Of a stretch of DNA of 54,343 nucleotides, positions 1-54,343 are shown piece after piece; within the stretch, counting starts at the first letter, position 1, and every line of letters begins with the position of its first letter. The position numbers and the translations under genes are program-made. The notes under the pieces are model-generated. The model had not been told where the DNA came from. It searched no databases and saw only the letters and a list, made by a program, of their open reading frames with translations. This DNA comes from Actinomycetota bacterium (GTDB lineage: Bacteria; Actinomycetota; Acidimicrobiia; Acidimicrobiales; Ilumatobacteraceae), in assembly GCA_009726095.1 (NCBI GenBank), contig WLMZ01000010.1, positions 1-54,343 of the forward strand. Reading direction: 5' to 3'.

Positions 1-1
1 C

Positions 2-187
2 TTACAGAGTGCCGGACAGTTCGATGAGTGCGACGAGAGGCCGCTCGTTGGCCCCAGTCCTACGCGGCGGCGAGTCGGTGGCGGCGACGAGTGGGCAGAC
101 GACGCAGATGACCTTCGCCTCGGTGGCGGGTTCGCCCCGCTCCGGATACATCAAGGTCGTCGATGCGCGGCAGTCGGAGGCCCGACT
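2..187 (-). pseudogene. WhiB-like regulator remnant
   Basis: Reading the minus strand from 187 down to the stop at 2-4 gives a frame containing DCRAST, then LMYPERGEP, ATEAKVICVVCP. This matches the start of the WhiB iron-sulfur domain: a first Cys, a (F/M)(F/Y)PERG block, then AK.IC..C. The usual continuation (V..EC and the GIWGG turn) is missing; after the CxxC the frame runs into unrelated residues and stops. An in-frame TGA lies just upstream (188-190), directly against a minisatellite, so there is no normal start. I read it as a decayed or rearranged whiB-type gene. WhiB proteins are actinobacterial [4Fe-4S] transcription factors. The family match is by eye on a short stretch. Confidence 0.5.
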
Positions 188-191
188 TCAT

Positions 192-296
192 GCGTCGCGA
201 TCGCACGCGTCGCGATCGCACGCGTCGCGGTCGCACGCGTCGCGATCGCACGCGTCGCGGTCGCACGCGTCGCGGTCGCACGCGACGCGGACGCGG
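192..296. repeat. 15-bp tandem repeat, seven copies
   Basis: The unit GCGTCGCGATCGCAC is repeated head to tail: six full copies (192-281) differing only by A/G at one position, and a seventh degenerate copy (282-296). The A-form units contain the octamer GCGATCGC. The length is a multiple of three, so any frame crossing it stays open. In the plus frame ending at 297-299 it would read as repeated HASRS, with the A/G change synonymous. Whether any frame is translated is unclear. Confidence 0.9.
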
Positions 297-319
297 TGAC
301 TGCGCGGACCGTTCCTCGG

Positions 320-601
320 CTACTTCGACGTTGAAGCGGTCGTACACCGCGCCGCTCGCTCGTTCGCAAGTTCCTGCATCGTCTCCGGCCCGAAGGTCAG
401 GTTCGTCGCGTACGGGACTGCCTCCTTGAAGTCGCGAACGAATTGTTTGATGTCAACGCAGTCAAGGATGTAGCGCGACCCCTTGAACCACAGTGCCGTC
501 TCGTGGTCGGCCAGCTTCGGCTGGGTCGTGCAGGGACCCATCTGGCATGCAGCCTTCGCCAGATCGGACTTCGGGTTGTCGCGTCGGTGCTGCAGCGGCA
601 C
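320..601 (-). CDS. Hypothetical short protein, possibly broken
   Basis: A GTG-initiated frame of 93 residues with coding-like third positions (mostly G/C). It includes LWFKGSRYILDC, FVRDFKEAVPYATNL and PETMQELANERA. I do not recognise a family. The last residues (CTTASTSK) look unnatural, while a shift of one base near 347-358 gives VYDRFNVEVAEERSAQ, which looks like the natural continuation and then runs into the 15-bp minisatellite. A frameshifted C-terminus is therefore likely. No clear ribosome binding site precedes the GTG, so the 5' end may also be truncated. It lies between a WhiB remnant and the stop of a large secreted-protein gene. Confidence 0.35.
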   Translation of the reverse strand: MPLQHRRDNPKSDLAKAACQMGPCTTQPKLADHETALWFKGSRYILDCVDIKQFVRDFKEAVPYATNLTFGPETMQELANERAARCTTASTSK

Positions 602-619
602 CGGGGGCCCGAACGGGAG

Positions 620-3403
620 CTACGACACGACGATGTCGTCGAAGCGCGTGAAGGTGGGGTCGGCGGCGATGTTGTCGTCGTGGCTGATCAGCGTCAGGGT
701 GTACGACCGGCCCGCTGTGACCGCTGTGGTCACCTGCACCCAGGTGCCGGTGTTGTTGCAGGTCTTGGCGAGCACGGTCTTGGTGGTGCGGGCCTTGACG
801 TCGAGCAGCGTTGCCGTTGCCCAGTCGTAGCTCACCCGGTCAGGGCAGCTGACCCGATACCAGAACGTCAGCTTGGTGGCACCGGTCGGCACGGTGAACG
901 TTTGGGTGATCTTGGAGTCGCCTGACGTTGCAACCACGGCACCGCTCTGGCCGGCCCAGAGTCCGCTGTGCGGTGACGTCACGGCCTGGTTCGTGCCGGA
1001 CGCGATCCACCCGCTGAGCGAGCCCGACTCGAAGCCACCATTGACCACAATGTTGGTCGCCGTGATCGTGAGCGTGACGGGTATCGAGTGGGTCGCTGCA
1101 GTGCCGGTGCCGGTGACGGTGATGTTGTAGGTGCCCTTTGGCGTCAGTGTCGTGGTGGCGATCGTCAACGTCGAAGCGCCGCCCGCAGTGACCGACGTCG
1201 GGCTGAAGGTGGCGGTAGCACCGCTGGGCAATGCCGACGCCGACAGACCGATGGCCTGCGGGGTACCCACCGCTGTCGTGGAGATCACCACGCCGGCCGA
1301 CGTGCCCAAGCTGGTGCTGACGGGGTTGGGTTGGGCAGACATGACGAAATCGGGCAGTGAAACCACAAGGGTGATCGTGGTGGTGTGCGTCGCGCTGGCG
1401 CCAGTGGCCGTGATGGTGATGGGGTACGAGCCAGTGGGTGTGGTCCCCAAGGTGGTGATGGTCAACACCGACCCGGCGCCGGAATTGAGGCTGGCCGGGC
1501 TGAACGATGCGCTGGCGTCGGTAGGCAGGCCCGTGGCGCTGAGGGCCACAGACTGCGCGATGCCGGATGTGGTCGTGGTGGAGACCGCGACGGTGGAATT
1601 GCCGCCAGGGCTCACCGTTGCTGAGGCTGGCGTGGCAGTGACCACGAAGTCAGGAACGATCGGACCTCCGCAACCAGCGAACTTCAGCGAGGCCACGCGG
1701 GTGCGCCAGTTGAACGAACCGGACGCGGGCAGGTACTCGCCGGTGAACCAGAACGTGCAGTCGTCGGCCGGATCGATGTTCATGCTGGCATAGTCACCCC
1801 AGCGCGTCAGCGTGCCGGTCTGCACCCCGCCGCCGGTCACCAGCATGCTCTCGCCCTGTGTGAGCGTGCCGAGGGCATCGGCTGCCAAGCGGCCGGTGGC
1901 TGCCAGCGACGGCTTGGTGGTGCTGCCGGTGACCGAATAGCCGATCGCCATGTTGCCGGACATGTCCATGGCGGCGCTGCTCATCCAGCGTGACCGAGTG
2001 TCGGGTACGTAGGTGCCCTGCTGGAACACGCTCAGGGTGCCAGCGGTGCTGCGCAGTTCGTACCAGCGCACGCCGATGGAACCCGAGGTGACGGCGTGGG
2101 TGACCACCATCGATGCGTAGCTACCGAAGTTGCGGTACGCAAGGCGGAACATCAGGCGATCGGCCAGCGAGTCGAGCAGCGTGGTGGTCCCCGGCTGCGC
2201 GATGCACGTGCGGCCGTTGCACGCCGGGCTGTAGGCCGCAACCGTCAAGTTTGGCTGTTGCACGAAGGTGGAGTTGGCCGGCGTGACCCAATCGACATGG
2301 AACTTCCACGCGGCCAAGGTGGTGTTGGTGGCGCCCAATGCGACCACGTAGTTGGGCTCGCCGGCTGGGGGCGGCACCGAGCCATCGAGATCGGCGGGCA
2401 AGAGGCCGCCGTAGGAGAGGCTGCCCGAGAAGCACTGCTGTGTGGCGGCCTGACCGAGCAGCATCTTGGCACGGTCGAGCGCACAGACCTTCGGGCCCGC
2501 CCAGGCTCCCGACGTGGAGAACAGGTTGTAGGAGATGTAGTACGCATCGGGCCACACCGACAGCTTCGGGTAATCGGGGAAGCTGGCGAACGAGTACGAG
2601 TAACGGTTCCATGTGCCGGTTGGATCGTTGGACGTCGACACAGCGACGCACTCCAGATACGGCCCCGTCGAGGAGCCAGCGTTGGCGAACTGGGTGAACA
2701 CCCAGACCCCCGCAAGCCGGTCGTACCGAACGACCGCATCACCGTCGTTGGTGGTCTCGCACAATCCGCCGAAACCGCTGAAAATCGTGTTGCTCGCAGT
2801 GGGCCCATACGTGGTCACTCCGGTCTTGCTCTGGATCATGAAGCTGGAGTTGACCACGGTGAAGATGGCGGTCTGCCCGACTGCCGAGTTGGGGTCGGGG
2901 GGAGCGCTGCGCACGGTCATGTTGCCGTTGCCCGGACCATCGAAACCGGCGCCAACCGTGGCCGCTCGTGGGGCAACCACACCGGCCTTGACCACCGGGG
3001 CGCGCTGGGCAACAGGATCGACAGCGCCCGTTGCGGGGTGTGGCAGCACATCGAGACGTGTGTCGCCTTCGCGCTCGACCTCGCCGCCGTCGGCATCGGC
3101 CTCGGGCGTGGAGTGCGGCGCGATCGTGCGCAGCGGCGGGGACACATCGTGGCCCTCTGCCCGGGGAGCGGCGACGGAGTTCGGCTCGCTGTTGGCGGCG
3201 GTGTTGGCCGCAGCAGTATCGGGCGGTCCGGCGGGGCGGGCTCCCCGGCGTGTCACCGTTGTGGAGGGCGAGGTGAGCGTGACGGCTGCGAGCGACGCAA
3301 GCACGACGAGGCCGACTGCACCAATGAGCAACCGCGACCTCGATACCCGAGACGCGGGTGACGGTGACGGTGACGGTGACGCTGGTGGGGGTGACGTCGT
3401 CAT
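620..3403 (-). CDS. Large secreted multidomain protein (propeller-like, two Ig-like repeats, C-terminal CBM-like)
   Basis: 927 residues. The start is ATG at 3403 with AAGGAG 8 nt upstream, which rejects longer upstream starts. The N-terminus has an SPSP-rich stretch (a 6-bp GGTGAC repeat, 3357-3380), basic residues and one hydrophobic segment at about 24-42, a signal peptide or membrane anchor. A Pro/Ala-rich linker follows. Residues about 190-580 are Trp/Tyr-rich and strand-rich (VVRYDRLAGVWVFTQF, SNDPTGTWNRYSYSF), resembling a beta-propeller. Two roughly 100-residue repeats (about 582-681 and 682-783) both begin PDFV and hold the S.S...G..A.FSP pattern of bacterial Ig-like modules. The last 140 residues (NGGFESGSLSGW ... 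FDDI) resemble a carbohydrate-binding jelly roll. No catalytic motif was found. It is divergent from the pilin operon, so a surface partner role is possible. Confidence 0.8.
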   Translation of the reverse strand: MTTSPPPASPSPSPSPASRVSRSRLLIGAVGLVVLASLAAVTLTSPSTTVTRRGARPAGPPDTAAANTAANSEPNSVAAPRAEGHDVSPPLRTIAPHSTPEADADGGEVEREGDTRLDVLPHPATGAVDPVAQRAPVVKAGVVAPRAATVGAGFDGPGNGNMTVRSAPPDPNSAVGQTAIFTVVNSSFMIQSKTGVTTYGPTASNTIFSGFGGLCETTNDGDAVVRYDRLAGVWVFTQFANAGSSTGPYLECVAVSTSNDPTGTWNRYSYSFASFPDYPKLSVWPDAYYISYNLFSTSGAWAGPKVCALDRAKMLLGQAATQQCFSGSLSYGGLLPADLDGSVPPPAGEPNYVVALGATNTTLAAWKFHVDWVTPANSTFVQQPNLTVAAYSPACNGRTCIAQPGTTTLLDSLADRLMFRLAYRNFGSYASMVVTHAVTSGSIGVRWYELRSTAGTLSVFQQGTYVPDTRSRWMSSAAMDMSGNMAIGYSVTGSTTKPSLAATGRLAADALGTLTQGESMLVTGGGVQTGTLTRWGDYASMNIDPADDCTFWFTGEYLPASGSFNWRTRVASLKFAGCGGPIVPDFVVTATPASATVSPGGNSTVAVSTTTTSGIAQSVALSATGLPTDASASFSPASLNSGAGSVLTITTLGTTPTGSYPITITATGASATHTTTITLVVSLPDFVMSAQPNPVSTSLGTSAGVVISTTAVGTPQAIGLSASALPSGATATFSPTSVTAGGASTLTIATTTLTPKGTYNITVTGTGTAATHSIPVTLTITATNIVVNGGFESGSLSGWIASGTNQAVTSPHSGLWAGQSGAVVATSGDSKITQTFTVPTGATKLTFWYRVSCPDRVSYDWATATLLDVKARTTKTVLAKTCNNTGTWVQVTTAVTAGRSYTLTLISHDDNIAADPTFTRFDDIVVS

Positions 3404-3450
3404 GGCTGTATCTCCTTCGCCGACGTCGCCGAGGGCGAGATCGTTCGGCC

Positions 3451-3456
3451 AGCCTA
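3451..3456 (-). promoter_or_regulatory. Candidate -10 box for the secreted-protein gene
   Basis: TAGGCT on the minus strand, 47 nt before the ATG at 3403, leaving a short leader that contains the AAGGAG ribosome binding site. No convincing -35 is visible. Confidence 0.35.
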
Positions 3457-3516
3457 GCGCGTCGATCATCACGGTGCGAGACCGAATGATCACGCACAGG
3501 GAAAGTTCGGCCGAGA

Positions 3517-3600
3517 CCGTGGTGAAGGGACCGTGGTGAAGGGACCGTGGTGACGAGACCGTGGTGAAGGGACCGTGGTGAAGGGACCGCGGTGAAGTCA
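3517..3600. repeat. 14-bp tandem repeat, six copies
   Basis: Unit CCGTGGTGAAGGGA: copies 1, 2, 4 and 5 are identical, copy 3 reads CCGTGGTGACGAGA and copy 6 CCGCGGTGAAGTCA. The plus-strand unit holds GAAGGGA, but no start codon follows. It lies in the divergent intergenic region upstream of the pilin operon. Copy-number change would alter the spacing of any upstream control site. Confidence 0.9.
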
Positions 3601-3783
3601 GTGAACACCGACGCCGACGCAGCTCAGCGACGGGCTCGCCGCCCTGGGGGCCGACGGTGTCGTCTGCGGCAGATGGTGACGAACGTCCGTGCGAGTTCCT
3701 GCTCAACTTCGGCAGAAACCGACCGATGAACAGGTGAAGCCCGTCGAATCTGTTGCGAGCTTCGTCGAGAAGACGGTTCCGCC

Positions 3784-4308
3784 ATGGACATCGCGGTTGG
3801 TAGTCGGTCACGGGGACCACTCCCTGCTGGTCGTTGCAACGGGTCGGTCGCCCGGCCGGAATGCCGGCGAGCTGACCGGGGGGTCACCTTCGTCGAGTTG
3901 CTCGTAGCGCTCACCTTGCTCGGTGTTGCAGGGGCCGGAATCCTCGGCGCGCTGGTCGCCTCTGTCAGGGGATCGGCGCTGAACACCTCGCAGTCCTCGG
4001 CTGTGGTGTGGCTGCAGTCCGGCATCGATTATCTCCACGCAGCACCATTCACCGCCTGCACGGTTGGGAGCGAGGCGCAGGTCGGAGCGGTCTACCAGGC
4101 GACGCTTCAGGACAGCGGTGCCCCCCGTAGCCAACGGGGTTGGCCACAATCGAACATCACCGTGGTCCAGCCCGTGCTCTTCTGGAATGGAGCCAGTTTC
4201 ACGGCCACGTGTGTTCCGGGCGCTGCGCTGCAGCAGATCACGGTGCGCGTTGTCAGCGGGAGCAACAGCTACAGCAAGTCGATCACCCTGGTGAAGAGCA
4301 ATGCGTAG
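3784..4308 (+). CDS. Type IV pilin-like protein 1 (minor pseudopilin)
   Basis: 174 residues. A class III signal is visible: basic leader ending RRADRG33, then V34-T-F-V-E38-LLVALTLLG, i.e. cleavage after Gly, Glu at mature position 5, and a hydrophobic N-terminal helix. The rest is a small strand-rich head (WNGASFTATCVPG, ITVRVVSGSNSYSKSITLV) with a few Cys residues. The leader (33 residues) is long for the family; ATG 3784 is the only sensible start in frame and its ribosome binding site is weak. It is the first gene of six in an operon, and its last 8 bases overlap gene 2. Likely an inner-membrane pilin subunit processed by a prepilin peptidase encoded elsewhere. Confidence 0.8.
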   Translation: MDIAVGSRSRGPLPAGRCNGSVARPECRRADRGVTFVELLVALTLLGVAGAGILGALVASVRGSALNTSQSSAVVWLQSGIDYLHAAPFTACTVGSEAQVGAVYQATLQDSGAPRSQRGWPQSNITVVQPVLFWNGASFTATCVPGAALQQITVRVVSGSNSYSKSITLVKSNA

Positions 4309-6382
4309 GCGCAGCGGCCGCCGTGGGCGCGGGGCGGGTTTCACCCTGGTGGAACTGGTGGTGATGATCGCGATCACGGGAGTCATCACGACGTCACTGG
4401 TGAACGGCATCGTCGTGGTCCTGCGGAGCAATGTGGCCGTCAGCACCCGTACCGACGACAGCGGTGACCTGTTGCAGTTGGCAACATGGTTCCCGCAGGA
4501 CGTGAACTCAACGCCGGCAGCAACCGCCATCGGTACAGGTGTCGAGTTGGGAGATCTGACGGCTGGCTGCGCGACAGCCGACGTGGGCGTTGGCCTGCTG
4601 CGGCTCACATGGAGCGAACAGACCGGCACGGGTGCGACCGACACCTATCGGGTGAGCTACCGCAGCCTGACCACCGGCACCGTGGCATCGCTGCTACGGG
4701 TGTCGTGCAAGAACTTCGGTACAGCAAGCACCAACACGGCCTCCCGCAGCGTGCCGCTGTTCGCCGATGGTTCGTTGCCCTTCACGCTCACCGCCGTGGG
4801 ATCCACGGTGACGATGTCGGTCACCCAACACGCCGGTACGAGCGCTCAGAAGGTCGTGCAGATCGATGCCGTGAGCAGAAATCCCAGTATTGCCACCCTG
4901 CCGGATGCGCCGGCGGCACCGCCACCATCAATCATGACGCTCAGCACGGACAGCGTCGATGCAGGCAACGCAATGACGGCCGAGTTCTCGCGGTTCGCAG
5001 CCTCCGAGGCGATCACCGTGTATCTCGATTACACGCACTCGACCTCGGTGGCTGCGGGCAGCATCGGCAGTGGGGTCGCCGATTCGAGTGGTTCGACGAC
5101 AGGCGTGCGACTGTCCATTCCACTCAGCGCCGTCAACGGGCCGCATCAGGTGTTTGCCATCGGGAACGCAGGGAGCTTCGTCGCCGGATCGATCTGGGTG
5201 AACAATGGCACCATCGAGCTGGCCCAGGGCGGCGTGGCGCAGGTGACCCCCGGGGCAACCATCGATGCCGACGTACACGGATTCGACGTCAACGATCTGG
5301 TGACATTCCTGCTCGACTCGAACACCGTCATCGGCACCGTCACGGTGAAGCACAACACGCCCGCCTCCGCCCTGCTCGTGCCGGTCACCACCTCCGGCGG
5401 CCTGCATGTGATCTCGGCAATCGGCACCTCGGGTCGGCGGGCGGTGAGCGGTCCGTTCACCGTGTTGACCACGCTGGCGTTGCTGCCGACCACGGTCCCG
5501 GAGAGCATGGTCACATCGGCCGTGGTCTACGGGTTCCATGCCGGCGAGGCCATCTCGTATCACCTGGACTCGGCAACGGGCGCCGTGCTGGCAACCTCGA
5601 CAGCCGACATGGACGGCTACAACCATGCCACCCTCACGATTCCGCCGTTCACCACTGCGGGGGCCCACGTCATCGAGGCTGTGGGCGACGGCAACAGCAG
5701 CGGCGCAGCGCTCCTGAACGTGACCACCTCGGTCAGGGCGTTCACCGTGACGCCGAATCAGGCGACGGTGACCGCCGGGGGATATGCCCTCTTGACGCTG
5801 CAGGCGACGATCAACGGTGTCAACGATCCAACCCTGACTGGCGCGCAGCCGATCGTGGTGAGCGGACCATCGAATTCACCGAACGGCCGCTCGCCAGCGA
5901 CCTTTCCGTCGAGCGCCACCTTCGTTGCCGGCACGGCCACGATCTCGGTGAACCTTGTGAACGCGATACCCACCAAGATCACGGTGACCGACATCGCGGC
6001 GCCGGTACGAACGGGTGAGAGCCTGGCCATGACCGTGACGGCCGCTCCCGCAGCCGCACTGGCCTTTGCCGTCGCCTGTCCGCAGCCGATCACCAACAAC
6101 TGGAACTCCGGCGTGACCGTTAGCGACCAGTTCGGGAACGTGGTCAGCGGCGCCGCTGTCACGCTCACCTTCTCTCCCGCGATTGGTTCGAACGCGAGCG
6201 TTCGTGCCCTGTCCGGATGGCCAACGATCACCGCCAACATCGCCTACGGGTCGGTCACGAACGCCTCGGGGAGCACCGCCAGTTTCACCGCCACCGGCCC
6301 CACAGGAAACGGCCACAAGCCGTCGGTGCTCGTGACCGCTTCGACCGCCGCCCTCAGCACCAGCTGCACGGTGACATCATGA
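4301..6382 (+). CDS. Type IV pilin-like protein 2 with long Ig-like ectodomain
   Basis: 693 residues, very long for a pilin. The N-terminus is a textbook prepilin: GRGAG13 | F14-T-L-V-E18-LVVMIAITG. Residues about 40-200 form a pilin-like head; about 205-460 hold three similar modules of roughly 85 residues starting MTLSTDSVDAG, VTPGATIDADVHGF and LLPTTVPESMVTS, each with a (G)F.A...V..Y/LLD motif. The C-terminal about 230 residues resemble invasin/Big-type Ig domains (FTVTPNQATVTAGG; TVSDQFGNVVSGAAVTLTF). The start ATG overlaps gene 1 (ATGCGTAG) and its stop overlaps the next start (ATGA), so translation is coupled. Inferred role: an elongated pilus-associated or adhesive subunit. No catalytic residues were noted. 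Confidence 0.8.
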   Translation: MRRRSGRRGRGAGFTLVELVVMIAITGVITTSLVNGIVVVLRSNVAVSTRTDDSGDLLQLATWFPQDVNSTPAATAIGTGVELGDLTAGCATADVGVGLLRLTWSEQTGTGATDTYRVSYRSLTTGTVASLLRVSCKNFGTASTNTASRSVPLFADGSLPFTLTAVGSTVTMSVTQHAGTSAQKVVQIDAVSRNPSIATLPDAPAAPPPSIMTLSTDSVDAGNAMTAEFSRFAASEAITVYLDYTHSTSVAAGSIGSGVADSSGSTTGVRLSIPLSAVNGPHQVFAIGNAGSFVAGSIWVNNGTIELAQGGVAQVTPGATIDADVHGFDVNDLVTFLLDSNTVIGTVTVKHNTPASALLVPVTTSGGLHVISAIGTSGRRAVSGPFTVLTTLALLPTTVPESMVTSAVVYGFHAGEAISYHLDSATGAVLATSTADMDGYNHATLTIPPFTTAGAHVIEAVGDGNSSGAALLNVTTSVRAFTVTPNQATVTAGGYALLTLQATINGVNDPTLTGAQPIVVSGPSNSPNGRSPATFPSSATFVAGTATISVNLVNAIPTKITVTDIAAPVRTGESLAMTVTAAPAAALAFAVACPQPITNNWNSGVTVSDQFGNVVSGAAVTLTFSPAIGSNASVRALSGWPTITANIAYGSVTNASGSTASFTATGPTGNGHKPSVLVTASTAALSTSCTVTS

Positions 6383-7788
6383 AGGCCCGCCGGGACGTTG
6401 GCTTCATCTTGCCGTTGGCCATGGTGATGACCGTCGTGCTCGGTGCCGTCGTCGTTGGCGTGGCCACCTATTCGGCTGCGTCGCTGCGATACGGACGCAC
6501 CGTCGAGCGGCGCGTCGAGCGCCTTGCAGCATCCGATGCCGGAATGCACATTGCGTTGGAGAAGCTACGGACGAAGTCAGCCACGTGCACGGCCACCCCC
6601 ACCACCCTGTATGTGGCAACCATTAACTCGAAGTCGGTCAAGGTCACCTGCACCAGAACAGCGATCCTGTCCAGTGAGGCAAACCAATTTGCTGTCGTGG
6701 TCACCGGGGTCGGCGTACCTTCGGGTTCGGCATCATGGATTGCCCAGGGCACCAACAACTCCTCGCAGTCGCGTCAGATCGGCGGCAATGTGTACATCGC
6801 TTCGCCACCTGCAGCCCTCGACAAGCCGGTCAACATCACCAACGGCGATCTCTGGTACCCGGCGGCAGGCAACGGCGCCTGCGTCGATCCGAGCTGGTCC
6901 AACCTGACCTTCAGCCCCGCAGACGAGCGGGGGTTCAACTGCACGACGTCGACGTGGCAGACGATGTTCCCCGTCCCGCTGCTGCCCGCACCACCCGTCA
7001 TCGCCAGAGGCGCATCGGGCGTCACCGACAGCAATGGTTGCACGGTCTTCCAGCCGGGCGTGTACACCAGCCCGCCGATCATCGGATCGGGTACCCAGAA
7101 CTTCTTCGCTCCGGGCACGTACTACTTCCATTTCGACGGCCGCATCAGCATCAAGAACGCGCTGGTGATCGGTGGCGTCACCGGGCAGAGCGGACTCGGT
7201 TCATCTCCGGTGGCTCGCACACCCACCACCTTCACCTCGCCGTGGTGTGCATCGGCGATCGCTGCGGCGACCAACGGTGCTGCGCCGAACACCGGTGTGT
7301 CGTGGATCTTCGGTGGGAGCAGCGGCATCGCCATCGATCCCAATGGTCAGCTCGAGCTGTTTGCGCCACCGCGGCTTGTTGCCCTGCCAGCGATCAACCC
7401 CTCGATCGTCGCCCTGCAGTCGACATCCGGCGGCTACGCACCCAACACGCTCGGTTCCGTGGGCACGCCGCTGATCGACCTGCAGGAGGGATCGAACGAC
7501 GGCATCGTCGTGCACGGCGGGGTGTGGGCGCCCGCCAATGCGGTCAACCTCGGCAACATTGCCCAGGCGGCCAACGGAGAGTTCATGGGTGGGCTCGTCG
7601 TGGGCCTGCTGAACATGCAGACGGCGGCCAGCATCGGCAACTTCAACATGAGTGTCCTCACCGGACCCTCGCAGCGCAAGGTCAATCTGACCTCGGTGGC
7701 CGACCAGCTCACCACGACCCAGGTCGTGGCGCTGATCCGGTCATCGACGGGCACCATCTCGATCAACTCATGGCGAATCACGTCCTGA
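6379..7788 (+). CDS. PilX/GspK-like pilin without Glu5, protein 3
   Basis: 469 residues. Short leader MKARRDVG8, then F9-ILPLAMVMTVVLGAVVVG: a prepilin-type helix in which mature position 5 is Leu, not Glu. Loss of Glu5 is characteristic of GspK/PilX-type tip subunits (family knowledge). The ectodomain is Gly/Ser/Asn-rich, with CTVFQPGVYTSP, FFAPGTYYFHFDGRISIKN and SWIFGGSSGIAIDPNG; it looks like a beta-helix or layered sheet. The same pattern recurs in gene 6 of the operon (CSVYFPGTYKDP, VFFTSGIYYFENTVRIS), and both end in a (V/I)NSW motif, so the two are paralogues. The start ATG 6379 overlaps the previous stop (ATGA). It is followed by a 165-bp gap, the only sizeable one in the operon. Confidence 0.78.
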   Translation: MKARRDVGFILPLAMVMTVVLGAVVVGVATYSAASLRYGRTVERRVERLAASDAGMHIALEKLRTKSATCTATPTTLYVATINSKSVKVTCTRTAILSSEANQFAVVVTGVGVPSGSASWIAQGTNNSSQSRQIGGNVYIASPPAALDKPVNITNGDLWYPAAGNGACVDPSWSNLTFSPADERGFNCTTSTWQTMFPVPLLPAPPVIARGASGVTDSNGCTVFQPGVYTSPPIIGSGTQNFFAPGTYYFHFDGRISIKNALVIGGVTGQSGLGSSPVARTPTTFTSPWCASAIAAATNGAAPNTGVSWIFGGSSGIAIDPNGQLELFAPPRLVALPAINPSIVALQSTSGGYAPNTLGSVGTPLIDLQEGSNDGIVVHGGVWAPANAVNLGNIAQAANGEFMGGLVVGLLNMQTAASIGNFNMSVLTGPSQRKVNLTSVADQLTTTQVVALIRSSTGTISINSWRITS

Positions 7789-7953
7789 CGCCGCTCGAAC
7801 GGGCACTCGAACGGGCACTCGAACGGGCGCCGTCGGTTGCCGGACCACCCACGAACAGGTGTCACATGCGCAGCGCAACACAAGAAATGTGTTCTTTCGC
7901 CTCAACCTTGGGCCCTTCGCCGCCGATGCCTCTTGGTAAGCCATGGAGCATCC
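7789..7953. other. Intra-operon gap
   Basis: 165 bp between pilin genes 3 and 4. It contains a 12-bp minisatellite at its start and a GGAG ribosome binding site at 7945-7948 for the next gene. No gene or clear hairpin terminator was seen. Confidence 0.5.
7794..7829. repeat. 12-bp tandem repeat, three copies
   Basis: Unit CTCGAACGGGCA, three copies (the last ends G). It starts 5 bp after the stop codon of pilin gene 3, in the only long gap of the operon. Another example of short in-phase repeats in this locus. Confidence 0.85.
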
Positions 7954-8457
7954 ATGGATCGAGACCACAACGGATCGGTTATGGACATCGCGACACACGA
8001 GGAAATCGACTGCGCGATCGATACGAGTGCCGCCGACGGCGGATTCTCTCTCGTCGAGCTGATCATGACGATTGCGCTCATGGCGATCCTGATCGCGCCG
8101 CTCATGGTCGGCGTCGTTTCCACCATCCGGGCATCGTCGAACACGCGAGTGCTCGCACAGGTGCAAACGGTCCTTCAGAACGCTGCTGATCGTGTGAACC
8201 GTGCCCCGAAGAAGTGCGACTACACCGTGTACGCACAGGCAGCCGCCCAGTCCGAGGGGTGGGCCGCCGATCGGGCCAGCATTGTGCAATCGCGGTTCGT
8301 TCCCGCTGCGTCGCCCACGTCGGCTGGCTCATGGGTGAGCGGGGCCTGCTCGGGAGCGATCCCAGAAGATCTCCTCGTTCAGGTCATCACGATCACCGTG
8401 ACCAGCCCGACAGGTTCGGTCCAAAGCTCAATCCAGGTGGTGAAGAGTGATATCTGA
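7954..8457 (+). CDS. Type IV pilin-like protein 4
   Basis: 167 residues. Acidic leader of 30 residues ending SAADGG30, then F31-S-L-V-E35-LIMTIALMAILIAPLMVG: a clear class III signal with Glu5. The head is short, with VLQNAADRVNRAPKKCDYTVYAQ, a second Cys in GACSG, and a strand-rich end (ITVTSPTGSVQSSIQVV) similar to the end of pilin 1. Start ATG 7954 is chosen because GGAG lies 5 nt upstream; ATG 7981 is a weaker alternative. The end overlaps the next gene by 11 bases. Its small size suggests a minor pseudopilin forming a complex with genes 1, 2 and 5. Confidence 0.8.
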   Translation: MDRDHNGSVMDIATHEEIDCAIDTSAADGGFSLVELIMTIALMAILIAPLMVGVVSTIRASSNTRVLAQVQTVLQNAADRVNRAPKKCDYTVYAQAAAQSEGWAADRASIVQSRFVPAASPTSAGSWVSGACSGAIPEDLLVQVITITVTSPTGSVQSSIQVVKSDI

Positions 8458-11431
8458 ACTGAAGCACAAGCATCGCGACGAGGGCCTGACCCTGCCGGAA
8501 CTGCTGATCGGTGTCGTCGTGTTCGGCATGTTGATGTATTCCATCTCGGCGGCCATCATCGTGATCGCACGCCAGAACGACAACTCAACGGGCCGTCTGA
8601 ACAACGCCAGATCAGAGCAGAACGTTGGCGTTTGGATGCCTGCAGATCTGGCGTCGGCGCAAACCGTGAGCGTGCTGGCCAACGCGTCGCCGTGCGGTAC
8701 GAGTTGCCCGGTCGGGCTCAACGTCGGGGGATCGAACGCGCTGATGCTCGAGTGGGACAGTCAGGTGGCCGGGTCCACTTCGTCGGTCAACACCCACACG
8801 GCCGTGTCGTACCGCTACTTGCAGGTGGGCACTGAGTGGCAGATGATCCGTATCGGCTGCACAACGGTGGGGGCCGCAGCCCCGACGTGCTCGAGCAGCG
8901 TCATCTTGCATAACCTTCCCGCTCCGCCCGATGGCGTGGCGTGGGTTCCCGGCACGACGGTGCCGTATTGGGTCATCCAGGTCAGCCAGCCGCTCGACCC
9001 CGCCGACATCGGCGGGACCGGTTCCACCGTGCCGATTGACCCCAATGCCCTGACCAAGAATGCCCAACGCGTGGTGGTCACCGTGAACGGTGGCGGCGAT
9101 GCCGCCGGGGCCGGCGGTGGGCAGAACCAGATCAGTCTGAGTGCGGGCGGCACCAACCGGACCACCATCGATGCGTCCAGCCTCAACGGAACACCGAGCT
9201 TCAGCCAGGCCCGCTCGCGGTGCGGCGGCAACATCGCACTCATCATCGACGAGTCCGGTTCGATCGGCTCGACGGCAATGGCATCGATCAAGACGGCGGT
9301 GAGTAACTTCATTGACAAGTTCGAGGGCACACCGGTGAAGTTGGAGTTGGTGCTGTTCGATACCCGATCGAGCGTGCTCGGTACCACTGGCTGGACCCGC
9401 TATTTCGACATGCTCAACAGCACCGACGTCACGACGCTGCGGAGTGCCCTGTCGGCCCTGCGCTCGAGCGGCAGCACCAACTGGGAAGATGCCTGGTACC
9501 GGCTCTTTTACAACAGCGACGGCACCGTGCAGACCATCATTCCCGATCTCGTGGTGTTCTTCACCGACGGCATCCCCAACCTCAGCCGGCTCAACTACAG
9601 CTCGGCCACCGGACCCACGAACCCCCCGGCGGCCCTGGTGGGTTACCCGGCGGCCAACGGCAGCACCTACAACCAGGAGGCGTTCTTCCGTGCGAACGAA
9701 ATCGCCCGCACCTTCCGCTCGACCGTGAAGTTCATCGGGGTTGGTGTGGGCACGGAGATCGGCAGCACATCGACCTGGATCAACAGCGTCACCGGGCTGC
9801 GCTACGTGTACGAGCGGGGCTACCACCTCGGATACGAGCGGAGCTTTCACTATCAGCGCAGCTTCCATTATCAACGGAGCTTCCATTATCAGCGCAGCTT
9901 CCATTATCAGCGCAGCTTCCATTATCAGCGCAGCTTCCACTACCAGCTGAGCGTCCACTACCAGACCAAGATCGGTACGACCTGGACCTCGGGCACCTAC
10001 GCCACGTATCAGAGCGCCGCAACGGCGAAGAAGCGGATTCTCTACGAGCCGCCGTACGCCGACAGCCGGAGCAACTTGGACTACTGGGAGAACGTGCCCC
10101 AGGCGACCTACAACCTGGCATCGCTGGGTGCTCCCGCCACGAGCGCGCCGGGCAATGCCACCAAGCGCATCACCTACGAGGCAACCACGGGGACGAACGA
10201 CTACTGGGAGAACGTCACCCTGGCGACCTACAACGCCACGGCGACCACTGCCCGCCAGATCCTGGTGGGGGCGGTCACCGGTACCAACGACTTTTGGGAA
10301 AACGTGGACCTGGCGACCTACAACGCCACGGCGACCACCGCCCGCCAGACCCTGGTGGGGGCGATCACCGGTACCAACGACTATTGGGAGAACGTCACCC
10401 TGGCGACCTACAACGCCACGGCGACCACCGCCCGCCAGATTCTGTTCGGGGCGGTCACGGGCACGTACGACTATTGGGAGAACGTCACCCTGGCGACCTA
10501 CAACGCCACGGCGACCACCGCCCGCCAGATTCTGGTGGGGGCGGTCACGGGCACGTACGACTACTGGGAAAACGACACGACCCTAGCCCTGTACACCAGT
10601 GCGGCCACCACGGCACGTCGGATCACCTACGGCGTTCCGACGGCCAGCAACGACTACTGGGAGACCACGACACAGTCGTTGTACAACATCAACAACACCA
10701 CGTCCGACGAAGCCGACGGCTGGCGCGACCGCACATATTCTGCGCCGTACGACTCGTGGGAGAACTCGACGCAGACGTTGTACAACGCCGGCAACACCAC
10801 TGCCGATTCAACCGATGGGTGGCGTATCCGTGAGGAGTACTCCGAACCGTTCACGAACTACACCACGAGCACCACGACCACGAGCAACGCGACCATCCTG
10901 ACCCGCCTGGTCGCTGGCAACGACTTCGGCGTGCCGGCGCTGTTGTCGGGCGGGGTGTACACCAACGTCGACGAGGCCAACATGTACATCATGCCCGACT
11001 ACACGGCATTCGCCTCGGCGCTGCAGGCGGTAGCCCTCGCCCAATGCGGAGGCACGGTGACGCTGCAGACCAAGGTGGGCACTTCGGCCGCCGCAGACCC
11101 ATTCACGTACCAGAACACCGTCACCAAGAATGCTGCAGGCGTGGCGGTGAACACCGGCCAGAACGTGGTCACGACCTCGAAGCAGTTCACCAGTGGCACC
11201 TTCGACTTCTCGATCAACAACGGCCAGTACGTCACCGTGGACATCCAGCCGCAGAACCTGTCGGACCTCTCGGCCTACGCGCCGTCGACCTGGTCGTGCA
11301 AGGCCGGTCCGAACAGCCGGAGCATCTCAACGGTCGACATTGCAGGCACGAACTGGAAGGGCATCCGTGTGCAGGTGGCGGCGAACGAAGCCGTGTCATG
11401 CATCCAGACGGTGACCCGGGTGAACCCATGA
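8447..11431 (+). CDS. Pilin-like protein 5 with vWA (MIDAS) domain interrupted by repeat arrays
   Basis: 994 residues, GTG start. Prepilin signal: RDEG13 | L14-T-L-P-E18-LLIGVVVFG. A pilin-like head extends to about 255. A von Willebrand A domain begins at IALIIDESGSIGS, with MIDAS residues D268-x-S270-x-S272, T344 (SSGSTNW) and D374 (FFTDG), and a further core strand VKFIGVGVG. Then, instead of the last helix, come 7 copies of a hexapeptide (residues 465-506) and about nine roughly 30-residue YWEN...ATYN repeats (to about 805). The likely last vWA helix (FASALQAVALAQCGG) comes only after them, near residue 855. The final 130 residues are a strand-rich domain with two further Cys. Inference: a metal-dependent adhesin at a pilus tip, with a repeat stalk in a vWA loop. 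The start overlaps gene 4 and the end overlaps gene 6 (ATGA). Confidence 0.82.
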   Translation: MISELKHKHRDEGLTLPELLIGVVVFGMLMYSISAAIIVIARQNDNSTGRLNNARSEQNVGVWMPADLASAQTVSVLANASPCGTSCPVGLNVGGSNALMLEWDSQVAGSTSSVNTHTAVSYRYLQVGTEWQMIRIGCTTVGAAAPTCSSSVILHNLPAPPDGVAWVPGTTVPYWVIQVSQPLDPADIGGTGSTVPIDPNALTKNAQRVVVTVNGGGDAAGAGGGQNQISLSAGGTNRTTIDASSLNGTPSFSQARSRCGGNIALIIDESGSIGSTAMASIKTAVSNFIDKFEGTPVKLELVLFDTRSSVLGTTGWTRYFDMLNSTDVTTLRSALSALRSSGSTNWEDAWYRLFYNSDGTVQTIIPDLVVFFTDGIPNLSRLNYSSATGPTNPPAALVGYPAANGSTYNQEAFFRANEIARTFRSTVKFIGVGVGTEIGSTSTWINSVTGLRYVYERGYHLGYERSFHYQRSFHYQRSFHYQRSFHYQRSFHYQRSFHYQLSVHYQTKIGTTWTSGTYATYQSAATAKKRILYEPPYADSRSNLDYWENVPQATYNLASLGAPATSAPGNATKRITYEATTGTNDYWENVTLATYNATATTARQILVGAVTGTNDFWENVDLATYNATATTARQTLVGAITGTNDYWENVTLATYNATATTARQILFGAVTGTYDYWENVTLATYNATATTARQILVGAVTGTYDYWENDTTLALYTSAATTARRITYGVPTASNDYWETTTQSLYNINNTTSDEADGWRDRTYSAPYDSWENSTQTLYNAGNTTADSTDGWRIREEYSEPFTNYTTSTTTTSNATILTRLVAGNDFGVPALLSGGVYTNVDEANMYIMPDYTAFASALQAVALAQCGGTVTLQTKVGTSAAADPFTYQNTVTKNAAGVAVNTGQNVVTTSKQFTSGTFDFSINNGQYVTVDIQPQNLSDLSAYAPSTWSCKAGPNSRSISTVDIAGTNWKGIRVQVAANEAVSCIQTVTRVNP
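9839..9964 (+). repeat. 18-bp in-frame tandem repeat encoding RSFHYQ, seven copies
   Basis: Seven head-to-tail 18-bp units within the vWA-pilin gene. Copies 1-6 all encode RSFHYQ although they differ at several bases (CGG/CGC, TTT/TTC, CAC/CAT, TAT/TAC, CAG/CAA); copy 7 encodes LSVHYQ. Every difference among the first six is synonymous, which argues for selection on the peptide. The preceding YHLGYE may be a degenerate eighth unit. Confidence 0.95.
10081..10860 (+). repeat. 90-bp tandem repeat array (YWEN repeats)
   Basis: The unit codes for about 30 residues with the pattern (N/Y)D-Y-W-E-N-V-T-L-A-T-Y-N-A-T-A-T-T-A-R. Four units with exact 90-bp period and high identity lie at 10201-10290, 10291-10380, 10381-10470 and 10471-10560. 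Diverged units flank them: 10081-10200 (120 bp), 10561-10653 (93 bp), then copies ending near 10860. Identity is highest in the centre and falls towards both ends, as expected for repeats expanding by unequal exchange or slippage. All are in frame in the vWA-pilin gene. Confidence 0.93.
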
Positions 11432-12903
11432 TGCGAAGCTCCAACAGGCAGCGGTCGGGCCGGACCGCTGATCCTGTAGTCACCACCGATGAGGGCTCGG
11501 CGATGATCATGATGCTCGTGATGATCATCATCTGTTCGCTGGTCGTGATCCCCGTGCTGCGCTACGCCACCGCCGTGACCCGATCAGCCCGCGTCCAGCA
11601 GTCGAAGTCGATGCGAATCGAAGCGGTCAAGGGTGGCCTGCGCACTGCCCTTGCTGACCCGATCTCGCTCTACAAGTCCTGTGACGCTGCCGGTCTCACC
11701 GTGTCTGTGGCGCTGGCCGAACCACTGCTCACCACCAAGGTCGCGAGCAAGTGCTACAAGATGAACGACGTCACCGCCTCTGACCCGTTGAACCTGCGCT
11801 ATGCGGTCGCCACCACGCAGGTGGGCGCCGCGGTACCCACGGACTCAGCGGGCACCGCCTTCCCCGGGTCCGGAGCGGCTCCGGCATCGGCGTGGCAGGC
11901 CAGCGCGTTCGTGACCCCAAAGCTGAACACGGTGTGGGCGCCGGACCTACCCGCCCACGGGCTGAATCAGCGTTCGAACAGCGGTTACGCGATGCCCACC
12001 GGCTTCGCCACCTGCTCGGTCTACTTTCCCGGCACCTACAAGGATCCGCTGACCATCACCGGTTCGACCCCGGTGTTCTTCACCTCGGGCATCTATTACT
12101 TCGAGAACACCGTGCGCATCAGCGGCAACGCCAACGTGGTCGTTGGCGATGGCGGCACGCAGGGCTGCTCGAACGACCAGGAGGCAGCGTTCTACGCCAC
12201 CAATGCCCCCTCCACCCACAACATCTCAGGCCTTGGCGCCACGTTCGTCTTCGGTTCGACAGGGCGGTTGGTGATCGACAACGTCACCGCCGGCAACACG
12301 AGCATCGTGTTCAACCAGCGCTACGTCGCCGCCACCGACGCCAGCACCCTGTCATCGGCGGGGGTCTCCATCGAGTCGGTCAACGGTGTGATCTCCGGCG
12401 GCGACCAATCCGACCTGACCCTTGCCGGCTTCCTCAGCGTGCCGCAGTCAAGGGTGGGTGGCGCCACCATCACCACGGCGGTCTCGCAGTCCTACGTACC
12501 CTCCACGCTCGTGCCTACCGCTCCGATCGCGCCGGCGGTGGTGCCCACCAATCCGTTGCCGATCATTGACATCAACCTGTCCACGGCAGCCACGGTCAAC
12601 GTGATCATCCCCGGGTACGTGTCGGTGCCGCAGGGCCTCGTGAACGTGAACGTGGCCTCTGTCGCTGCAGCGGCGAACAAGACCATTCAGCTTGCGGGAG
12701 GCGTTCTGGCAGCGTCGTACACGGTCACCGATCAACGGCCGGCGAGCTTCGTGCTCGGCCTGTTGAACCCGATCATCCAGAAGATCTTCAAGATCGTCAC
12801 CATCACCGACACGAGCATCGGTGCCCCGGTCATTACCTCGACAGCCATTGTGCAGGTGAACCAGAACGGCGCCTACGCCGTGAACAGTTGGGCCGTGCAG
12901 TAA
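11428..12903 (+). CDS. PilX/GspK-like pilin without Glu5, protein 6
   Basis: 491 residues; ATG 11428 overlaps the previous stop (ATGA), with a second ATG next to it. The leader ends TTDEG23, then S24-AMIMMLVMIIICSLVVIP: a pilin-like helix without Glu at mature position 5. The ectodomain shares with pilin 3 a Cys followed by VYFPGTY, a FF.(S/P)G.YYF block, RIS..N..V and an FGS(T/S)GR.(V/A)ID motif, and ends AVNSW. Between them it has an extra segment of roughly 160 residues rich in Val, Pro and Thr. It is the last gene of the operon; a strong hairpin follows. Inferred to be a second tip or priming subunit in the pseudopilin complex. Confidence 0.78.
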   Translation: MMRSSNRQRSGRTADPVVTTDEGSAMIMMLVMIIICSLVVIPVLRYATAVTRSARVQQSKSMRIEAVKGGLRTALADPISLYKSCDAAGLTVSVALAEPLLTTKVASKCYKMNDVTASDPLNLRYAVATTQVGAAVPTDSAGTAFPGSGAAPASAWQASAFVTPKLNTVWAPDLPAHGLNQRSNSGYAMPTGFATCSVYFPGTYKDPLTITGSTPVFFTSGIYYFENTVRISGNANVVVGDGGTQGCSNDQEAAFYATNAPSTHNISGLGATFVFGSTGRLVIDNVTAGNTSIVFNQRYVAATDASTLSSAGVSIESVNGVISGGDQSDLTLAGFLSVPQSRVGGATITTAVSQSYVPSTLVPTAPIAPAVVPTNPLPIIDINLSTAATVNVIIPGYVSVPQGLVNVNVASVAAAANKTIQLAGGVLAASYTVTDQRPASFVLGLLNPIIQKIFKIVTITDTSIGAPVITSTAIVQVNQNGAYAVNSWAVQ

Positions 12904-12924
12904 CCCACCCGGGCGCAAAGCCCA

Positions 12925-12963
12925 TGAGTGCCCAACGCACGCGAACCGTGCCTTGCGCACTCA
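12925..12963. terminator. Hairpin between convergent genes
   Basis: Inverted repeat with two 17-nt arms (12925-12941 and 12947-12963), 15 of 17 positions pairing, and a 5-nt loop (CGAAC). It lies between the end of the pilin operon (12903) and the stop of the convergent amidohydrolase (12971). There is no U-tract, as is common in high-GC actinobacteria, so termination in both directions is inferred. Confidence 0.6.
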
Positions 12964-12970
12964 CCAGGCC

Positions 12971-13849
12971 CTAGCTCAGGCCGAGGACCCGCAACGCGTT
13001 CTCGCGCAGGAACTTCGGCCACACGTGGTCCTTGAACGGCACGTTGGGCATGTCGCCCATGATCCGCTCGTAGGTCAGCCCCATCGGCCAGTATCCGGCG
13101 TAGATGATCTTGTCGGCGCCGCGCGAGTTGGCGTAGTCGATGATGCGCTGGTTGTAGTGCTGCGGAGCGAAGGCGCTGGTGCTGTAGTGCAGGCCCGGCC
13201 ATTTCAGCATCAGCTTGACAGCCAACTCGGTCCAGGGCTCGCAGCCATGACGGGTGACGATGGTGAGCTCGGGGAAGTCGTAGCAGACGATGTCGAGCAG
13301 CTCGACCTTCTGGCACATGCTCGGTAGGCGCGGCCCGGGAATGCCGGCGCAGATGAACACCGGAATGCCCAGCTCGGCACAGACCGAGTAGATGGGATAC
13401 CAGCGGGCGTGGTCGATGGGGATCTGGGGATGACAACCCGCCGGGAAGGTGCCGACGGCGCGCAGGCCGAACTCCTCGTGGGCTCGACGGATCTTGCGCA
13501 CCTCATCGACGCCGTTGTTTCCGTCGGCGGAGATGGACGGGATGAACCGGTCGGGGTGCTGACGCATCGCGTTCTGGCCGACCTCGCCCTCGATGCCGAT
13601 CAGCGAGCGCTCGATACCGAAGTGGTTCATCGTGTTGATGGCGACCTCGATGGGGTCGAGCGTCTCGGGCATCGCTCCGGGCACGTTGCCCTTGAAGAGG
13701 TATTCCACGGGGAACATCGTCTCTTTGCTGGCGACGTCTTTGATGTTCGGGCGGAAAAACTCGTAGAGGCGACGGGGGTCCGGGTCGGGGAAGCCCATCA
13801 TCGTCTCGATGATGCCAAGGCCTCCGGGGCCAACTGCTGGCATGGTCAT
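12971..13849 (-). CDS. Amidohydrolase-2 family protein (TIM-barrel metal hydrolase or decarboxylase)
   Basis: 292 residues. Features of the amidohydrolase_2 (PF04909) fold: IGIEGEVGQNAMRQHPDRFIPSIS after the second strand, GCHPQIPIDHARWYPIYSVCAELGIPVFICAG, then YDFPELTIVTRHG and a C-terminal DKIIYAGYWP with ERIMGDM. The canonical acid motif (GSD.PH) is replaced by AGYWP, and the N-terminal DxH metal motif is not seen, so metal binding may be altered. It begins 2 bases after the upstream amidohydrolase gene, in the same operon. The two probably act on related substrates or form a heteromer. The substrate is unknown; the family includes aromatic-acid decarboxylases and lactonases. Confidence 0.75.
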   Translation of the reverse strand: MTMPAVGPGGLGIIETMMGFPDPDPRRLYEFFRPNIKDVASKETMFPVEYLFKGNVPGAMPETLDPIEVAINTMNHFGIERSLIGIEGEVGQNAMRQHPDRFIPSISADGNNGVDEVRKIRRAHEEFGLRAVGTFPAGCHPQIPIDHARWYPIYSVCAELGIPVFICAGIPGPRLPSMCQKVELLDIVCYDFPELTIVTRHGCEPWTELAVKLMLKWPGLHYSTSAFAPQHYNQRIIDYANSRGADKIIYAGYWPMGLTYERIMGDMPNVPFKDHVWPKFLRENALRVLGLS

Positions 13850-13851
13850 GA

Positions 13852-15024
13852 TCAGGCTCCAATCAGTTCGTAGGCGTTGTCGCGCATGATCTGGCGGACC
13901 TCGCTGTCGTTGAACCCGTGCAGGTCGTTGATGAACGCCGATGGTACGGCGAGGCCTTCGGCGTGCGGGTAGTCGCTGCCGAACAGCACGCGGTCAGAGC
14001 CGATGGCAGAGGCCAGGGACCGGATGTCATCCTCGTAGAACGGTGCAACCCACACGTGATCGCGGAACTGCTCCACTGGGTCACCGCCGAACGCGAACGG
14101 GTTCTGTGAGTACGCCTTCTTGAACTTCTTGAGCAGCGGCTGCACCCACTCGCTGCCCGCCTCGATGCTGGCACAGCGCAGTTCGGGATGGCGGGTAAAC
14201 ACGCCGTGGCACACGAGGACTGCAAACAGGTCGAACGGAGCACGGTCGCCGGTGATGGTGCGCAACGCCGAGAACTTGAATGCCTCGAAATCGCCACCGG
14301 GTTCCCAGTCGTCGATGTACTTGCCGTAGCCGGCATCGCCGGAGTGAAACGCAACGACCACGCCTGCCTCGGCGGCACGCGCCCAGAACGGGTCGTACAC
14401 GGCGTCGCCGGGGGAGCGGGTGAGGCCCCCCGGCGCCAATGCCGGCGCCGTACGCATGACCACGACGCGCACATCGTGGCTGATCGACCAGTTCAGTTCG
14501 TCGAGCGCCCACTGTGGATCGGCCAGCGTGATGTAGGGAGCGCCGTAGATGGAGTTCTTGTAGGCAAAGCCCCAGTCGTCGTGGAGCCAACGATTGAACG
14601 CCCGGAACGCAGCGTTGAGCGCTGGGATGTCGTGCTTGAGCGACTCCTCCATGCCCACGCCAAGAGTGGGGAAGAAGAACGCTGCGTCGAGGCCCTGTTG
14701 TTGCATCAGCAGCAATCGAGCGTCACGGTCTCTGTATTCGGGCTGGATGGGATCGAGTTCGCCGAACATGGTCTTGAGGTCCGACCCGGCTACCTTGCCT
14801 CGGAAGTAGAGGTCGAGCGCCCCCGGCTTTGACACGGGATTGAACGTGGGATTGGGAATGAACCGGTTGACCTTGCCACCCACGAGCAGGCGCTGACGCC
14901 CATCGAGTTCGACCCACTGCATGCAGCGCTTGGCCATCGAGGGCTCGATGTGGCGCGTGAATGCGTCGGTGGCTTCGTAGTAATGGTTGTCGGCGTCGAA
15001 CGGTCTGAAACCGAGTTCGGTCAT
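13852..15024 (-). CDS. Amidohydrolase-2 family protein
   Basis: 390 residues. The metal-site motifs of PF04909 are visible: N-terminal FRPFDADNHYYE (D-x-D/N-x-H), VVVAFHSGD in the middle of the barrel (His), and the C-terminal RVLFGSDYPHAEG (Asp). The length and the AFFFPTLGVGMEESLKHD segment resemble actinobacterial members related to ACMSD-type decarboxylases. The start ATG 15024 has a GGGGGTG ribosome binding site. First gene of a two-gene operon with the amidohydrolase downstream. A palindromic operator-like site lies 38 bp before the start, in the divergent gap shared with the SRAP gene. The substrate is not deducible. Confidence 0.82.
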   Translation of the reverse strand: MTELGFRPFDADNHYYEATDAFTRHIEPSMAKRCMQWVELDGRQRLLVGGKVNRFIPNPTFNPVSKPGALDLYFRGKVAGSDLKTMFGELDPIQPEYRDRDARLLLMQQQGLDAAFFFPTLGVGMEESLKHDIPALNAAFRAFNRWLHDDWGFAYKNSIYGAPYITLADPQWALDELNWSISHDVRVVVMRTAPALAPGGLTRSPGDAVYDPFWARAAEAGVVVAFHSGDAGYGKYIDDWEPGGDFEAFKFSALRTITGDRAPFDLFAVLVCHGVFTRHPELRCASIEAGSEWVQPLLKKFKKAYSQNPFAFGGDPVEQFRDHVWVAPFYEDDIRSLASAIGSDRVLFGSDYPHAEGLAVPSAFINDLHGFNDSEVRQIMRDNAYELIGA

Positions 15025-15061
15025 GACGCACCCCCTGTGTCGTGTGTGGCTCGTACTGCAA

Positions 15062-15078
15062 TCTGACGGACTGTCAGA
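15062..15078. promoter_or_regulatory. Palindromic operator-like site
   Basis: TCTGACGGACTGTCAGA: two 8-bp arms around one base, 7 of 8 positions symmetrical. TGAC...GTCA palindromes of this kind are typical TetR- or GntR-family operators in actinobacteria. It is 38 bp upstream of the amidohydrolase start and 38 bp upstream of the SRAP GTG, so it could control either. The regulator is not adjacent. Confidence 0.5.
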
Positions 15079-15102
15079 AACTAGCGGAGTGTTCTGGTGG
15101 GA

Positions 15103-15108
15103 TACCGT
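15103..15108 (+). promoter_or_regulatory. -10 box, leaderless promoter of the SRAP gene
   Basis: TACCGT, 7 nt before the GTG start at 15116; transcription should begin at or next to the start codon. Confidence 0.55.
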
Positions 15109-15115
15109 ACGAAGC

Positions 15116-15835
15116 GTGTGCGGCCGCTTTGTTTCCTCCAGTCCACCCGCCCAGATCGCTTCGTTCTTTGGGGCATCGTTCGAGGGCGATGCGTTGGCGC
15201 CGAGCTACAACGTGGCCCCCACGAACGACGTCTATGCCGTGGTTGCCCCGCCCGACGACGGTCGCATCCTGCGCGCCTTCCATTGGGGTCTCGTGCCGGT
15301 CTGGGCAAAGGACGACAAGATCGGTTCGAAGATGATCAACGCGCGCGCCGAAACCCTGGCCGAGAAGCCCTCGTTCAAGGGCCTGCTGAAGAATCGGCGG
15401 TGCATCATCCCGATGGATGGCTTCTACGAATGGCAGGCACCTGCGCCCGGCGCGCCGCTCGGCCCCACGGGTAAGCCGGCCAAGCAGCCGATGTACATCC
15501 ACCGTGCCGATGGCAGGCCGTTGGCTGTTGCCGGACTGTGGACCGCTTGGCGGGACAAGGCGGGTCCTGCCGACGCCCCCTGGCTGCACAGCTGCACCGT
15601 CATCACCACGGCGGCCAACGCCACCATGGCGCCCGTGCACGATCGCATGCCCGCCCTGCTCGGCGAAGATGCCTGGCACGAATGGCTGAACCCTGCGGAC
15701 CAAGATCTGGCCGCGCTCAGCTCGCTGTTGGTGCCTGCAGCCGAGGGTCTGCTGGTGATGCACGCCGTGTCCAACCAGGTGAACTTCGTGCGGAACAAGG
15801 GTGCCGAGCTGATCGCCGCCGCTGACATCTGCTGA
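15116..15835 (+). CDS. yedK: SOS response-associated peptidase (SRAP/YedK/HMCES)
   Basis: 239 residues. It binds abasic sites in single-stranded DNA through a thiazolidine crosslink with Cys2 and shields them from breakage. The start is fixed by this: GTG-TGC gives M-C2-GRF, so longer upstream starts are wrong. Other conserved residues are visible: Asn in INARAET, Glu in DGFYEW and His in VHDRMP. The length is normal for the family. A -10 box 7 nt upstream suggests a leaderless message. A non-conserved insert (QAPAPGAPLGPTGKPAKQP) lies after DGFYEW. Divergent from the amidohydrolase pair. Confidence 0.93.
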   Translation: MCGRFVSSSPPAQIASFFGASFEGDALAPSYNVAPTNDVYAVVAPPDDGRILRAFHWGLVPVWAKDDKIGSKMINARAETLAEKPSFKGLLKNRRCIIPMDGFYEWQAPAPGAPLGPTGKPAKQPMYIHRADGRPLAVAGLWTAWRDKAGPADAPWLHSCTVITTAANATMAPVHDRMPALLGEDAWHEWLNPADQDLAALSSLLVPAAEGLLVMHAVSNQVNFVRNKGAELIAAADIC

Positions 15836-15866
15836 GGGCCGTCAGTCGGGCACCGGCACGGCGTGC

Positions 15867-16766
15867 TCAGCTGTACAGGTCGAACAACTCGCGGATGGCC
15901 TTGGCCTGGCCGCCGCTGGTGCTGCTCATCACGGCAATGGGGGTGACGCCGGTGGCAGCCCATGCGTCGAGCCGATCTCGCACCCGCGTGGCGCCGCCGC
16001 TGATGGTGCAATCATCGAGCCACCGGTTGCTCATTGCCGCTGTTGCTGCGTCGCGGTCACCCAGCTCCAGCGCCGCTTCGATCGCGTCCATCTCGTCGCT
16101 GTAGCCGGCGACGCGCCAATAGTTGCGATAGTTGGGGAGCACGATGTAACCACCCAGGGTGCGCCGGTGAATGGCGCGGGCCGCATCGATGTCGCTGTCG
16201 ATCACCGTCGGCACCATGTTGGCGAGCTGGAACGTGGCCAGCCGGTCGGTTGGCAGCCGGGCCAGCTGTGTTGGCGTGTGCGACAACGACGCGTTGGCCC
16301 ACAATGCGCCATCGGCGATCTCCGTGGCAAGGTCGAGCATGCGGTCGCGTAGCGCAGCGAGCAGGATTGCAGGGAGTGCTCCGGCCCCTCGCTCTGCTGC
16401 ACGCAGCGCTGCGACGTACTCGCGCATGTCCGACAACGGTTTCCCGGTGGGCAGACCGATGCGATCGAGCATCGGCACATGGCTCACGCCCAGACCCAGG
16501 CGGAATCGGCCACCGCTGACCTCGGCGATGTGCGCGGCGGTAGCGGCTGTTTCCATCGGATGCGCAAGATAGATGGGCTGGATCGACGACCAGAACGGAA
16601 TGGTCGTGGTCACGTGCGCCAGCGACGCACACAGTGCCAGGTTGCCGCCGACGCCGGGACAGGCCAAGCCAGCGAACCCGCGGGTCTCTGCCTCGGCGGC
16701 CAGTTCGAGGATGGCGAGGCGCTTGGTGGCTGCCCCAATGATGGAGAGTGCAGGAAGCGGGCTCAT
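15867..16766 (-). CDS. LLM-class (F420-type) flavin-dependent oxidoreductase
   Basis: 299 residues from ATG 16766; the longer upstream frame is rejected because its N-terminus is Cys/Arg-rich and a -10 box sits 7 nt before this ATG. Luciferase-like barrel features: ETRGFAGLACPG, THVTTTIPFW-like strand (AHVTTTIPFWSS), HPMETAATAAHIAEVSGGRFRLGLGVSH, then LAALRDRMLDLATEIADGALWANAS. The C-terminal GGATRVRDRLDAWAATGVTPIAV is typical of F420-dependent LLM proteins. It probably reduces or oxidises an unknown substrate with F420 or FMN. Divergent from the glycosyltransferase gene, 79 bp apart; convergent with the SRAP gene. Confidence 0.82.
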   Translation of the reverse strand: MSPLPALSIIGAATKRLAILELAAEAETRGFAGLACPGVGGNLALCASLAHVTTTIPFWSSIQPIYLAHPMETAATAAHIAEVSGGRFRLGLGVSHVPMLDRIGLPTGKPLSDMREYVAALRAAERGAGALPAILLAALRDRMLDLATEIADGALWANASLSHTPTQLARLPTDRLATFQLANMVPTVIDSDIDAARAIHRRTLGGYIVLPNYRNYWRVAGYSDEMDAIEAALELGDRDAATAAMSNRWLDDCTISGGATRVRDRLDAWAATGVTPIAVMSSTSGGQAKAIRELFDLYS

Positions 16767-16773
16767 CTGCTCG

Positions 16774-16779
16774 ACGGTA
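16774..16779 (-). promoter_or_regulatory. -10 box, leaderless promoter of the LLM gene
   Basis: TACCGT on the minus strand, 7 nt before the ATG at 16766. Confidence 0.5.
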
Positions 16780-16832
16780 GCCGCACCCGGGCAGCGACAG
16801 GTGCAGCAGAATCGGCCGTGCGCATCCTGCGA

Positions 16833-16838
16833 TAGGGT
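16833..16838 (+). promoter_or_regulatory. -10 box of the glycosyltransferase gene
   Basis: TAGGGT, 7 nt before the GTG at 16846. Confidence 0.5.
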
Positions 16839-16845
16839 TTCGCCG

Positions 16846-18036
16846 GTGCGACAGGAGTCTGATGTGCCAGCAAGACGCCCTGCGCACCCGCTTCGCATCG
16901 GCATTGTCTGCCCCTACAGCCTCAGCATCCCCGGCGGGGTGCAGGCCCAGGTCATGGGTCTGGCCCGCGAGCTGCGCAAGATGGGCCACGAGACCCGGGT
17001 CCTCGGGCCCTGCGACGGGCCGCCTCCCGCGAGCTTTGTCAGCCCGCTCGGCAACAGCCTGCCCACGGCGTCAAATGGCTCGGTGGTGCCCATCGCCCCC
17101 GACCCGAGCGCGCAGTTTCGCATCATCCAACTACTGAACGACGAGCAATTCGACGTACTGCACGTGCACGAGCCACTGGCCCCGGGGGCGTCGGAGACGG
17201 CGCTGTTCTTGCACCCCGCACCGATCGTTGGCACCTTTCACGCTGCGGGCGAGTCTGCGTCCTACCGGCTCCTGACAGCTCCGCTCAGCCGGCTGGCCGA
17301 CAACATCGCCCACCGAGTGGTGGTCTCGAAGGACGCGCTTGCGTTGATCCAGGGCTACATGGGCGGCGAGTACGAGGTGCTCTTCAACGGGGTCGAGCTC
17401 GATCGTTTCACCGGGGCTGTTCCGCGTCGTCTCGATGGTCAGACGATCTTCTTCTGTGGTCGCCACGAGGAACGCAAGGGCCTCGATGTGCTCCTGGCGG
17501 CGTGCGCCGAGCTTCCTGCGACGGTGCGGGTGCTGGTGGCCGGAAGCGGGCCCGACACAAAGCGGCTGCAGCTGGAGTTTGCCGCTGACGCTCGTATCGA
17601 ATGGCTCGGGCGCATCAGCGACGAGGAGAAGATGGAGTACCTCAAGGGTGCGTCGGTGTTCTGTGCACCGTCGCTGCGCGGCGAGTCGTTCGGCGTGGTG
17701 CTCATCGAGGCCATGGCTGCCGGGACCCCGGTGGTGGCAAGCGCACTCGATGGGTACCGCAATGTGGCCACCGACGGCGTTGACGCGTTGCTGTGTGAGC
17801 CCGGCGACGTGGCCGCCCTCGCTGCGGCGCTGCGCCGGGTGCTCGACGATGCACAATTGGCGGCATCCTTGCGCCACGCCGGTACCCGTCGAGCTGAGGA
17901 CTTCAGCATGGCCAGCCTGGCCGCCGCCTACGCCGCGATCTACGAGCGTGTCGTGCGCGAGCATCGGGCAGCGCAGGGCGTCATCACCAGCCGGGTGCCA
18001 CGCCTTCGGCGAGCCGTTCAACGTATGATGCGTTAG
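16846..18036 (+). CDS. GT4 family glycosyltransferase, PimA-like
   Basis: 396 residues from GTG 16846, placed by the -10 box 7 nt upstream; GTG 16864 with AGGAG in front is an equally plausible start (390 residues). GT-B fold: N-terminal IGIVCPYSLSIPGGVQAQVMGLARELRKMGHE, the acceptor domain with HVHEPLAPG and GTFHAAGE, then GT4 donor motifs FFCGRHEERKGLDVLL, AGSGPDTKRLQ, WLGRISDEEKMEYL and the E-x7-E motif in RGESFGVVLIEAMAAGTPVVAS. These resemble phosphatidylinositol mannosyltransferase PimA. It likely transfers a sugar to a membrane lipid on the cytoplasmic face. The exact acceptor in this lineage is not known. Confidence 0.85.
   Translation: MRQESDVPARRPAHPLRIGIVCPYSLSIPGGVQAQVMGLARELRKMGHETRVLGPCDGPPPASFVSPLGNSLPTASNGSVVPIAPDPSAQFRIIQLLNDEQFDVLHVHEPLAPGASETALFLHPAPIVGTFHAAGESASYRLLTAPLSRLADNIAHRVVVSKDALALIQGYMGGEYEVLFNGVELDRFTGAVPRRLDGQTIFFCGRHEERKGLDVLLAACAELPATVRVLVAGSGPDTKRLQLEFAADARIEWLGRISDEEKMEYLKGASVFCAPSLRGESFGVVLIEAMAAGTPVVASALDGYRNVATDGVDALLCEPGDVAALAAALRRVLDDAQLAASLRHAGTRRAEDFSMASLAAAYAAIYERVVREHRAAQGVITSRVPRLRRAVQRMMR
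18024..18029 (+). promoter_or_regulatory. -10 box upstream of lemA
   Basis: TATGAT, close to the sigma-70 consensus, at the 3' end of the glycosyltransferase gene. The implied leader to the lemA ATG is about 88 nt and includes AAGGAG. Confidence 0.4.
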
Positions 18037-18123
18037 GCGCTCGTACACCTCGACTGAGCCGCATGTCGGCCACACGGACTCCGAGCCCCAGTCCCCCCGC
18101 AAGTCTCACCCCGAAGGAGAGCC

Positions 18124-18678
18124 ATGGTTACGCTGCTCATCGTGCTCGGCATACTCGTCGTGCTCGCTCTGTTCGCGATCGTGATGTACAACGGCCTCGT
18201 CCGCCGACGCAACCAGGTCGACAACGCCTGGTCCCAGATCGACGTGCAGTTGAAGCGCCGTATCGATCTCATCCCCAATCTGGTCGAGACCGTGAAGGCC
18301 TATGCGGCACACGAAAAGGACACGCTCGATGCGGTCATCAAGGCCCGCAACGCCGCCATGTCGGCGGCGCCGACGCCGGGGGCACAGGCTGCGGCCGACA
18401 CCGCCCTGACCGGGGCGTTGCGCCAGGTCTTCGCGCTCAGCGAGGCCTACCCTGACCTGAAGGCAAACCAGAACTTCCTGGCGCTGCAAGAAGAGCTCAC
18501 GGCTACCGAGGGCCGGGTGGCCTACGCCCGCCAGTTCTACAACGATGCAGTGCTGGGCTACAACAACAAGCTGCAGTCCTTCCCCGCGGTGATGTTCGCC
18601 CAGATGCTCAACTTCGAAAAGCGTGAGTTCTTCCAGGCCGACGAGGCCGCGCGCCAGGTTCCCAAGGTGCAGTTCTGA
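18124..18678 (+). CDS. lemA: LemA family protein
   Basis: 184 residues. N-terminal hydrophobic segment (about 3-21, LLIVLGILVVLALFAIVM) and then the LemA signature: YNGLVRRRNQVDNAWSQID, VQLKRRIDLIPNLVETVKAYAAHE, and a helical body with ENFLALQEELTATE-like (KANQNFLALQEELTATEGRVAYARQ). It ends with the family's typical FPAVMFAQMLNFEKREFFQ. The AAGGAG ribosome binding site stands 5 nt before the ATG. The family function is unknown; it is a membrane-anchored helical protein often encoded next to M48 proteases, as here. Confidence 0.92.
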   Translation: MVTLLIVLGILVVLALFAIVMYNGLVRRRNQVDNAWSQIDVQLKRRIDLIPNLVETVKAYAAHEKDTLDAVIKARNAAMSAAPTPGAQAAADTALTGALRQVFALSEAYPDLKANQNFLALQEELTATEGRVAYARQFYNDAVLGYNNKLQSFPAVMFAQMLNFEKREFFQADEAARQVPKVQF

Positions 18679-18707
18679 GCTTCCAACCGTTCGGAGCATC
18701 GGGCCTT

Positions 18708-18713
18708 TAGCCT
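18708..18713 (+). promoter_or_regulatory. -10 box, leaderless promoter of the M48 protease gene
   Basis: TAGCCT, 8 nt before ATG 18722. Confidence 0.5.
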
Positions 18714-18721
18714 GCAAGGCA

Positions 18722-19627
18722 ATGTTCGATCTCATCCGTTCCAACAAACGCAAGAGCGTTGCGATGATTGCTTGCTTCGTCGTGCTCCTCGTTGCCGTCG
18801 GCGCCGCCGTCGGAGTCCTTATCGGCTACGGCGTGCAGGGCACCATCGCTGCGCTGGTGTTTTCCGGCGTCATGGCGGCAACGTCGTACTGGAAGGCTGA
18901 CGCCATCGCGCTCAAGATCAGCCGAGCGGTACCCGCCGATCCCGAGCAGTATCGACGACTGCACAACCTTGTCGAAGGGCTCTGCATTGCCAGTGGCTTG
19001 CCCAAGCCGGGCGTGTACATCATCAATGATCCGGCGCCAAACGCCTTCGCCACTGGTCGGAATCCAAAACATGCGGCCATCGCAGTCACCACCGGTCTGC
19101 TCGAGAAGATGAACCGGGTCGAGCTCGAGGGGGTGCTCGCGCACGAGCTGTCGCACGTTCGGAATTACGACATTCTCGTGTCCACCCTCGCCGTCACCCT
19201 GGTCGGATCCATTGCCCTGCTGTCCGACATGGCGATCCGAATGATGTGGTGGAACGGCGGTCGTGTACGTCGTTCGGGCGATCGAGACGACGGCGGTAAT
19301 CCGCTGGCCATCGTCGGTTTCGTCTTTTTGATCTTCTCGCCGCTGATCGCGCGGGCCATGCAGGCTGCGGTCAGTCGCCGGCGAGAGACCCTGGCCGATG
19401 TGTCGGCATGTCAGATGACCCGCTATCCACCCGGGCTCATCTCTGCCCTGGAGAAGCTGCGCGACGATTCCACCGTGACCCATTCGGCCACCACGGCGAC
19501 CGCGCACATGTGGATCGAGCAGCCGATGTCGGGTGTGAAAGACCAAGGTAAATTGAGTCGGCTGCACCGCATGTTCGACACGCACCCACCGCTCGAGGAG
19601 CGGATTGAATTGCTGAGGGAGCTGTAG
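18722..19627 (+). CDS. htpX: M48 family membrane metalloprotease, HtpX-like
   Basis: 301 residues from ATG 18722. Two N-terminal transmembrane helices (about 14-32 and 36-56), then a cytoplasmic protease domain with the zinc motif HELSH at 141-145 and the third ligand Glu222 in RRRETLAD. Two more hydrophobic segments (about 155-172 and 197-215) lie between them, and the DTHPPLEERIELLREL ending is typical of HtpX. It degrades misfolded membrane proteins in the inner membrane. Paired with lemA immediately upstream, a common arrangement. Its TAG stop overlaps a GTG of the next gene. Confidence 0.9.
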   Translation: MFDLIRSNKRKSVAMIACFVVLLVAVGAAVGVLIGYGVQGTIAALVFSGVMAATSYWKADAIALKISRAVPADPEQYRRLHNLVEGLCIASGLPKPGVYIINDPAPNAFATGRNPKHAAIAVTTGLLEKMNRVELEGVLAHELSHVRNYDILVSTLAVTLVGSIALLSDMAIRMMWWNGGRVRRSGDRDDGGNPLAIVGFVFLIFSPLIARAMQAAVSRRRETLADVSACQMTRYPPGLISALEKLRDDSTVTHSATTATAHMWIEQPMSGVKDQGKLSRLHRMFDTHPPLEERIELLREL

Positions 19628-19629
19628 TG

Positions 19630-20745
19630 ATGCCCGGCAGGAGCCACCGTCGTGCGACTGCGATGGCCTGGATCAGCTTGGCGCTGGTGCTGGCCGCATG
19701 TGGTTCGGGCACGAAGGCGCCGGCCACCTCCATCCCATCCACCTCGCCGAACACCGAGCCGGTCGCAACCAGTGCTACCTCAACCAGCGCTGGCTCAACC
19801 AGTACCGAGCCCGCCTCTACCGTTGCAGCGGGACCCACCTCGCCGCTCACCGGCCTGCCGATGCTCGATGCCACCACGGCGCTGCGTCCTGCGCTTGTGG
19901 TCAAGATCGACAACCACCCGCTGGCCAGGCCACAGAGCGGGTTGAACGAAGCCGACATCGTGTTCGAGGAGAATGTCGAGCAACTCACCCGTTTCGCAGC
20001 GGTGTTCCAGAGCGGCAACTCGAATCCGGTCGGTCCGATCCGGTCTGGCCGCACCCAGGACATCGCGTTGCTGGGTTCGTTCAACCGGCCGCTGTTTGCA
20101 TGGAGCGGCGGCAACCAACGGGTGACCGATGCGATCCGGGGCAGCGATCTACGCCAGTTGAGCGCCCTGCAGCAGCAGCACGGTTTCGTCCGGATGGGCG
20201 ATCGCCCCGCCCCGCACAACCTGTATTCGTCCACGGATGCGCTGTTCGCGCTCGCACCGGCCGACGCCCAGGCTCCACTCCCACAGTTCAGCTACCGTGC
20301 GACCGCTGCCGAGGCCGTTGGCGACGACATCGCCGCCGTCAACATTTCGATGGACGGTGTGAAGGTGAGCTGGCGCTGGGATCCTTCCATCAGGGCGTTC
20401 CTGCGTTTCAGCGACGGCAAGGCCCATCTCGATGCCATCGGCAAGGCGCAGGTGTCCACCGACAACGTCGTGGTGCTCTTTGTGGCATACGCACCGAGCC
20501 CCGCAGACGCACACAGCCCCGAGGCCCAGACGCTCGGATCGGGCGACGCACTGGTGTTCAGCGCCGGCAAATTGGTGAAGGGCACATGGACCCGCACCAA
20601 TCGCTTGCAGCCGTTCACGCTGACCGACGTCGGCGGAGCGGTGATTGCCCTGACACCCGGGCGAACCTTTGTGGAGCTGGCCCGGGCCGGGTCTGCGGCG
20701 CCGGTGCCCGCCGGAGTCGACCCCAGTTCGGTCGCCTTCCCCTGA
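19630..20745 (+). CDS. DUF3048 (YerB-like) lipoprotein
   Basis: 371 residues from ATG 19630 (GTG 19627 is also possible), with GAGGGAG about 9 nt upstream. Signal peptide with a lipobox LVLAAC|GSG, then a Ser/Thr/Pro linker of roughly 45 residues. The two DUF3048 domains follow: [40 protein letters not shown] and [25 protein letters not shown], then the C-terminal half with [20 protein letters not shown] and [23 protein letters not shown]. Its biochemical function is unknown; YerB-like proteins are surface lipoproteins of Gram-positive bacteria. It touches the htpX stop, so the two are probably co-transcribed. Confidence 0.88.
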
Positions 20746-20806
20746 TCCATCTCAGCGCCGCGTCGTGTGGGCAAATTTCACACGCCGGGAATGGGGCCCT
20801 ATTCGC

Positions 20807-20812
20807 TACGAT
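20807..20812 (+). promoter_or_regulatory. -10 box, leaderless promoter of pdxS
   Basis: TACGAT, 6 nt before ATG 20819. Confidence 0.55.
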
Positions 20813-20818
20813 GGCGAA

Positions 20819-21721
20819 ATGAGCTCAGTCGAATCCTCCAGCGCGCGCGCAACTGGCACCTATCCCGTCAAGCGCGGGCTGGCCGAGATGTTGAAGGGCG
20901 GGGTGATCATGGATGTGGTCAACTCCGAGCAGGCCAAGATCGCCGAGGATGCCGGGGCCTGTGCCGTCATGGCGCTCGAGCGTGTGCCTGCCGACATCCG
21001 CCGCGATGGTGGCGTCGCCCGGATGAGCGACCCCGACATGATCGACGCGATCAAGGCCTCCGTCTCCATCCCGGTCATGGCCAAGGTCCGTATTGGCCAT
21101 TTCGTCGAGGCGCAGATCCTCGAGGCGTTGGGCGTCGACTTCATCGACGAAAGCGAAGTGCTCACTCCCGCCGATGAGGCCCATCACATCGACAAGTTCA
21201 AGTTCACCGTGCCGTTCGTGTGCGGCGCCACCAATCTTGGCGAAGCGCTCCGTCGCATCTCTGAGGGCGCCTGCATGATCCGCTCGAAGGGCGAGGCCGG
21301 CACCGGCAACATCGTCGAGGCAGTACGCCATCTGCGTTCCATCATCGGCGATATGCGCAAGATCACCCAGGCCGACTCGGCCGAGCTGTTCGATTGGGCC
21401 AAGAAGCTCCAGGCCCCGCTGCCGCTGGTGCAGGAGATCGCCGAGACCGGCTGGCTCCCCGTGCCGATGTTCTGTGCAGGCGGTATCGCGACGCCGGCAG
21501 ATGCTGCATTGGCCATGCAGCTGGGCGCCGAAGCGGTGTTCGTTGGTTCGGGCATCTTCAAAAGCGACGAGCCGGCGCCACGCGCCAAGGCCATCGTCGA
21601 GGCCACGACGCACTTCCGCGACGCACACATTCTGGCCAAGGTCAGCCGCGGTCTGGGCACGCCCATGACCGGCATCGGCATGGACGAGATCAACCAGCGC
21701 TACGCCGATCGCGGCTGGTAG
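20819..21721 (+). CDS. pdxS: Pyridoxal 5'-phosphate synthase lyase subunit PdxS
   Basis: 300 residues. It makes PLP from ribose 5-phosphate, glyceraldehyde 3-phosphate and ammonia supplied by PdxT. Conserved blocks: [18 protein letters not shown] (catalytic Asp), [13 protein letters not shown] (Lys of the first imine), [38 protein letters not shown] (second catalytic Lys) and [31 protein letters not shown] (phosphate binding). The length is normal. Start chosen at ATG 20819, just after a -10 box. pdxT follows after 61 bp. Confidence 0.97.
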
Positions 21722-21782
21722 TTCCGGCAGCTCAGCGTCACGAAGCGAATTCCAGTGCAATCGTCTAGTTCGGAGCCCCCGG

Positions 21783-22349
21783 GTGCTCGTTGGTGTCCTT
21801 GCTCTCCAGGGCGCCTTTGCCGCTCATCAGCGCGCACTGGCCGAGTGCGGCGTTCTGACGCGCCAGGTTCGGGTCAGCGCTGATCTCGACGGCATCGACG
21901 CACTGGTCATGCCGGGCGGCGAGAGCACCACGATGTCGCATCTGCTCACCACCTCTGGCCTGTTCGATCCGCTTGCCGAGCGGATCCGCGATGGACTGGC
22001 CGTGTTCGGTACCTGTGCCGGGATGATCCTGCTCGCACGCGAGGTGCTTGACGGCCGACCTGATCAACGCAGCCTCGCAGCCATCGACATCACCGTGCGC
22101 CGCAACGGCTACGGCCGTCAGGTCGACAGCTTCGAAGCCGACATCACCATCGACTCCCTGGCAGCGCCGTTTCACGCAGTTTTCATCCGAGCGCCCAAGG
22201 TCGAGCGCATCGGTCCCGCCGTGCAGGTCATTGCCGCGCATGACGACGTGCCAGTATTCGCACGAGAGGGCAGGGTGTTCGTCGCTTCGTTCCACCCCGA
22301 GCTCACACCCGATCCCCGTCTTCACTCGCTGTTCCTCCAGGAGGTCTGA
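21783..22349 (+). CDS. pdxT: Pyridoxal 5'-phosphate synthase glutaminase subunit PdxT
   Basis: 188 residues, GTG start. Class I glutamine amidotransferase that releases ammonia for PdxS. Motifs: VGVLALQGAFAAHQRAL at the N-terminus, the PGGEST signature, the nucleophile Cys in FGTCAGMILLA, and the His-x-Glu pair in FHPEL near the C-terminus. The length is normal for the family. It sits directly before yebC with a 4-nt gap, and its own end carries AGGAGG, which serves as the yebC ribosome binding site. Confidence 0.96.
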   Translation: MLVGVLALQGAFAAHQRALAECGVLTRQVRVSADLDGIDALVMPGGESTTMSHLLTTSGLFDPLAERIRDGLAVFGTCAGMILLAREVLDGRPDQRSLAAIDITVRRNGYGRQVDSFEADITIDSLAAPFHAVFIRAPKVERIGPAVQVIAAHDDVPVFAREGRVFVASFHPELTPDPRLHSLFLQEV

Positions 22350-22353
22350 ACCA

Positions 22354-23103
22354 ATGTCCGGTCATTCGAAATGGGCCACGATCAAGCACCAAAAGGGCGC
22401 CAAGGACAAAGCCCGAGGCAAGCTCTTCAACAAGATCGCCCGTCAACTCGAGGTCGCCGCGCGTGAAGGCGGTGGCGACCCATCCAGCAACGCCTCGTTG
22501 CGCACCGCCATCCAGAAGGCCAAAGCCGGCCAGATGAACAACGATGCCATCGAGCGCGCCATCAAGCGTGGCACCGGCGCCGATGACGGCGGCACCTACG
22601 AGGTCATCATGTACGAGGGCTATGCGCCCGGCGGCGTTGCGATCCTGGTCGACACCCTGACCGACAACCGCAACCGCACAGGGTCGGATGTACGCAACAT
22701 CTTCTCCAAGCTCGGTGGCAGCCTGGCCGAGCCCGGTGCGGTCGGCTGGCAGTTCAGTCGCAAGGGCGTGATCGTGGTCGATGGGGCAGCGTCGGAGGAC
22801 GACGTGATGATGGCGGCGCTCGACGCAGGTGCCGACGATGTCACCGACGACGATGGCGAATGGCGCATCACCTGCACGCCCAACCATGTGTACGACCTGC
22901 AGGCGGCGCTTGAGTCCGCAGGGCTCACGGTCAGGTCCGCCGAGAGCACGATGGTGTCGTCGCTGACCGTCGAGGTCACCGACGCAGCCGACGCGCGAAA
23001 GATCCTGCGTATGTTGGATGCCTTCGAGGACAACGACGACGTGCAGGACGTGTACAGCAACTTCGACATCTCCGACGAGCTCATGGAGGAGGCAAGCGCA
23101 TGA
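22354..23103 (+). CDS. yebC: YebC/PmpR family (TACO1-like) protein
   Basis: 249 residues. Starts MSGHSKWATIKHQKGAKDKARGKLFNKIAR, the invariant family signature, followed by AIERAIKRGTG and YEVIMYEGYAPGGVAILVDTLTDNRNRT. The acidic C-terminal half (DDVTDDDGEWRI; LDAFEDNDDVQDVYSNFDI) is also typical. AGGAGG precedes ATG 22354. Members act as transcription regulators or translation factors for difficult peptide stretches; in actinobacteria the gene lies just before ruvC, and the context here agrees except for an inserted peroxiredoxin gene. Its stop overlaps the peroxiredoxin start (ATGA). Confidence 0.96.
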   Translation: MSGHSKWATIKHQKGAKDKARGKLFNKIARQLEVAAREGGGDPSSNASLRTAIQKAKAGQMNNDAIERAIKRGTGADDGGTYEVIMYEGYAPGGVAILVDTLTDNRNRTGSDVRNIFSKLGGSLAEPGAVGWQFSRKGVIVVDGAASEDDVMMAALDAGADDVTDDDGEWRITCTPNHVYDLQAALESAGLTVRSAESTMVSSLTVEVTDAADARKILRMLDAFEDNDDVQDVYSNFDISDELMEEASA

Positions 23104-23558
23104 GTGTCAGCAATGGCGACAAGGCACCCGAGTTCACCCTCGTCGGAACCGGTGGCACCACGTATTCGCTCGCCTCGTATCGCGGCCAGGCGGTGGTGCT
23201 GGTGTTCTATCCGGGCGACGACACGCCGGTGTGCACCAAGCAGCTCAACAGCTACAACAACGATCTGGCCCAGTTCGAGCAGGTTGGCGCCCAGGTGTTG
23301 GCGATCTCGGCGCAAGACGTGGCCAGCCACAACAAGTTCAGCGACAAGCACGGCTTCCAGTTCCCACTGCTCGCCGACCCCGACAAGGCCGTCGCCGGGT
23401 TGTACGGCACGCTGGGCCCGCTCGGCTTCCCTCGACGGAGCGTGTTTGTCATCGATGCCCAGGGCATGATCCGCTACGTCCACCGCGCCATTGCCGGTTT
23501 GACCTATCGGCCTGTGAGCGAGCTCGTCGAAGCTGTGCGCAACGCTCGAGGCGCCTGA
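23100..23558 (+). CDS. bcp: Peroxiredoxin, Bcp/PrxQ type, single cysteine
   Basis: 152 residues. Thioredoxin fold of the AhpC/TSA family reducing hydroperoxides. N-terminus GDKAPEFTLVG, then FYPGDDTPVC45TKQ holding the peroxidatic Cys. Most PrxQ proteins have the resolving Cys five residues later (C-T-x-E-x-C); here that position is Asn and the protein has no other Cys, so it must be a one-Cys enzyme using an external thiol. FPLLADPDKAVAGLYG and RRSVFVIDAQG are also typical. It overlaps yebC by 4 bases (ATGA), an insertion into the usual yebC-ruvC junction. Confidence 0.93.
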   Translation: MSVSNGDKAPEFTLVGTGGTTYSLASYRGQAVVLVFYPGDDTPVCTKQLNSYNNDLAQFEQVGAQVLAISAQDVASHNKFSDKHGFQFPLLADPDKAVAGLYGTLGPLGFPRRSVFVIDAQGMIRYVHRAIAGLTYRPVSELVEAVRNARGA

Positions 23559-23600
23559 CATCACAACACAGGTATCCGCGCAGCGGCGAGCCCTTCCGGA

Positions 23601-23606
23601 TACGCT
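23601..23606 (+). promoter_or_regulatory. -10 box, leaderless promoter of ruvC
   Basis: TACGCT, 8 nt before GTG 23615. Confidence 0.5.
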
Positions 23607-23614
23607 ACGAACCT

Positions 23615-24157
23615 GTGTTCGTTCCTCGCGCGTCCGATGAGCCCCTCGTGGTGCTCGGCATCGATCCCGGCCTGACCCGTTGCGGCTATGCCGCCGTGCA
23701 GGCCAGCGGTCCCGGAGCGGCCATTGCGCTCAGCCTCGGCGTGATCAGAACGCCGCCGACGGATCCGCTGCCCAAGCGCCTGGCCGAACTGCGCGCCGAG
23801 TTCGCTGCGCTCATGATCGAATTCCGGCCCCATGTGGTCGCAGTCGAAACCGTCTTCTTCCAGAACAACGTGCGCACTGCGATGAGCGTTGGACAGGCCA
23901 GCGGTCTGGCCCTGGCCGAGGCTTGGGCGTGCGGCTGCGAGGTGGTGCAGTACACCCCCAATCAGGTCAAGGGTGCAGTTGCCGGCTGGGGCGCTGCCGA
24001 CAAGGCGCAGGTCCAGAAGATGGTGCAGGCCCGGCTTGGCCTGTCGTCGGTGCCCAAGCCAGCCGACGCCGCCGACGCGGCCGCGCTTGCACTGTGTCAC
24101 CTCGCAATGTCGCCGCTGCTGCGGCGCGTGCGCCTCGCCACAGCGAGCCCCGTATGA
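23615..24157 (+). CDS. ruvC: Crossover junction endodeoxyribonuclease RuvC
   Basis: 180 residues from GTG 23615, favoured by the -10 box 8 nt upstream; GTG 23648 would give a shorter N-terminus. RNase H-like resolvase cutting Holliday junctions. Acidic catalytic residues: Asp17 in VLGIDPGLTRCG, Glu78 in VAVETVFFQNN, and the C-terminal Asp pair in PADAADAAALALCH (about 150-155). The length is normal. Its stop TGA overlaps the ATG of a 19-codon ORF that leads into ruvA. It works with RuvAB encoded directly downstream. Confidence 0.95.
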   Translation: MFVPRASDEPLVVLGIDPGLTRCGYAAVQASGPGAAIALSLGVIRTPPTDPLPKRLAELRAEFAALMIEFRPHVVAVETVFFQNNVRTAMSVGQASGLALAEAWACGCEVVQYTPNQVKGAVAGWGAADKAQVQKMVQARLGLSSVPKPADAADAAALALCHLAMSPLLRRVRLATASPV

Positions 24158-24213
24158 CGGACCCTGCATGGGGAGACCGGCATGGGGAGACCGGCATGAG
24201 GAGACCAGCATGA
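24154..24213 (+). CDS. Coupling mini-ORF between ruvC and ruvA (19 codons)
   Basis: The ATG at 24154 overlaps the ruvC stop (ATGA), and the TGA at 24211-24213 overlaps the ruvA ATG at 24210 (ATGA). The 19-residue product begins MTDPAWGD. It is made largely of a repeated 14-bp unit carrying GGGGAG and ATG. I infer that its role, if any, is translational coupling or re-initiation from ruvC to ruvA rather than a functional peptide. Whether it is translated is not known. Confidence 0.4.
   Translation: MTDPAWGDRHGETGMRRPA
24166..24212 (+). repeat. 14-bp tandem repeat of SD plus ATG unit
   Basis: Unit GCATGGGGAGACCG in two exact copies (24166-24179, 24180-24193), a variant GCATGAGGAGACCA (24194-24207) and a partial GCATG that is the ruvA start. 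Each unit carries an ATG followed by a GGAG-type ribosome binding site, so the true ruvA start signal (GAGGAG..ATG) has been multiplied upstream. Because 14 is not a multiple of 3, successive ATGs are in different frames. Confidence 0.92.
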
Positions 24214-24806
24214 TTGGTTCATTGCGTGGTGTGGTGCTGGAACGCGGCGCCGACACTGAAGTGCTCTTGGAGGTCGCCGGTGTCGGCTACCTGATCACCG
24301 TCACCCCGCGCACCCTTGGCGAACTCGAGCCCGGCGCCAATGTGTTTGTCCACGTGCACCACCACATCCGCGAAGATGCACAGACCCTGTTCGGATTCCT
24401 GCGCCGCGAGGAACGGGCCACCTTCCAGATCCTGATCGCCACCCATGGTGTCGGTCCGGCGTTGGCGATGGCCATTCTCGGCACGCACACGCCATCGGCG
24501 CTGATCGACATCGTCACCAGTGCTGACAACGCTTCGCTGTGCCTCGTGCCCGGTGTGGGCAAAAAGACAGCCGAGCGGCTGCTGGTCGAACTGAAGAACC
24601 GTCTGAACCTGCCCATGCTCGACCCCGTTGGGGCCAGCGTCGCAGGTGGCGGTTCATCGGTGCTGGGTGATGTGCGCGAGGCGTTGTACGGTCTCGGCTA
24701 TGCACCCGAGGAGGTGCGCGACGCCCTGCGCGAGCTACCCCCGGGCGAGTCCGCAGCCACGCTGCTGCGCGAGGCGCTGCAGCTGTTGGGGGCCCGCCGT
24801 GCGTGA
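24210..24806 (+). CDS. ruvA: Holliday junction branch migration protein RuvA
   Basis: 198 residues. Binds four-way junctions as a tetramer and loads RuvB. N-terminal OB fold [43 protein letters not shown], the helix-hairpin-helix pair ([17 protein letters not shown] and [23 protein letters not shown]), a flexible linker, and the small C-terminal RuvB-binding domain ([20 protein letters not shown]). ATG 24210 is set by GAGGAG 7 nt upstream and by homology at the N-terminus. It overlaps the mini-ORF upstream and ruvB downstream by 8 bases. Confidence 0.96.
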
Positions 24807-25842
24807 GGAGTTCCTCGACCCCGGCGTGAACAACGAGATCGAGGAGTCCGACGAGATCGGGCTTCGCCCACGGCGACTCTCAGACTTCGTTGGTCAGCGC
24901 GAGCTCAAAGAACACCTCACCATCGTCATCGAGGCGGCGCGTCGGCGTCATCAACCCATCGATCACCTGCTGCTGGCCGGCCCGCCCGGGCTCGGCAAGA
25001 CCACCATGGCCGGCATCGTCGCTGCCGAGATGGGCGTTCACCTGCACATCACCTCCGGCCCCACGCTGGAGCGTGCTGGCGATCTGGCCGCCATCCTCAC
25101 CAAGCTGGGCGAGGGCGACGTGTTGTTCATCGACGAGATCCACCGGCTCTCGCGCGCCGTCGAAGAGATTCTGTATCCCGCAATGGAAGACTTCCAACTC
25201 GACATCGTCGTCGGCAAGGGCCCTGCTGCATCGTCCATCCGGCTACCGCTGCCGCCGTTCACGCTCGTGGGCGCTACCACGCGCACCGGCATGATCACCG
25301 GCCCGCTACGCGACCGGTTCGGGTTGGTGGCTCGGCTCGACTTCTATCAGGAGGACGAACTCGAATCCATCGTGCGCCGAGCTGCAGGCATCCTCGATGT
25401 CACCATCGACGAGCAGGGAGCATGGGAGATCGCCCGTCGCAGCCGCGGCACGCCCCGCATTGCCAACCGGCTGTTGCGCCGTGTCCGCGATTATGCAGAG
25501 GTGCGCGGCGACGGCACCATCAACGAGGCCACGGCTCGTACCGGCTTGGCGGTGTTCGGTGTGGACCAACGCGGTCTCGACAAGGTCGACCGTGCCATCC
25601 TCACCGCCATCTGCGTGCAGTTCCGTGGTGGGCCGGTCGGTCTGTCAACGGTGGCCATCAGCGTTGGCGAACAGACCGAGACGGTCGAGGATGTCTACGA
25701 GCCGTTCCTGATCCAACAGGGCCTGCTTGCCCGCACGCCACGGGGGCGTATCGCGATGCCCTCGGCGTGGCAGCATTTGGGCCTCGATGCGCCCTCACCC
25801 TCGGGCGACACGCCGAACCTGTTCGGCTCGGCCGACGCCTGA
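24799..25842 (+). CDS. ruvB: Holliday junction branch migration ATPase RuvB
   Basis: 347 residues, GTG start within the end of ruvA. AAA+ motor driving branch migration. Walker [10 protein letters not shown] at about 61-69, Walker [10 protein letters not shown] near 110, sensor [17 protein letters not shown] with the arginine finger, then [21 protein letters not shown] (sensor 2), and the C-terminal winged helix ending [21 protein letters not shown]. The start VREEFLDPG is typical. Ends 11 bp from the convergent dienelactone hydrolase gene. Confidence 0.97.
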
Positions 25843-25853
25843 CCCCGGCAGGT

Positions 25854-26570
25854 TCAGCGGGCGGGCAGGTGCTGGCCGAGGAAGGCCATGGTCTTGGCCC
25901 AGGCCGCTTTGGCGGCATCGGCGTGATAGAACATCTCGGATTCGTGGTTGTCGAATGCGTGGCCGGCGTTCTCGACGTTGAGCACGAAGCCCTCGCGGCC
26001 GGCAATCGCTGCCCCGACGGCCTCGACCCCCTCGTTCGGGATGTACGCATCAGCGTTGCCGAAGTGGAACAGCGTTGGACACGACACCTGATCGATCAAG
26101 CCCAGCATGCCGGGTACGCCGGAGCCGTAATAGCTGACGCAGCAGCTTGGCGCGGCTGTTGCGGCAACGGCCCAGGCCAAGGTGCCGCCAAGGCAGTAGC
26201 CAAGCACGCCCGGCGCCGTCGGGCCGGGGGCAATGGCGCCGAGGTGGGCGAGCGCTGCCACGCAGTCACCAATGGCAGCGGTGAAATCGAGCTGCTGCAC
26301 CTTCTCCATCGAGGCACCCATTCCGGCTTCGGTGTGGTCGGCCTCCCAGTTCGGGGCGAAGCGCCAGAACACGTCGGGTGCTGCCACCACATAACCGGCC
26401 GCGGCGAGGCGCTCGGCGACGGAGCGGATGTACGGACCGACTCCGAAGATCTCCTGAATCAACAGCACCGCAGCGGTGCCACCGCCCTCTGGAGTCCAGA
26501 CGTGCAGGTCCATCTCGCCGGCGTCGCCACAGCCAACTCGCTCGGTTCGAAGTGTCGTCATGGTGATCAT
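25854..26570 (-). CDS. Dienelactone hydrolase family protein
   Basis: 238 residues from ATG 26570 (ATG 26561 is the alternative). Alpha/beta hydrolase of the DLH family: LLIQEIFGVGPYIRSVAERLAAAGYVV at the N-terminus, nucleophile Cys126 in GYCLGG, an acidic residue in FGNADAYIP, and His in ENAGHAFDN. The Cys-Asp-His triad is as in carboxymethylenebutenolidase. It hydrolyses cyclic esters such as dienelactones in the family's known members; the substrate here is unknown. Divergent from queA and convergent with ruvB, an isolated minus-strand gene inside the conserved ruvB-queA stretch. Confidence 0.88.
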   Translation of the reverse strand: MITMTTLRTERVGCGDAGEMDLHVWTPEGGGTAAVLLIQEIFGVGPYIRSVAERLAAAGYVVAAPDVFWRFAPNWEADHTEAGMGASMEKVQQLDFTAAIGDCVAALAHLGAIAPGPTAPGVLGYCLGGTLAWAVAATAAPSCCVSYYGSGVPGMLGLIDQVSCPTLFHFGNADAYIPNEGVEAVGAAIAGREGFVLNVENAGHAFDNHESEMFYHADAAKAAWAKTMAFLGQHLPAR

Positions 26571-26617
26571 CGTGGCACACGCCGATCGGCGCCGATCCAC
26601 ACGGACGCCCATCGCCG

Positions 26618-26623
26618 TATCCT
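26618..26623 (+). promoter_or_regulatory. -10 box, leaderless promoter of queA-tgt
   Basis: TATCCT, 8 nt before GTG 26632. Confidence 0.55.
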
Positions 26624-26631
26624 GAGCGGTC

Positions 26632-27651
26632 GTGCATATCGCTAACTTCGATTACGACCTCCCCGCAGCGCGCATCGCGCAGACGCCTGTCGAACCGCGT
26701 GATGCTGCTCGCCTGCTCGTGGATCAGGGTCCGGCGGCGCCGCTGCACCGAAGCGTGCGCGACCTCGGAGAGTTCCTGCGCCCTGGAGACCTGCTGGTCG
26801 TCAATGACTCCAAGGTGATTCCTGCGCGGCTGCGTCTGCACCGCCACAGTGGGGGAGCTGCGGAGGTCCTGCTGCTCGAACCAGTGGACGGTGTCGGTGG
26901 CGACCGGCGGGTGTGGGAGGCCCTGGTGCGCCCGGGCAAGAAGCTGAGAGTCGGTGAACAACTGCTCGACAGCTCCGGCCTGCCATTGGTGGAGATCGGC
27001 AGGCGCACGGCAGCGGGGGATACCTTCACTGTCACGCTGCTCGGCGACGATGATCCATTGGATCTGCTTGCCGGGCACGGCGACATGCCGCTACCCCCGT
27101 ACATCACTGCGCCGTTGACCGAGACGAGTCGTTATCAGACCGTCTACGCCAGCGAGCCCGGCTCGGCCGCAGCACCCACTGCGGGACTGCACTTCACGCC
27201 CGAACTGTTGCAGTCCGTGCAGGACATCGGGGTGCAGCTTGCCCGGGTTGAGTTGGTCGTGGGTCTCGACACGTTCCAGCCGATGAGCGTCGAGGACCCG
27301 CTCGACCATCGCATCCACAGCGAGCGCTATCGCGTCAGCGCCGAGGTACTCGACCAGTGTCGCAGCGCGAAGCGTGTCGTAGCAGTGGGTACCACCGCCA
27401 CACGCGCGCTGGAGTCCGCAGCGACCTTCGCCGAGCTGGAGGGCCGCACGCGGCTGTTCATCCACCGTGGGTACGAATGGAAGCTCGTAGACCTGATGAT
27501 GACCAACTTTCACCTGCCGCGCACCACGTTGCTGTTGATGATCGACGCGTTCGTTGGCCAGCGTTGGAAAGCGCTGTACGACGAAGCGCTGGCGCAGGAG
27601 TATCGTTTCCTCTCCTTCGGCGACGCGATGTTGCTCGACAGGAGTCTGTGA
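26632..27651 (+). CDS. queA: S-adenosylmethionine:tRNA ribosyltransferase-isomerase QueA
   Basis: 339 residues. Transfers and isomerises the ribosyl moiety of SAM to preQ1 at tRNA position 34 to give epoxyqueuosine. Motifs: FDYDLPAARIAQTP at the N-terminus, FLRPGDLLVVNDSKVIPARL, GDMPLPPYI, RYQTVYASEPGSAAAPTAGLHFT, GLDTFQPM, and DLMMTNFHLPRTTLLLMIDAFVG. Full length. tgt begins at the last base of its stop codon, so the two are coupled. Confidence 0.96.
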   Translation: MHIANFDYDLPAARIAQTPVEPRDAARLLVDQGPAAPLHRSVRDLGEFLRPGDLLVVNDSKVIPARLRLHRHSGGAAEVLLLEPVDGVGGDRRVWEALVRPGKKLRVGEQLLDSSGLPLVEIGRRTAAGDTFTVTLLGDDDPLDLLAGHGDMPLPPYITAPLTETSRYQTVYASEPGSAAAPTAGLHFTPELLQSVQDIGVQLARVELVVGLDTFQPMSVEDPLDHRIHSERYRVSAEVLDQCRSAKRVVAVGTTATRALESAATFAELEGRTRLFIHRGYEWKLVDLMMTNFHLPRTTLLLMIDAFVGQRWKALYDEALAQEYRFLSFGDAMLLDRSL

Positions 27652-28748
27652 TGCATCCCGTTCGTTTCGAGCTACTCGCCCAGCATGGTCAGGCGCGTAC
27701 CGGCATCGGCCACACCGCTCGGGGTTCGTACCGCACCCCGTGCTTCATGCCGGTGGGTACCCGCGCCGCGATCAAGTACCTGTCGGCGGCCGACTACGAA
27801 CGCCTCGGCGCCGAGATCGTGCTCGGGAACACCTACCACCTGATGCTGCGGCCGGGAGCCGAGACCATTGCCTCGTTCGGTGGGCTCGGAGCCTTTGCCG
27901 GCTGGCGCGGTCTCACCCTCACTGATTCCGGCGGCTTCCAGATCTTCTCGCTCGAGCCCAAGGTCGACGACGACGGCGCCACCTTCCGCAGCACCTACGA
28001 CGGATCGCTGCACCGCTTCACGCCGGAGGCCGCCGTGGCCACGCAGGAACTCCTGGGTGCAGACATCCAGATGGTGCTCGATGTCTGCGCTCCGCTGCCG
28101 TCGCCGCCCCAGGTGATCCGGCTTGCGCTCGACCGCACCACAGCGTGGGCGGCCCGCGCCAAGGCAGCGCACACGCGTCCCGACCAGGCGCTGTTCGGCA
28201 TCGTGCAGGGTGGCATCGATCCCGTTCTGCGTGCCGAGTCGGCACAACGCACCGCTGCACTCGAGTTCGACGGCTACGGCATCGGCGGGCTGAGCGTGGG
28301 CGAAACCCGCGCCGAGATGCTGCCAGCACTGGCAGCGGCGATCGAACATCTGCCAGCCGACCGTCCGAGATACCTGATGGGCGTGGGCGACCCTGCCTCG
28401 CTGGTCGAGGCGGTTGCATTGGGCGTAGATCAGTTCGACTGCGTCATGCAGACCCGTATCGGCCGCCACGGAACAGCGCTGACGTCGGGGGGCAAGGTGC
28501 ACGTGAAGAACGCCAAGCACGCCCTGTCGCACGAACCGATCGACGCGGAGTGCTCATGCGAGGTGTGCAGCAACCATTCCATTGGCTACATACGCCATCT
28601 GTTCCAGGTGGGCGAGCCAACGGGTCCACGCCTGGTCAGTTTGCACAATCTGGCGTGGACGCTGCAGCTGATGGACTCGATGCGTCTGGCCATCGCCGAC
28701 GGCACCTTCGCCGCCCTGCGCTCGCGGATCCTCGCCGTGTGGGGCTGA
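27651..28748 (+). CDS. tgt: tRNA-guanine transglycosylase Tgt
   Basis: 365 residues. Exchanges guanine 34 for preQ1 in GU(N) tRNAs, the step before QueA. Motifs: GTRAAIKYLSAADYERLGAEIVLGNTYHL, TDSGGFQIFSL with a catalytic Asp, GIVQGG, RYLMGVGDP, FDCVMQTRIGRHGTAL (nucleophile Asp) and the zinc site CSCEVCSNHSIGYIRH. AGGAG stands 6 nt before ATG 27651. No queCDEF genes are in the window, so preQ1 must come from genes elsewhere or by salvage. Confidence 0.96.
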   Translation: MHPVRFELLAQHGQARTGIGHTARGSYRTPCFMPVGTRAAIKYLSAADYERLGAEIVLGNTYHLMLRPGAETIASFGGLGAFAGWRGLTLTDSGGFQIFSLEPKVDDDGATFRSTYDGSLHRFTPEAAVATQELLGADIQMVLDVCAPLPSPPQVIRLALDRTTAWAARAKAAHTRPDQALFGIVQGGIDPVLRAESAQRTAALEFDGYGIGGLSVGETRAEMLPALAAAIEHLPADRPRYLMGVGDPASLVEAVALGVDQFDCVMQTRIGRHGTALTSGGKVHVKNAKHALSHEPIDAECSCEVCSNHSIGYIRHLFQVGEPTGPRLVSLHNLAWTLQLMDSMRLAIADGTFAALRSRILAVWG

Positions 28749-28819
28749 GCCCGCACCGGAGCGAAACCCACCAAAATCTCTCCTCGCAGGTGTGACACTG
28801 AAATGGCCGCTGGAATGAC

Positions 28820-28825
28820 TAGGCT
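28820..28825 (+). promoter_or_regulatory. -10 box upstream of yajC
   Basis: TAGGCT in the 127-bp gap after tgt. The start codon is about 50 nt further on, so this transcript would have a leader, unlike most in the window. Confidence 0.35.
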
Positions 28826-28875
28826 CTCCCGCTGGTCCGACCCTCTGTCGGCGAGTGAATCATTTGGATGTCTTG

Positions 28876-29259
28876 ATGCCTACACCTGTACTTCTCGAAG
28901 CCACCAACTCCTCGGGCGGCAGCGCGATCAGCCTGCTGATCCTGCCGTTGATGATGGTCGGCATGTACTTTCTGCTCATCCGGCCCCAGCGCCGGCGGAT
29001 GAAGGTGCAGGCGTCCATGCAGACCAGCCTGGGAGAGGGCGATGAGATCATCACCACCTCGGGCATGTACGGCTTCATCACCGGCTTCGACGGCGATGTC
29101 GTGTGGCTCGAGGTCGACGACAACATCCAGATCCGTGTTGCCCGTGCAGCCATCCAGCGCAAGGTCGATACGTCGGCTGCGTCGCCTTCGGACGCCTCCA
29201 AGCTGAGGCCGGCCAGTCATGGTGACGACTCCGAGACCGACGGCAAGTCCGACAAGTAA
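28876..29259 (+). CDS. yajC: Preprotein translocase subunit YajC
   Basis: 127 residues from ATG 28876; a GTG at 28855 in the same frame would add 7 residues. One N-terminal transmembrane helix (ISLLILPLMMVGMYFLLI) followed by the signature RPQRRRMKVQ, then GDEIITTSGMYGFITGFDGDVVWLEV, and a charged, disordered tail. Accessory part of the SecYEG-SecDF-YajC complex. Its TAA shares its last base with the secD ATG (TAATG), giving tight coupling. Confidence 0.94.
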   Translation: MPTPVLLEATNSSGGSAISLLILPLMMVGMYFLLIRPQRRRMKVQASMQTSLGEGDEIITTSGMYGFITGFDGDVVWLEVDDNIQIRVARAAIQRKVDTSAASPSDASKLRPASHGDDSETDGKSDK

Positions 29260-30953
29260 TGCGCCGCAAACTCCAGTATTCGCTGGCGGGGATTCTCGTC
29301 CTTGCCATAGGTCTGCTCACGCTCAACGTCGCTGCGGGATACAAACCAGCGCTCGGCCTCGACCTGCGGGGCGGTATCTCTGTCACGCTGCGCCCGGTAC
29401 AGGGCCAGCAGTACGACAAGACCAGCCTCGATCTGGCCGTTGAACGAATTCGCGAGCGCGTCGACAGCTTCGGCGTCGGCGAGCCCGAGATCCTTCGCCA
29501 GGACGACGCCATCGTGGTGAACCTGCCCGGCGTCAATGACCAGCAGCAGGCGCTCGATCTCGTGAACGTCACGGGCAAGGTGTTCCTGCGCCCCGTGAAG
29601 GCGTGCGCCTCGGCGCCCACGTCCACGCCGGCTTCCACCGTGCCCACCACCGGCACCACGACCCCGGGAACCGGTACCACCGCAACGGATGCAACCACTG
29701 CGCCCACAACTGCGGGCACCGGTGCCGTCGTTACACCGGTCACTGGGTCACCCGGGCCGTCGCGTCGGGTCGACACCACGCCGCCCACCATCCCCGGAGC
29801 CACCACGTCGGCCGCTGTGTCGACCACAGCGCCCTCCGACGTGTCGTCCACCGCGGCAGCGTCCACGGATGGGTCCACCACCACCAGCGTGTCGGACGGG
29901 TCGACCACGACCACGGGACTTCCGTTCTCCGATCCGAAGACCACCCAGGTCCTGCCCACCCGCGACGGTGGTGTGTGTCAGGTCGGCCCAGCGAATGCCA
30001 CCGGCGATGCCAGCCCGTCGGCTGAGACCATCACCGGCGAGGTCTTCTCTCGTGACTCCGCCCAGGCGCGCATCATCGGCGGCGGCTGGGGTGTCACCGT
30101 CGACCTGAAGAGCGGGTCGTCCGGAGAGGGCAAATGGAACCAGCTGGCGAAGGAGTGCTACAACGGCTCGGCCGTGTGCCCGTCGCACCAGCTCGCCATC
30201 GAACTCGATGGCCAGATCCAATCAGCTCCCACGGTCAACGCACCCAGCTTCACCGGCAGCGTGCAGATCACTGGCAGCTTCACCAAGGCCGAGGCTGCGA
30301 AGTTGGCCCAGGTGATGAACTCGGGCGCACTGCCGATCAGTCTGCAGGCCGAGGCCGTGCAGAACGTGTCGGCGACGCTCGGCAAGGACTCGCTCCGTGC
30401 AGCGCTCATCGCCGGTGCCATCGGTATCGCCCTGGTGCTGGCCTTCATGTTCTTCTACTACCGTCGCCTCGCGATCGTGGTCGTGGTCGGCCTGTGCGTC
30501 TCCGGTGCGCTGATCTACAGCATCACGTCGTTGATCTCTCGGTTCTACAACGGCGTGCTCTCGCTCGCTGGAGTGGCGGGGCTCATCGTGTCCATCGGTG
30601 TCACGATCGACTCCTACGTCGTGTTCTTCGAACGCCTGAAAGACGAGATACGCGCTGGTCGCTCACTGCGCAACTCCGCCCAGCGGGGCTTCAAGGCGGC
30701 GTTCCACACCATTCTGGTGGCCGACGCTGTGTCGCTGATCGGCGCAGCGGTGCTGTGGTACCTCTCGGTCGGGGCGGTGCGAGGCTTCGCCTTTTACCTC
30801 GGCCTCTCGACGCTGATTGACGTCTTCGTGGCGTACTTCTTCACCCGGCCCGCAGTGCTGCTGTTGGCCCGTAGCAAGTTCATGGCCGGCCGAAAGATCA
30901 TGGGTATGGAGATCTCTGTGGACGGAAACCAGCCGCTGGGGGCAACATCATGA
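29259..30953 (+). CDS. secD: Protein translocase subunit SecD
   Basis: 564 residues. Proton-driven translocation partner of SecYEG. One N-terminal helix (about 7-25), GLDLRGGISVTL, ERIRERVDSFGVGEPEILRQDDAIVVNLPGV, then a Thr/Ser/Pro-rich insert (about 122-226) absent from classical SecD. The periplasmic P1 continues with LAIELDGQIQSAP.V and ITGSFTKAEAAKLAQVMNSGALPISL, and five C-terminal helices follow, including IVSIGVTIDSYVVFFERLKDEIRAG. The insert lies in the middle of the exposed P1 domain and looks like an unstructured linker. ATGA overlap with secF. Confidence 0.95.
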   Translation: MRRKLQYSLAGILVLAIGLLTLNVAAGYKPALGLDLRGGISVTLRPVQGQQYDKTSLDLAVERIRERVDSFGVGEPEILRQDDAIVVNLPGVNDQQQALDLVNVTGKVFLRPVKACASAPTSTPASTVPTTGTTTPGTGTTATDATTAPTTAGTGAVVTPVTGSPGPSRRVDTTPPTIPGATTSAAVSTTAPSDVSSTAAASTDGSTTTSVSDGSTTTTGLPFSDPKTTQVLPTRDGGVCQVGPANATGDASPSAETITGEVFSRDSAQARIIGGGWGVTVDLKSGSSGEGKWNQLAKECYNGSAVCPSHQLAIELDGQIQSAPTVNAPSFTGSVQITGSFTKAEAAKLAQVMNSGALPISLQAEAVQNVSATLGKDSLRAALIAGAIGIALVLAFMFFYYRRLAIVVVVGLCVSGALIYSITSLISRFYNGVLSLAGVAGLIVSIGVTIDSYVVFFERLKDEIRAGRSLRNSAQRGFKAAFHTILVADAVSLIGAAVLWYLSVGAVRGFAFYLGLSTLIDVFVAYFFTRPAVLLLARSKFMAGRKIMGMEISVDGNQPLGATS

Positions 30954-32116
30954 CCGATCTCGACACCTCGCCCGTCGAGGCACTGCCCAAGCGCAGCGTG
31001 TTCGGACGGCTCTATCACGGTGAGACCCGCGTCGACTTCATGGGTCGCAAGTGGTGGGGCATCGGCGTGTCAGCAGCGCTCATCCTGGTCACGATCGTGT
31101 CCCTGCTCACCCAGGGCCTGAACCTCGGTCTCGACTTCAAGGGCGGCGTGCAGTGGGAGGTGCCATCGGCGCAGCTCACCGAGGCCCAGGCCCGCGACGT
31201 GCTCACCGCCAACGGCATCAACGCTGCGGACGCCAAGATCGTCACGGTCTCGGCAAGCGGTGTGGCCCGACTGCGCATCCAGTCAGCAGAGCAGACCGCC
31301 GAGGTCCGCCAGAAGGTCATCAGCGACCTTGCCAAAGCGGCGAAGGTCGATGCCAAAGAGATCAGCAGCAACTCGGTGACATCGTCGTGGGGCTCGGAGA
31401 TCACCAAGAAGGCCGTTCGCGCCCTGGTGGTGTTCGTCATCCTCGTTGCGCTGTTCATCTCGTGGCGTTTCGAATGGGCGATGGCTCTCAGCGCGATCGC
31501 GGCGATGCTTCACGACGTACTCATCAGCGTGGGCATCTATTCCATCCTGCAACTCGAGGTCACGCCGGCCACGGTGATTGCCTTCCTCACCATTCTCGGG
31601 TTCTCGCTCTACGACACCATCGTGGTGTTCGACAAGGTGGACGAGAACACTGCCCGCTTTGCCAGCGCACGGTTGCCGTACGACGACGTGATCAACGTCT
31701 CGATGAACCAGGTGCTGATGCGTTCGCTCAACACCAGCCTGGCCGCCATTCTGCCGGTGCTGTCGCTGTTGGTGGTCGGTGCCGGCCTGCTCGGGGCGAT
31801 CTCGCTGCGCGAGTTTGCCCTCGCGCTGTTTGTTGGTCTGATCACGGGCTCGTACTCGTCGATCTTCATCGCATCGCCGTTGCTCGCTGGGCTGAAGGGT
31901 CGCACCCCCAAGTACCGGTCGCTGCGTGCACCACGTGCGGTGGGCGTCGACCTCGAACGCCTGGTCCTCGGTGGACTTCCCGCAGCACGACGCGAGTCGC
32001 AACGCATTCGGGCCACGGCCAAGGGTGGCGAAGCTTCTGCTGCGTCGGCGGTGAACCAGCCGGCGCATGTCGTGCTGACGCACCCGCCGCGGCCCCGCAA
32101 GAAGCAGCGCCGCTGA
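30950..32116 (+). CDS. secF: Protein translocase subunit SecF
   Basis: 388 residues. Six-helix RND-like partner of SecD. Features: N-terminal helix, GLDFKGGVQWEV, a short periplasmic domain, then RALVVFVILVALFISWRFEWAMALSAIAAMLHDVLISVGIYSI, ATVIAFLTILGFSLYDTIVVFDKVDENT (the conserved Asp-Thr-x4-Asp region) and ISLREFALALFVGLITGSYSSIFIASPL. The C-terminal about 80 residues are basic and poorly structured. Overlaps secD (ATGA); apt follows after 43 bp from its own promoter. Confidence 0.96.
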   Translation: MTDLDTSPVEALPKRSVFGRLYHGETRVDFMGRKWWGIGVSAALILVTIVSLLTQGLNLGLDFKGGVQWEVPSAQLTEAQARDVLTANGINAADAKIVTVSASGVARLRIQSAEQTAEVRQKVISDLAKAAKVDAKEISSNSVTSSWGSEITKKAVRALVVFVILVALFISWRFEWAMALSAIAAMLHDVLISVGIYSILQLEVTPATVIAFLTILGFSLYDTIVVFDKVDENTARFASARLPYDDVINVSMNQVLMRSLNTSLAAILPVLSLLVVGAGLLGAISLREFALALFVGLITGSYSSIFIASPLLAGLKGRTPKYRSLRAPRAVGVDLERLVLGGLPAARRESQRIRATAKGGEASAASAVNQPAHVVLTHPPRPRKKQRR

Positions 32117-32147
32117 CCCATCCGGGTGCGAGCGTCGCTCAGGTCGC

Positions 32148-32153
32148 TAGCCT
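32148..32153 (+). promoter_or_regulatory. -10 box, leaderless promoter of apt-rel
   Basis: TAGCCT, 6 nt before ATG 32160. Confidence 0.55.
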
Positions 32154-32159
32154 GCACCC

Positions 32160-32702
32160 ATGGCAGCCGAGACACAACCACGCGATTCAGCCTGGCTGAG
32201 CGACCTTGTTCGCGACATCGCCGACTACCCCCAACCGGGTGTCGTCTTTCGAGATATCACACCGCTGCTGGGCAACGGACCCGGCTTTCATCGGGCCATC
32301 GCCGAGCTGGTACAGCGCTTCGAGGGTGTCGAGGTGGACTGCGTGCTGGGCATGGAGGCGCGTGGGTTCATCTTGGCCGCGCCGGTTGCCTTCAGCATTG
32401 GGGCGGGCTTCGTGCCGGTACGCAAGGCCGGCAAGCTGCCCTGGGCGGTCGTACGCGAGGAATACAGCCTTGAATACGGCAAGGACAAGCTCGAGATGCA
32501 CCGCGATGCCATCCGTCCCGGCGAGCGGGTGCTGGTGATCGACGACGTGTTGGCCACCGGCGGCACGGCATCGGCGACTTGCCGTTTGGTCGAGGAACTG
32601 GGTGGTGTCGTGGTGGGGCTCGGTTTCCTCATCGAGATCTCCGGCCTGAACGGGCGCTCCAAGCTGGGCACCCACACGGTCGAGAGCCTGGCGGTCTACT
32701 GA
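32160..32702 (+). CDS. apt: Adenine phosphoribosyltransferase
   Basis: 180 residues. Salvages adenine with PRPP to AMP. Conserved blocks: DLVRDIADYPQPGVVFRDITPLL, GMEARGFILAAPVAFSIGAGFVPVRKAGKLP, and the PRPP loop VLVIDDVLATGGTA. Normal length. The rel gene begins 3 bp after its stop. The secF-apt-rel order is the standard actinobacterial one and links purine salvage with (p)ppGpp metabolism. Confidence 0.96.
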   Translation: MAAETQPRDSAWLSDLVRDIADYPQPGVVFRDITPLLGNGPGFHRAIAELVQRFEGVEVDCVLGMEARGFILAAPVAFSIGAGFVPVRKAGKLPWAVVREEYSLEYGKDKLEMHRDAIRPGERVLVIDDVLATGGTASATCRLVEELGGVVVGLGFLIEISGLNGRSKLGTHTVESLAVY

Positions 32703-32705
32703 CAC

Positions 32706-34928
32706 ATGGGTACGGTCGATCGTGTGCTGCCATGGCGTCGGCAACACCAGCCGACCGATGATGCGCTCGCGCCCGTCCTAGCGGCATACCGCAAGCGTCA
32801 CCCCAAGGCCAGCACGGCCATGATCACGCGTGCGTACGCGATGGCCAGCGAGGCGCACGTTCACCAAACCCGCAGCAGCGGTGAGGGGTACATCAACCAT
32901 CCACTCGCTGTGGCGCGCATCGTTGCCGACATTGGCCTTGACGACACGTCGCTGGCCGCTGCGTTGCTGCACGACGCTGTCGAGGACACCGAGATCACCC
33001 TGGCCGAGGTCGAGAAGCACTTCGGCGCCGATGTCGCTGCCATTGTCGATGGCGTGACCAAGCTCGAACGCCTGCAGTTCGACTCGAAAGAGGCCCAACA
33101 GGCCGCCACGATGCGCAAGATGCTGGTGGCGATGGCACGCGACCTGCGCGTGCTCATCATCAAGCTCGCCGATCGGCTGCACAACATGCGCACCATCGCC
33201 GGTATGCCCGCAGACAAGCAGCGGCGCATCGCGCAAGAGACGCTCGACATCTACGCACCGTTGGCTCACCGTCTCGGCATGCAGGAGCTGCGCCAACAAC
33301 TCGAGGACCTGAGCTTTGCCTCGCTGTACCCGAAGCGCTTCGCCGAACTCGATCACCTCGTTGCCACTCGAACACCCGAGCGCGATGTCTACCTGGCGCG
33401 TACTCTCGCTGACGTCCGCGGCCGCCTGACCGAACTGAACATCAAAGCCGACGTGACGGGGCGCGGCAAGCACATGTGGAGCATCTACGAGAAGATGATC
33501 CAGAAGAACCGTGACTTTGATGAGATCTTCGATCTCGTCGCCATACGCGTCACCGTCGATTCCATCAAGGACTGCTATGCGGCGCTCGGCTGCATCCACG
33601 GTCGATGGAAGCCGGTGCTCGGCCGGTTCAAGGACTACATCGCGATGCCGAAGTTCAACCTCTACCAGAGCCTGCACACCACGGTCATCGGGCCCGACGG
33701 CAAGCCGCTCGAGGTGCAGATTCGCACTCGTGAGATGCACCAACGCGCCGAGTGGGGCGTCGCTGCACACTGGGCGTACAAAGAGGACGCCCCCACCCAG
33801 GACATCGACTGGTTGAACCGCATCATCGATTGGCAGGCCGAGGTCAGCGACCCCAATCAGTTCATGGAGAGCCTGAAGACCGACCTCGAGCAGGAGGAGG
33901 TGTTCGTGTTCACGCCCAAGGGTCGTGTCGTCACGCTCCCGATCCACTCCACGACGGTCGACTTTGCGTACGCCGTGCACACCGAGGTGGGGCACAAGTG
34001 CATCGGGTCGAAGGTGAACGGTCGCCTCGTGCCGCTCGATCACCAGCTGCGCAGCGGCGACACCTGCGAGATCTTCACCTCGAAGCTCGAGACAGCGGCC
34101 CCGTCACGCGACTGGCTCACCTTTGTCGAGTCGCCGCGGGCGCGCAACAAGATCCGTCAATGGTTCAGCCGTGAACGACGCGACGATGCCATCGAGTCCG
34201 GTCGCGACGAACTCGCCAAGGAGTTCAGGCGTGAGGGACTACCCGTTCACGGCATGTGGACCTCTGACGTGCTGCTGAAAGAGCTCGACGCGCACGGCTA
34301 CGGCGATCTCGAGACGGCCCTTGCGGCCATCGGCGAAAGGCATCTCTCAGCCAGGGGTCTGGTGCAGAAGGTTGCACGCGACTTTCGTACGGGCGACCAG
34401 GAAGAGCAGATGTCGTCGTCGCAGGTGCTGCGGCCGCGCGGGTTTCGCCGGGCGCGCTCCAACGCTGGCATTCATGTCGAGGGTCTCGACGACGTGCTGG
34501 TGCGCCTGTCGAAATGCTGTACCCCGGTGCCCGGTGACGAGATCATGGGCTTCGTCACACGCGGCCGCGGCGTCAGCGTGCACCGCAGCGACTGCGCCAA
34601 CGCCGTCTCGCTGATGAGCGACCAGGCACAGCGCCTGATCGACGTGGAATGGGACGGGGACAACCGCAAGACGGTGTTCCGCGCCGGCGTCGAGGTGGTG
34701 GCGCTCGATCGCTCGCGTCTGCTGCGCGACGTCGCCAATGCGCTCAGCGAGCAACACGTCAACATCGTCGCGTGCAGTACCCATACCGGCAACGACAAGG
34801 TGGCCAAGATGCGTTTCGAGTTCGAGCTCGCCGATCCCGGCCATCTCGACTCCGTGCTGCGCACCATCAAGGCCGTCGACGGCGTCTACGACGCCTACCG
34901 CCTGGTCCCCGGTAGGGGCGGCGGCTGA
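32706..34928 (+). CDS. relA: Bifunctional (p)ppGpp synthetase/hydrolase Rel
   Basis: 740 residues, the length of actinobacterial Rel. N-terminal hydrolase with the intact HD motif ALLHDAVEDTEITL and the EGYINHPLAVARIVADIGLD entry; synthetase with YAALGCIHGRWKPVLGRFKDYIA, YQSLHTTVIGPDG and the substrate-binding EVQIRT; TGS domain VFVFTPKGRVVTLPIHSTTVDFAYAVHTEVGHKC; zinc-finger-like region with LSKCCTPVPGD; C-terminal ACT domain VEVVALDRSRLLRDVANALSEQ. Both catalytic sites look complete. Start ATG 32706 directly follows apt. It sets ppGpp levels on ribosome stalling. Confidence 0.96.
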   Translation: MGTVDRVLPWRRQHQPTDDALAPVLAAYRKRHPKASTAMITRAYAMASEAHVHQTRSSGEGYINHPLAVARIVADIGLDDTSLAAALLHDAVEDTEITLAEVEKHFGADVAAIVDGVTKLERLQFDSKEAQQAATMRKMLVAMARDLRVLIIKLADRLHNMRTIAGMPADKQRRIAQETLDIYAPLAHRLGMQELRQQLEDLSFASLYPKRFAELDHLVATRTPERDVYLARTLADVRGRLTELNIKADVTGRGKHMWSIYEKMIQKNRDFDEIFDLVAIRVTVDSIKDCYAALGCIHGRWKPVLGRFKDYIAMPKFNLYQSLHTTVIGPDGKPLEVQIRTREMHQRAEWGVAAHWAYKEDAPTQDIDWLNRIIDWQAEVSDPNQFMESLKTDLEQEEVFVFTPKGRVVTLPIHSTTVDFAYAVHTEVGHKCIGSKVNGRLVPLDHQLRSGDTCEIFTSKLETAAPSRDWLTFVESPRARNKIRQWFSRERRDDAIESGRDELAKEFRREGLPVHGMWTSDVLLKELDAHGYGDLETALAAIGERHLSARGLVQKVARDFRTGDQEEQMSSSQVLRPRGFRRARSNAGIHVEGLDDVLVRLSKCCTPVPGDEIMGFVTRGRGVSVHRSDCANAVSLMSDQAQRLIDVEWDGDNRKTVFRAGVEVVALDRSRLLRDVANALSEQHVNIVACSTHTGNDKVAKMRFEFELADPGHLDSVLRTIKAVDGVYDAYRLVPGRGGG

Positions 34929-35003
34929 GCGATGTCGCTGCGGTGTTTGGCGTTGGGGGCCATGAGCCAACGAACCCTCCGACGGTTCACGCTCCAAACG
35001 CTC

Positions 35004-35009
35004 TAGCCT
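35004..35009 (+). promoter_or_regulatory. -10 box, leaderless promoter of hisS-aspS
   Basis: TAGCCT, 8 nt before ATG 35018. Confidence 0.55.
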
Positions 35010-35017
35010 TGTCGCCT

Positions 35018-36295
35018 ATGCCCGAGTTCCAGCACAGCCCAGGAATGCGCGACATCCTGCCACCCGAGTCGGGTCGCTGGCGTCGGTTCCAGGCTGTCTT
35101 CGCCGAGGTCGCCGGTGCGGCCGGCTACGGCGAGATCATGCCCCCGCTGATGGAGGACATCGGCGTGTTCCAACGGGTGGGCGAACACACCGACGTGGTC
35201 ACCAAGGAGATGTACGACTTCATCGACAAGGGCGAGCGCCATGTGGCGCTGCGCCCCGAGCAGACCGCAAGCGTGTGCAGGGCCTTTGCCCAACACCGCC
35301 CGATCACGCCCTGGAAGGTGTTCTACGCCGGGCCGAACTTTCGTTACGAGAAGCCGCAGCGTGGCCGCTACCGCCAGTTCGATCAGGTGGGCATCGAGGT
35401 GCTGGGTGCCGACGATCCGTACCTCGACGTCGAGGTGATCGTCCTGGCCTGGGAGTTCTATCTTCGCTTAGGGCTGCAACAGGTCACTTTGCTGCTCAAC
35501 TCGCTCGGCGAGCCGCAGGATCGCGCCAACTACACCGCGGCGCTGAAGGACTACTTCGAGCAGCACCTCGACGCATTGTCGCCAGAGAGCCGCGTCACGC
35601 TGACCAAGAACCCACTGCGCGTGCTCGATTCCAAACGCCCCGCAGATGCGGCCGTGCTGGCAGGTGCACCACGCATCGCCTCGTTCTACAGCGCCGAAGC
35701 CGCCGCCCACTTCGAGGCGGTGCAACAGGGTCTCACCGATCTCGGTATCCCGTTCACGCTCGACACATCGCTGGTGCGCGGGCTTGACTACTACCGTCGC
35801 ACCACGTTCGAGTTCCAGGGGGGCACGTTGGACTCTGCGCAGAACGCGCTCGGTGGCGGAGGCCGCTACGACGGACTGGTCGAGTCGCTCGGCGGTCCGC
35901 CAACGCACGGCATCGGCTTTGCGCTCGGCCTCGACCGCACCCTGTTGGCCTGCGACGACGAGGGTGTGTTTGCCGCTCCGCCCGCTGCGGTCAATGTGTT
36001 CGTCGTCGACACCACCGGTGGGCTCGAGGCGTTGCGCATCACTGCCGAACTCCGCGCCGCTGGCATCTCGGCCGACCGGGCGTACGAGAACCGCAGCATG
36101 AAGAGCCAGATGAAGGGTGCCGACCGCAGCGGCGCACCCATCGCGATCATCGTCGGTTCCAACGAGATCGAAGCTGGCGTGGTCACGCTCCGTCCGCTCC
36201 GCGGCGCCGACGTGCAGCGACCCGTCGCACGTGGCGCCCTTGTCACAGAAGTCATCCAGGCCCTTGAACAGGCCGCGAAAGAGGCAACAGCATGA
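35018..36295 (+). CDS. hisS: Histidyl-tRNA synthetase
   Basis: 425 residues from ATG 35018 (just after a -10 box); the longer upstream frame has no homology-like sequence. Class II synthetase: GMRDILPPESGRW, motif 1 region YGEIMPPLMEDIGVFQR, MYDFIDKGERHVALRPEQTASVCRAF, motif 2 FYAGPNFRYEKPQRGRYRQFDQVGIE, histidine motifs LVRGLDYYRRTTFEF and GGGGRYDGLVE, motif 3 GIGFALGLDRTLL. C-terminal anticodon-binding domain. Overlaps aspS (ATGA). Confidence 0.96.
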   Translation: MPEFQHSPGMRDILPPESGRWRRFQAVFAEVAGAAGYGEIMPPLMEDIGVFQRVGEHTDVVTKEMYDFIDKGERHVALRPEQTASVCRAFAQHRPITPWKVFYAGPNFRYEKPQRGRYRQFDQVGIEVLGADDPYLDVEVIVLAWEFYLRLGLQQVTLLLNSLGEPQDRANYTAALKDYFEQHLDALSPESRVTLTKNPLRVLDSKRPADAAVLAGAPRIASFYSAEAAAHFEAVQQGLTDLGIPFTLDTSLVRGLDYYRRTTFEFQGGTLDSAQNALGGGGRYDGLVESLGGPPTHGIGFALGLDRTLLACDDEGVFAAPPAAVNVFVVDTTGGLEALRITAELRAAGISADRAYENRSMKSQMKGADRSGAPIAIIVGSNEIEAGVVTLRPLRGADVQRPVARGALVTEVIQALEQAAKEATA

Positions 36296-38037
36296 GTGCT
36301 ACCAGCATGCGCACCAACATGTGCGGCGAACTCCGGACCGCACATATCGGACAGACGGTCAGCGTCTGCGGCTGGGTTGCCAGCCGCCGCGAGCACGGCA
36401 CGCAGTTGGCGTTCGTGGATCTGCGCGATCACACGGGCGTGGTGCAGTGCGTCGTCGACAACGACGTCGATGTACGCAGTGAGTTCGTGCTCCGTGTTAC
36501 CGGCGTGGTGCGCGCCCGTCTCGAGGGCACGGTCAATGCGAACCTGCCCACAGGCGAGATCGAGCTGGGGGAGTGCCAGGTGGAGGTGCTCCGCAACGCA
36601 GAGCCCCCGCCGTTCCCGATTGACTCACGTGCCGACAAGGTCGAGGAAACGACCCGCCTGCAGTTCCGCTATCTCGACATCCGTCGCGAGCGCATGCAGC
36701 GCAACCTGCGCGTGCGCGCCAAGGTCAACTCTGCCATCCGGCGCGCCATGGAGGCCCAGGACTTCGTCGAGGTGGAGACCCCGATGCTGGTGCCGTCCAC
36801 GCCCGAGGGTGCCCGCGAGTTCTTGGTGCCCAGCCGCAAGGAGCCCGGTTCGTTCTACGCCCTGCCGCAGAGCCCGCAGCTGTTCAAGCAGCTGCTGATG
36901 GTGGCGGGTATGGACCGCTACTACCAGATCGCGCGCTGCCTGCGCGACGAGGACCTCCGTGCCGATCGCCAGTACGAGTTCATGCAGCTCGATGCAGAGA
37001 TGAGCTTCGTCAGTCAGGACGATGTGCTTGCCGCCATCGGCAAGGCCGTCACCGCAGCGGCCGAGGCCGTGACGGGCGAGATCATCCCCACCATCGAGCA
37101 GATGACCTGGCGCGATGCGATGAACCGTTTCGGCGTCGACAAGCCCGACCTGCGCTTCGGCATGGAGCTGACCGAGCTCACCGATGTGTTCGGCACAACC
37201 GAGTTCAAGGCCTTCGCCGGTGCCGCCTGCATCAAGGGCATCAACGCATCAGGTAAAGCCGACGAGATGGGCCGCAACAAGCTCGACGCGCTCACCGACA
37301 AGGCCAAGCAAATGGGTGCCAAGGGACTCGTGTGGTTGAAGGTGGCCGCCGACGGCAGCCTGGAGTCGCCCGTGGCGAAGTTCCTCAGCGCCGACGAGCA
37401 GGCCGAGGTGAGCCGTCGCCTGGACGCCAAGCCGGGTGACCTCATCCTCATCGTTGCCGATAGCTGGGACACGACGTGCGACGTGCTGGGCCAGCTGCGT
37501 AACGACCTCGGTCGCCCGCCCGTGTGGCAGGGTCCGTACCGCTATGTGTGGGTCATCGAGTTCCCGTTGTTCGTCGGTCTCGACAAAGAGACCGGCAAGC
37601 CCAAGCCCGGCCACCACCCGTTCTGTATGCCGCACCCGGACGACCTCGCCATGTTCGACACCGACCCCATGGCGGTACGGGCCATGGCCTACGACCTCGT
37701 GCTGAACGGTTGGGAGCTCGGTTCGGGTTCCATTCGGATCCACAAGAGCGAGCTACAGCGAAAGGTGTTCACTGCGTTGGGCATTAGCGACGAGGACGCC
37801 GAGAAGAAGTTCGGCTTCTTCCTGCGTCCGTTCGAATACGGTGCGCCGCCCCACGGCGGATTTGCTTTCGGAATCGACCGGCTCGTTGCGATTCTGGCCG
37901 GCGAGGAGAACATCCGAGAGGTCATTGCCTTCCCGAAGACCCAGAGCGGCTCCGACCCGATGACCAACTCGCCCACACCGGCTGACCCCAAGCAGTTGAC
38001 CGAACTCGGAATTCGCACGCTGCCACCAAAGGTCTGA
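36292..38037 (+). CDS. aspS: Aspartyl-tRNA synthetase (bacterial type)
   Basis: 581 residues. N-terminal OB-fold anticodon domain (HIGQTVSVCGWVASRREHG, FVDLRDHTGVVQCVV), class II core with RYLDIRRERMQRNLRVRAKV, FVEVETPMLVPSTPEGAREFLVPSR, SPQLFKQLLMVAGMDRYYQIARCLRDEDLRADRQYEFMQLDAEMSF, an inserted GAD domain, and motif 3 GFAFGIDRLVAILAGEENIREVIAFPK. The length fits the bacterial type. Whether it is discriminating or charges tRNA-Asn too cannot be read here; gatCAB is not in the window. ATG 36292 overlaps hisS; a later ATG (36307) is possible. Confidence 0.95.
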   Translation: MSATSMRTNMCGELRTAHIGQTVSVCGWVASRREHGTQLAFVDLRDHTGVVQCVVDNDVDVRSEFVLRVTGVVRARLEGTVNANLPTGEIELGECQVEVLRNAEPPPFPIDSRADKVEETTRLQFRYLDIRRERMQRNLRVRAKVNSAIRRAMEAQDFVEVETPMLVPSTPEGAREFLVPSRKEPGSFYALPQSPQLFKQLLMVAGMDRYYQIARCLRDEDLRADRQYEFMQLDAEMSFVSQDDVLAAIGKAVTAAAEAVTGEIIPTIEQMTWRDAMNRFGVDKPDLRFGMELTELTDVFGTTEFKAFAGAACIKGINASGKADEMGRNKLDALTDKAKQMGAKGLVWLKVAADGSLESPVAKFLSADEQAEVSRRLDAKPGDLILIVADSWDTTCDVLGQLRNDLGRPPVWQGPYRYVWVIEFPLFVGLDKETGKPKPGHHPFCMPHPDDLAMFDTDPMAVRAMAYDLVLNGWELGSGSIRIHKSELQRKVFTALGISDEDAEKKFGFFLRPFEYGAPPHGGFAFGIDRLVAILAGEENIREVIAFPKTQSGSDPMTNSPTPADPKQLTELGIRTLPPKV

Positions 38038-38065
38038 ACCGCCCAAGGTCTGACCGGCGAGCCAG

Positions 38066-38071
38066 TAGCGT
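38066..38071 (+). promoter_or_regulatory. -10 box, leaderless promoter of the Nudix gene
   Basis: TAGCGT, 8 nt before ATG 38080. Confidence 0.55.
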
Positions 38072-38079
38072 CTGTGCAT

Positions 38080-38517
38080 ATGGCAAGCCCTCATTTTCGT
38101 GCCGGAGTTGTCATGGTCGTTCGTGGCCTTGACGACCGGTTGTTGGCCTTCGAGCGCGGCGATGTACGCGGTCAATACCAGCTGCCCCAGGGTGGGCTCG
38201 ATGCCGGCGAGGCACCGCTGAGCGCTGCGTGGCGCGAGCTACGCGAGGAAACAGGTCTCGGCCCCGAGGACGTGCATGCGGTTGCTGAATACCCGGGCTG
38301 GGTGCCCTATGAATATCCCGAGGACCTCAAGACGGCCAAGGGTCGCATGGGACAGGTCCACCGTTGGTTCCTGTTCGACGCCAACAGCGCCGATGTCAGT
38401 CCCACGCCCGACGGTCGTGAGTTCGTTGCCTGGCAGTGGGTCACCCGCGAATGGCTCATCGAGAACGTCGTCGATTTCCGCCGACCCGGCTACGAGCTGG
38501 TGCTGAGTTCGCTGTGA
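38080..38517 (+). CDS. Nudix hydrolase, RppH-like
   Basis: 145 residues. A perfect Nudix box (about 38-60): G-GLDAG-E-APLSAAW-RE-L-REETGL, preceded by YQLPQG as in RppH/Ap4A-type enzymes. Downstream, GWVPYEYPEDLKTAKGRMGQVHRWFLF also matches RppH, which removes pyrophosphate from mRNA 5' ends or hydrolyses dinucleoside polyphosphates. If many messages here are leaderless, an RppH-like enzyme would act on triphosphates next to start codons (inference). Overlaps rarA (GTGA). Confidence 0.88.
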   Translation: MASPHFRAGVVMVVRGLDDRLLAFERGDVRGQYQLPQGGLDAGEAPLSAAWRELREETGLGPEDVHAVAEYPGWVPYEYPEDLKTAKGRMGQVHRWFLFDANSADVSPTPDGREFVAWQWVTREWLIENVVDFRRPGYELVLSSL

Positions 38518-39806
38518 CCGACGATCTGTTCAGCTCGGCCGCGGCCGATCGCTTACGCCAGCAGGCGCCGCTGGCAGCGCGTCTGCGCCCGCAGACCCTC
38601 GATGAGGTAGTCGGTCAGAAGCATCTCGTCGGACCGGGACGGCCGCTGCGTCGCCTCGTCGAGCAGGACCGACTGAGCTCGGCCATCTTCTGGGGGCCGC
38701 CCGGTACCGGTAAGACCACGCTGGCCCTCGCCGTGGCCGGCACCACCCAACGTGCCTTCGAGCAGTTGTCGGCAGTGACGGCCGGCGTGAAGGACGTACG
38801 CGAGGTCATCGAACGTGCCCGGCAACGTCTCGGAGAACACGGCCGCGGCACCATCTTGTTCCTCGATGAGATCCATCGCTTCTCCAAGGCGCAACAGGAT
38901 GCTCTGCTCCCCGCCGTCGAGGACGGCACCCTCACGCTCATCGGAGCGACCACCGAGAACCCGTTTTTCGAAGTCAATGCTCCTTTGCGCAGTCGCAGCA
39001 CGCTGTTCCGGCTGGAGCCACTCGACCGCGAGGCCATCGTGTTGTTGATCGAGCGCGGCCTCGTGTCCGAATCCGCCCGGGCCGACCCGGACGCTGTCTC
39101 GCTGCTGGCGGATCGCTCCGGTGGTGACGGCCGACAGGTGCTGACTGCGCTCGAGGTTGCCTGTGCCCTCGCTTTCCCAGCAACGATCACCGTCGAGCAT
39201 GTGGAGTCCGCACTCGGCACCAGCGCTCTGCGCTACGGCCGCGACGATCACTATGACGTCATCAGTGCGTTCATCAAGAGCATTCGCGGCAGCGACGCCG
39301 ATGCCGGGCTGTACTGGTTGGCGCGCATGCTGGAAGCTGGCGAGGACGCCCGGTTCATCGTGCGCCGGCTCATTGTGCTGGCCAGTGAGGACATCGGTAT
39401 GGCCGACCCAATGTCGCTCATGGTGGCAGTGGCCGCTGCCCAAGCCGTCGAGCACGTTGGCCTGCCCGAGGCCCAGTTGAATCTGGCTCAGGCAGTGGTG
39501 CATCTGGCCACGGCGCCAAAGAGCAACCGGGCCGCTGTCGGCATCTGGAACGCCCGCGCGATGGTGCGCGATGGTGCGGTCGGCGAGGTGCCCGCCCATC
39601 TCCGTGATGCCCATTACCATGGCGCCGCATCGCTGGGCCACGGCACCGGCTACGTGTACCCTCATGACGATCCGCGGGGCTGGGTGCCCCAGCAGTACCG
39701 GCCCGATGAACTGCTCGGCGTCACGCTGTACGATCCGACAACGCACGGTTTCGAGCAGGAGGTGACCGACCGGATGAGCCAGCGACACGCCGAGAACACG
39801 CCATGA
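38514..39806 (+). CDS. rarA: Replication-associated recombination protein A (RarA/MgsA, AAA+)
   Basis: 430 residues from GTG 38514, overlapping the Nudix stop. Clamp-loader-like AAA+ ATPase acting at stalled forks. RPQTLDEVVGQKHL, Walker A FWGPPGTGKTT, VTAGVKDVREVIE, Walker B ILFLDEIHRFSKAQQDALLPAVEDG, sensor ATTENPFFEVNAPLRSRS, then the tetramerisation and C-terminal domain with HYDVISAFIKSIRGSDADAGLYWLARMLEAGEDARFIVRRL and the HLRDAHYHGA segment. Full length. First of a block with two small conserved genes. Confidence 0.95.
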   Translation: MTDDLFSSAAADRLRQQAPLAARLRPQTLDEVVGQKHLVGPGRPLRRLVEQDRLSSAIFWGPPGTGKTTLALAVAGTTQRAFEQLSAVTAGVKDVREVIERARQRLGEHGRGTILFLDEIHRFSKAQQDALLPAVEDGTLTLIGATTENPFFEVNAPLRSRSTLFRLEPLDREAIVLLIERGLVSESARADPDAVSLLADRSGGDGRQVLTALEVACALAFPATITVEHVESALGTSALRYGRDDHYDVISAFIKSIRGSDADAGLYWLARMLEAGEDARFIVRRLIVLASEDIGMADPMSLMVAVAAAQAVEHVGLPEAQLNLAQAVVHLATAPKSNRAAVGIWNARAMVRDGAVGEVPAHLRDAHYHGAASLGHGTGYVYPHDDPRGWVPQQYRPDELLGVTLYDPTTHGFEQEVTDRMSQRHAENTP

Positions 39807-40255
39807 CTGCCGGCGAACTTGCCGTTGTACTGGCAACGGTGCTGTGTTCGATCGGCTTTGCTGCATTGATCGTGGTGCTGATGCGGGTGCTCGACACCCT
39901 GAAATCGCTTCGCGTCGAGGTTGAATCGCTGCGCGCCGAAACGCGGCCACTCCTGGCTGAGCTGCAATTGTCCACCAACGAGGCCCGTATCACCATGGCC
40001 GAGGCCCGCCACGATCTGGACCGGTTCGACAGGGTGCTCGGGTCGGCCGAGGCCATCAGCGACGCTGTCTCGGGCAGCGGCCGCGTGGCCCGCGCAGCGT
40101 TGTCGGTGCCGGTCATCAAAGTTGCTGGTTTTGCCACGGGTACCGGTCGGGCCTGGCGGCGCCTGCGGCGAATCGACCAGCACGCGATCTCGCCCACGCC
40201 AGGATCCCGGCGCGCCCGGCGCCGCGCAGGTATCGAGAAGGGGACACAGCGATGA
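39803..40255 (+). CDS. DUF948-like membrane protein
   Basis: 150 residues. One N-terminal transmembrane helix (about 6-28) followed by a coiled-coil-like stretch (LDTLKSLRVEVESLRAETRPLLAELQLSTNEARITMAEARHDLDRFD), then a basic C-terminus. This resembles DUF948 proteins found between rarA and alaS in actinobacteria (context knowledge). The function is unknown. ATG overlaps the rarA stop (ATGA) and its own end overlaps the next gene. Confidence 0.75.
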   Translation: MTAGELAVVLATVLCSIGFAALIVVLMRVLDTLKSLRVEVESLRAETRPLLAELQLSTNEARITMAEARHDLDRFDRVLGSAEAISDAVSGSGRVARAALSVPVIKVAGFATGTGRAWRRLRRIDQHAISPTPGSRRARRRAGIEKGTQR

Positions 40256-40641
40256 TGAAGCGTGTGAGCTGGTTCGTCAGCGGCGCAGTTGCCGGAGTGG
40301 CCGCCGTGGGGTTGGCCAAGAAGAAGGTCAAGGCCACCGCAGCTCAGTTGGCCCCGTCGAACGTGGCCAGGTCGGTCGTCGCGCAGGTGCGCAACCGGGG
40401 ACGCGATGTCGCTGAAGCACTCACCGAGGGTCGCCGGGCGATGCACGACAAAGAAGCCGAACTTCGTGCACGCCGCGACGGCACGCTGTCGTCGTTGGCC
40501 GACGAACTCCAACCCGACGACCAAGTGTTGGTCGACGGCCAACCCATCGAGCCGGGCAAGGTCATCGTGCTGCGCCAGGTGCACGACAACGATCACTCCG
40601 GCCACCGCCGCACCAGTCGTCGTGGCCGCCGCAGCGCATGA
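40252..40641 (+). CDS. Small conserved protein downstream of DUF948
   Basis: 129 residues. Short N-terminal hydrophobic segment (WFVSGAVAGVAAVGLA) followed by KKKVKATAAQL, an amphipathic helix-rich middle and a basic His/Arg-rich tail. No named domain recognised; such proteins sit between the DUF948 gene and alaS in related genomes. ATGATG start overlapping the previous stop; its own stop overlaps glcD (ATGA), although glcD is functionally unrelated. Confidence 0.7.
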   Translation: MMKRVSWFVSGAVAGVAAVGLAKKKVKATAAQLAPSNVARSVVAQVRNRGRDVAEALTEGRRAMHDKEAELRARRDGTLSSLADELQPDDQVLVDGQPIEPGKVIVLRQVHDNDHSGHRRTSRRGRRSA

Positions 40642-42056
40642 CCACTCTGCTCGACGACCTCCGTCTGGCTGTTACGCCCGCTCGTGTGCGTGACCATCAG
40701 TCCGAACTCAACCTGTACCGGCGCGACGCCTCCAACTTCGATGGCAACACCTCGGTGGTCTGTTTCCCAACCACCACCGACGAAGTGCAAGCGGTCGTTC
40801 GGGCCTGCGTAGCGCACCGCAGCCCATACGTGGCGCGTGGCTCGGGAACCGGCCTGGCCGGGGGAGCAACCCCGCTTGATGGCGCCGTCGTCGTGTCGCT
40901 CGCGAAGATGAACCGGGTGCTCTCGGTGGATGCTGCCGCACGGCAGGCCTGGGTCGAACCAGGCGTGTTGAACCTGGATCTCAGCAGGCACGTCGCTCAC
41001 CTCGGATTGCACTTCGCCCCCGATCCCAGCAGTCAGCAGAGCTGCACGATCGGCGGCAACGTTGCCAACAACTCCGGCGGTCCGCATTGTCTGGCCGATG
41101 GTGTCACTGCTGCTCACATCGTGGCACTCGAGGTCGTGCTGCCCGAGGGCGACATCGTGATGATCGGCGGCGAGGATCCCGAGCCCATGGGGCTCGACCT
41201 ACGCGGTGCGTTTGTGGGCAGCGAGGGCATGTTCGGCATCGCCACCAAGATCTGCGTGCGCCTTACCCAGAACGCACCAGCCGTGCGCACGATGCTGCTC
41301 GACTTCACCACCGTCGAAAGCGGCGCAGAGACCGTCAGCGCGATCATCGCCGATGGCATGGTGCCGGCTGCGCTCGAGATGATGGATGCACTGTGCACCC
41401 GGGCGGTCGAGGAGTACATCCATGCCGGACTGCCCATGGACGCTGCCGCGATCCTGCTGGCCGAGGTAGCCGGGCTCAGCCATGGGCTCGAGGACGAAGT
41501 GGCGCGCATCATCGCCATTGGCACAGCGCACGGTGCGCGTACCGTGCGGGTGGCACAGGACGAAGCAGAACGCGCGCTGCTGTGGAAGGGCCGCAAGACC
41601 GCCTTCGGCGCCATCGCACGGATCAAGCCGAACTACTACTTGCACGACACTGTGGTGCCGCGCCGAAAGCTGCCCGAGGTGCTCAACCAGGTGTACGAGA
41701 TCGCTCAGCGCCACGACCTCCTGGTGATGAACGTGTTCCACGCCGGTGACGGCAACCTGCATCCGCTGCTGGTGTTCGACAAGCGCGAGCCAGGGGTGAT
41801 GGCCCGAGTGCACGCTGCGGGCGAGGAGATCGTGCGGGTCTCCGTGGCGGCGGGGGGTGTGCTGAGCGGCGAGCACGGCATCGGTCTGGAAAAGCGCGAC
41901 TACATGCCGCTGATGTTCGATCCAGCCGATCTTGCTGCGCAGGCGTCCATGCGTTCGGCGTTCGATCCCACCGGCCTCGCCAACCCGGCCAAGGTCCTGC
42001 CCAGCCCAGCAGGTTGCGGCGACGTGCACAATGTGCCGGAGGGCGCATGGATCTGA
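40638..42056 (+). CDS. glcD: Glycolate oxidase FAD-binding subunit GlcD
   Basis: 472 residues. FAD-linked oxidase of the GlcD/D-lactate dehydrogenase family, oxidising glycolate (or a similar 2-hydroxyacid) to glyoxylate. FAD domain: VCFPTTTDEVQAVVRACVAHRSPYVARGSGTGLAGGATP and CTIGGNVANNSGGPHCL, LRGAFVGSEGMFGIATKICVRL; C-terminal substrate domain with YYLHDTVVPRRKLPEVL, VFHAGDGNLHPLLVFD and GGVLSGEHGIGLEKRDYM. Forms a complex with GlcE and GlcF encoded downstream. ATG overlaps the preceding small gene. Confidence 0.92.
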   Translation: MTTLLDDLRLAVTPARVRDHQSELNLYRRDASNFDGNTSVVCFPTTTDEVQAVVRACVAHRSPYVARGSGTGLAGGATPLDGAVVVSLAKMNRVLSVDAAARQAWVEPGVLNLDLSRHVAHLGLHFAPDPSSQQSCTIGGNVANNSGGPHCLADGVTAAHIVALEVVLPEGDIVMIGGEDPEPMGLDLRGAFVGSEGMFGIATKICVRLTQNAPAVRTMLLDFTTVESGAETVSAIIADGMVPAALEMMDALCTRAVEEYIHAGLPMDAAAILLAEVAGLSHGLEDEVARIIAIGTAHGARTVRVAQDEAERALLWKGRKTAFGAIARIKPNYYLHDTVVPRRKLPEVLNQVYEIAQRHDLLVMNVFHAGDGNLHPLLVFDKREPGVMARVHAAGEEIVRVSVAAGGVLSGEHGIGLEKRDYMPLMFDPADLAAQASMRSAFDPTGLANPAKVLPSPAGCGDVHNVPEGAWI

Positions 42057-42922
42057 GCGGATTCGCAGCTGACGTCGGCAATGCCTCGGCAGGTCCGGTC
42101 ACCATTGCCGGTACATCCAGTCGCGGCGGCGCCGTCGACGGCGTGCGTGCGGTGGTGGCGCCCGAGGGGATCGAGTGGATCCAGGCCGATGAAATGACCG
42201 TCTCGTGTGGTGCTGCCACCAAGGTGGTCGATCTCGATGCCGCTCTCGGCGAGGTGGGCCAACGCATCGCCCTTCCGCTGTCAGGAACGGTCGGGGGCGC
42301 TCTGGCCGTAGGGCACAGCGATGTGCGCAGGCTCGGGTACGGGCCCGTGCGCGACGTGTTGCTGCAGGCCAACTACGTGTCCGCTGCCGGTGATGTCGTG
42401 AAAGCCGGTGGTCCGACAGTGAAAAACGTGTCGGGTTTCGATCTGTGTCGACTGCTGGTCGGTTCCGCGGGAACGCTGGGGTTCCTCGGTGCCGTCATCC
42501 TGCGCACCCGTCCGCTGCCACAGGTGTCGCAATGGTTCAGCACCGCTACCGACCCCTGGGCCACGTTTGCCGTGTTGTACCGTCCCGTCAGCGTGCTCTG
42601 GGACGGCACCACTACGTGGGCCCTGCTCGAGGGACACGCCGATGATGTCCGCGAACAGGCAGTCCTGGCCTCGCTCACCGAGGCCGAGGGGCCGCCGCCG
42701 TTGCCCACAACGGGCCGTTGGTCGCTGCCCCCTGCGGGTCTGACAGCATTGGCAGCAACGACCGGCTTCGTCGCCGAAATCGGGGTCGGTGTGGTGCACC
42801 ACACTCAACCCGCTCCCCAACGATCGCTGTCTGCGCCACTGGTGGCGCTGCACCAGCGTTTGAAGACCGAGTTCGATCCGTTTGGTCGGCTCAACCCGGG
42901 GGTCGACCTGCTCGACGGCTGA
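42047..42922 (+). CDS. glcE: Glycolate oxidase subunit GlcE (FAD-binding)
   Basis: 291 residues from ATG 42047, overlapping the glcD end by 10 bases. FAD-binding fold as in GlcD but shorter: TVSCGAATKVVDLDAALGEVGQRIALPLSGTVGGALAVGHSDVRRLGYGPVRDVLLQANYVSAAGDVVKAGGPTVKNVSGFDLCRLLVGSAGTLGFL is diagnostic for GlcE. It lacks the long C-terminal substrate domain of GlcD. The C-terminal FDPFGRLNPGVDL is also typical. glcF, normally next, lies 2.5 kb further on. Confidence 0.92.
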   Translation: MDLSGFAADVGNASAGPVTIAGTSSRGGAVDGVRAVVAPEGIEWIQADEMTVSCGAATKVVDLDAALGEVGQRIALPLSGTVGGALAVGHSDVRRLGYGPVRDVLLQANYVSAAGDVVKAGGPTVKNVSGFDLCRLLVGSAGTLGFLGAVILRTRPLPQVSQWFSTATDPWATFAVLYRPVSVLWDGTTTWALLEGHADDVREQAVLASLTEAEGPPPLPTTGRWSLPPAGLTALAATTGFVAEIGVGVVHHTQPAPQRSLSAPLVALHQRLKTEFDPFGRLNPGVDLLDG

Positions 42923-42959
42923 TTCGGCGCCGCCCTCGCCGATCTGGCCGTCAGTGTGA

Positions 42960-42971
42960 GCCCTGCAGGGC
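42960..42971. other. 12-bp perfect palindrome between convergent genes
   Basis: GCCCTGCAGGGC in the 95-bp gap between the glcE stop and the convergent aldehyde dehydrogenase stop. As a hairpin it would have a 4-bp stem around TGCA, so terminator function is weakly supported. Confidence 0.3.
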
Positions 42972-43017
42972 ACGGATCTACTGTCAGTTCGGGGTGGACC
43001 GTACCGGGCCAGACCGC

Positions 43018-44409
43018 TCACATGAAGCGGCGGACCAGCTTGTATTTCCAACCCTTGTAGGGCGGGTAGAGGATGGAAGGGTCAGGCTTGGTGGGCTTGC
43101 GCAGCACCGACTTGCGGTGCGTGAACGTGTCGAACCCGGCCTTGGCGTGGTACGAACCCATGCCGCTGCCCCCCACGCCGCCAAAAGGCAGTTCGGTGAC
43201 ACCGACGTGCAGCACGGTGTGGTTCACCAACACGCCACCGGACGTGGTGCGCGAGAGCACACGGTCGATGACGGCGTCGCTGCCGCTGAAGACGTACAGC
43301 GCCAACGGCTTGTCGCCGTCGTTGACCGTGCGGATGGCTGCATCGACATCGGCAACGGCGATGATCGGCAGGATGGGCCCGAAGATCTCGGCCTGCATCA
43401 CGGCGGCATCGGGCTTCACGCCGGCGAGCACGGTGGGCGGCAGATACCGGTTCGCGCGGTCGCCGTGGCCGCCACACACGGTTGCGTCGAACCCGCCGGC
43501 GTCGAGCAGTGCAGTGAGGCGATCCCAATGGCGCTCGTTGACGATACGCGCATAGTCGGCCGAGTGCTTCGGGTCGTCGCCATAGAAATCGTGCACTGCG
43601 CGTAGCAGAGCGCTCGTGAACTTGTCCTCGACCGAGGCATCGACGAGCACGTAGTCGGGGGCGACACACGTCTGCCCGGCGTTGAGGAACTTGCCCCAGG
43701 CAATGCGCCTCGCCGCAACTTCGAGATCGGCATCGGCGGCGACGATCGCAGGGCTCTTGCCTCCCAGTTCGAGTGTGACCGGAGTGAGGTGTTTGGCTGC
43801 TGCGGCCATGACGACGCGACCGACCGTGCCGTTGCCGGTGTAGAAGATGTGGTCGAACTTCTCCTGCAACAGTGCTGTGGTCTCCTCGACACCGCCGGTG
43901 ACGACCTGGACAATGCGTTCGTCGAGATAATGGGGAATGTACTGGGCCATCACCGCGGCCGTGGCGGGCGCCACCTCTGATGGCTTCAGCACGACGGTGT
44001 TGCCTGCCGCCAGCGCCGGAACCAGCGGGGCCAGCAGCAACTGCATCGGATAGTTCCACGGGGCGATGATCAGCACCACGCCGAGCGGCTCAGGCACGAT
44101 CTTGGCCGAGCCGGGCTTGAAGGTGAGCGCCACCTTGACCCGCTCGGGAGCACACCACTTGTCGAGGTTCTTCAGCGCATGGTCGATCTCGCTCAGCGCT
44201 ACTCCGATCTCAGCCGCGTACGCCTCCATCGGCGGCTTGCGAAGGTCGGTCGCGAGAGCGTCCAGGATCGGGCCTTCCTGTTCGACCAACATGCGGCGCA
44301 ACTGTTGAAGTTGCGTGCGCCGAGCCTCGAGATCGCGGATCAGGCCGGCGTCGTACGATTCACGTAGCGCAGCGACGAGGGAGGGTATGCGAGCAACGGT
44401 GTCAGCCAT
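43018..44409 (-). CDS. Aldehyde dehydrogenase (class 3-like)
   Basis: 463 residues from ATG 44409, placed by a -10 box 6 nt upstream. NAD(P)-dependent aldehyde oxidation. IIAPWNYPMQLLLAPLVPALAAGNTVVLKPSEVAP (cofactor), FYTGNGTVGRVVMAAAAKHLTPVTLELGGKSPAIV with the general-base Glu, the nucleophile Cys in FLNAGQTCVAPDY, and EIFGPILPI. The C-terminal LPFGGVGGSGMGSYHAKAGFDTFTHRKSVL and the length match fatty or aromatic aldehyde dehydrogenases of class 3. It sits on the minus strand between glcE and glcF; its substrate may be unrelated to glycolate. Confidence 0.92.
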   Translation of the reverse strand: MADTVARIPSLVAALRESYDAGLIRDLEARRTQLQQLRRMLVEQEGPILDALATDLRKPPMEAYAAEIGVALSEIDHALKNLDKWCAPERVKVALTFKPGSAKIVPEPLGVVLIIAPWNYPMQLLLAPLVPALAAGNTVVLKPSEVAPATAAVMAQYIPHYLDERIVQVVTGGVEETTALLQEKFDHIFYTGNGTVGRVVMAAAAKHLTPVTLELGGKSPAIVAADADLEVAARRIAWGKFLNAGQTCVAPDYVLVDASVEDKFTSALLRAVHDFYGDDPKHSADYARIVNERHWDRLTALLDAGGFDATVCGGHGDRANRYLPPTVLAGVKPDAAVMQAEIFGPILPIIAVADVDAAIRTVNDGDKPLALYVFSGSDAVIDRVLSRTTSGGVLVNHTVLHVGVTELPFGGVGGSGMGSYHAKAGFDTFTHRKSVLRKPTKPDPSILYPPYKGWKYKLVRRFM

Positions 44410-44415
44410 GCCCAC

Positions 44416-44421
44416 AGGCTA
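44416..44421 (-). promoter_or_regulatory. -10 box, leaderless promoter of the aldehyde dehydrogenase
   Basis: TAGCCT on the minus strand, 6 nt before ATG 44409; it lies in the 23-bp gap after the Nei/Fpg stop. Confidence 0.55.
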
Positions 44422-44432
44422 CGCAACGGTGA

Positions 44433-45230
44433 TCAACGAGGCTGACACGTGGGACAGAAGTAGCAGGGACGACCACCCAACTCGACGGTCTGAATCGGGG
44501 TGCCGCAGCGCAGGCACCGATCGCGGTGATACACGTAGGTGGCCTCGCCCCTGCGGAACCTCCCGCTGCGCGGCATGTCCAGTTCGCTGCGATCGACGGT
44601 GATGATGCGATTGTCCTTCACCCCTTGGCGCAACATGCCGACCACAGCCGCCCACAGGGCGTGCACTTCGTCGTCGCACAGGGCCGACCCGGGCCGCGAT
44701 GGATGAATCCCGGTCACGAACAGGGCCTCGGCGCGATACACGTTGCCCACGCCGCACAGCACCTTCTGGTCCAGCAGAATCGCGCCGATCGCCTGCTTCG
44801 AACGCTGTATGCCGCCGACGGCGACATCGACTCGCGCCTTTGGGTCCAGCGGGTCAGGGCCGAGCCGCGCCAGTATCCGGGCGCGGTCGGCAGCGGTGCC
44901 GATGGTGCAGTCAGTCGGCCCGGCCAGGTCGATCGTGGCGACGGGTGATTGCAGCCGCATGCGCACCAGACCGACAGGATCGGGGGCTTCGGGCCCCTTC
45001 GCCACACGAAACTTACCGAACAGGCCCAGGTGCACGTGGCCGATGTCGCCGTTGTCCCAAACATAGAAAAGGTGTTTACCGACGGCCTCCAATTTGGTCA
45101 GCACACAACCGTTCAGGTGCTTGGCCTCGTCCGAGAAGCGGCCCTGCGGCGACGACACCCGCAGGGCATGTCCCAGCAGCAGCCGACCATGGTCTTGTGC
45201 GATTCGGTGGACCGTGTGGCCTTCGGGCAT
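44433..45230 (-). CDS. nei: DNA glycosylase/AP lyase, Nei/Fpg family
   Basis: 265 residues from ATG 45230, fixed by the catalytic N-terminus M-P2-E3-GHTVHR. Excises oxidised bases by a Schiff base on Pro2. N-terminal beta-sandwich with KLEAVGKHLFYVWDNGDIGHVHLGLFGKF, the helix-two-turn-helix region QKVLCGVGNVYRAEALF, and a C-terminal zinc finger CLRCGTPIQTVELGGRPCYFCPTC. The His after GHTV suggests the actinobacterial Nei (endonuclease VIII) branch rather than MutM (moderate certainty). Upstream of the aldehyde dehydrogenase gene with a 23-bp gap. Confidence 0.92.
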   Translation of the reverse strand: MPEGHTVHRIAQDHGRLLLGHALRVSSPQGRFSDEAKHLNGCVLTKLEAVGKHLFYVWDNGDIGHVHLGLFGKFRVAKGPEAPDPVGLVRMRLQSPVATIDLAGPTDCTIGTAADRARILARLGPDPLDPKARVDVAVGGIQRSKQAIGAILLDQKVLCGVGNVYRAEALFVTGIHPSRPGSALCDDEVHALWAAVVGMLRQGVKDNRIITVDRSELDMPRSGRFRRGEATYVYHRDRCLRCGTPIQTVELGGRPCYFCPTCQPR

Positions 45231-45399
45231 GGGCGTCTCTCTCGGCTGGTGGCGGATGCAGTGCACTGGCACCACCGAAGCTATCGGTACCCACTGTCCA
45301 CTCTGGCCCCATGGATGCCGAGCACGCAGCCGTGATGCGCCGAGAAATGACGATGCCATGCAGAGGCAAGGCCGCAACAACCACTACGGTGACCGCGTC
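45231..45399. other. Divergent gap nei / glcF
   Basis: 169 bp between the divergent nei and glcF starts. It holds the candidate glcF -10 (45385-45390) and, on the minus strand, a possible TAGCTT near 45275 for nei. No gene recognised. Confidence 0.4.
45385..45390 (+). promoter_or_regulatory. -10 box upstream of glcF
   Basis: TACGGT, 9 nt before ATG 45400. It indicates that glcF has its own promoter and is no longer in one operon with glcDE. Confidence 0.45.
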
Positions 45400-46560
45400 A
45401 TGAAACTACAGCTCAACGATGCCGAGTTGGCCAGCTGTGTGGGCTGCGGTCTGTGCTTGCCGCATTGCCCCACCTACCGTGTTACGGGCGAGGAGGGGTG
45501 GTCACCCCGGGGCCGCATCGCCGCCATGCGTACGGTTGCATGGGAGGGCGCTCCGGTCGATGACACCTTCATCGGCTTCATGGAGACCTGCGTGCAGTGC
45601 CGCGGATGCGAACCAGCGTGCCCCTCGGGTGTGCCGTACGGTCGCCTTATCGAGAGCACCCGCCAGTCGTTGGCAGAGGCGAAGCGCAGCACGCCACGTT
45701 TGCAGCGGCTCGGTATGCGGGTGCTCGGCCATCATCGGTTGCTACTCGTTGGGTCCACTCTGTTGGCAGTGGCCCAACGGCTACGACTGGTGCCCAAACG
45801 GATCGGTCTGACACGACTTCCGTTGCGTCGGGGCGCGCCGGTGAAAGCAACGGGTGCCGATGTGTTCGTCTTCACCGGATGCGTCATGGACGCATGGCAG
45901 CGGAACACGCATCGCGCCACGCAACGGGTGATTGAGTCCACGGGTGCCACCTGTGCCGTGGCGGCCAGGGGAGGGGAGTGCTGCGGCGCCCTGCACACCC
46001 ATGCCGGCCTGACGACGCAGGCACAACGCCTGGCGGCCCGCACCATCGCGAGCATGCCCGGTGACGCCGCGATCCTCGTCAACTCGGCCGGCTGCGGCGC
46101 AGCGATGAAGGACTACGGCCACCTCTTGGGTACCGACGACGCTCGGCGATTCTCGGCTCGCGTGCTCGATGTACACGAATGGCTCGCCGACCGGATCGAC
46201 TCCCTCCCGACCCCCGATCCGACCCGGCTACGTCCATCGATCATCGTGCAGGACCCCTGCCATCTCCGTCACGTGCAAAAGGCTCACCTGCCGGTGCGCG
46301 TGGTACTCAACCGATACGCCGATGTGGTCGAGCTCGATGACGAGGGGTTGTGCTGCGGAGCCGGTGGGGCCTATTCGGCGCTGCAACCCGAACTGGCCGG
46401 CGAGATCCGCGATCGCAAGCTTGGCTCCATTCGACGCGCCATCGAGGCCAGCACGGCGACCGTTGTCGCCAGCGCCAATCCCGGGTGCTCGATGCATCTT
46501 GCCGCTGGCGGAGCCACGGTCCTGCACCCGCTCGACATCGTGAACGAACTCATGCCGTGA
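45400..46560 (+). CDS. glcF: Glycolate oxidase iron-sulfur subunit GlcF
   Basis: 386 residues from ATG 45400. Two [4Fe-4S] ferredoxin motifs: C13VGC16GLC19LPHC23P and C64VQC67RGC70EPAC74P. Two CCG domains follow: GECCGALHTHAG with AGCGAAMKDYG, and VQDPCHLRHVQK with GLCCGAGGAYS and ANPGCSMHL. It takes electrons from GlcDE to the quinone pool. Complete, though separated from glcE by the oppositely oriented aldehyde dehydrogenase and nei genes. Its TGA overlaps the GTG of a small ORF. Confidence 0.94.
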   Translation: MKLQLNDAELASCVGCGLCLPHCPTYRVTGEEGWSPRGRIAAMRTVAWEGAPVDDTFIGFMETCVQCRGCEPACPSGVPYGRLIESTRQSLAEAKRSTPRLQRLGMRVLGHHRLLLVGSTLLAVAQRLRLVPKRIGLTRLPLRRGAPVKATGADVFVFTGCVMDAWQRNTHRATQRVIESTGATCAVAARGGECCGALHTHAGLTTQAQRLAARTIASMPGDAAILVNSAGCGAAMKDYGHLLGTDDARRFSARVLDVHEWLADRIDSLPTPDPTRLRPSIIVQDPCHLRHVQKAHLPVRVVLNRYADVVELDDEGLCCGAGGAYSALQPELAGEIRDRKLGSIRRAIEASTATVVASANPGCSMHLAAGGATVLHPLDIVNELMP

Positions 46561-46793
46561 GCGATCATTTCGATCGGGTCGCAGATCGGCTCGAAGCGAT
46601 CGCCGAGGAACTCGCCGACACCGCACTCACTGAGCTGAGCTCGGCCGTTCGTCGCGGCGATCAGAAGCGACCCGCCACCGAGCGCACCCTCACCCAAGCG
46701 CGCCGAGCCATCGAGAAAGCAGCGCACCTGTTGCGCGGCATTGGTGCCGACAACGACAACGACAACGACATCGACAGCGACGATCGGCCCTAG
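46557..46793 (+). CDS. Small hypothetical protein with Asn/Asp repeat tail
   Basis: 78 residues, GTG start overlapping the glcF stop (GTGA), which suggests translational coupling. Mainly helical: FDRVADRLEAIAEELADTALTELSSAVRRGD, then TERTLTQARRAIEKAAHLLRGI. It ends in a low-complexity DNDNDND tail made by a GACAAC hexanucleotide repeat. No named family recognised. The stop codon overlaps that of the convergent LOG gene. Confidence 0.6.
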   Translation: MSDHFDRVADRLEAIAEELADTALTELSSAVRRGDQKRPATERTLTQARRAIEKAAHLLRGIGADNDNDNDIDSDDRP

Positions 46794-47815
46794 CCAACGA
46801 ATGTGTTGAGCATGTCGATCATGCGTCGAAGATCGCCAAACCCATGCTTGGCGAAGACGAACGCCACTCGAGGAAGATCGACAGCATCTGCCTCCTTCAC
46901 CTCGATGGCAAGAGGTGGCGTACGCGTGATCGAGCCCTTCGTGCACAGGTAGCCGAACGCGGCGTTCAACCCATCGAGCTGTTCGTCGGTGGGCGATTGC
47001 TTCATTCGCAGCACGAGGAGATCGCCCACGTAGCGCATGCTGTCGTAGTTGGCGTAGAACCGGTTGATTTCGTGGGCGGCGGTCTCGCAGCTCTCGGTGA
47101 TCAGGTACAGGCTGGTATCCGCCGGTGCCACCAGACCGCGAGCCACCAACATCGTGTCGATCAACTCGGCCACACCCTCCCAGTACGGATCTCCGGGGGT
47201 GTCGAGAAACACGATGGGCACCGGCACCCCTTTGCCCGTCTGGGTGAGGGTGAGCAGTTCGAACATCTCGTCGAGCGTGCCGAACCCGCCGGGTAGGCAC
47301 ACGAAGGCCCGGCTCTCCTTGATGAGCATGAGCTTGCGGGTGAAGAAGTACTTCATGCTCACGTACTTGGAGTCCCCGGCAATGATCGGGTTGGCGCTCT
47401 GCTCGAAGGGCAGGCGGATGGACACGCCAATGCTCATCTCGCGTCCGGCACCCTCCATGGCTGCCTGCATGATGCCCGGCCCGGCGCCGGTGACGACCAT
47501 CCATCCGTGTGAGGCAAGTTGCCCGGCCACGCGGCGCGCCTGCAGATAGAGCGGATCGTCTTGAGCGGTGCGAGCGGAGCCGAAGATCGTCACCTTTGGG
47601 CGACCGCGATACGGAGCGAACATGCCATAGGCATCGCGCATCTCGTAGACCGCCGACGCCGCGATCTTGAGGTCGAGCGTGGCTGGATGGTCGGCGATCA
47701 GGCCAGCGGCCGAGGAGATCAACTCCTCGGCCAGTCGACGATCGTGTTGAGGCGCCAGCACATCGATCAGGTGCTGGACGGCAGCGCTCACTTCGGGGGA
47801 CAGCTCGGGAGTCAC
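46790..47815 (-). CDS. LOG family protein (TIGR00730-like), long form
   Basis: 341 residues, GTG start after a -10 box. Rossmann-like core: RPKVTIFGSARTAQDDPLY, GWMVVTGAGPGIMQAAMEGAGRE, and the nucleotide-binding motif PGGFGTLDEMFELLTLTQTGK. The core is flanked by an N-terminal helical extension of about 75 residues and a C-terminal extension of about 90, so it is longer than the roughly 190-residue cytokinin-activating LOG enzymes and closer in size to PpnN-like nucleosidases. Predicted to hydrolyse a nucleoside 5'-monophosphate at the N-glycosidic bond. It is downstream of the tal gene on the same strand but has its own promoter. Confidence 0.88.
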   Translation of the reverse strand: MTPELSPEVSAAVQHLIDVLAPQHDRRLAEELISSAAGLIADHPATLDLKIAASAVYEMRDAYGMFAPYRGRPKVTIFGSARTAQDDPLYLQARRVAGQLASHGWMVVTGAGPGIMQAAMEGAGREMSIGVSIRLPFEQSANPIIAGDSKYVSMKYFFTRKLMLIKESRAFVCLPGGFGTLDEMFELLTLTQTGKGVPVPIVFLDTPGDPYWEGVAELIDTMLVARGLVAPADTSLYLITESCETAAHEINRFYANYDSMRYVGDLLVLRMKQSPTDEQLDGLNAAFGYLCTKGSITRTPPLAIEVKEADAVDLPRVAFVFAKHGFGDLRRMIDMLNTFVG

Positions 47816-47821
47816 CTGCGC

Positions 47822-47827
47822 ACTGTA
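47822..47827 (-). promoter_or_regulatory. -10 box, leaderless promoter of the LOG gene
   Basis: TACAGT on the minus strand, 6 nt before GTG 47815. Confidence 0.55.
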
Positions 47828-47871
47828 CGCCGCAGCTCACGAGCCTCGGCCCACTTCATGTTGTCGACGAC

Positions 47872-47892
47872 CACGAGCACGAGCACGAGCAC
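47872..47892. repeat. 6-bp tandem repeat (CACGAG)
   Basis: Three copies of CACGAG plus CAC, in the 93-bp gap between tal and the LOG gene. Short, possibly chance, but in keeping with the other minisatellites of this window. Confidence 0.6.
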
Positions 47893-47908
47893 CCGCGCCA
47901 GCGCCGGC

Positions 47909-49018
47909 TTACGAGCGGAGTGCGCCGGCCTTGGCCTCGAGCGCTTCGAGCAGCTCGTTGAAGCTCAGCTGGAACGAGGCGACGCCTTCGCGCTCGAGTT
48001 GTGCGGCCACGTCGTCGAGGTCGATGCCCGCGGTGGCGAGGTCACGCCACACCTGCTCGGCTTGTTCGACATCGGCATCGACCCGGCGGGCCAGTGTGCC
48101 GTGATCAGCAAAGGCCTCGAGCGTGGCGTCGGGCAGGGTGTTGACCGTGTGTGGCCCGATGAGCTCATCGACGTACAAGGTGTCGGGGTAGGTCGGATTC
48201 TTGGTGCTGGTCGACGCCCACAGCGGTCGTTGCATTTGGGCGCCGAGCGCTGCAAGCGCATCCCAGCGGGGGCCGCTGAAGGCCTCCTGGAAGAGTTGGT
48301 ACGCCAACTTCGCCTGGGCAACGGCGGCCTTGCCACGCAGCCCGAGGGCGTCGGGTGTGCCGATGAAATCGAGACGCTTGTCGATCTCAGAATCGACCCG
48401 GCTGATGAAGAAGCTGGCCACGCTGGCCACCTTCGACAGGTCGGTGTTGCCCGCCGCCGCGTACTGCTCGAGCCCGGCAATGTAGGACTCGACGACGCGC
48501 TCGTAACGATCGAGGCTGAAGATGAGGGTGACATTGATGCTGCGGCCCTCGGCGATCATCTGCTGGATGGCTGCGAGCCCATCGGTGGTGGCAGGGATCT
48601 TCACCATCAGGTTGTGGCGGCCGACGCGTTCATGCAGCGCGCGGGCAGCGGTCTCGGTGCCCGCGCCATCGTGGGCGAGGCCGGGGTCGACCTCGACGCT
48701 GACGTAACCGTCGAGTCCTGCCGTCGACGAATACACCGGCTCGAAGATGTCGAGGGCGCTGTTGATGTCCTGCAGCACCATCGCCCAGTAGTCGTCGATG
48801 ATCGGGTGGGCCGGGGCGGCAACGAGCGCCGAGAACTGTTCGTCGTAGTCGGGCGATCCCTGGATGGCCTTCTGGAAAATGGTCGGGTTCGAGGTGAGCC
48901 CGCGCACGCCACGATCGACCAGACCCTGCAACTGACCGGAGGTGATGTAGCTGCGCTTGAGGTTGTCGAGCCAGGGACTCTGCTGGAAATCGCTGGCGAG
49001 GTGAACGAGACGGTCCAC
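47909..49018 (-). CDS. tal: Transaldolase
   Basis: 369 residues, GTG start with AGGAGG upstream. Non-oxidative pentose phosphate enzyme. WLDNLKRSYITSGQLQGLVDRGVRGLTSNPTIFQKAI at the N-terminus, VSVEVDPGLAHD, RHNLMVKIPATTDGLAAI with the Schiff-base Lys, INVTLIFSLDRYERVVESY, ASFFISRVDSEIDKRL and WASTSTKNPTYPDTLYVDELIGPHTVNTLPDATLEAFADHG. This is the longer actinobacterial transaldolase type. Located 9 bp after tkt. Confidence 0.95.
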   Translation of the reverse strand: MDRLVHLASDFQQSPWLDNLKRSYITSGQLQGLVDRGVRGLTSNPTIFQKAIQGSPDYDEQFSALVAAPAHPIIDDYWAMVLQDINSALDIFEPVYSSTAGLDGYVSVEVDPGLAHDGAGTETAARALHERVGRHNLMVKIPATTDGLAAIQQMIAEGRSINVTLIFSLDRYERVVESYIAGLEQYAAAGNTDLSKVASVASFFISRVDSEIDKRLDFIGTPDALGLRGKAAVAQAKLAYQLFQEAFSGPRWDALAALGAQMQRPLWASTSTKNPTYPDTLYVDELIGPHTVNTLPDATLEAFADHGTLARRVDADVEQAEQVWRDLATAGIDLDDVAAQLEREGVASFQLSFNELLEALEAKAGALRS

Positions 49019-49027
49019 GTGGGCCTC

Positions 49028-50992
49028 CTAGGCCTTGTGCACCAGGGCGGTTGCCCGGGCGACGATGTTGTCGGTGTTGATGCCGAGCTTGTCGAGCACG
49101 AGTGCTCCGGGAGCGCTGGCGCCGAAGCGGTCGATGCCGATGCAATCATCGGCGTAGCGTGCCCACCCGAATGTGACGCCGGCCTCGACCGACAGCACCG
49201 GGACTCCGGCCGGGAACACGGTGGACCGGAACTGAGGCGTCTGGCTTTCGAAGCGGTCCCACGAGGGCATGGACACCACGTTGGCTTCGATGCCCGCGGC
49301 GTGTAGTTGTTCGGCAGCGGCAAGGCACAGGTGCACCTCGCTGCCGGTGGCCACGAGCACGACCTGGGCAGCGTCGTTGGCGCGCAGGACAGCCGCACCG
49401 GTCTCGACGGCCGAACCGTCGGTGCACACGGGCAGTGCCTGTCGGCTGAGCACCAACGCCGTCGGGCCATGATGCTCGACTGCCACGCGCCATGCATGTG
49501 CCGTCTCGTTGGCATCGGCTGGGCGGATGACCTGCAGGTTGGGGATGGCCCGCAACGTGGCGATGTGCTCGACCGGTTGGTGCGTGGGGCCATCCTCGCC
49601 GACGCCGACCGAATCATGTGTGAACACGAACAGCACCTTGGCGTGTGAGAGCGCCGCCAGACGCACCGCTGGTCGCATGTAGTCAAGGAAGACGAAGAAC
49701 GTGCCACCTGCAGGCAGCACACCGCCGTGCAAGGCCATGCCCACCATGGCCGAGCCCATGCCGTGCTCGCGGATGCCGTAGTAGATCTGACGTCCCCCGG
49801 GGGTGGCGGCCGCCTGTGGAACCTGTCCCGCCAGCTTGGTGCCGGTGTTACCCGTGAGATCGGCGGCGCCGGCCACCAGGCCCGGCACGCCGGTGATGGT
49901 GGCGTCGAACGCCTTTTGGATGGCAACGCGTGTGGCAATGCTCTCGCCCTGGGCGAACACGGGCAGCAGGTCGGTCCACCCGGGCATTCCACTGGCGGTC
50001 CAGCAAGCGTCCCACTCTGCACGGTTCAGCGACGATGCATCGAAACGGCTCTGCCATTCGGAACGAACCGCAGCACCCCTGGCAGCAGTGTGCGAGCGAT
50101 ACGCCGCGACGAGATCGGCCGGGGCCCAGAACGGTTCGTCGGCGATACCCATGACCGCCTTGGTCCGGCTGACCTGCTCGGCCGTGAACGGGTTGCCGTG
50201 GGCCTCGTGGTTGTCGGTGAGATCGGGCGACGGGAAGCCGATGTGGCTGCGCAGGATGAGCAGGCTCGGCTTGTCCCGCACGACCATCGCCCGGCGCAGT
50301 CCGGCTTCGAGCGCGTCGCAATCGTTGGCGACCTCGCCGAGGGTCTCGACGTGCCAGCCGTAGGACTGGAAGCGCATGGCCACGTCGTCGCTGTATGCCA
50401 GGTTGGTGTTGCCGTCGATGGTGATGTGGTTGTCGTCGTAGACGCACACGATGCCGCCCAGGCCCAGGTGGCCGGCGAGCGAGGCGGCCTCGTGGCTCAC
50501 ACCCTCCATCAAGCAACCATCGCCGGCGACCACGAACGTGTGGTGACTCTGCACCTCGGCGCCGAAGCGGTCCGCCATCATCCGCTCGGCAATGGCCATT
50601 CCCACAGCATTGGCAAAACCCTGGCCGAGTGGTCCGGTGGTGACCTCGACGCCAGCAGTGTGCCCCACCTCGGGGTGGCCCGGTGTGGCCGATTCCCACT
50701 GACGGAACTGCTTGATGTCGTCGAGCTCGAGGCCGTATCCGCTGAGATAGAGCATGGAGTACTGCAGGATGCTGGCGTGGCCGCCACTCAGGATGAACCG
50801 GTCGCGGTCGGGCCAGTTCGGGTGAGCCGGATCGTGGCGCATGATTCGGCTGTACAGCACATGTGCGAGCGGGGCGAGTGCCATGGCAGTTCCCTGATGA
50901 CCGCTCTTGGCGTAGAGCGGGGCGTCCATCGCGAGGCCCCGAATGAGGCTGATGGCAGCGGAATCCTGATCGTGGGTCAACGTGGAAGGCAC
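49028..50992 (-). CDS. tkt: Transketolase
   Basis: 654 residues, GTG start 7 nt after a -10 box. Thiamine diphosphate enzyme transferring two-carbon units between sugar phosphates. Motifs: SGHQGTAMALAPLAHVLYS, RFILSGGHASILQYSMLYLSGY, the GDGCLMEGVSHEAASLAGHLGLGGIVCVYDDNHITIDG cofactor site, THIGFPSP-like (RSHIGFPSPDLTDNHEAHG), and the pyrimidine domain with QIYYGIREHGMGSAMVGMALHGG, FFVFLDYMRPAVRLAALS and FTHDSVGVGEDGPTHQPVEHIATLRAIPNL. Complete. Forms a tkt-tal unit; zwf, opcA and pgl, common neighbours in actinobacteria, are absent. Confidence 0.96.
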   Translation of the reverse strand: MPSTLTHDQDSAAISLIRGLAMDAPLYAKSGHQGTAMALAPLAHVLYSRIMRHDPAHPNWPDRDRFILSGGHASILQYSMLYLSGYGLELDDIKQFRQWESATPGHPEVGHTAGVEVTTGPLGQGFANAVGMAIAERMMADRFGAEVQSHHTFVVAGDGCLMEGVSHEAASLAGHLGLGGIVCVYDDNHITIDGNTNLAYSDDVAMRFQSYGWHVETLGEVANDCDALEAGLRRAMVVRDKPSLLILRSHIGFPSPDLTDNHEAHGNPFTAEQVSRTKAVMGIADEPFWAPADLVAAYRSHTAARGAAVRSEWQSRFDASSLNRAEWDACWTASGMPGWTDLLPVFAQGESIATRVAIQKAFDATITGVPGLVAGAADLTGNTGTKLAGQVPQAAATPGGRQIYYGIREHGMGSAMVGMALHGGVLPAGGTFFVFLDYMRPAVRLAALSHAKVLFVFTHDSVGVGEDGPTHQPVEHIATLRAIPNLQVIRPADANETAHAWRVAVEHHGPTALVLSRQALPVCTDGSAVETGAAVLRANDAAQVVLVATGSEVHLCLAAAEQLHAAGIEANVVSMPSWDRFESQTPQFRSTVFPAGVPVLSVEAGVTFGWARYADDCIGIDRFGASAPGALVLDKLGINTDNIVARATALVHKA

Positions 50993-50999
50993 GGCGACG

Positions 51000-51005
51000 A
51001 CTGTA
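51000..51005 (-). promoter_or_regulatory. -10 box, leaderless promoter of tkt-tal
   Basis: TACAGT on the minus strand, 7 nt before GTG 50992. Confidence 0.55.
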
Positions 51006-51081
51006 ACCGCTGGGGCATCTGCTCACGCCGCTTTGCAACGAGTGGATTCACCGTTTCAGCAGTTGAGTTGTGGGAGAAACC

Positions 51082-51483
51082 TCAGGCGGTCACGGGGGCA
51101 AGCAGGGTGAACGGCACCAGGTGCCAGGGACCGTGATCTACCCGGCAGTGAGCGAAGATCTGTTGGTAGGAATCGAATTCGAGTTCGCCGCGAACCAGGC
51201 GGTAGGTGAACTTTCCCGGCTCAACGGTGAAGGGGCTCACGTTGCGGGCGATCTGCTCGTCGTCCTCGCCCCGGCCCTTCCTGAAGATGACCTCGAACAC
51301 TCCGCTGCCCGGCTCGTCGGAGGCGCATGAGATCAGCGCCACGAGGTGGGGAGTCACGGTGACCGGCGCCGGCGAAGGGGCAGCCATCGAGAACATGGCG
51401 CCCGTCAGGTCGATGCGGGTCGATGGTCCAGGGGCCTGACGCATCTCGAAGTTCTCGACGAAGAGGGCGGAAACGATTTGCAT
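51082..51483 (-). CDS. Hypothetical protein, beta-rich
   Basis: 133 residues. No named family recognised with certainty. It starts MQIVSALFVENFEMRQAPG, has alternating hydrophobic residues suggesting a beta-sandwich (VTVTPHLVALISCAS, GVFEVIFRKG, GKFTYRLVRGELEF) and ends HLVPFTLLAP. This resembles small actinobacterial proteins of the DUF6941 kind (tentative). Start ATG 51483 lies 6 nt after a -10 box. It is 21 bp downstream of the nagA stop on the same strand but has its own promoter. Confidence 0.65.
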   Translation of the reverse strand: MQIVSALFVENFEMRQAPGPSTRIDLTGAMFSMAAPSPAPVTVTPHLVALISCASDEPGSGVFEVIFRKGRGEDDEQIARNVSPFTVEPGKFTYRLVRGELEFDSYQQIFAHCRVDHGPWHLVPFTLLAPVTA

Positions 51484-51489
51484 GATGCG

Positions 51490-51495
51490 AGGGTA
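51490..51495 (-). promoter_or_regulatory. -10 box, leaderless promoter of the hypothetical gene
   Basis: TACCCT on the minus strand, 6 nt before ATG 51483. Confidence 0.5.
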
Positions 51496-51504
51496 CCGGG
51501 CGTG

Positions 51505-52590
51505 TCAGCGGGCCCGCACTCCGCCGAGCCAGACGCCGGCCACGGCCAGATGGGCATCGAGCGCCACCAGATCGCCGCGCTGGCCGACCGCGATGGCGCC
51601 GCGGTCGGTGCATCCTATGGTGCGAGCTGGATTGGTGGACGCCGACCGCACCGCTTGTTCGAGCGGGACCCCGCACTGGTTCACGACGTTGCGGATGGCA
51701 GCGTCCATGGTCAGAGCGCTACCCGCCAGCGTGCCATCGGGCAGACGGGGCGCGCCATCACGCATCGCCATGCCAACCGCACCGGCTGTGCCGGCGCGCC
51801 AGGCCACCGCATCGGTGACCAGCACCGTGCGGTCCGGGGGCTTGACTCGGTAGGCGAGCTCGATCGCCAGCGGATGCACATGGATGAGGTCGGCGATCAA
51901 CCCGACCGACAGGCTGTCGTCGAGCAGGGCTGCGGCGGCCAGCCCCGGAGAGCGATGGTGTACCCCCGACATGCCGTTGTACAGGTGGGTGGCCATGGTG
52001 GCGCCGGCCTGCACAGCAGCATCGACTTCGGTCAGTGAGGGGGTGCTGTGGCCCAACGAGACCACGATGCCGCGCCGAACCAGCAGCCGGATGGCCTCGG
52101 CAGCGCCGGGCAGTTCAGGGGCCAGCGTGACAAGGCGCACGACCTCCGGGAGCGCTTCGAGCCAGCCGAGATCGATCGGCGCCAGCAGGTGACGCGGGTG
52201 CGCGCCCGGTGCGCCACCCAGGAACGGCCCCTCGAGGTGAGCGCCGATGATGGTTGGTCCCGGTAGAGCCTGCGCCTCTGCCATGCGCCGTAGGGGCTGC
52301 TCGTACCGTTCCAGCGGAGCGGTGACCAACGTGGGGCACCACGAGGTGACGCCTTGATCGAGCAGCAGATCGCCGAGACGAGACCAATCCCGGCCATTCG
52401 CCCGGGCGACGTCGATGTCGTCGACACCGTTCACCTGCAGGTCCACGAAGCCGGGCACCAGCGTGAGATCGGCCGCCCCATCGCTGGCCTCTGCGATGGC
52501 GACAATGCGACCGTCGCCGCCGATCGAGATGGCAATGGGCCCCGACCATCCGTGCGGGGTCAGGGCCGTCCGGGCAGAGATGGTCAACAC
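51505..52590 (-). CDS. nagA: N-acetylglucosamine-6-phosphate deacetylase
   Basis: 361 residues from GTG 52590, chosen because a -10 box lies 7 nt upstream and the longer frame has no sensible N-terminus. Amidohydrolase barrel: TLVPGFVDLQVNGVDDIDVA, IIGAHLEGPFLGG (metal-binding Glu), VSLGHSTPSLTEVDAAVQAGATMATHLYNGMSGVHHR (two metal His), ADLIHVHPLAIELAYR, and VLVTDAVAW with the catalytic Asp. Removes acetyl from GlcNAc-6-P in amino-sugar use and cell-wall recycling. nagB is not in the window. Divergent from a TetR gene with overlapping promoters. Confidence 0.92.
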   Translation of the reverse strand: MLTISARTALTPHGWSGPIAISIGGDGRIVAIAEASDGAADLTLVPGFVDLQVNGVDDIDVARANGRDWSRLGDLLLDQGVTSWCPTLVTAPLERYEQPLRRMAEAQALPGPTIIGAHLEGPFLGGAPGAHPRHLLAPIDLGWLEALPEVVRLVTLAPELPGAAEAIRLLVRRGIVVSLGHSTPSLTEVDAAVQAGATMATHLYNGMSGVHHRSPGLAAAALLDDSLSVGLIADLIHVHPLAIELAYRVKPPDRTVLVTDAVAWRAGTAGAVGMAMRDGAPRLPDGTLAGSALTMDAAIRNVVNQCGVPLEQAVRSASTNPARTIGCTDRGAIAVGQRGDLVALDAHLAVAGVWLGGVRAR

Positions 52591-52596
52591 GCCCTG

Positions 52597-52603
52597 TACA
52601 GTA
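52597..52603. promoter_or_regulatory. Overlapping divergent -10 boxes (nagA and tetR)
   Basis: TACAGT on the plus strand (52597-52602) is 7 nt before the tetR ATG; TACTGT on the minus strand (52603-52598) is 7 nt before the nagA GTG. The two boxes share five base pairs inside the palindrome CTGTACAG (52594-52601). The 19-bp gap between start codons therefore holds both promoters. Confidence 0.55.
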
Positions 52604-52609
52604 CGCGCA

Positions 52610-53221
52610 ATGGCGGACGCACCGGAGCAACTCTCGACGCGTGACCAAATCGTCATCGAAGCACTGCACTGTTTTGCCGAGGGCGGCTACGACGGCACCT
52701 CGCTGAACGACATCGCTGCCGCTGTCGGCATCCGCCGCCCCAGCCTGTTGCATCACTTCGCCTCGAAAGAGACGCTCTACGGCGAGGTCTTCGAACGGCT
52801 CTTGTCGGACTGGTTCGATCGCCTCGCCGATTCGATCAGCAGTACCGAACGCGGGTGGAACAAGGTGGAGTCCGTGCTGACCGCAGGGTTCCGCTTCTTC
52901 AGCGACAACCCCGACTACGTACGCCTGATGCGCCGCGAGGCCCTCGACAACGGCGCACACCTCGGTATCGACCTCTCGGGGGTGCTGCGGCCGGCATTCG
53001 ACAGCGCTGCGGCGTACTTCCAGCGCGAGATGGATATCGGCAATTTCCGCCAACACGACCCGGAACAGTTGTTGCTCACCGGCTACGGCGCCCTGTTGAG
53101 CTATTTCTCCGACGCGCCGTTCCTCGGTGGCCTGCTCGATGACGAACCGCTCGAGAGCCCTCTGTTGGAGCAGCGTCTGCAGCACGTCATCGGCTTCTTC
53201 CGTAGCGCCCTGGTTCCCTGA
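52610..53221 (+). CDS. TetR/AcrR family transcriptional regulator
   Basis: 203 residues from ATG 52610. N-terminal TetR HTH (about 9-57): LSTRDQIVIEALHCFAEGGYDGTSLNDIAAAVGIRRPSLLHHFASKETLYGEVFE matches the family closely. The rest is a helical ligand-binding domain (FFSDNPDYVRLMRREALDNGAHL; RPAFDSAAAYFQREMDIGNF), of the type found in fatty-acid or xenobiotic regulators. Divergent from nagA by 19 bp; it may regulate nagA and itself, but the downstream hydrolase and thioesterase genes are also candidate targets. The ligand is unknown. Confidence 0.9.
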   Translation: MADAPEQLSTRDQIVIEALHCFAEGGYDGTSLNDIAAAVGIRRPSLLHHFASKETLYGEVFERLLSDWFDRLADSISSTERGWNKVESVLTAGFRFFSDNPDYVRLMRREALDNGAHLGIDLSGVLRPAFDSAAAYFQREMDIGNFRQHDPEQLLLTGYGALLSYFSDAPFLGGLLDDEPLESPLLEQRLQHVIGFFRSALVP

Positions 53222-53238
53222 GCCAGCGGGTCGTTGAC

Positions 53239-53244
53239 TACCGT
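53239..53244 (+). promoter_or_regulatory. -10 box, leaderless promoter of the alpha/beta hydrolase
   Basis: TACCGT, 6 nt before ATG 53251. Confidence 0.55.
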
Positions 53245-53250
53245 TCGCGC

Positions 53251-54033
53251 ATGGCAACTCTCGAGGTCGGCACAGCAACAGTGGGGTACGCAGTCGAGGG
53301 CGCCGGCACACCCGTGTTGTTGTTCCACGGCACGACGATGGCGCGAACGTGCTGGGACATGGTCCGTGGGGCGATGCCCGCCAACACCTACCAGTTCGTT
53401 CTGTTCGAGTTCCCCGGCAGCGGTGAATCGTCTCAGCCGGCGAGCCCTCTCACGGTGGAGGGAATCGTCGAACAGGCGCTTGCGCTGATGGACCACCTCG
53501 GCCACGATCGGTTCCACGTCGGTGGATACTCCCTCGGTGCGGTCACCGCATTGGCAACCGCAGCCGCTGCGCCAGGGCGGGTGCTGTCGGTGACGTCATT
53601 GTGCGGCTGGGCTGCGGCCGACGCCCGTCAACGCGTCACGTTCGAACTCTGGAAGCGCCTGATTCAGACCGATCCAGAACTGTTCATGCGTTATGCCATG
53701 GCCGACGGCTTCACCGCGAGTGCGCTCAGCATGCTGGAGCCGATGCTCGATGCAATGATCGCGATGGGTGCCGGCACGATTGCACCGGGGTCGGCTGCAC
53801 AGCTCGACCTCGACATGTCATTGGACATCTCGGCGATGCTTGCGGCCATTTGTGTCCCGGCGCTGATCATCGGCGCCACCGAGGACCGCTGGGTCGATAT
53901 CAGCCACAGCCGGTCGCTCGCCGAGAACATCACCGGCTCCCGACTTGTCGAGCTGCCCGCCGGGCATCTGGTCATCCAGGAACTGGCGGCCGACGTTGCC
54001 ACGCTGCTCCACGCACACATCGGCGCCGTATGA
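53251..54033 (+). CDS. Alpha/beta fold hydrolase
   Basis: 260 residues. VLLFHGTTMARTCWD holds the oxyanion HG motif, VLFEFPGSGESSQP, then the nucleophile elbow GGYSLGAVTA (Ser), an acidic region IIGATEDRWVD and the catalytic His in LPAGHLVIQE. The cap region includes LWKRLIQTDPELFMRYAMADG. Substrate unknown; the family includes esterases, haloperoxidases and epoxide hydrolases. It begins 29 bp after the tetR gene from its own -10 box, and its TGA overlaps the ATG of the thioesterase gene, so those two are coupled. Confidence 0.88.
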   Translation: MATLEVGTATVGYAVEGAGTPVLLFHGTTMARTCWDMVRGAMPANTYQFVLFEFPGSGESSQPASPLTVEGIVEQALALMDHLGHDRFHVGGYSLGAVTALATAAAAPGRVLSVTSLCGWAAADARQRVTFELWKRLIQTDPELFMRYAMADGFTASALSMLEPMLDAMIAMGAGTIAPGSAAQLDLDMSLDISAMLAAICVPALIIGATEDRWVDISHSRSLAENITGSRLVELPAGHLVIQELAADVATLLHAHIGAV

Positions 54034-54343
54034 GCCGCGCCGAACAGTTCGACCTGCTGGCACCGGACGTGTCGGAGCGCTGGAGTCGGTTCGGCCATTG
54101 GGACCGCGTCTTTTTCCCGAACCTGCTCGGTATGACCGTGCAGGAGGTACGCGTCGATTACTGCCGCATGCTCATGCCGTACAAGCCCGAGCTCGACCAG
54201 CCTGCCGGGCTGGTGCACGGTGGTGCCATCGCATCGCTCCTCGACGCTGTCGTAGTGCCCGCAGTCGGCGCTGCCTACGGTCGTGAGGTCCGCTATTCAA
54301 CCGTCGACATGCATGTGCAGTTCCTCAGCGCCGTCACCGCCCA
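54030..54343 (+). CDS. PaaI-type hotdog thioesterase (partial, runs off window)
   Basis: The first 104 codons are present; the gene continues beyond the window. ATG 54030 overlaps the hydrolase stop (ATGA). Hotdog fold of the 4HBT family: FFPNLLGMTVQEVRVDYCRMLMPYKPELDQPAGLVHGGAIASLLDAVV at about 25-75, with the LVHGGA..SLLD signature. Family members hydrolyse acyl-CoA thioesters. With the upstream hydrolase it may clear acyl or aryl intermediates, a context inference only. Confidence 0.85.
   Translation, partial: MSRAEQFDLLAPDVSERWSRFGHWDRVFFPNLLGMTVQEVRVDYCRMLMPYKPELDQPAGLVHGGAIASLLDAVVVPAVGAAYGREVRYSTVDMHVQFLSAVTA

Follow-up and report, generated by a model that had tools for sequence, protein, structure and literature searches.

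Organization of the locus

The window analyzed (54,343 nt of contig WLMZ01000010.1) belongs to an uncultured aquatic actinobacterium of the family Ilumatobacteraceae. It encodes a prepilin-type protein of 994 residues, the putative adhesion domain of which, a vWA domain, is split by a repeat arm of about 380 residues (Table 1). The limits of this ORF and its five MIDAS residues are exactly those proposed earlier from inspection of the DNA sequence (hereafter the original prediction). Sequence and AlphaFold2 model both indicate a class III signal peptide like that of modular, PilB-like type IV pilins: cleavage is expected at G13|L14, with E18 at position +5 and a hydrophobic helix at residues 16-43. 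The N_methyl score of the protein itself was 15.5 bits, under the Pfam cut-off of 21.2, while 22 of the 33 members of the vWA-pilin family matched PF07963 (N_methyl) and 28 matched TIGR02532. The pilin module aligned with that of Streptococcus sanguinis PilB from model residue 47 onward. Behind it (after residue ∼250) lie the vWA domain, the arm and a beta domain, an arrangement corresponding to the fused effectors of PilB-like pilins. Two cysteines of the C-terminal beta domain, C951 and C985, were invariant in homologue alignments.

Table 1. Features of the vWA-pilin locus (nucleotide positions in the window; residues numbered in the vWA pilin).
Feature	Position	Strand	Basis
Sister cassette: V 3784-4308, W 4301-6382, X 6379-7788	3784..7788	+	PF07963 in V
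Upstream prepilin, 'V' position	7837..8457	+	PF07963 E 8.6e-5; conserved order; 11-bp overlap with vWA gene
Prepilin-vWA protein, 994 aa, GTG start	8447..11431	+	ORF; 33-row homologue alignment (A2)
Class III leader peptide, residues 1-13	8447..8485	+	Sequence; PF07963/TIGR02532 matches in relatives
Pilin module (long helix 16-70 plus beta head), residues ∼14-245	8486..9181	+	AlphaFold2 model; S. sanguinis PilB match
vWA, first part, residues 259-435, beta1 to beta5	9221..9751	+	PF00092 E 7.6e-8; pLDDT mostly >90
MIDAS codons D268 (9248-9250), S270 (9254-9256), S272 (9260-9262)	within 9248..9568	+	Invariant in homologues
MIDAS codons T344 (9476-9478), D374 (9566-9568)	within 9248..9568	+	Invariant in homologues
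Insert ('arm'), residues 436-816, 381 aa, beta5-alpha6 loop	9752..10894	+	Homologue loop lengths; composition
Array 1, six RSFHYQ hexapeptides, residues 465-500	9839..9946	+	18-bp period, TRF score 173
Array 2, ∼4.3 near-identical 90-bp/30-aa units	10196..10578	+	TRF score 598; unit DNA identity 0.87-0.96
Two full-length conserved 34-residue units by the base of the arm	10658..10861	+	Unit-profile E 1.6e-16, 4.5e-18
vWA, second part, residues 817-867: alpha6, beta6, alpha7, to C867	10895..11047	+	pLDDT ∼85-96; structural alignments to ∼868
C-terminal all-beta domain, residues 870-991	11054..11419	+	pLDDT ∼90
Downstream 'X' position protein, hydrophobic N-terminal segment, overlapping start	11428..12903	+	Conserved order

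The prepilin triad around the vWA pilin was conserved among homologues, with overlapping genes at most loci. The W protein of the sister cassette has a pilin module in common with the vWA pilin (30% identity, E 5.7e-10) and lacks a vWA domain. The genome also encodes a full-length PilB-type ATPase (E 8.5e-158; its score lies under the curated threshold of that family, which was so in each of the 61 genomes), on a contig other than that of the vWA-pilin cluster. Within the family, the vWA pilin was found in 15 of 20 PilB-positive members and in 1 of 17 PilB-negative ones (Fisher 3e-5, genomes treated as independent). In one Ilumatobacteraceae relative (L055), genes of the PilB, PilC, PilT and prepilin-peptidase types adjoin the vWA pilin, and in another (L069) PilB/PilC/PilT-type genes do so. 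The pil genes beside a homologue code for a PilB with an MshEN domain, a second ATPase of the PilT type and an A24 peptidase with its N-terminal domain. The machinery for assembling a modular type IV pilin is thus represented by the genome's own PilB-type ATPase and by the PilB, PilC, PilT and A24 peptidase genes beside homologues. The prepilin signal, the prepilin triad, the co-occurrence with the PilB-type ATPase and the pil gene clusters together support the original proposal that the protein is pilus-bound.

The predicted vWA fold is completed behind the insert

The DxSxS motif, the Thr and the Asp of the MIDAS are intact, and all five residues were invariant wherever covered among 39 aligned sequences. 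From the sequence we infer that the MIDAS binds a divalent metal; the description 'metal-dependent adhesin' given in the original prediction is compatible with this conservation. The Pfam VWA match is confined to residues 262-378 and covers the profile only up to position 116 of 174, which fits a vWA domain whose remainder lies C-terminal to the insert. In the AlphaFold2 model, the complete alpha/beta fold of a vWA domain is present, and is completed only by elements following the insert: a helix (814-823), a strand (846-849) and a further helix (852-867, FASALQAVALAQCGG). This last helix, taken earlier for the final one of the vWA domain, does form part of it, but is not the sole element found after the repeats.

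Solved vWA domains aligned to the long-form model over residues ∼259-868 (Z up to 20.1, rmsd 2.2, 178 residues). Modeling with and without the insert, a check suggested at the outset, was carried out on the window protein and on a short natural form (L077, loop of 33 residues), which gave the same vWA fold; the short-form model matched solved vWA domains over its residues 243-530 (Z 19.3). Two invariant cysteines, C259 and C867, mark both ends of the domain in homologue alignments. S. sanguinis PilB could be aligned to residues 47-867 of the long-form model (Z 18.5, rmsd 12.2), the rmsd being due to a different relative placement of its two modules. The natural homologues free of the insert (see below), the long and short models, the structural alignments spanning the insert and the C259/C867 pair support the reading, put forward in the original prediction, of the repeats as an insertion in a vWA loop.

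Length of the loop among homologues

In the homologue alignment, from which loop lengths were measured, the insertion point lies between beta5 (429-435) and alpha6 (from 817) and is identical across homologues. The residues present at this point number 10-11, 27-46, 96-104, 170-432, 470 or 608, depending on the homologue, and 381 in the window protein. The insert is therefore where it had been expected, although homology sets its bounds at 436-816 rather than at 465-840; homologues without it, which the original prediction had proposed looking for, do occur, the shortest loops having 10-11 residues and the next 27-46. A range of 10 to 608 residues at one exact point suggests that arm length has been varied on a fixed head, i.e. 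bacteria appear to lengthen or shorten the arm while the adhesion head stays constant. In a tree of core sequences, the forms without insert shared a single long branch, with both short and long forms on the opposite side, a topology compatible with a single gain of the long arm or with its partial loss. The ends of the insert recurred in most long forms. No cysteine was found among 7102 residues of long inserts, that of the window protein being likewise cysteine-free.

Repeats of the arm

As originally described, two repeat arrays lie within the vWA domain, six hexapeptides and about four 30-residue units according to TRF, counts that come from a metagenome assembly and may be wrong. The conserved 34-residue unit follows the pattern W..T...Y...N...DGW...Y..P and occurs solely in these vWA loops. 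Residues W1, T5, N13, D20, G21 and P31 were invariant in 22 units sampled from different lineages, which were chosen by a pattern already demanding several of these positions; diverged units were still recognized by the unit profile. Codon differences among three of the four units in the window were mostly synonymous (6 synonymous to 1 nonsynonymous, and 5 to 1), while in unit 616 of array 2 the two classes were even. The arrays are rich in aromatic residues and variable between lineages. The arm meets the vWA core at two adjacent points of one loop, and its middle (residues 469-502 and 534-734) had pLDDT values <50, for which reason it could be disordered.

The repeats belong to no family in Pfam or NCBIfam, and the 34-residue unit profile found no match among PDB sequences. 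The unit may represent a new repeat fold. A PHROGs search with the insert gave only weak matches at chance level, and searches of plasmid and phage collections gave none.

Discussion

Among the closest known proteins is S. sanguinis PilB (PDB 7B7P), a demonstrated adhesin combining pilin and vWA in which the MIDAS matters; it shares with the window protein the class III signal, the pilin module, a vWA with a canonical MIDAS and arms beside the MIDAS (PMC8179133). The two arms of PilB are, however, short, the second being a four-stranded sheet, and no repeats have been described in them (PMC8179133). The matched PilB chain stops at the vWA domain and lacks a C-terminal beta domain; PilB was absent from the matches of PDB sequence searches. 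CpaL of Caulobacter crescentus also joins a pilin module to a MIDAS vWA split by a beta-rich insert of ∼180 residues (204-384), but this insert separates DxTxS (160-164) from the MIDAS Thr (470) and is directed away from the MIDAS; CpaL belongs to another pilus type (cpa genes), with no tandem-repeat array described (PMC12607857). The window protein has no insert between S272 and T344, which are spaced by 72 residues, and in this it differs from CpaL-type pilins. The pilus adhesins RrgA, GBS104 and Mfa5 carry a vWA with a MIDAS and a big insert near it, ARM2 (98-123 aa), placed after beta4, the strand of the MIDAS Asp, one loop before the present arm; they are not type IV pilins, and neither repeat arrays nor a length series have been described for them (PMC7835359). 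Here, the post-beta4 loop has merely ∼35 residues (374-409) and the long insert follows beta5, which excludes an ARM2-type adhesin. The tip adhesins PilY1/PilC resemble the vWA pilin in that minor pilins present their MIDAS vWA at the type IV pilus tip, but they are not pilins and end in a beta-propeller; the window protein is itself a prepilin and has no PilC/PilY1 propeller match in Pfam. Integrin alpha1 and alpha2 I domains, which were among the structural matches, have their alphaC helix in the betaE-alpha6 loop. This is the same topological position as that of the arm, although in these eukaryotic receptors it holds one short helix instead of the 96-608 residues of vWA-pilin loops. The original statement that no described protein has this layout is therefore correct only in part. 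Precedents exist in PilB (a pilin with vWA and arms), RrgA/GBS104/Mfa5 (ARM2) and CpaL (a split vWA); the loop used, the size of the insert and its repeat-driven length variation are new.

These data make it likely that the protein is a modular minor type IV pilin, probably located at the tip, with an adhesive or ligand-binding MIDAS vWA head and a repeat arm of varying length. After processing at G13|L14 it would enter the pilus through its N-terminal pilin module, along with the two neighboring pilin-like proteins, and would most likely occupy the tip, where there is room for the bulky vWA head. The head, with its intact MIDAS, would act as the adhesive or ligand-binding module. The arm would rise from the beta5-alpha6 loop, which opens on the MIDAS face of the vWA fold, on a base predicted to be a beta ribbon (strand 441-467 plus strands 792-813). 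Its body would be an aromatic- and Thr-rich array of Tyr/His-rich hexapeptides followed by strand-helix-strand units of 30-34 residues, and through tandem duplication and loss of units, lineages would come to differ in arm length but keep the same vWA core. Since the arm varies and the core does not, the arm probably sets reach, avidity and target range, although adhesion could also depend solely on the arm, solely on the MIDAS, or on neither of them. A more speculative and rather doubtful extension is that this lineage-restricted orphan beta-repeat forms a length-tunable binding arm whose occupancy or tension is relayed by its beta5/alpha6 roots to the MIDAS and alpha7. If so, the reach of the adhesin would evolve through repeat copy number with the switch unchanged.

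The head might instead serve chiefly as a mechanosensor or regulator of pilus dynamics; the arm would then be a lever that bears force or raises drag, and not a surface for binding. A mechanosensory role has been suggested for CpaL, the closest split-vWA pilin described so far (PMC12607857), a force response is known for the PilY1 vWA (PMC12607857; PMC9210963), and the junction of arm and core at two neighboring points of one loop would suit a lever; the aromatic-rich, lineage-variable arrays look more like a binding surface, and we regard this alternative as unlikely. Somewhat less probable still is a neutral or nearly neutral expansion, in which a permissive loop tolerates slippage of a functionless, perhaps disordered insert. 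The near-identity of the 90-bp units, the low pLDDT of the mid-arm and the spread of loop lengths among relatives are what such slippage would leave, but it accounts poorly for the invariant unit positions (even in pattern-picked units) and the recognition of diverged units by profile, for the mostly synonymous differences (unit 616 apart), for the recurrent insert ends and for the lack of cysteine.

Prepilin-type minor subunits are also found in type II secretion-like pseudopili and in Tad-type systems, and the vWA pilin might serve one of these instead of a type IV pilus. This seems very unlikely given the co-occurrence of a full-length PilB-type ATPase and the PilB with MshEN domain, PilC, PilT-type ATPase and A24 peptidase encoded beside the gene in relatives, a second ATPase being typical of retraction and thus arguing for a type IV pilus. 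As to the fold, a vWA domain closing before residue 465, with the later helix in a separate domain, had been named as the outcome that would overturn the insertion reading. The early end of the Pfam match, at residue 378, is what such a closure would produce, yet neither model shows it, and the homologues with loops of 10-46 residues, the alignments reaching ∼868 and the C259/C867 pair make it extremely improbable.

Adhesins combining a type IV pilin with a vWA domain have so far been represented by a single solved structure, that of PilB, and by a few models. With a constant vWA core and a loop of 10 to 608 residues, the natural variants of the present family make the role of MIDAS-side arms testable. 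A literature search found no described pilus adhesin for the Ilumatobacteraceae, which are mostly uncultured aquatic actinobacteria; the vWA pilin offers a concrete candidate for their attachment to surfaces or particles.

Position and structure of the insert in the vWA domain

The 994-aa frame of the original prediction was borne out, with a GTG start. GC at the third codon position was high and similar before, inside and after the insert (0.84, 0.87 and 0.88, respectively), so this frame is coding across the insert as well. All five proposed MIDAS residues (D268, S270, S272, T344 and D374) were found, and the Pfam VWA match was limited to residues 262-378.

An AlphaFold2 model (input alignment, 33 sequences) gave a vWA core with pLDDT mostly >90, comprising strands 261-268, 297-304, 368-373 and 428-434 before the insert and helix 814-823, strand 846-849 and helix 852-867 after it, followed by a C-terminal beta domain (870-991). 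The arm has a long strand (441-467) before the repeats and strands 792-797 and 804-813 after them; the repeats were of low confidence (pLDDT <50 at 469-502 and 534-734). The predicted model of L077, a natural 664-aa homologue with a 33-residue loop, showed the same order of elements: β5 (428-434) leads through a short stub to helix 466-475, followed by strand 506-509 and helix 514-525. Structural alignment placed residues ∼259-868 of the long form, a stretch that spans the insert, on solved vWA domains (best Z 20.1, rmsd 2.2, 178 residues); for L077 the matched stretch was 243-530 (Z 19.3). The two forms are thus predicted to fold alike, with the post-insert elements inside the vWA match; the alternative, a vWA fold closing before residue 465 with the later helix in another domain, was seen neither in the models and structural alignments nor in the homologues. 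C259 lies just before β1 and C867 ends the last helix; both were invariant wherever covered, insert-free homologues included. A natural inference is a domain-closing disulphide between them, of the kind known from vWF A domains. No cysteine was present in the window's insert or in any long insert (7102 residues counted).

Homologues were collected from whole genomes of the Ilumatobacteraceae and from GTDB contigs; nearly all came from metagenome assemblies, each species being represented by one genome. The close ones belong to Actinomycetota, and the names Ilumatobacteraceae, Ilumatobacter or Acidimicrobiaceae appear in many of their titles. Loop length was counted from the end of β5 (FIGVGVG, 429-435) to the start of α6 (ILTRLVAG, 817 on). 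Of 39 aligned sequences, four had loops of 10-11 residues and supply the homologues lacking the insert. A further nine had 27-46 residues, three had 96-104 and 21 had 170-432 (including the window protein, with 381); the two longest loops had 470 and 608. Since both edges could be aligned over the entire series, the alignment alone places the insert in one loop, and the proposed insertion of the repeats into a vWA loop is upheld by homologues, models and structural alignments together. One contig (L038, from genome G026) carried three vWA pilins, an armless, a short-arm and a long-arm form together (loops of 11, 104 and 235 residues, the ORF with the 104-residue loop being cut at the contig end). 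Another homologue was broken into two overlapping frames (L067:7962-9620 and 8981-11476), possibly because the repeat region contains a frameshift or was misassembled.

Composition of the arm

The insert is enriched in Tyr, Trp, His and Thr relative to the rest of the protein (Tyr 9.7% versus 2.6%; Thr 18.9% versus 10.0%). Its first part is Tyr/His-rich in most long forms (GYH..Y.RGYH...), taking the form of the RSFHYQ hexapeptides in the window. The second part is built from a 34-residue unit, roughly W-x3-T-x3-Y-x3-N-T-x5-DGW-x5-Y-x2-P-[YF], with as many as 10 copies in one protein; in the window, two copies are complete and six others are shorter or diverged. Across 61 genomes the unit profile matched vWA-pilin genes only, and a PDB sequence search gave no match to the unit. 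Two confidently modelled units formed strand-helix-strand (737-763 and 770-797). The window's four near-identical units share 0.87-0.96 DNA identity; differences among three were mostly synonymous (6:1, 5:1), while unit 616 had as many nonsynonymous as synonymous differing codons, a pattern consistent with recent duplication in tandem under a degree of protein-level constraint. The longest arms, of 608 (L063:7974-11645) and 470 residues (L083:831-4091), contain Tyr/His strings of 8-residue period (THGYHYTY), a stretch that might bind metal, and a different repeat (..SAKQYSAPYTAYDTNTDGSGYS..) that did not score under the unit profile.

Prepilin triads and pilus machinery

Features of the window and of the vWA pilin
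Feature	Position	Remarks
Tandem repeat	192-294	15 bp, GCGTCGCGGTCGCAC, 6.9 copies, 94% matches
Tandem repeats	3512-3597	14 bp, ∼6 copies, 92% matches; within or close to putative start of long minus-strand ORF 620-3820, upstream of first triad
Sister cassette	3784-7788	first triad, overlapping genes; directly upstream of 7837-12903 triad
Sister middle protein	4301-6382	pilin module
Tandem repeat	7794-7828	12 bp, CTCGAACGGGCA, 2.9 copies, 100% identical; between triads
Upstream prepilin (V)	7837-8457	overlaps vWA pilin gene
vWA pilin (W)	8447-11431 (+)	
Downstream protein (X)	11428-12903	hydrophobic N-terminal segment; overlaps vWA pilin gene
Array 1	residues 465-500	six RSFHYQ hexapeptides
Array 2		∼4 units of 30 aa, near-identical, repeating every 90 bp; TRF score 598

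The triad with overlapping ends was found again at most of 31 loci examined; V, W and X name positions and do not imply homology to PilV/W/X. The middle protein of the sister cassette shares its pilin module with the window protein (30% identity) and gave no Pfam match to vWA. Read from sequence, the two tandem triads are one carrier with different effectors, one without a vWA domain and one with vWA and arm, which suggests a swap-the-tip arrangement.

The window's own genome encodes a full-length PilB-type ATPase (G000:C1:28172-29821, E 8.5e-158) with a PilT-like match nearby. Within the family, 15 of the 20 genomes that encode a full-length PilB also had the vWA pilin, against one of the 17 lacking such a PilB (Fisher 3e-5, genomes taken as independent). 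At L055 the triad is followed by PilT-, A24-peptidase-, PilC- and PilB-type genes; at L069 it comes after PilB and PilC and before a second ATPase. In a class-wide sample, strong full matches were confined to the family; in other families the matches were partial and covered either the pilin or the vWA region.

Relation to known vWA proteins and proposed role

In vWA topology the β5-α6 loop opens on the MIDAS face, and integrin α1 and α2 I domains carry an extra helix in this same loop. The pilin-plus-vWA design is shared with Streptococcus sanguinis PilB, which has two arms beside the MIDAS and a demonstrated adhesin role (PMC8179133). In RrgA, GBS104 and Mfa5, however, ARM2 (98-123 residues) follows β4 (PMC7835359), whereas the larger insert of the window protein (381 residues) follows β5; in the pilin CpaL a ∼180-residue beta-rich region splits the vWA before the MIDAS Thr (PMC12607857), not in the β5-α6 loop. 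By these comparisons the kind of protein is known, and what is new is the loop used, the larger insert, its tandem-unit build and the natural length series.

The window protein is most likely a modular minor pilin, placed at the pilus tip by the argument made for PilB (PMC8179133). Its variable-length arm would rise from the MIDAS face, as judged from general vWA topology, not coordinates, and the position of the insert. The vWA head would bind a ligand and may bind metal, the arm may take part in binding, and the protein may serve in adhesion.
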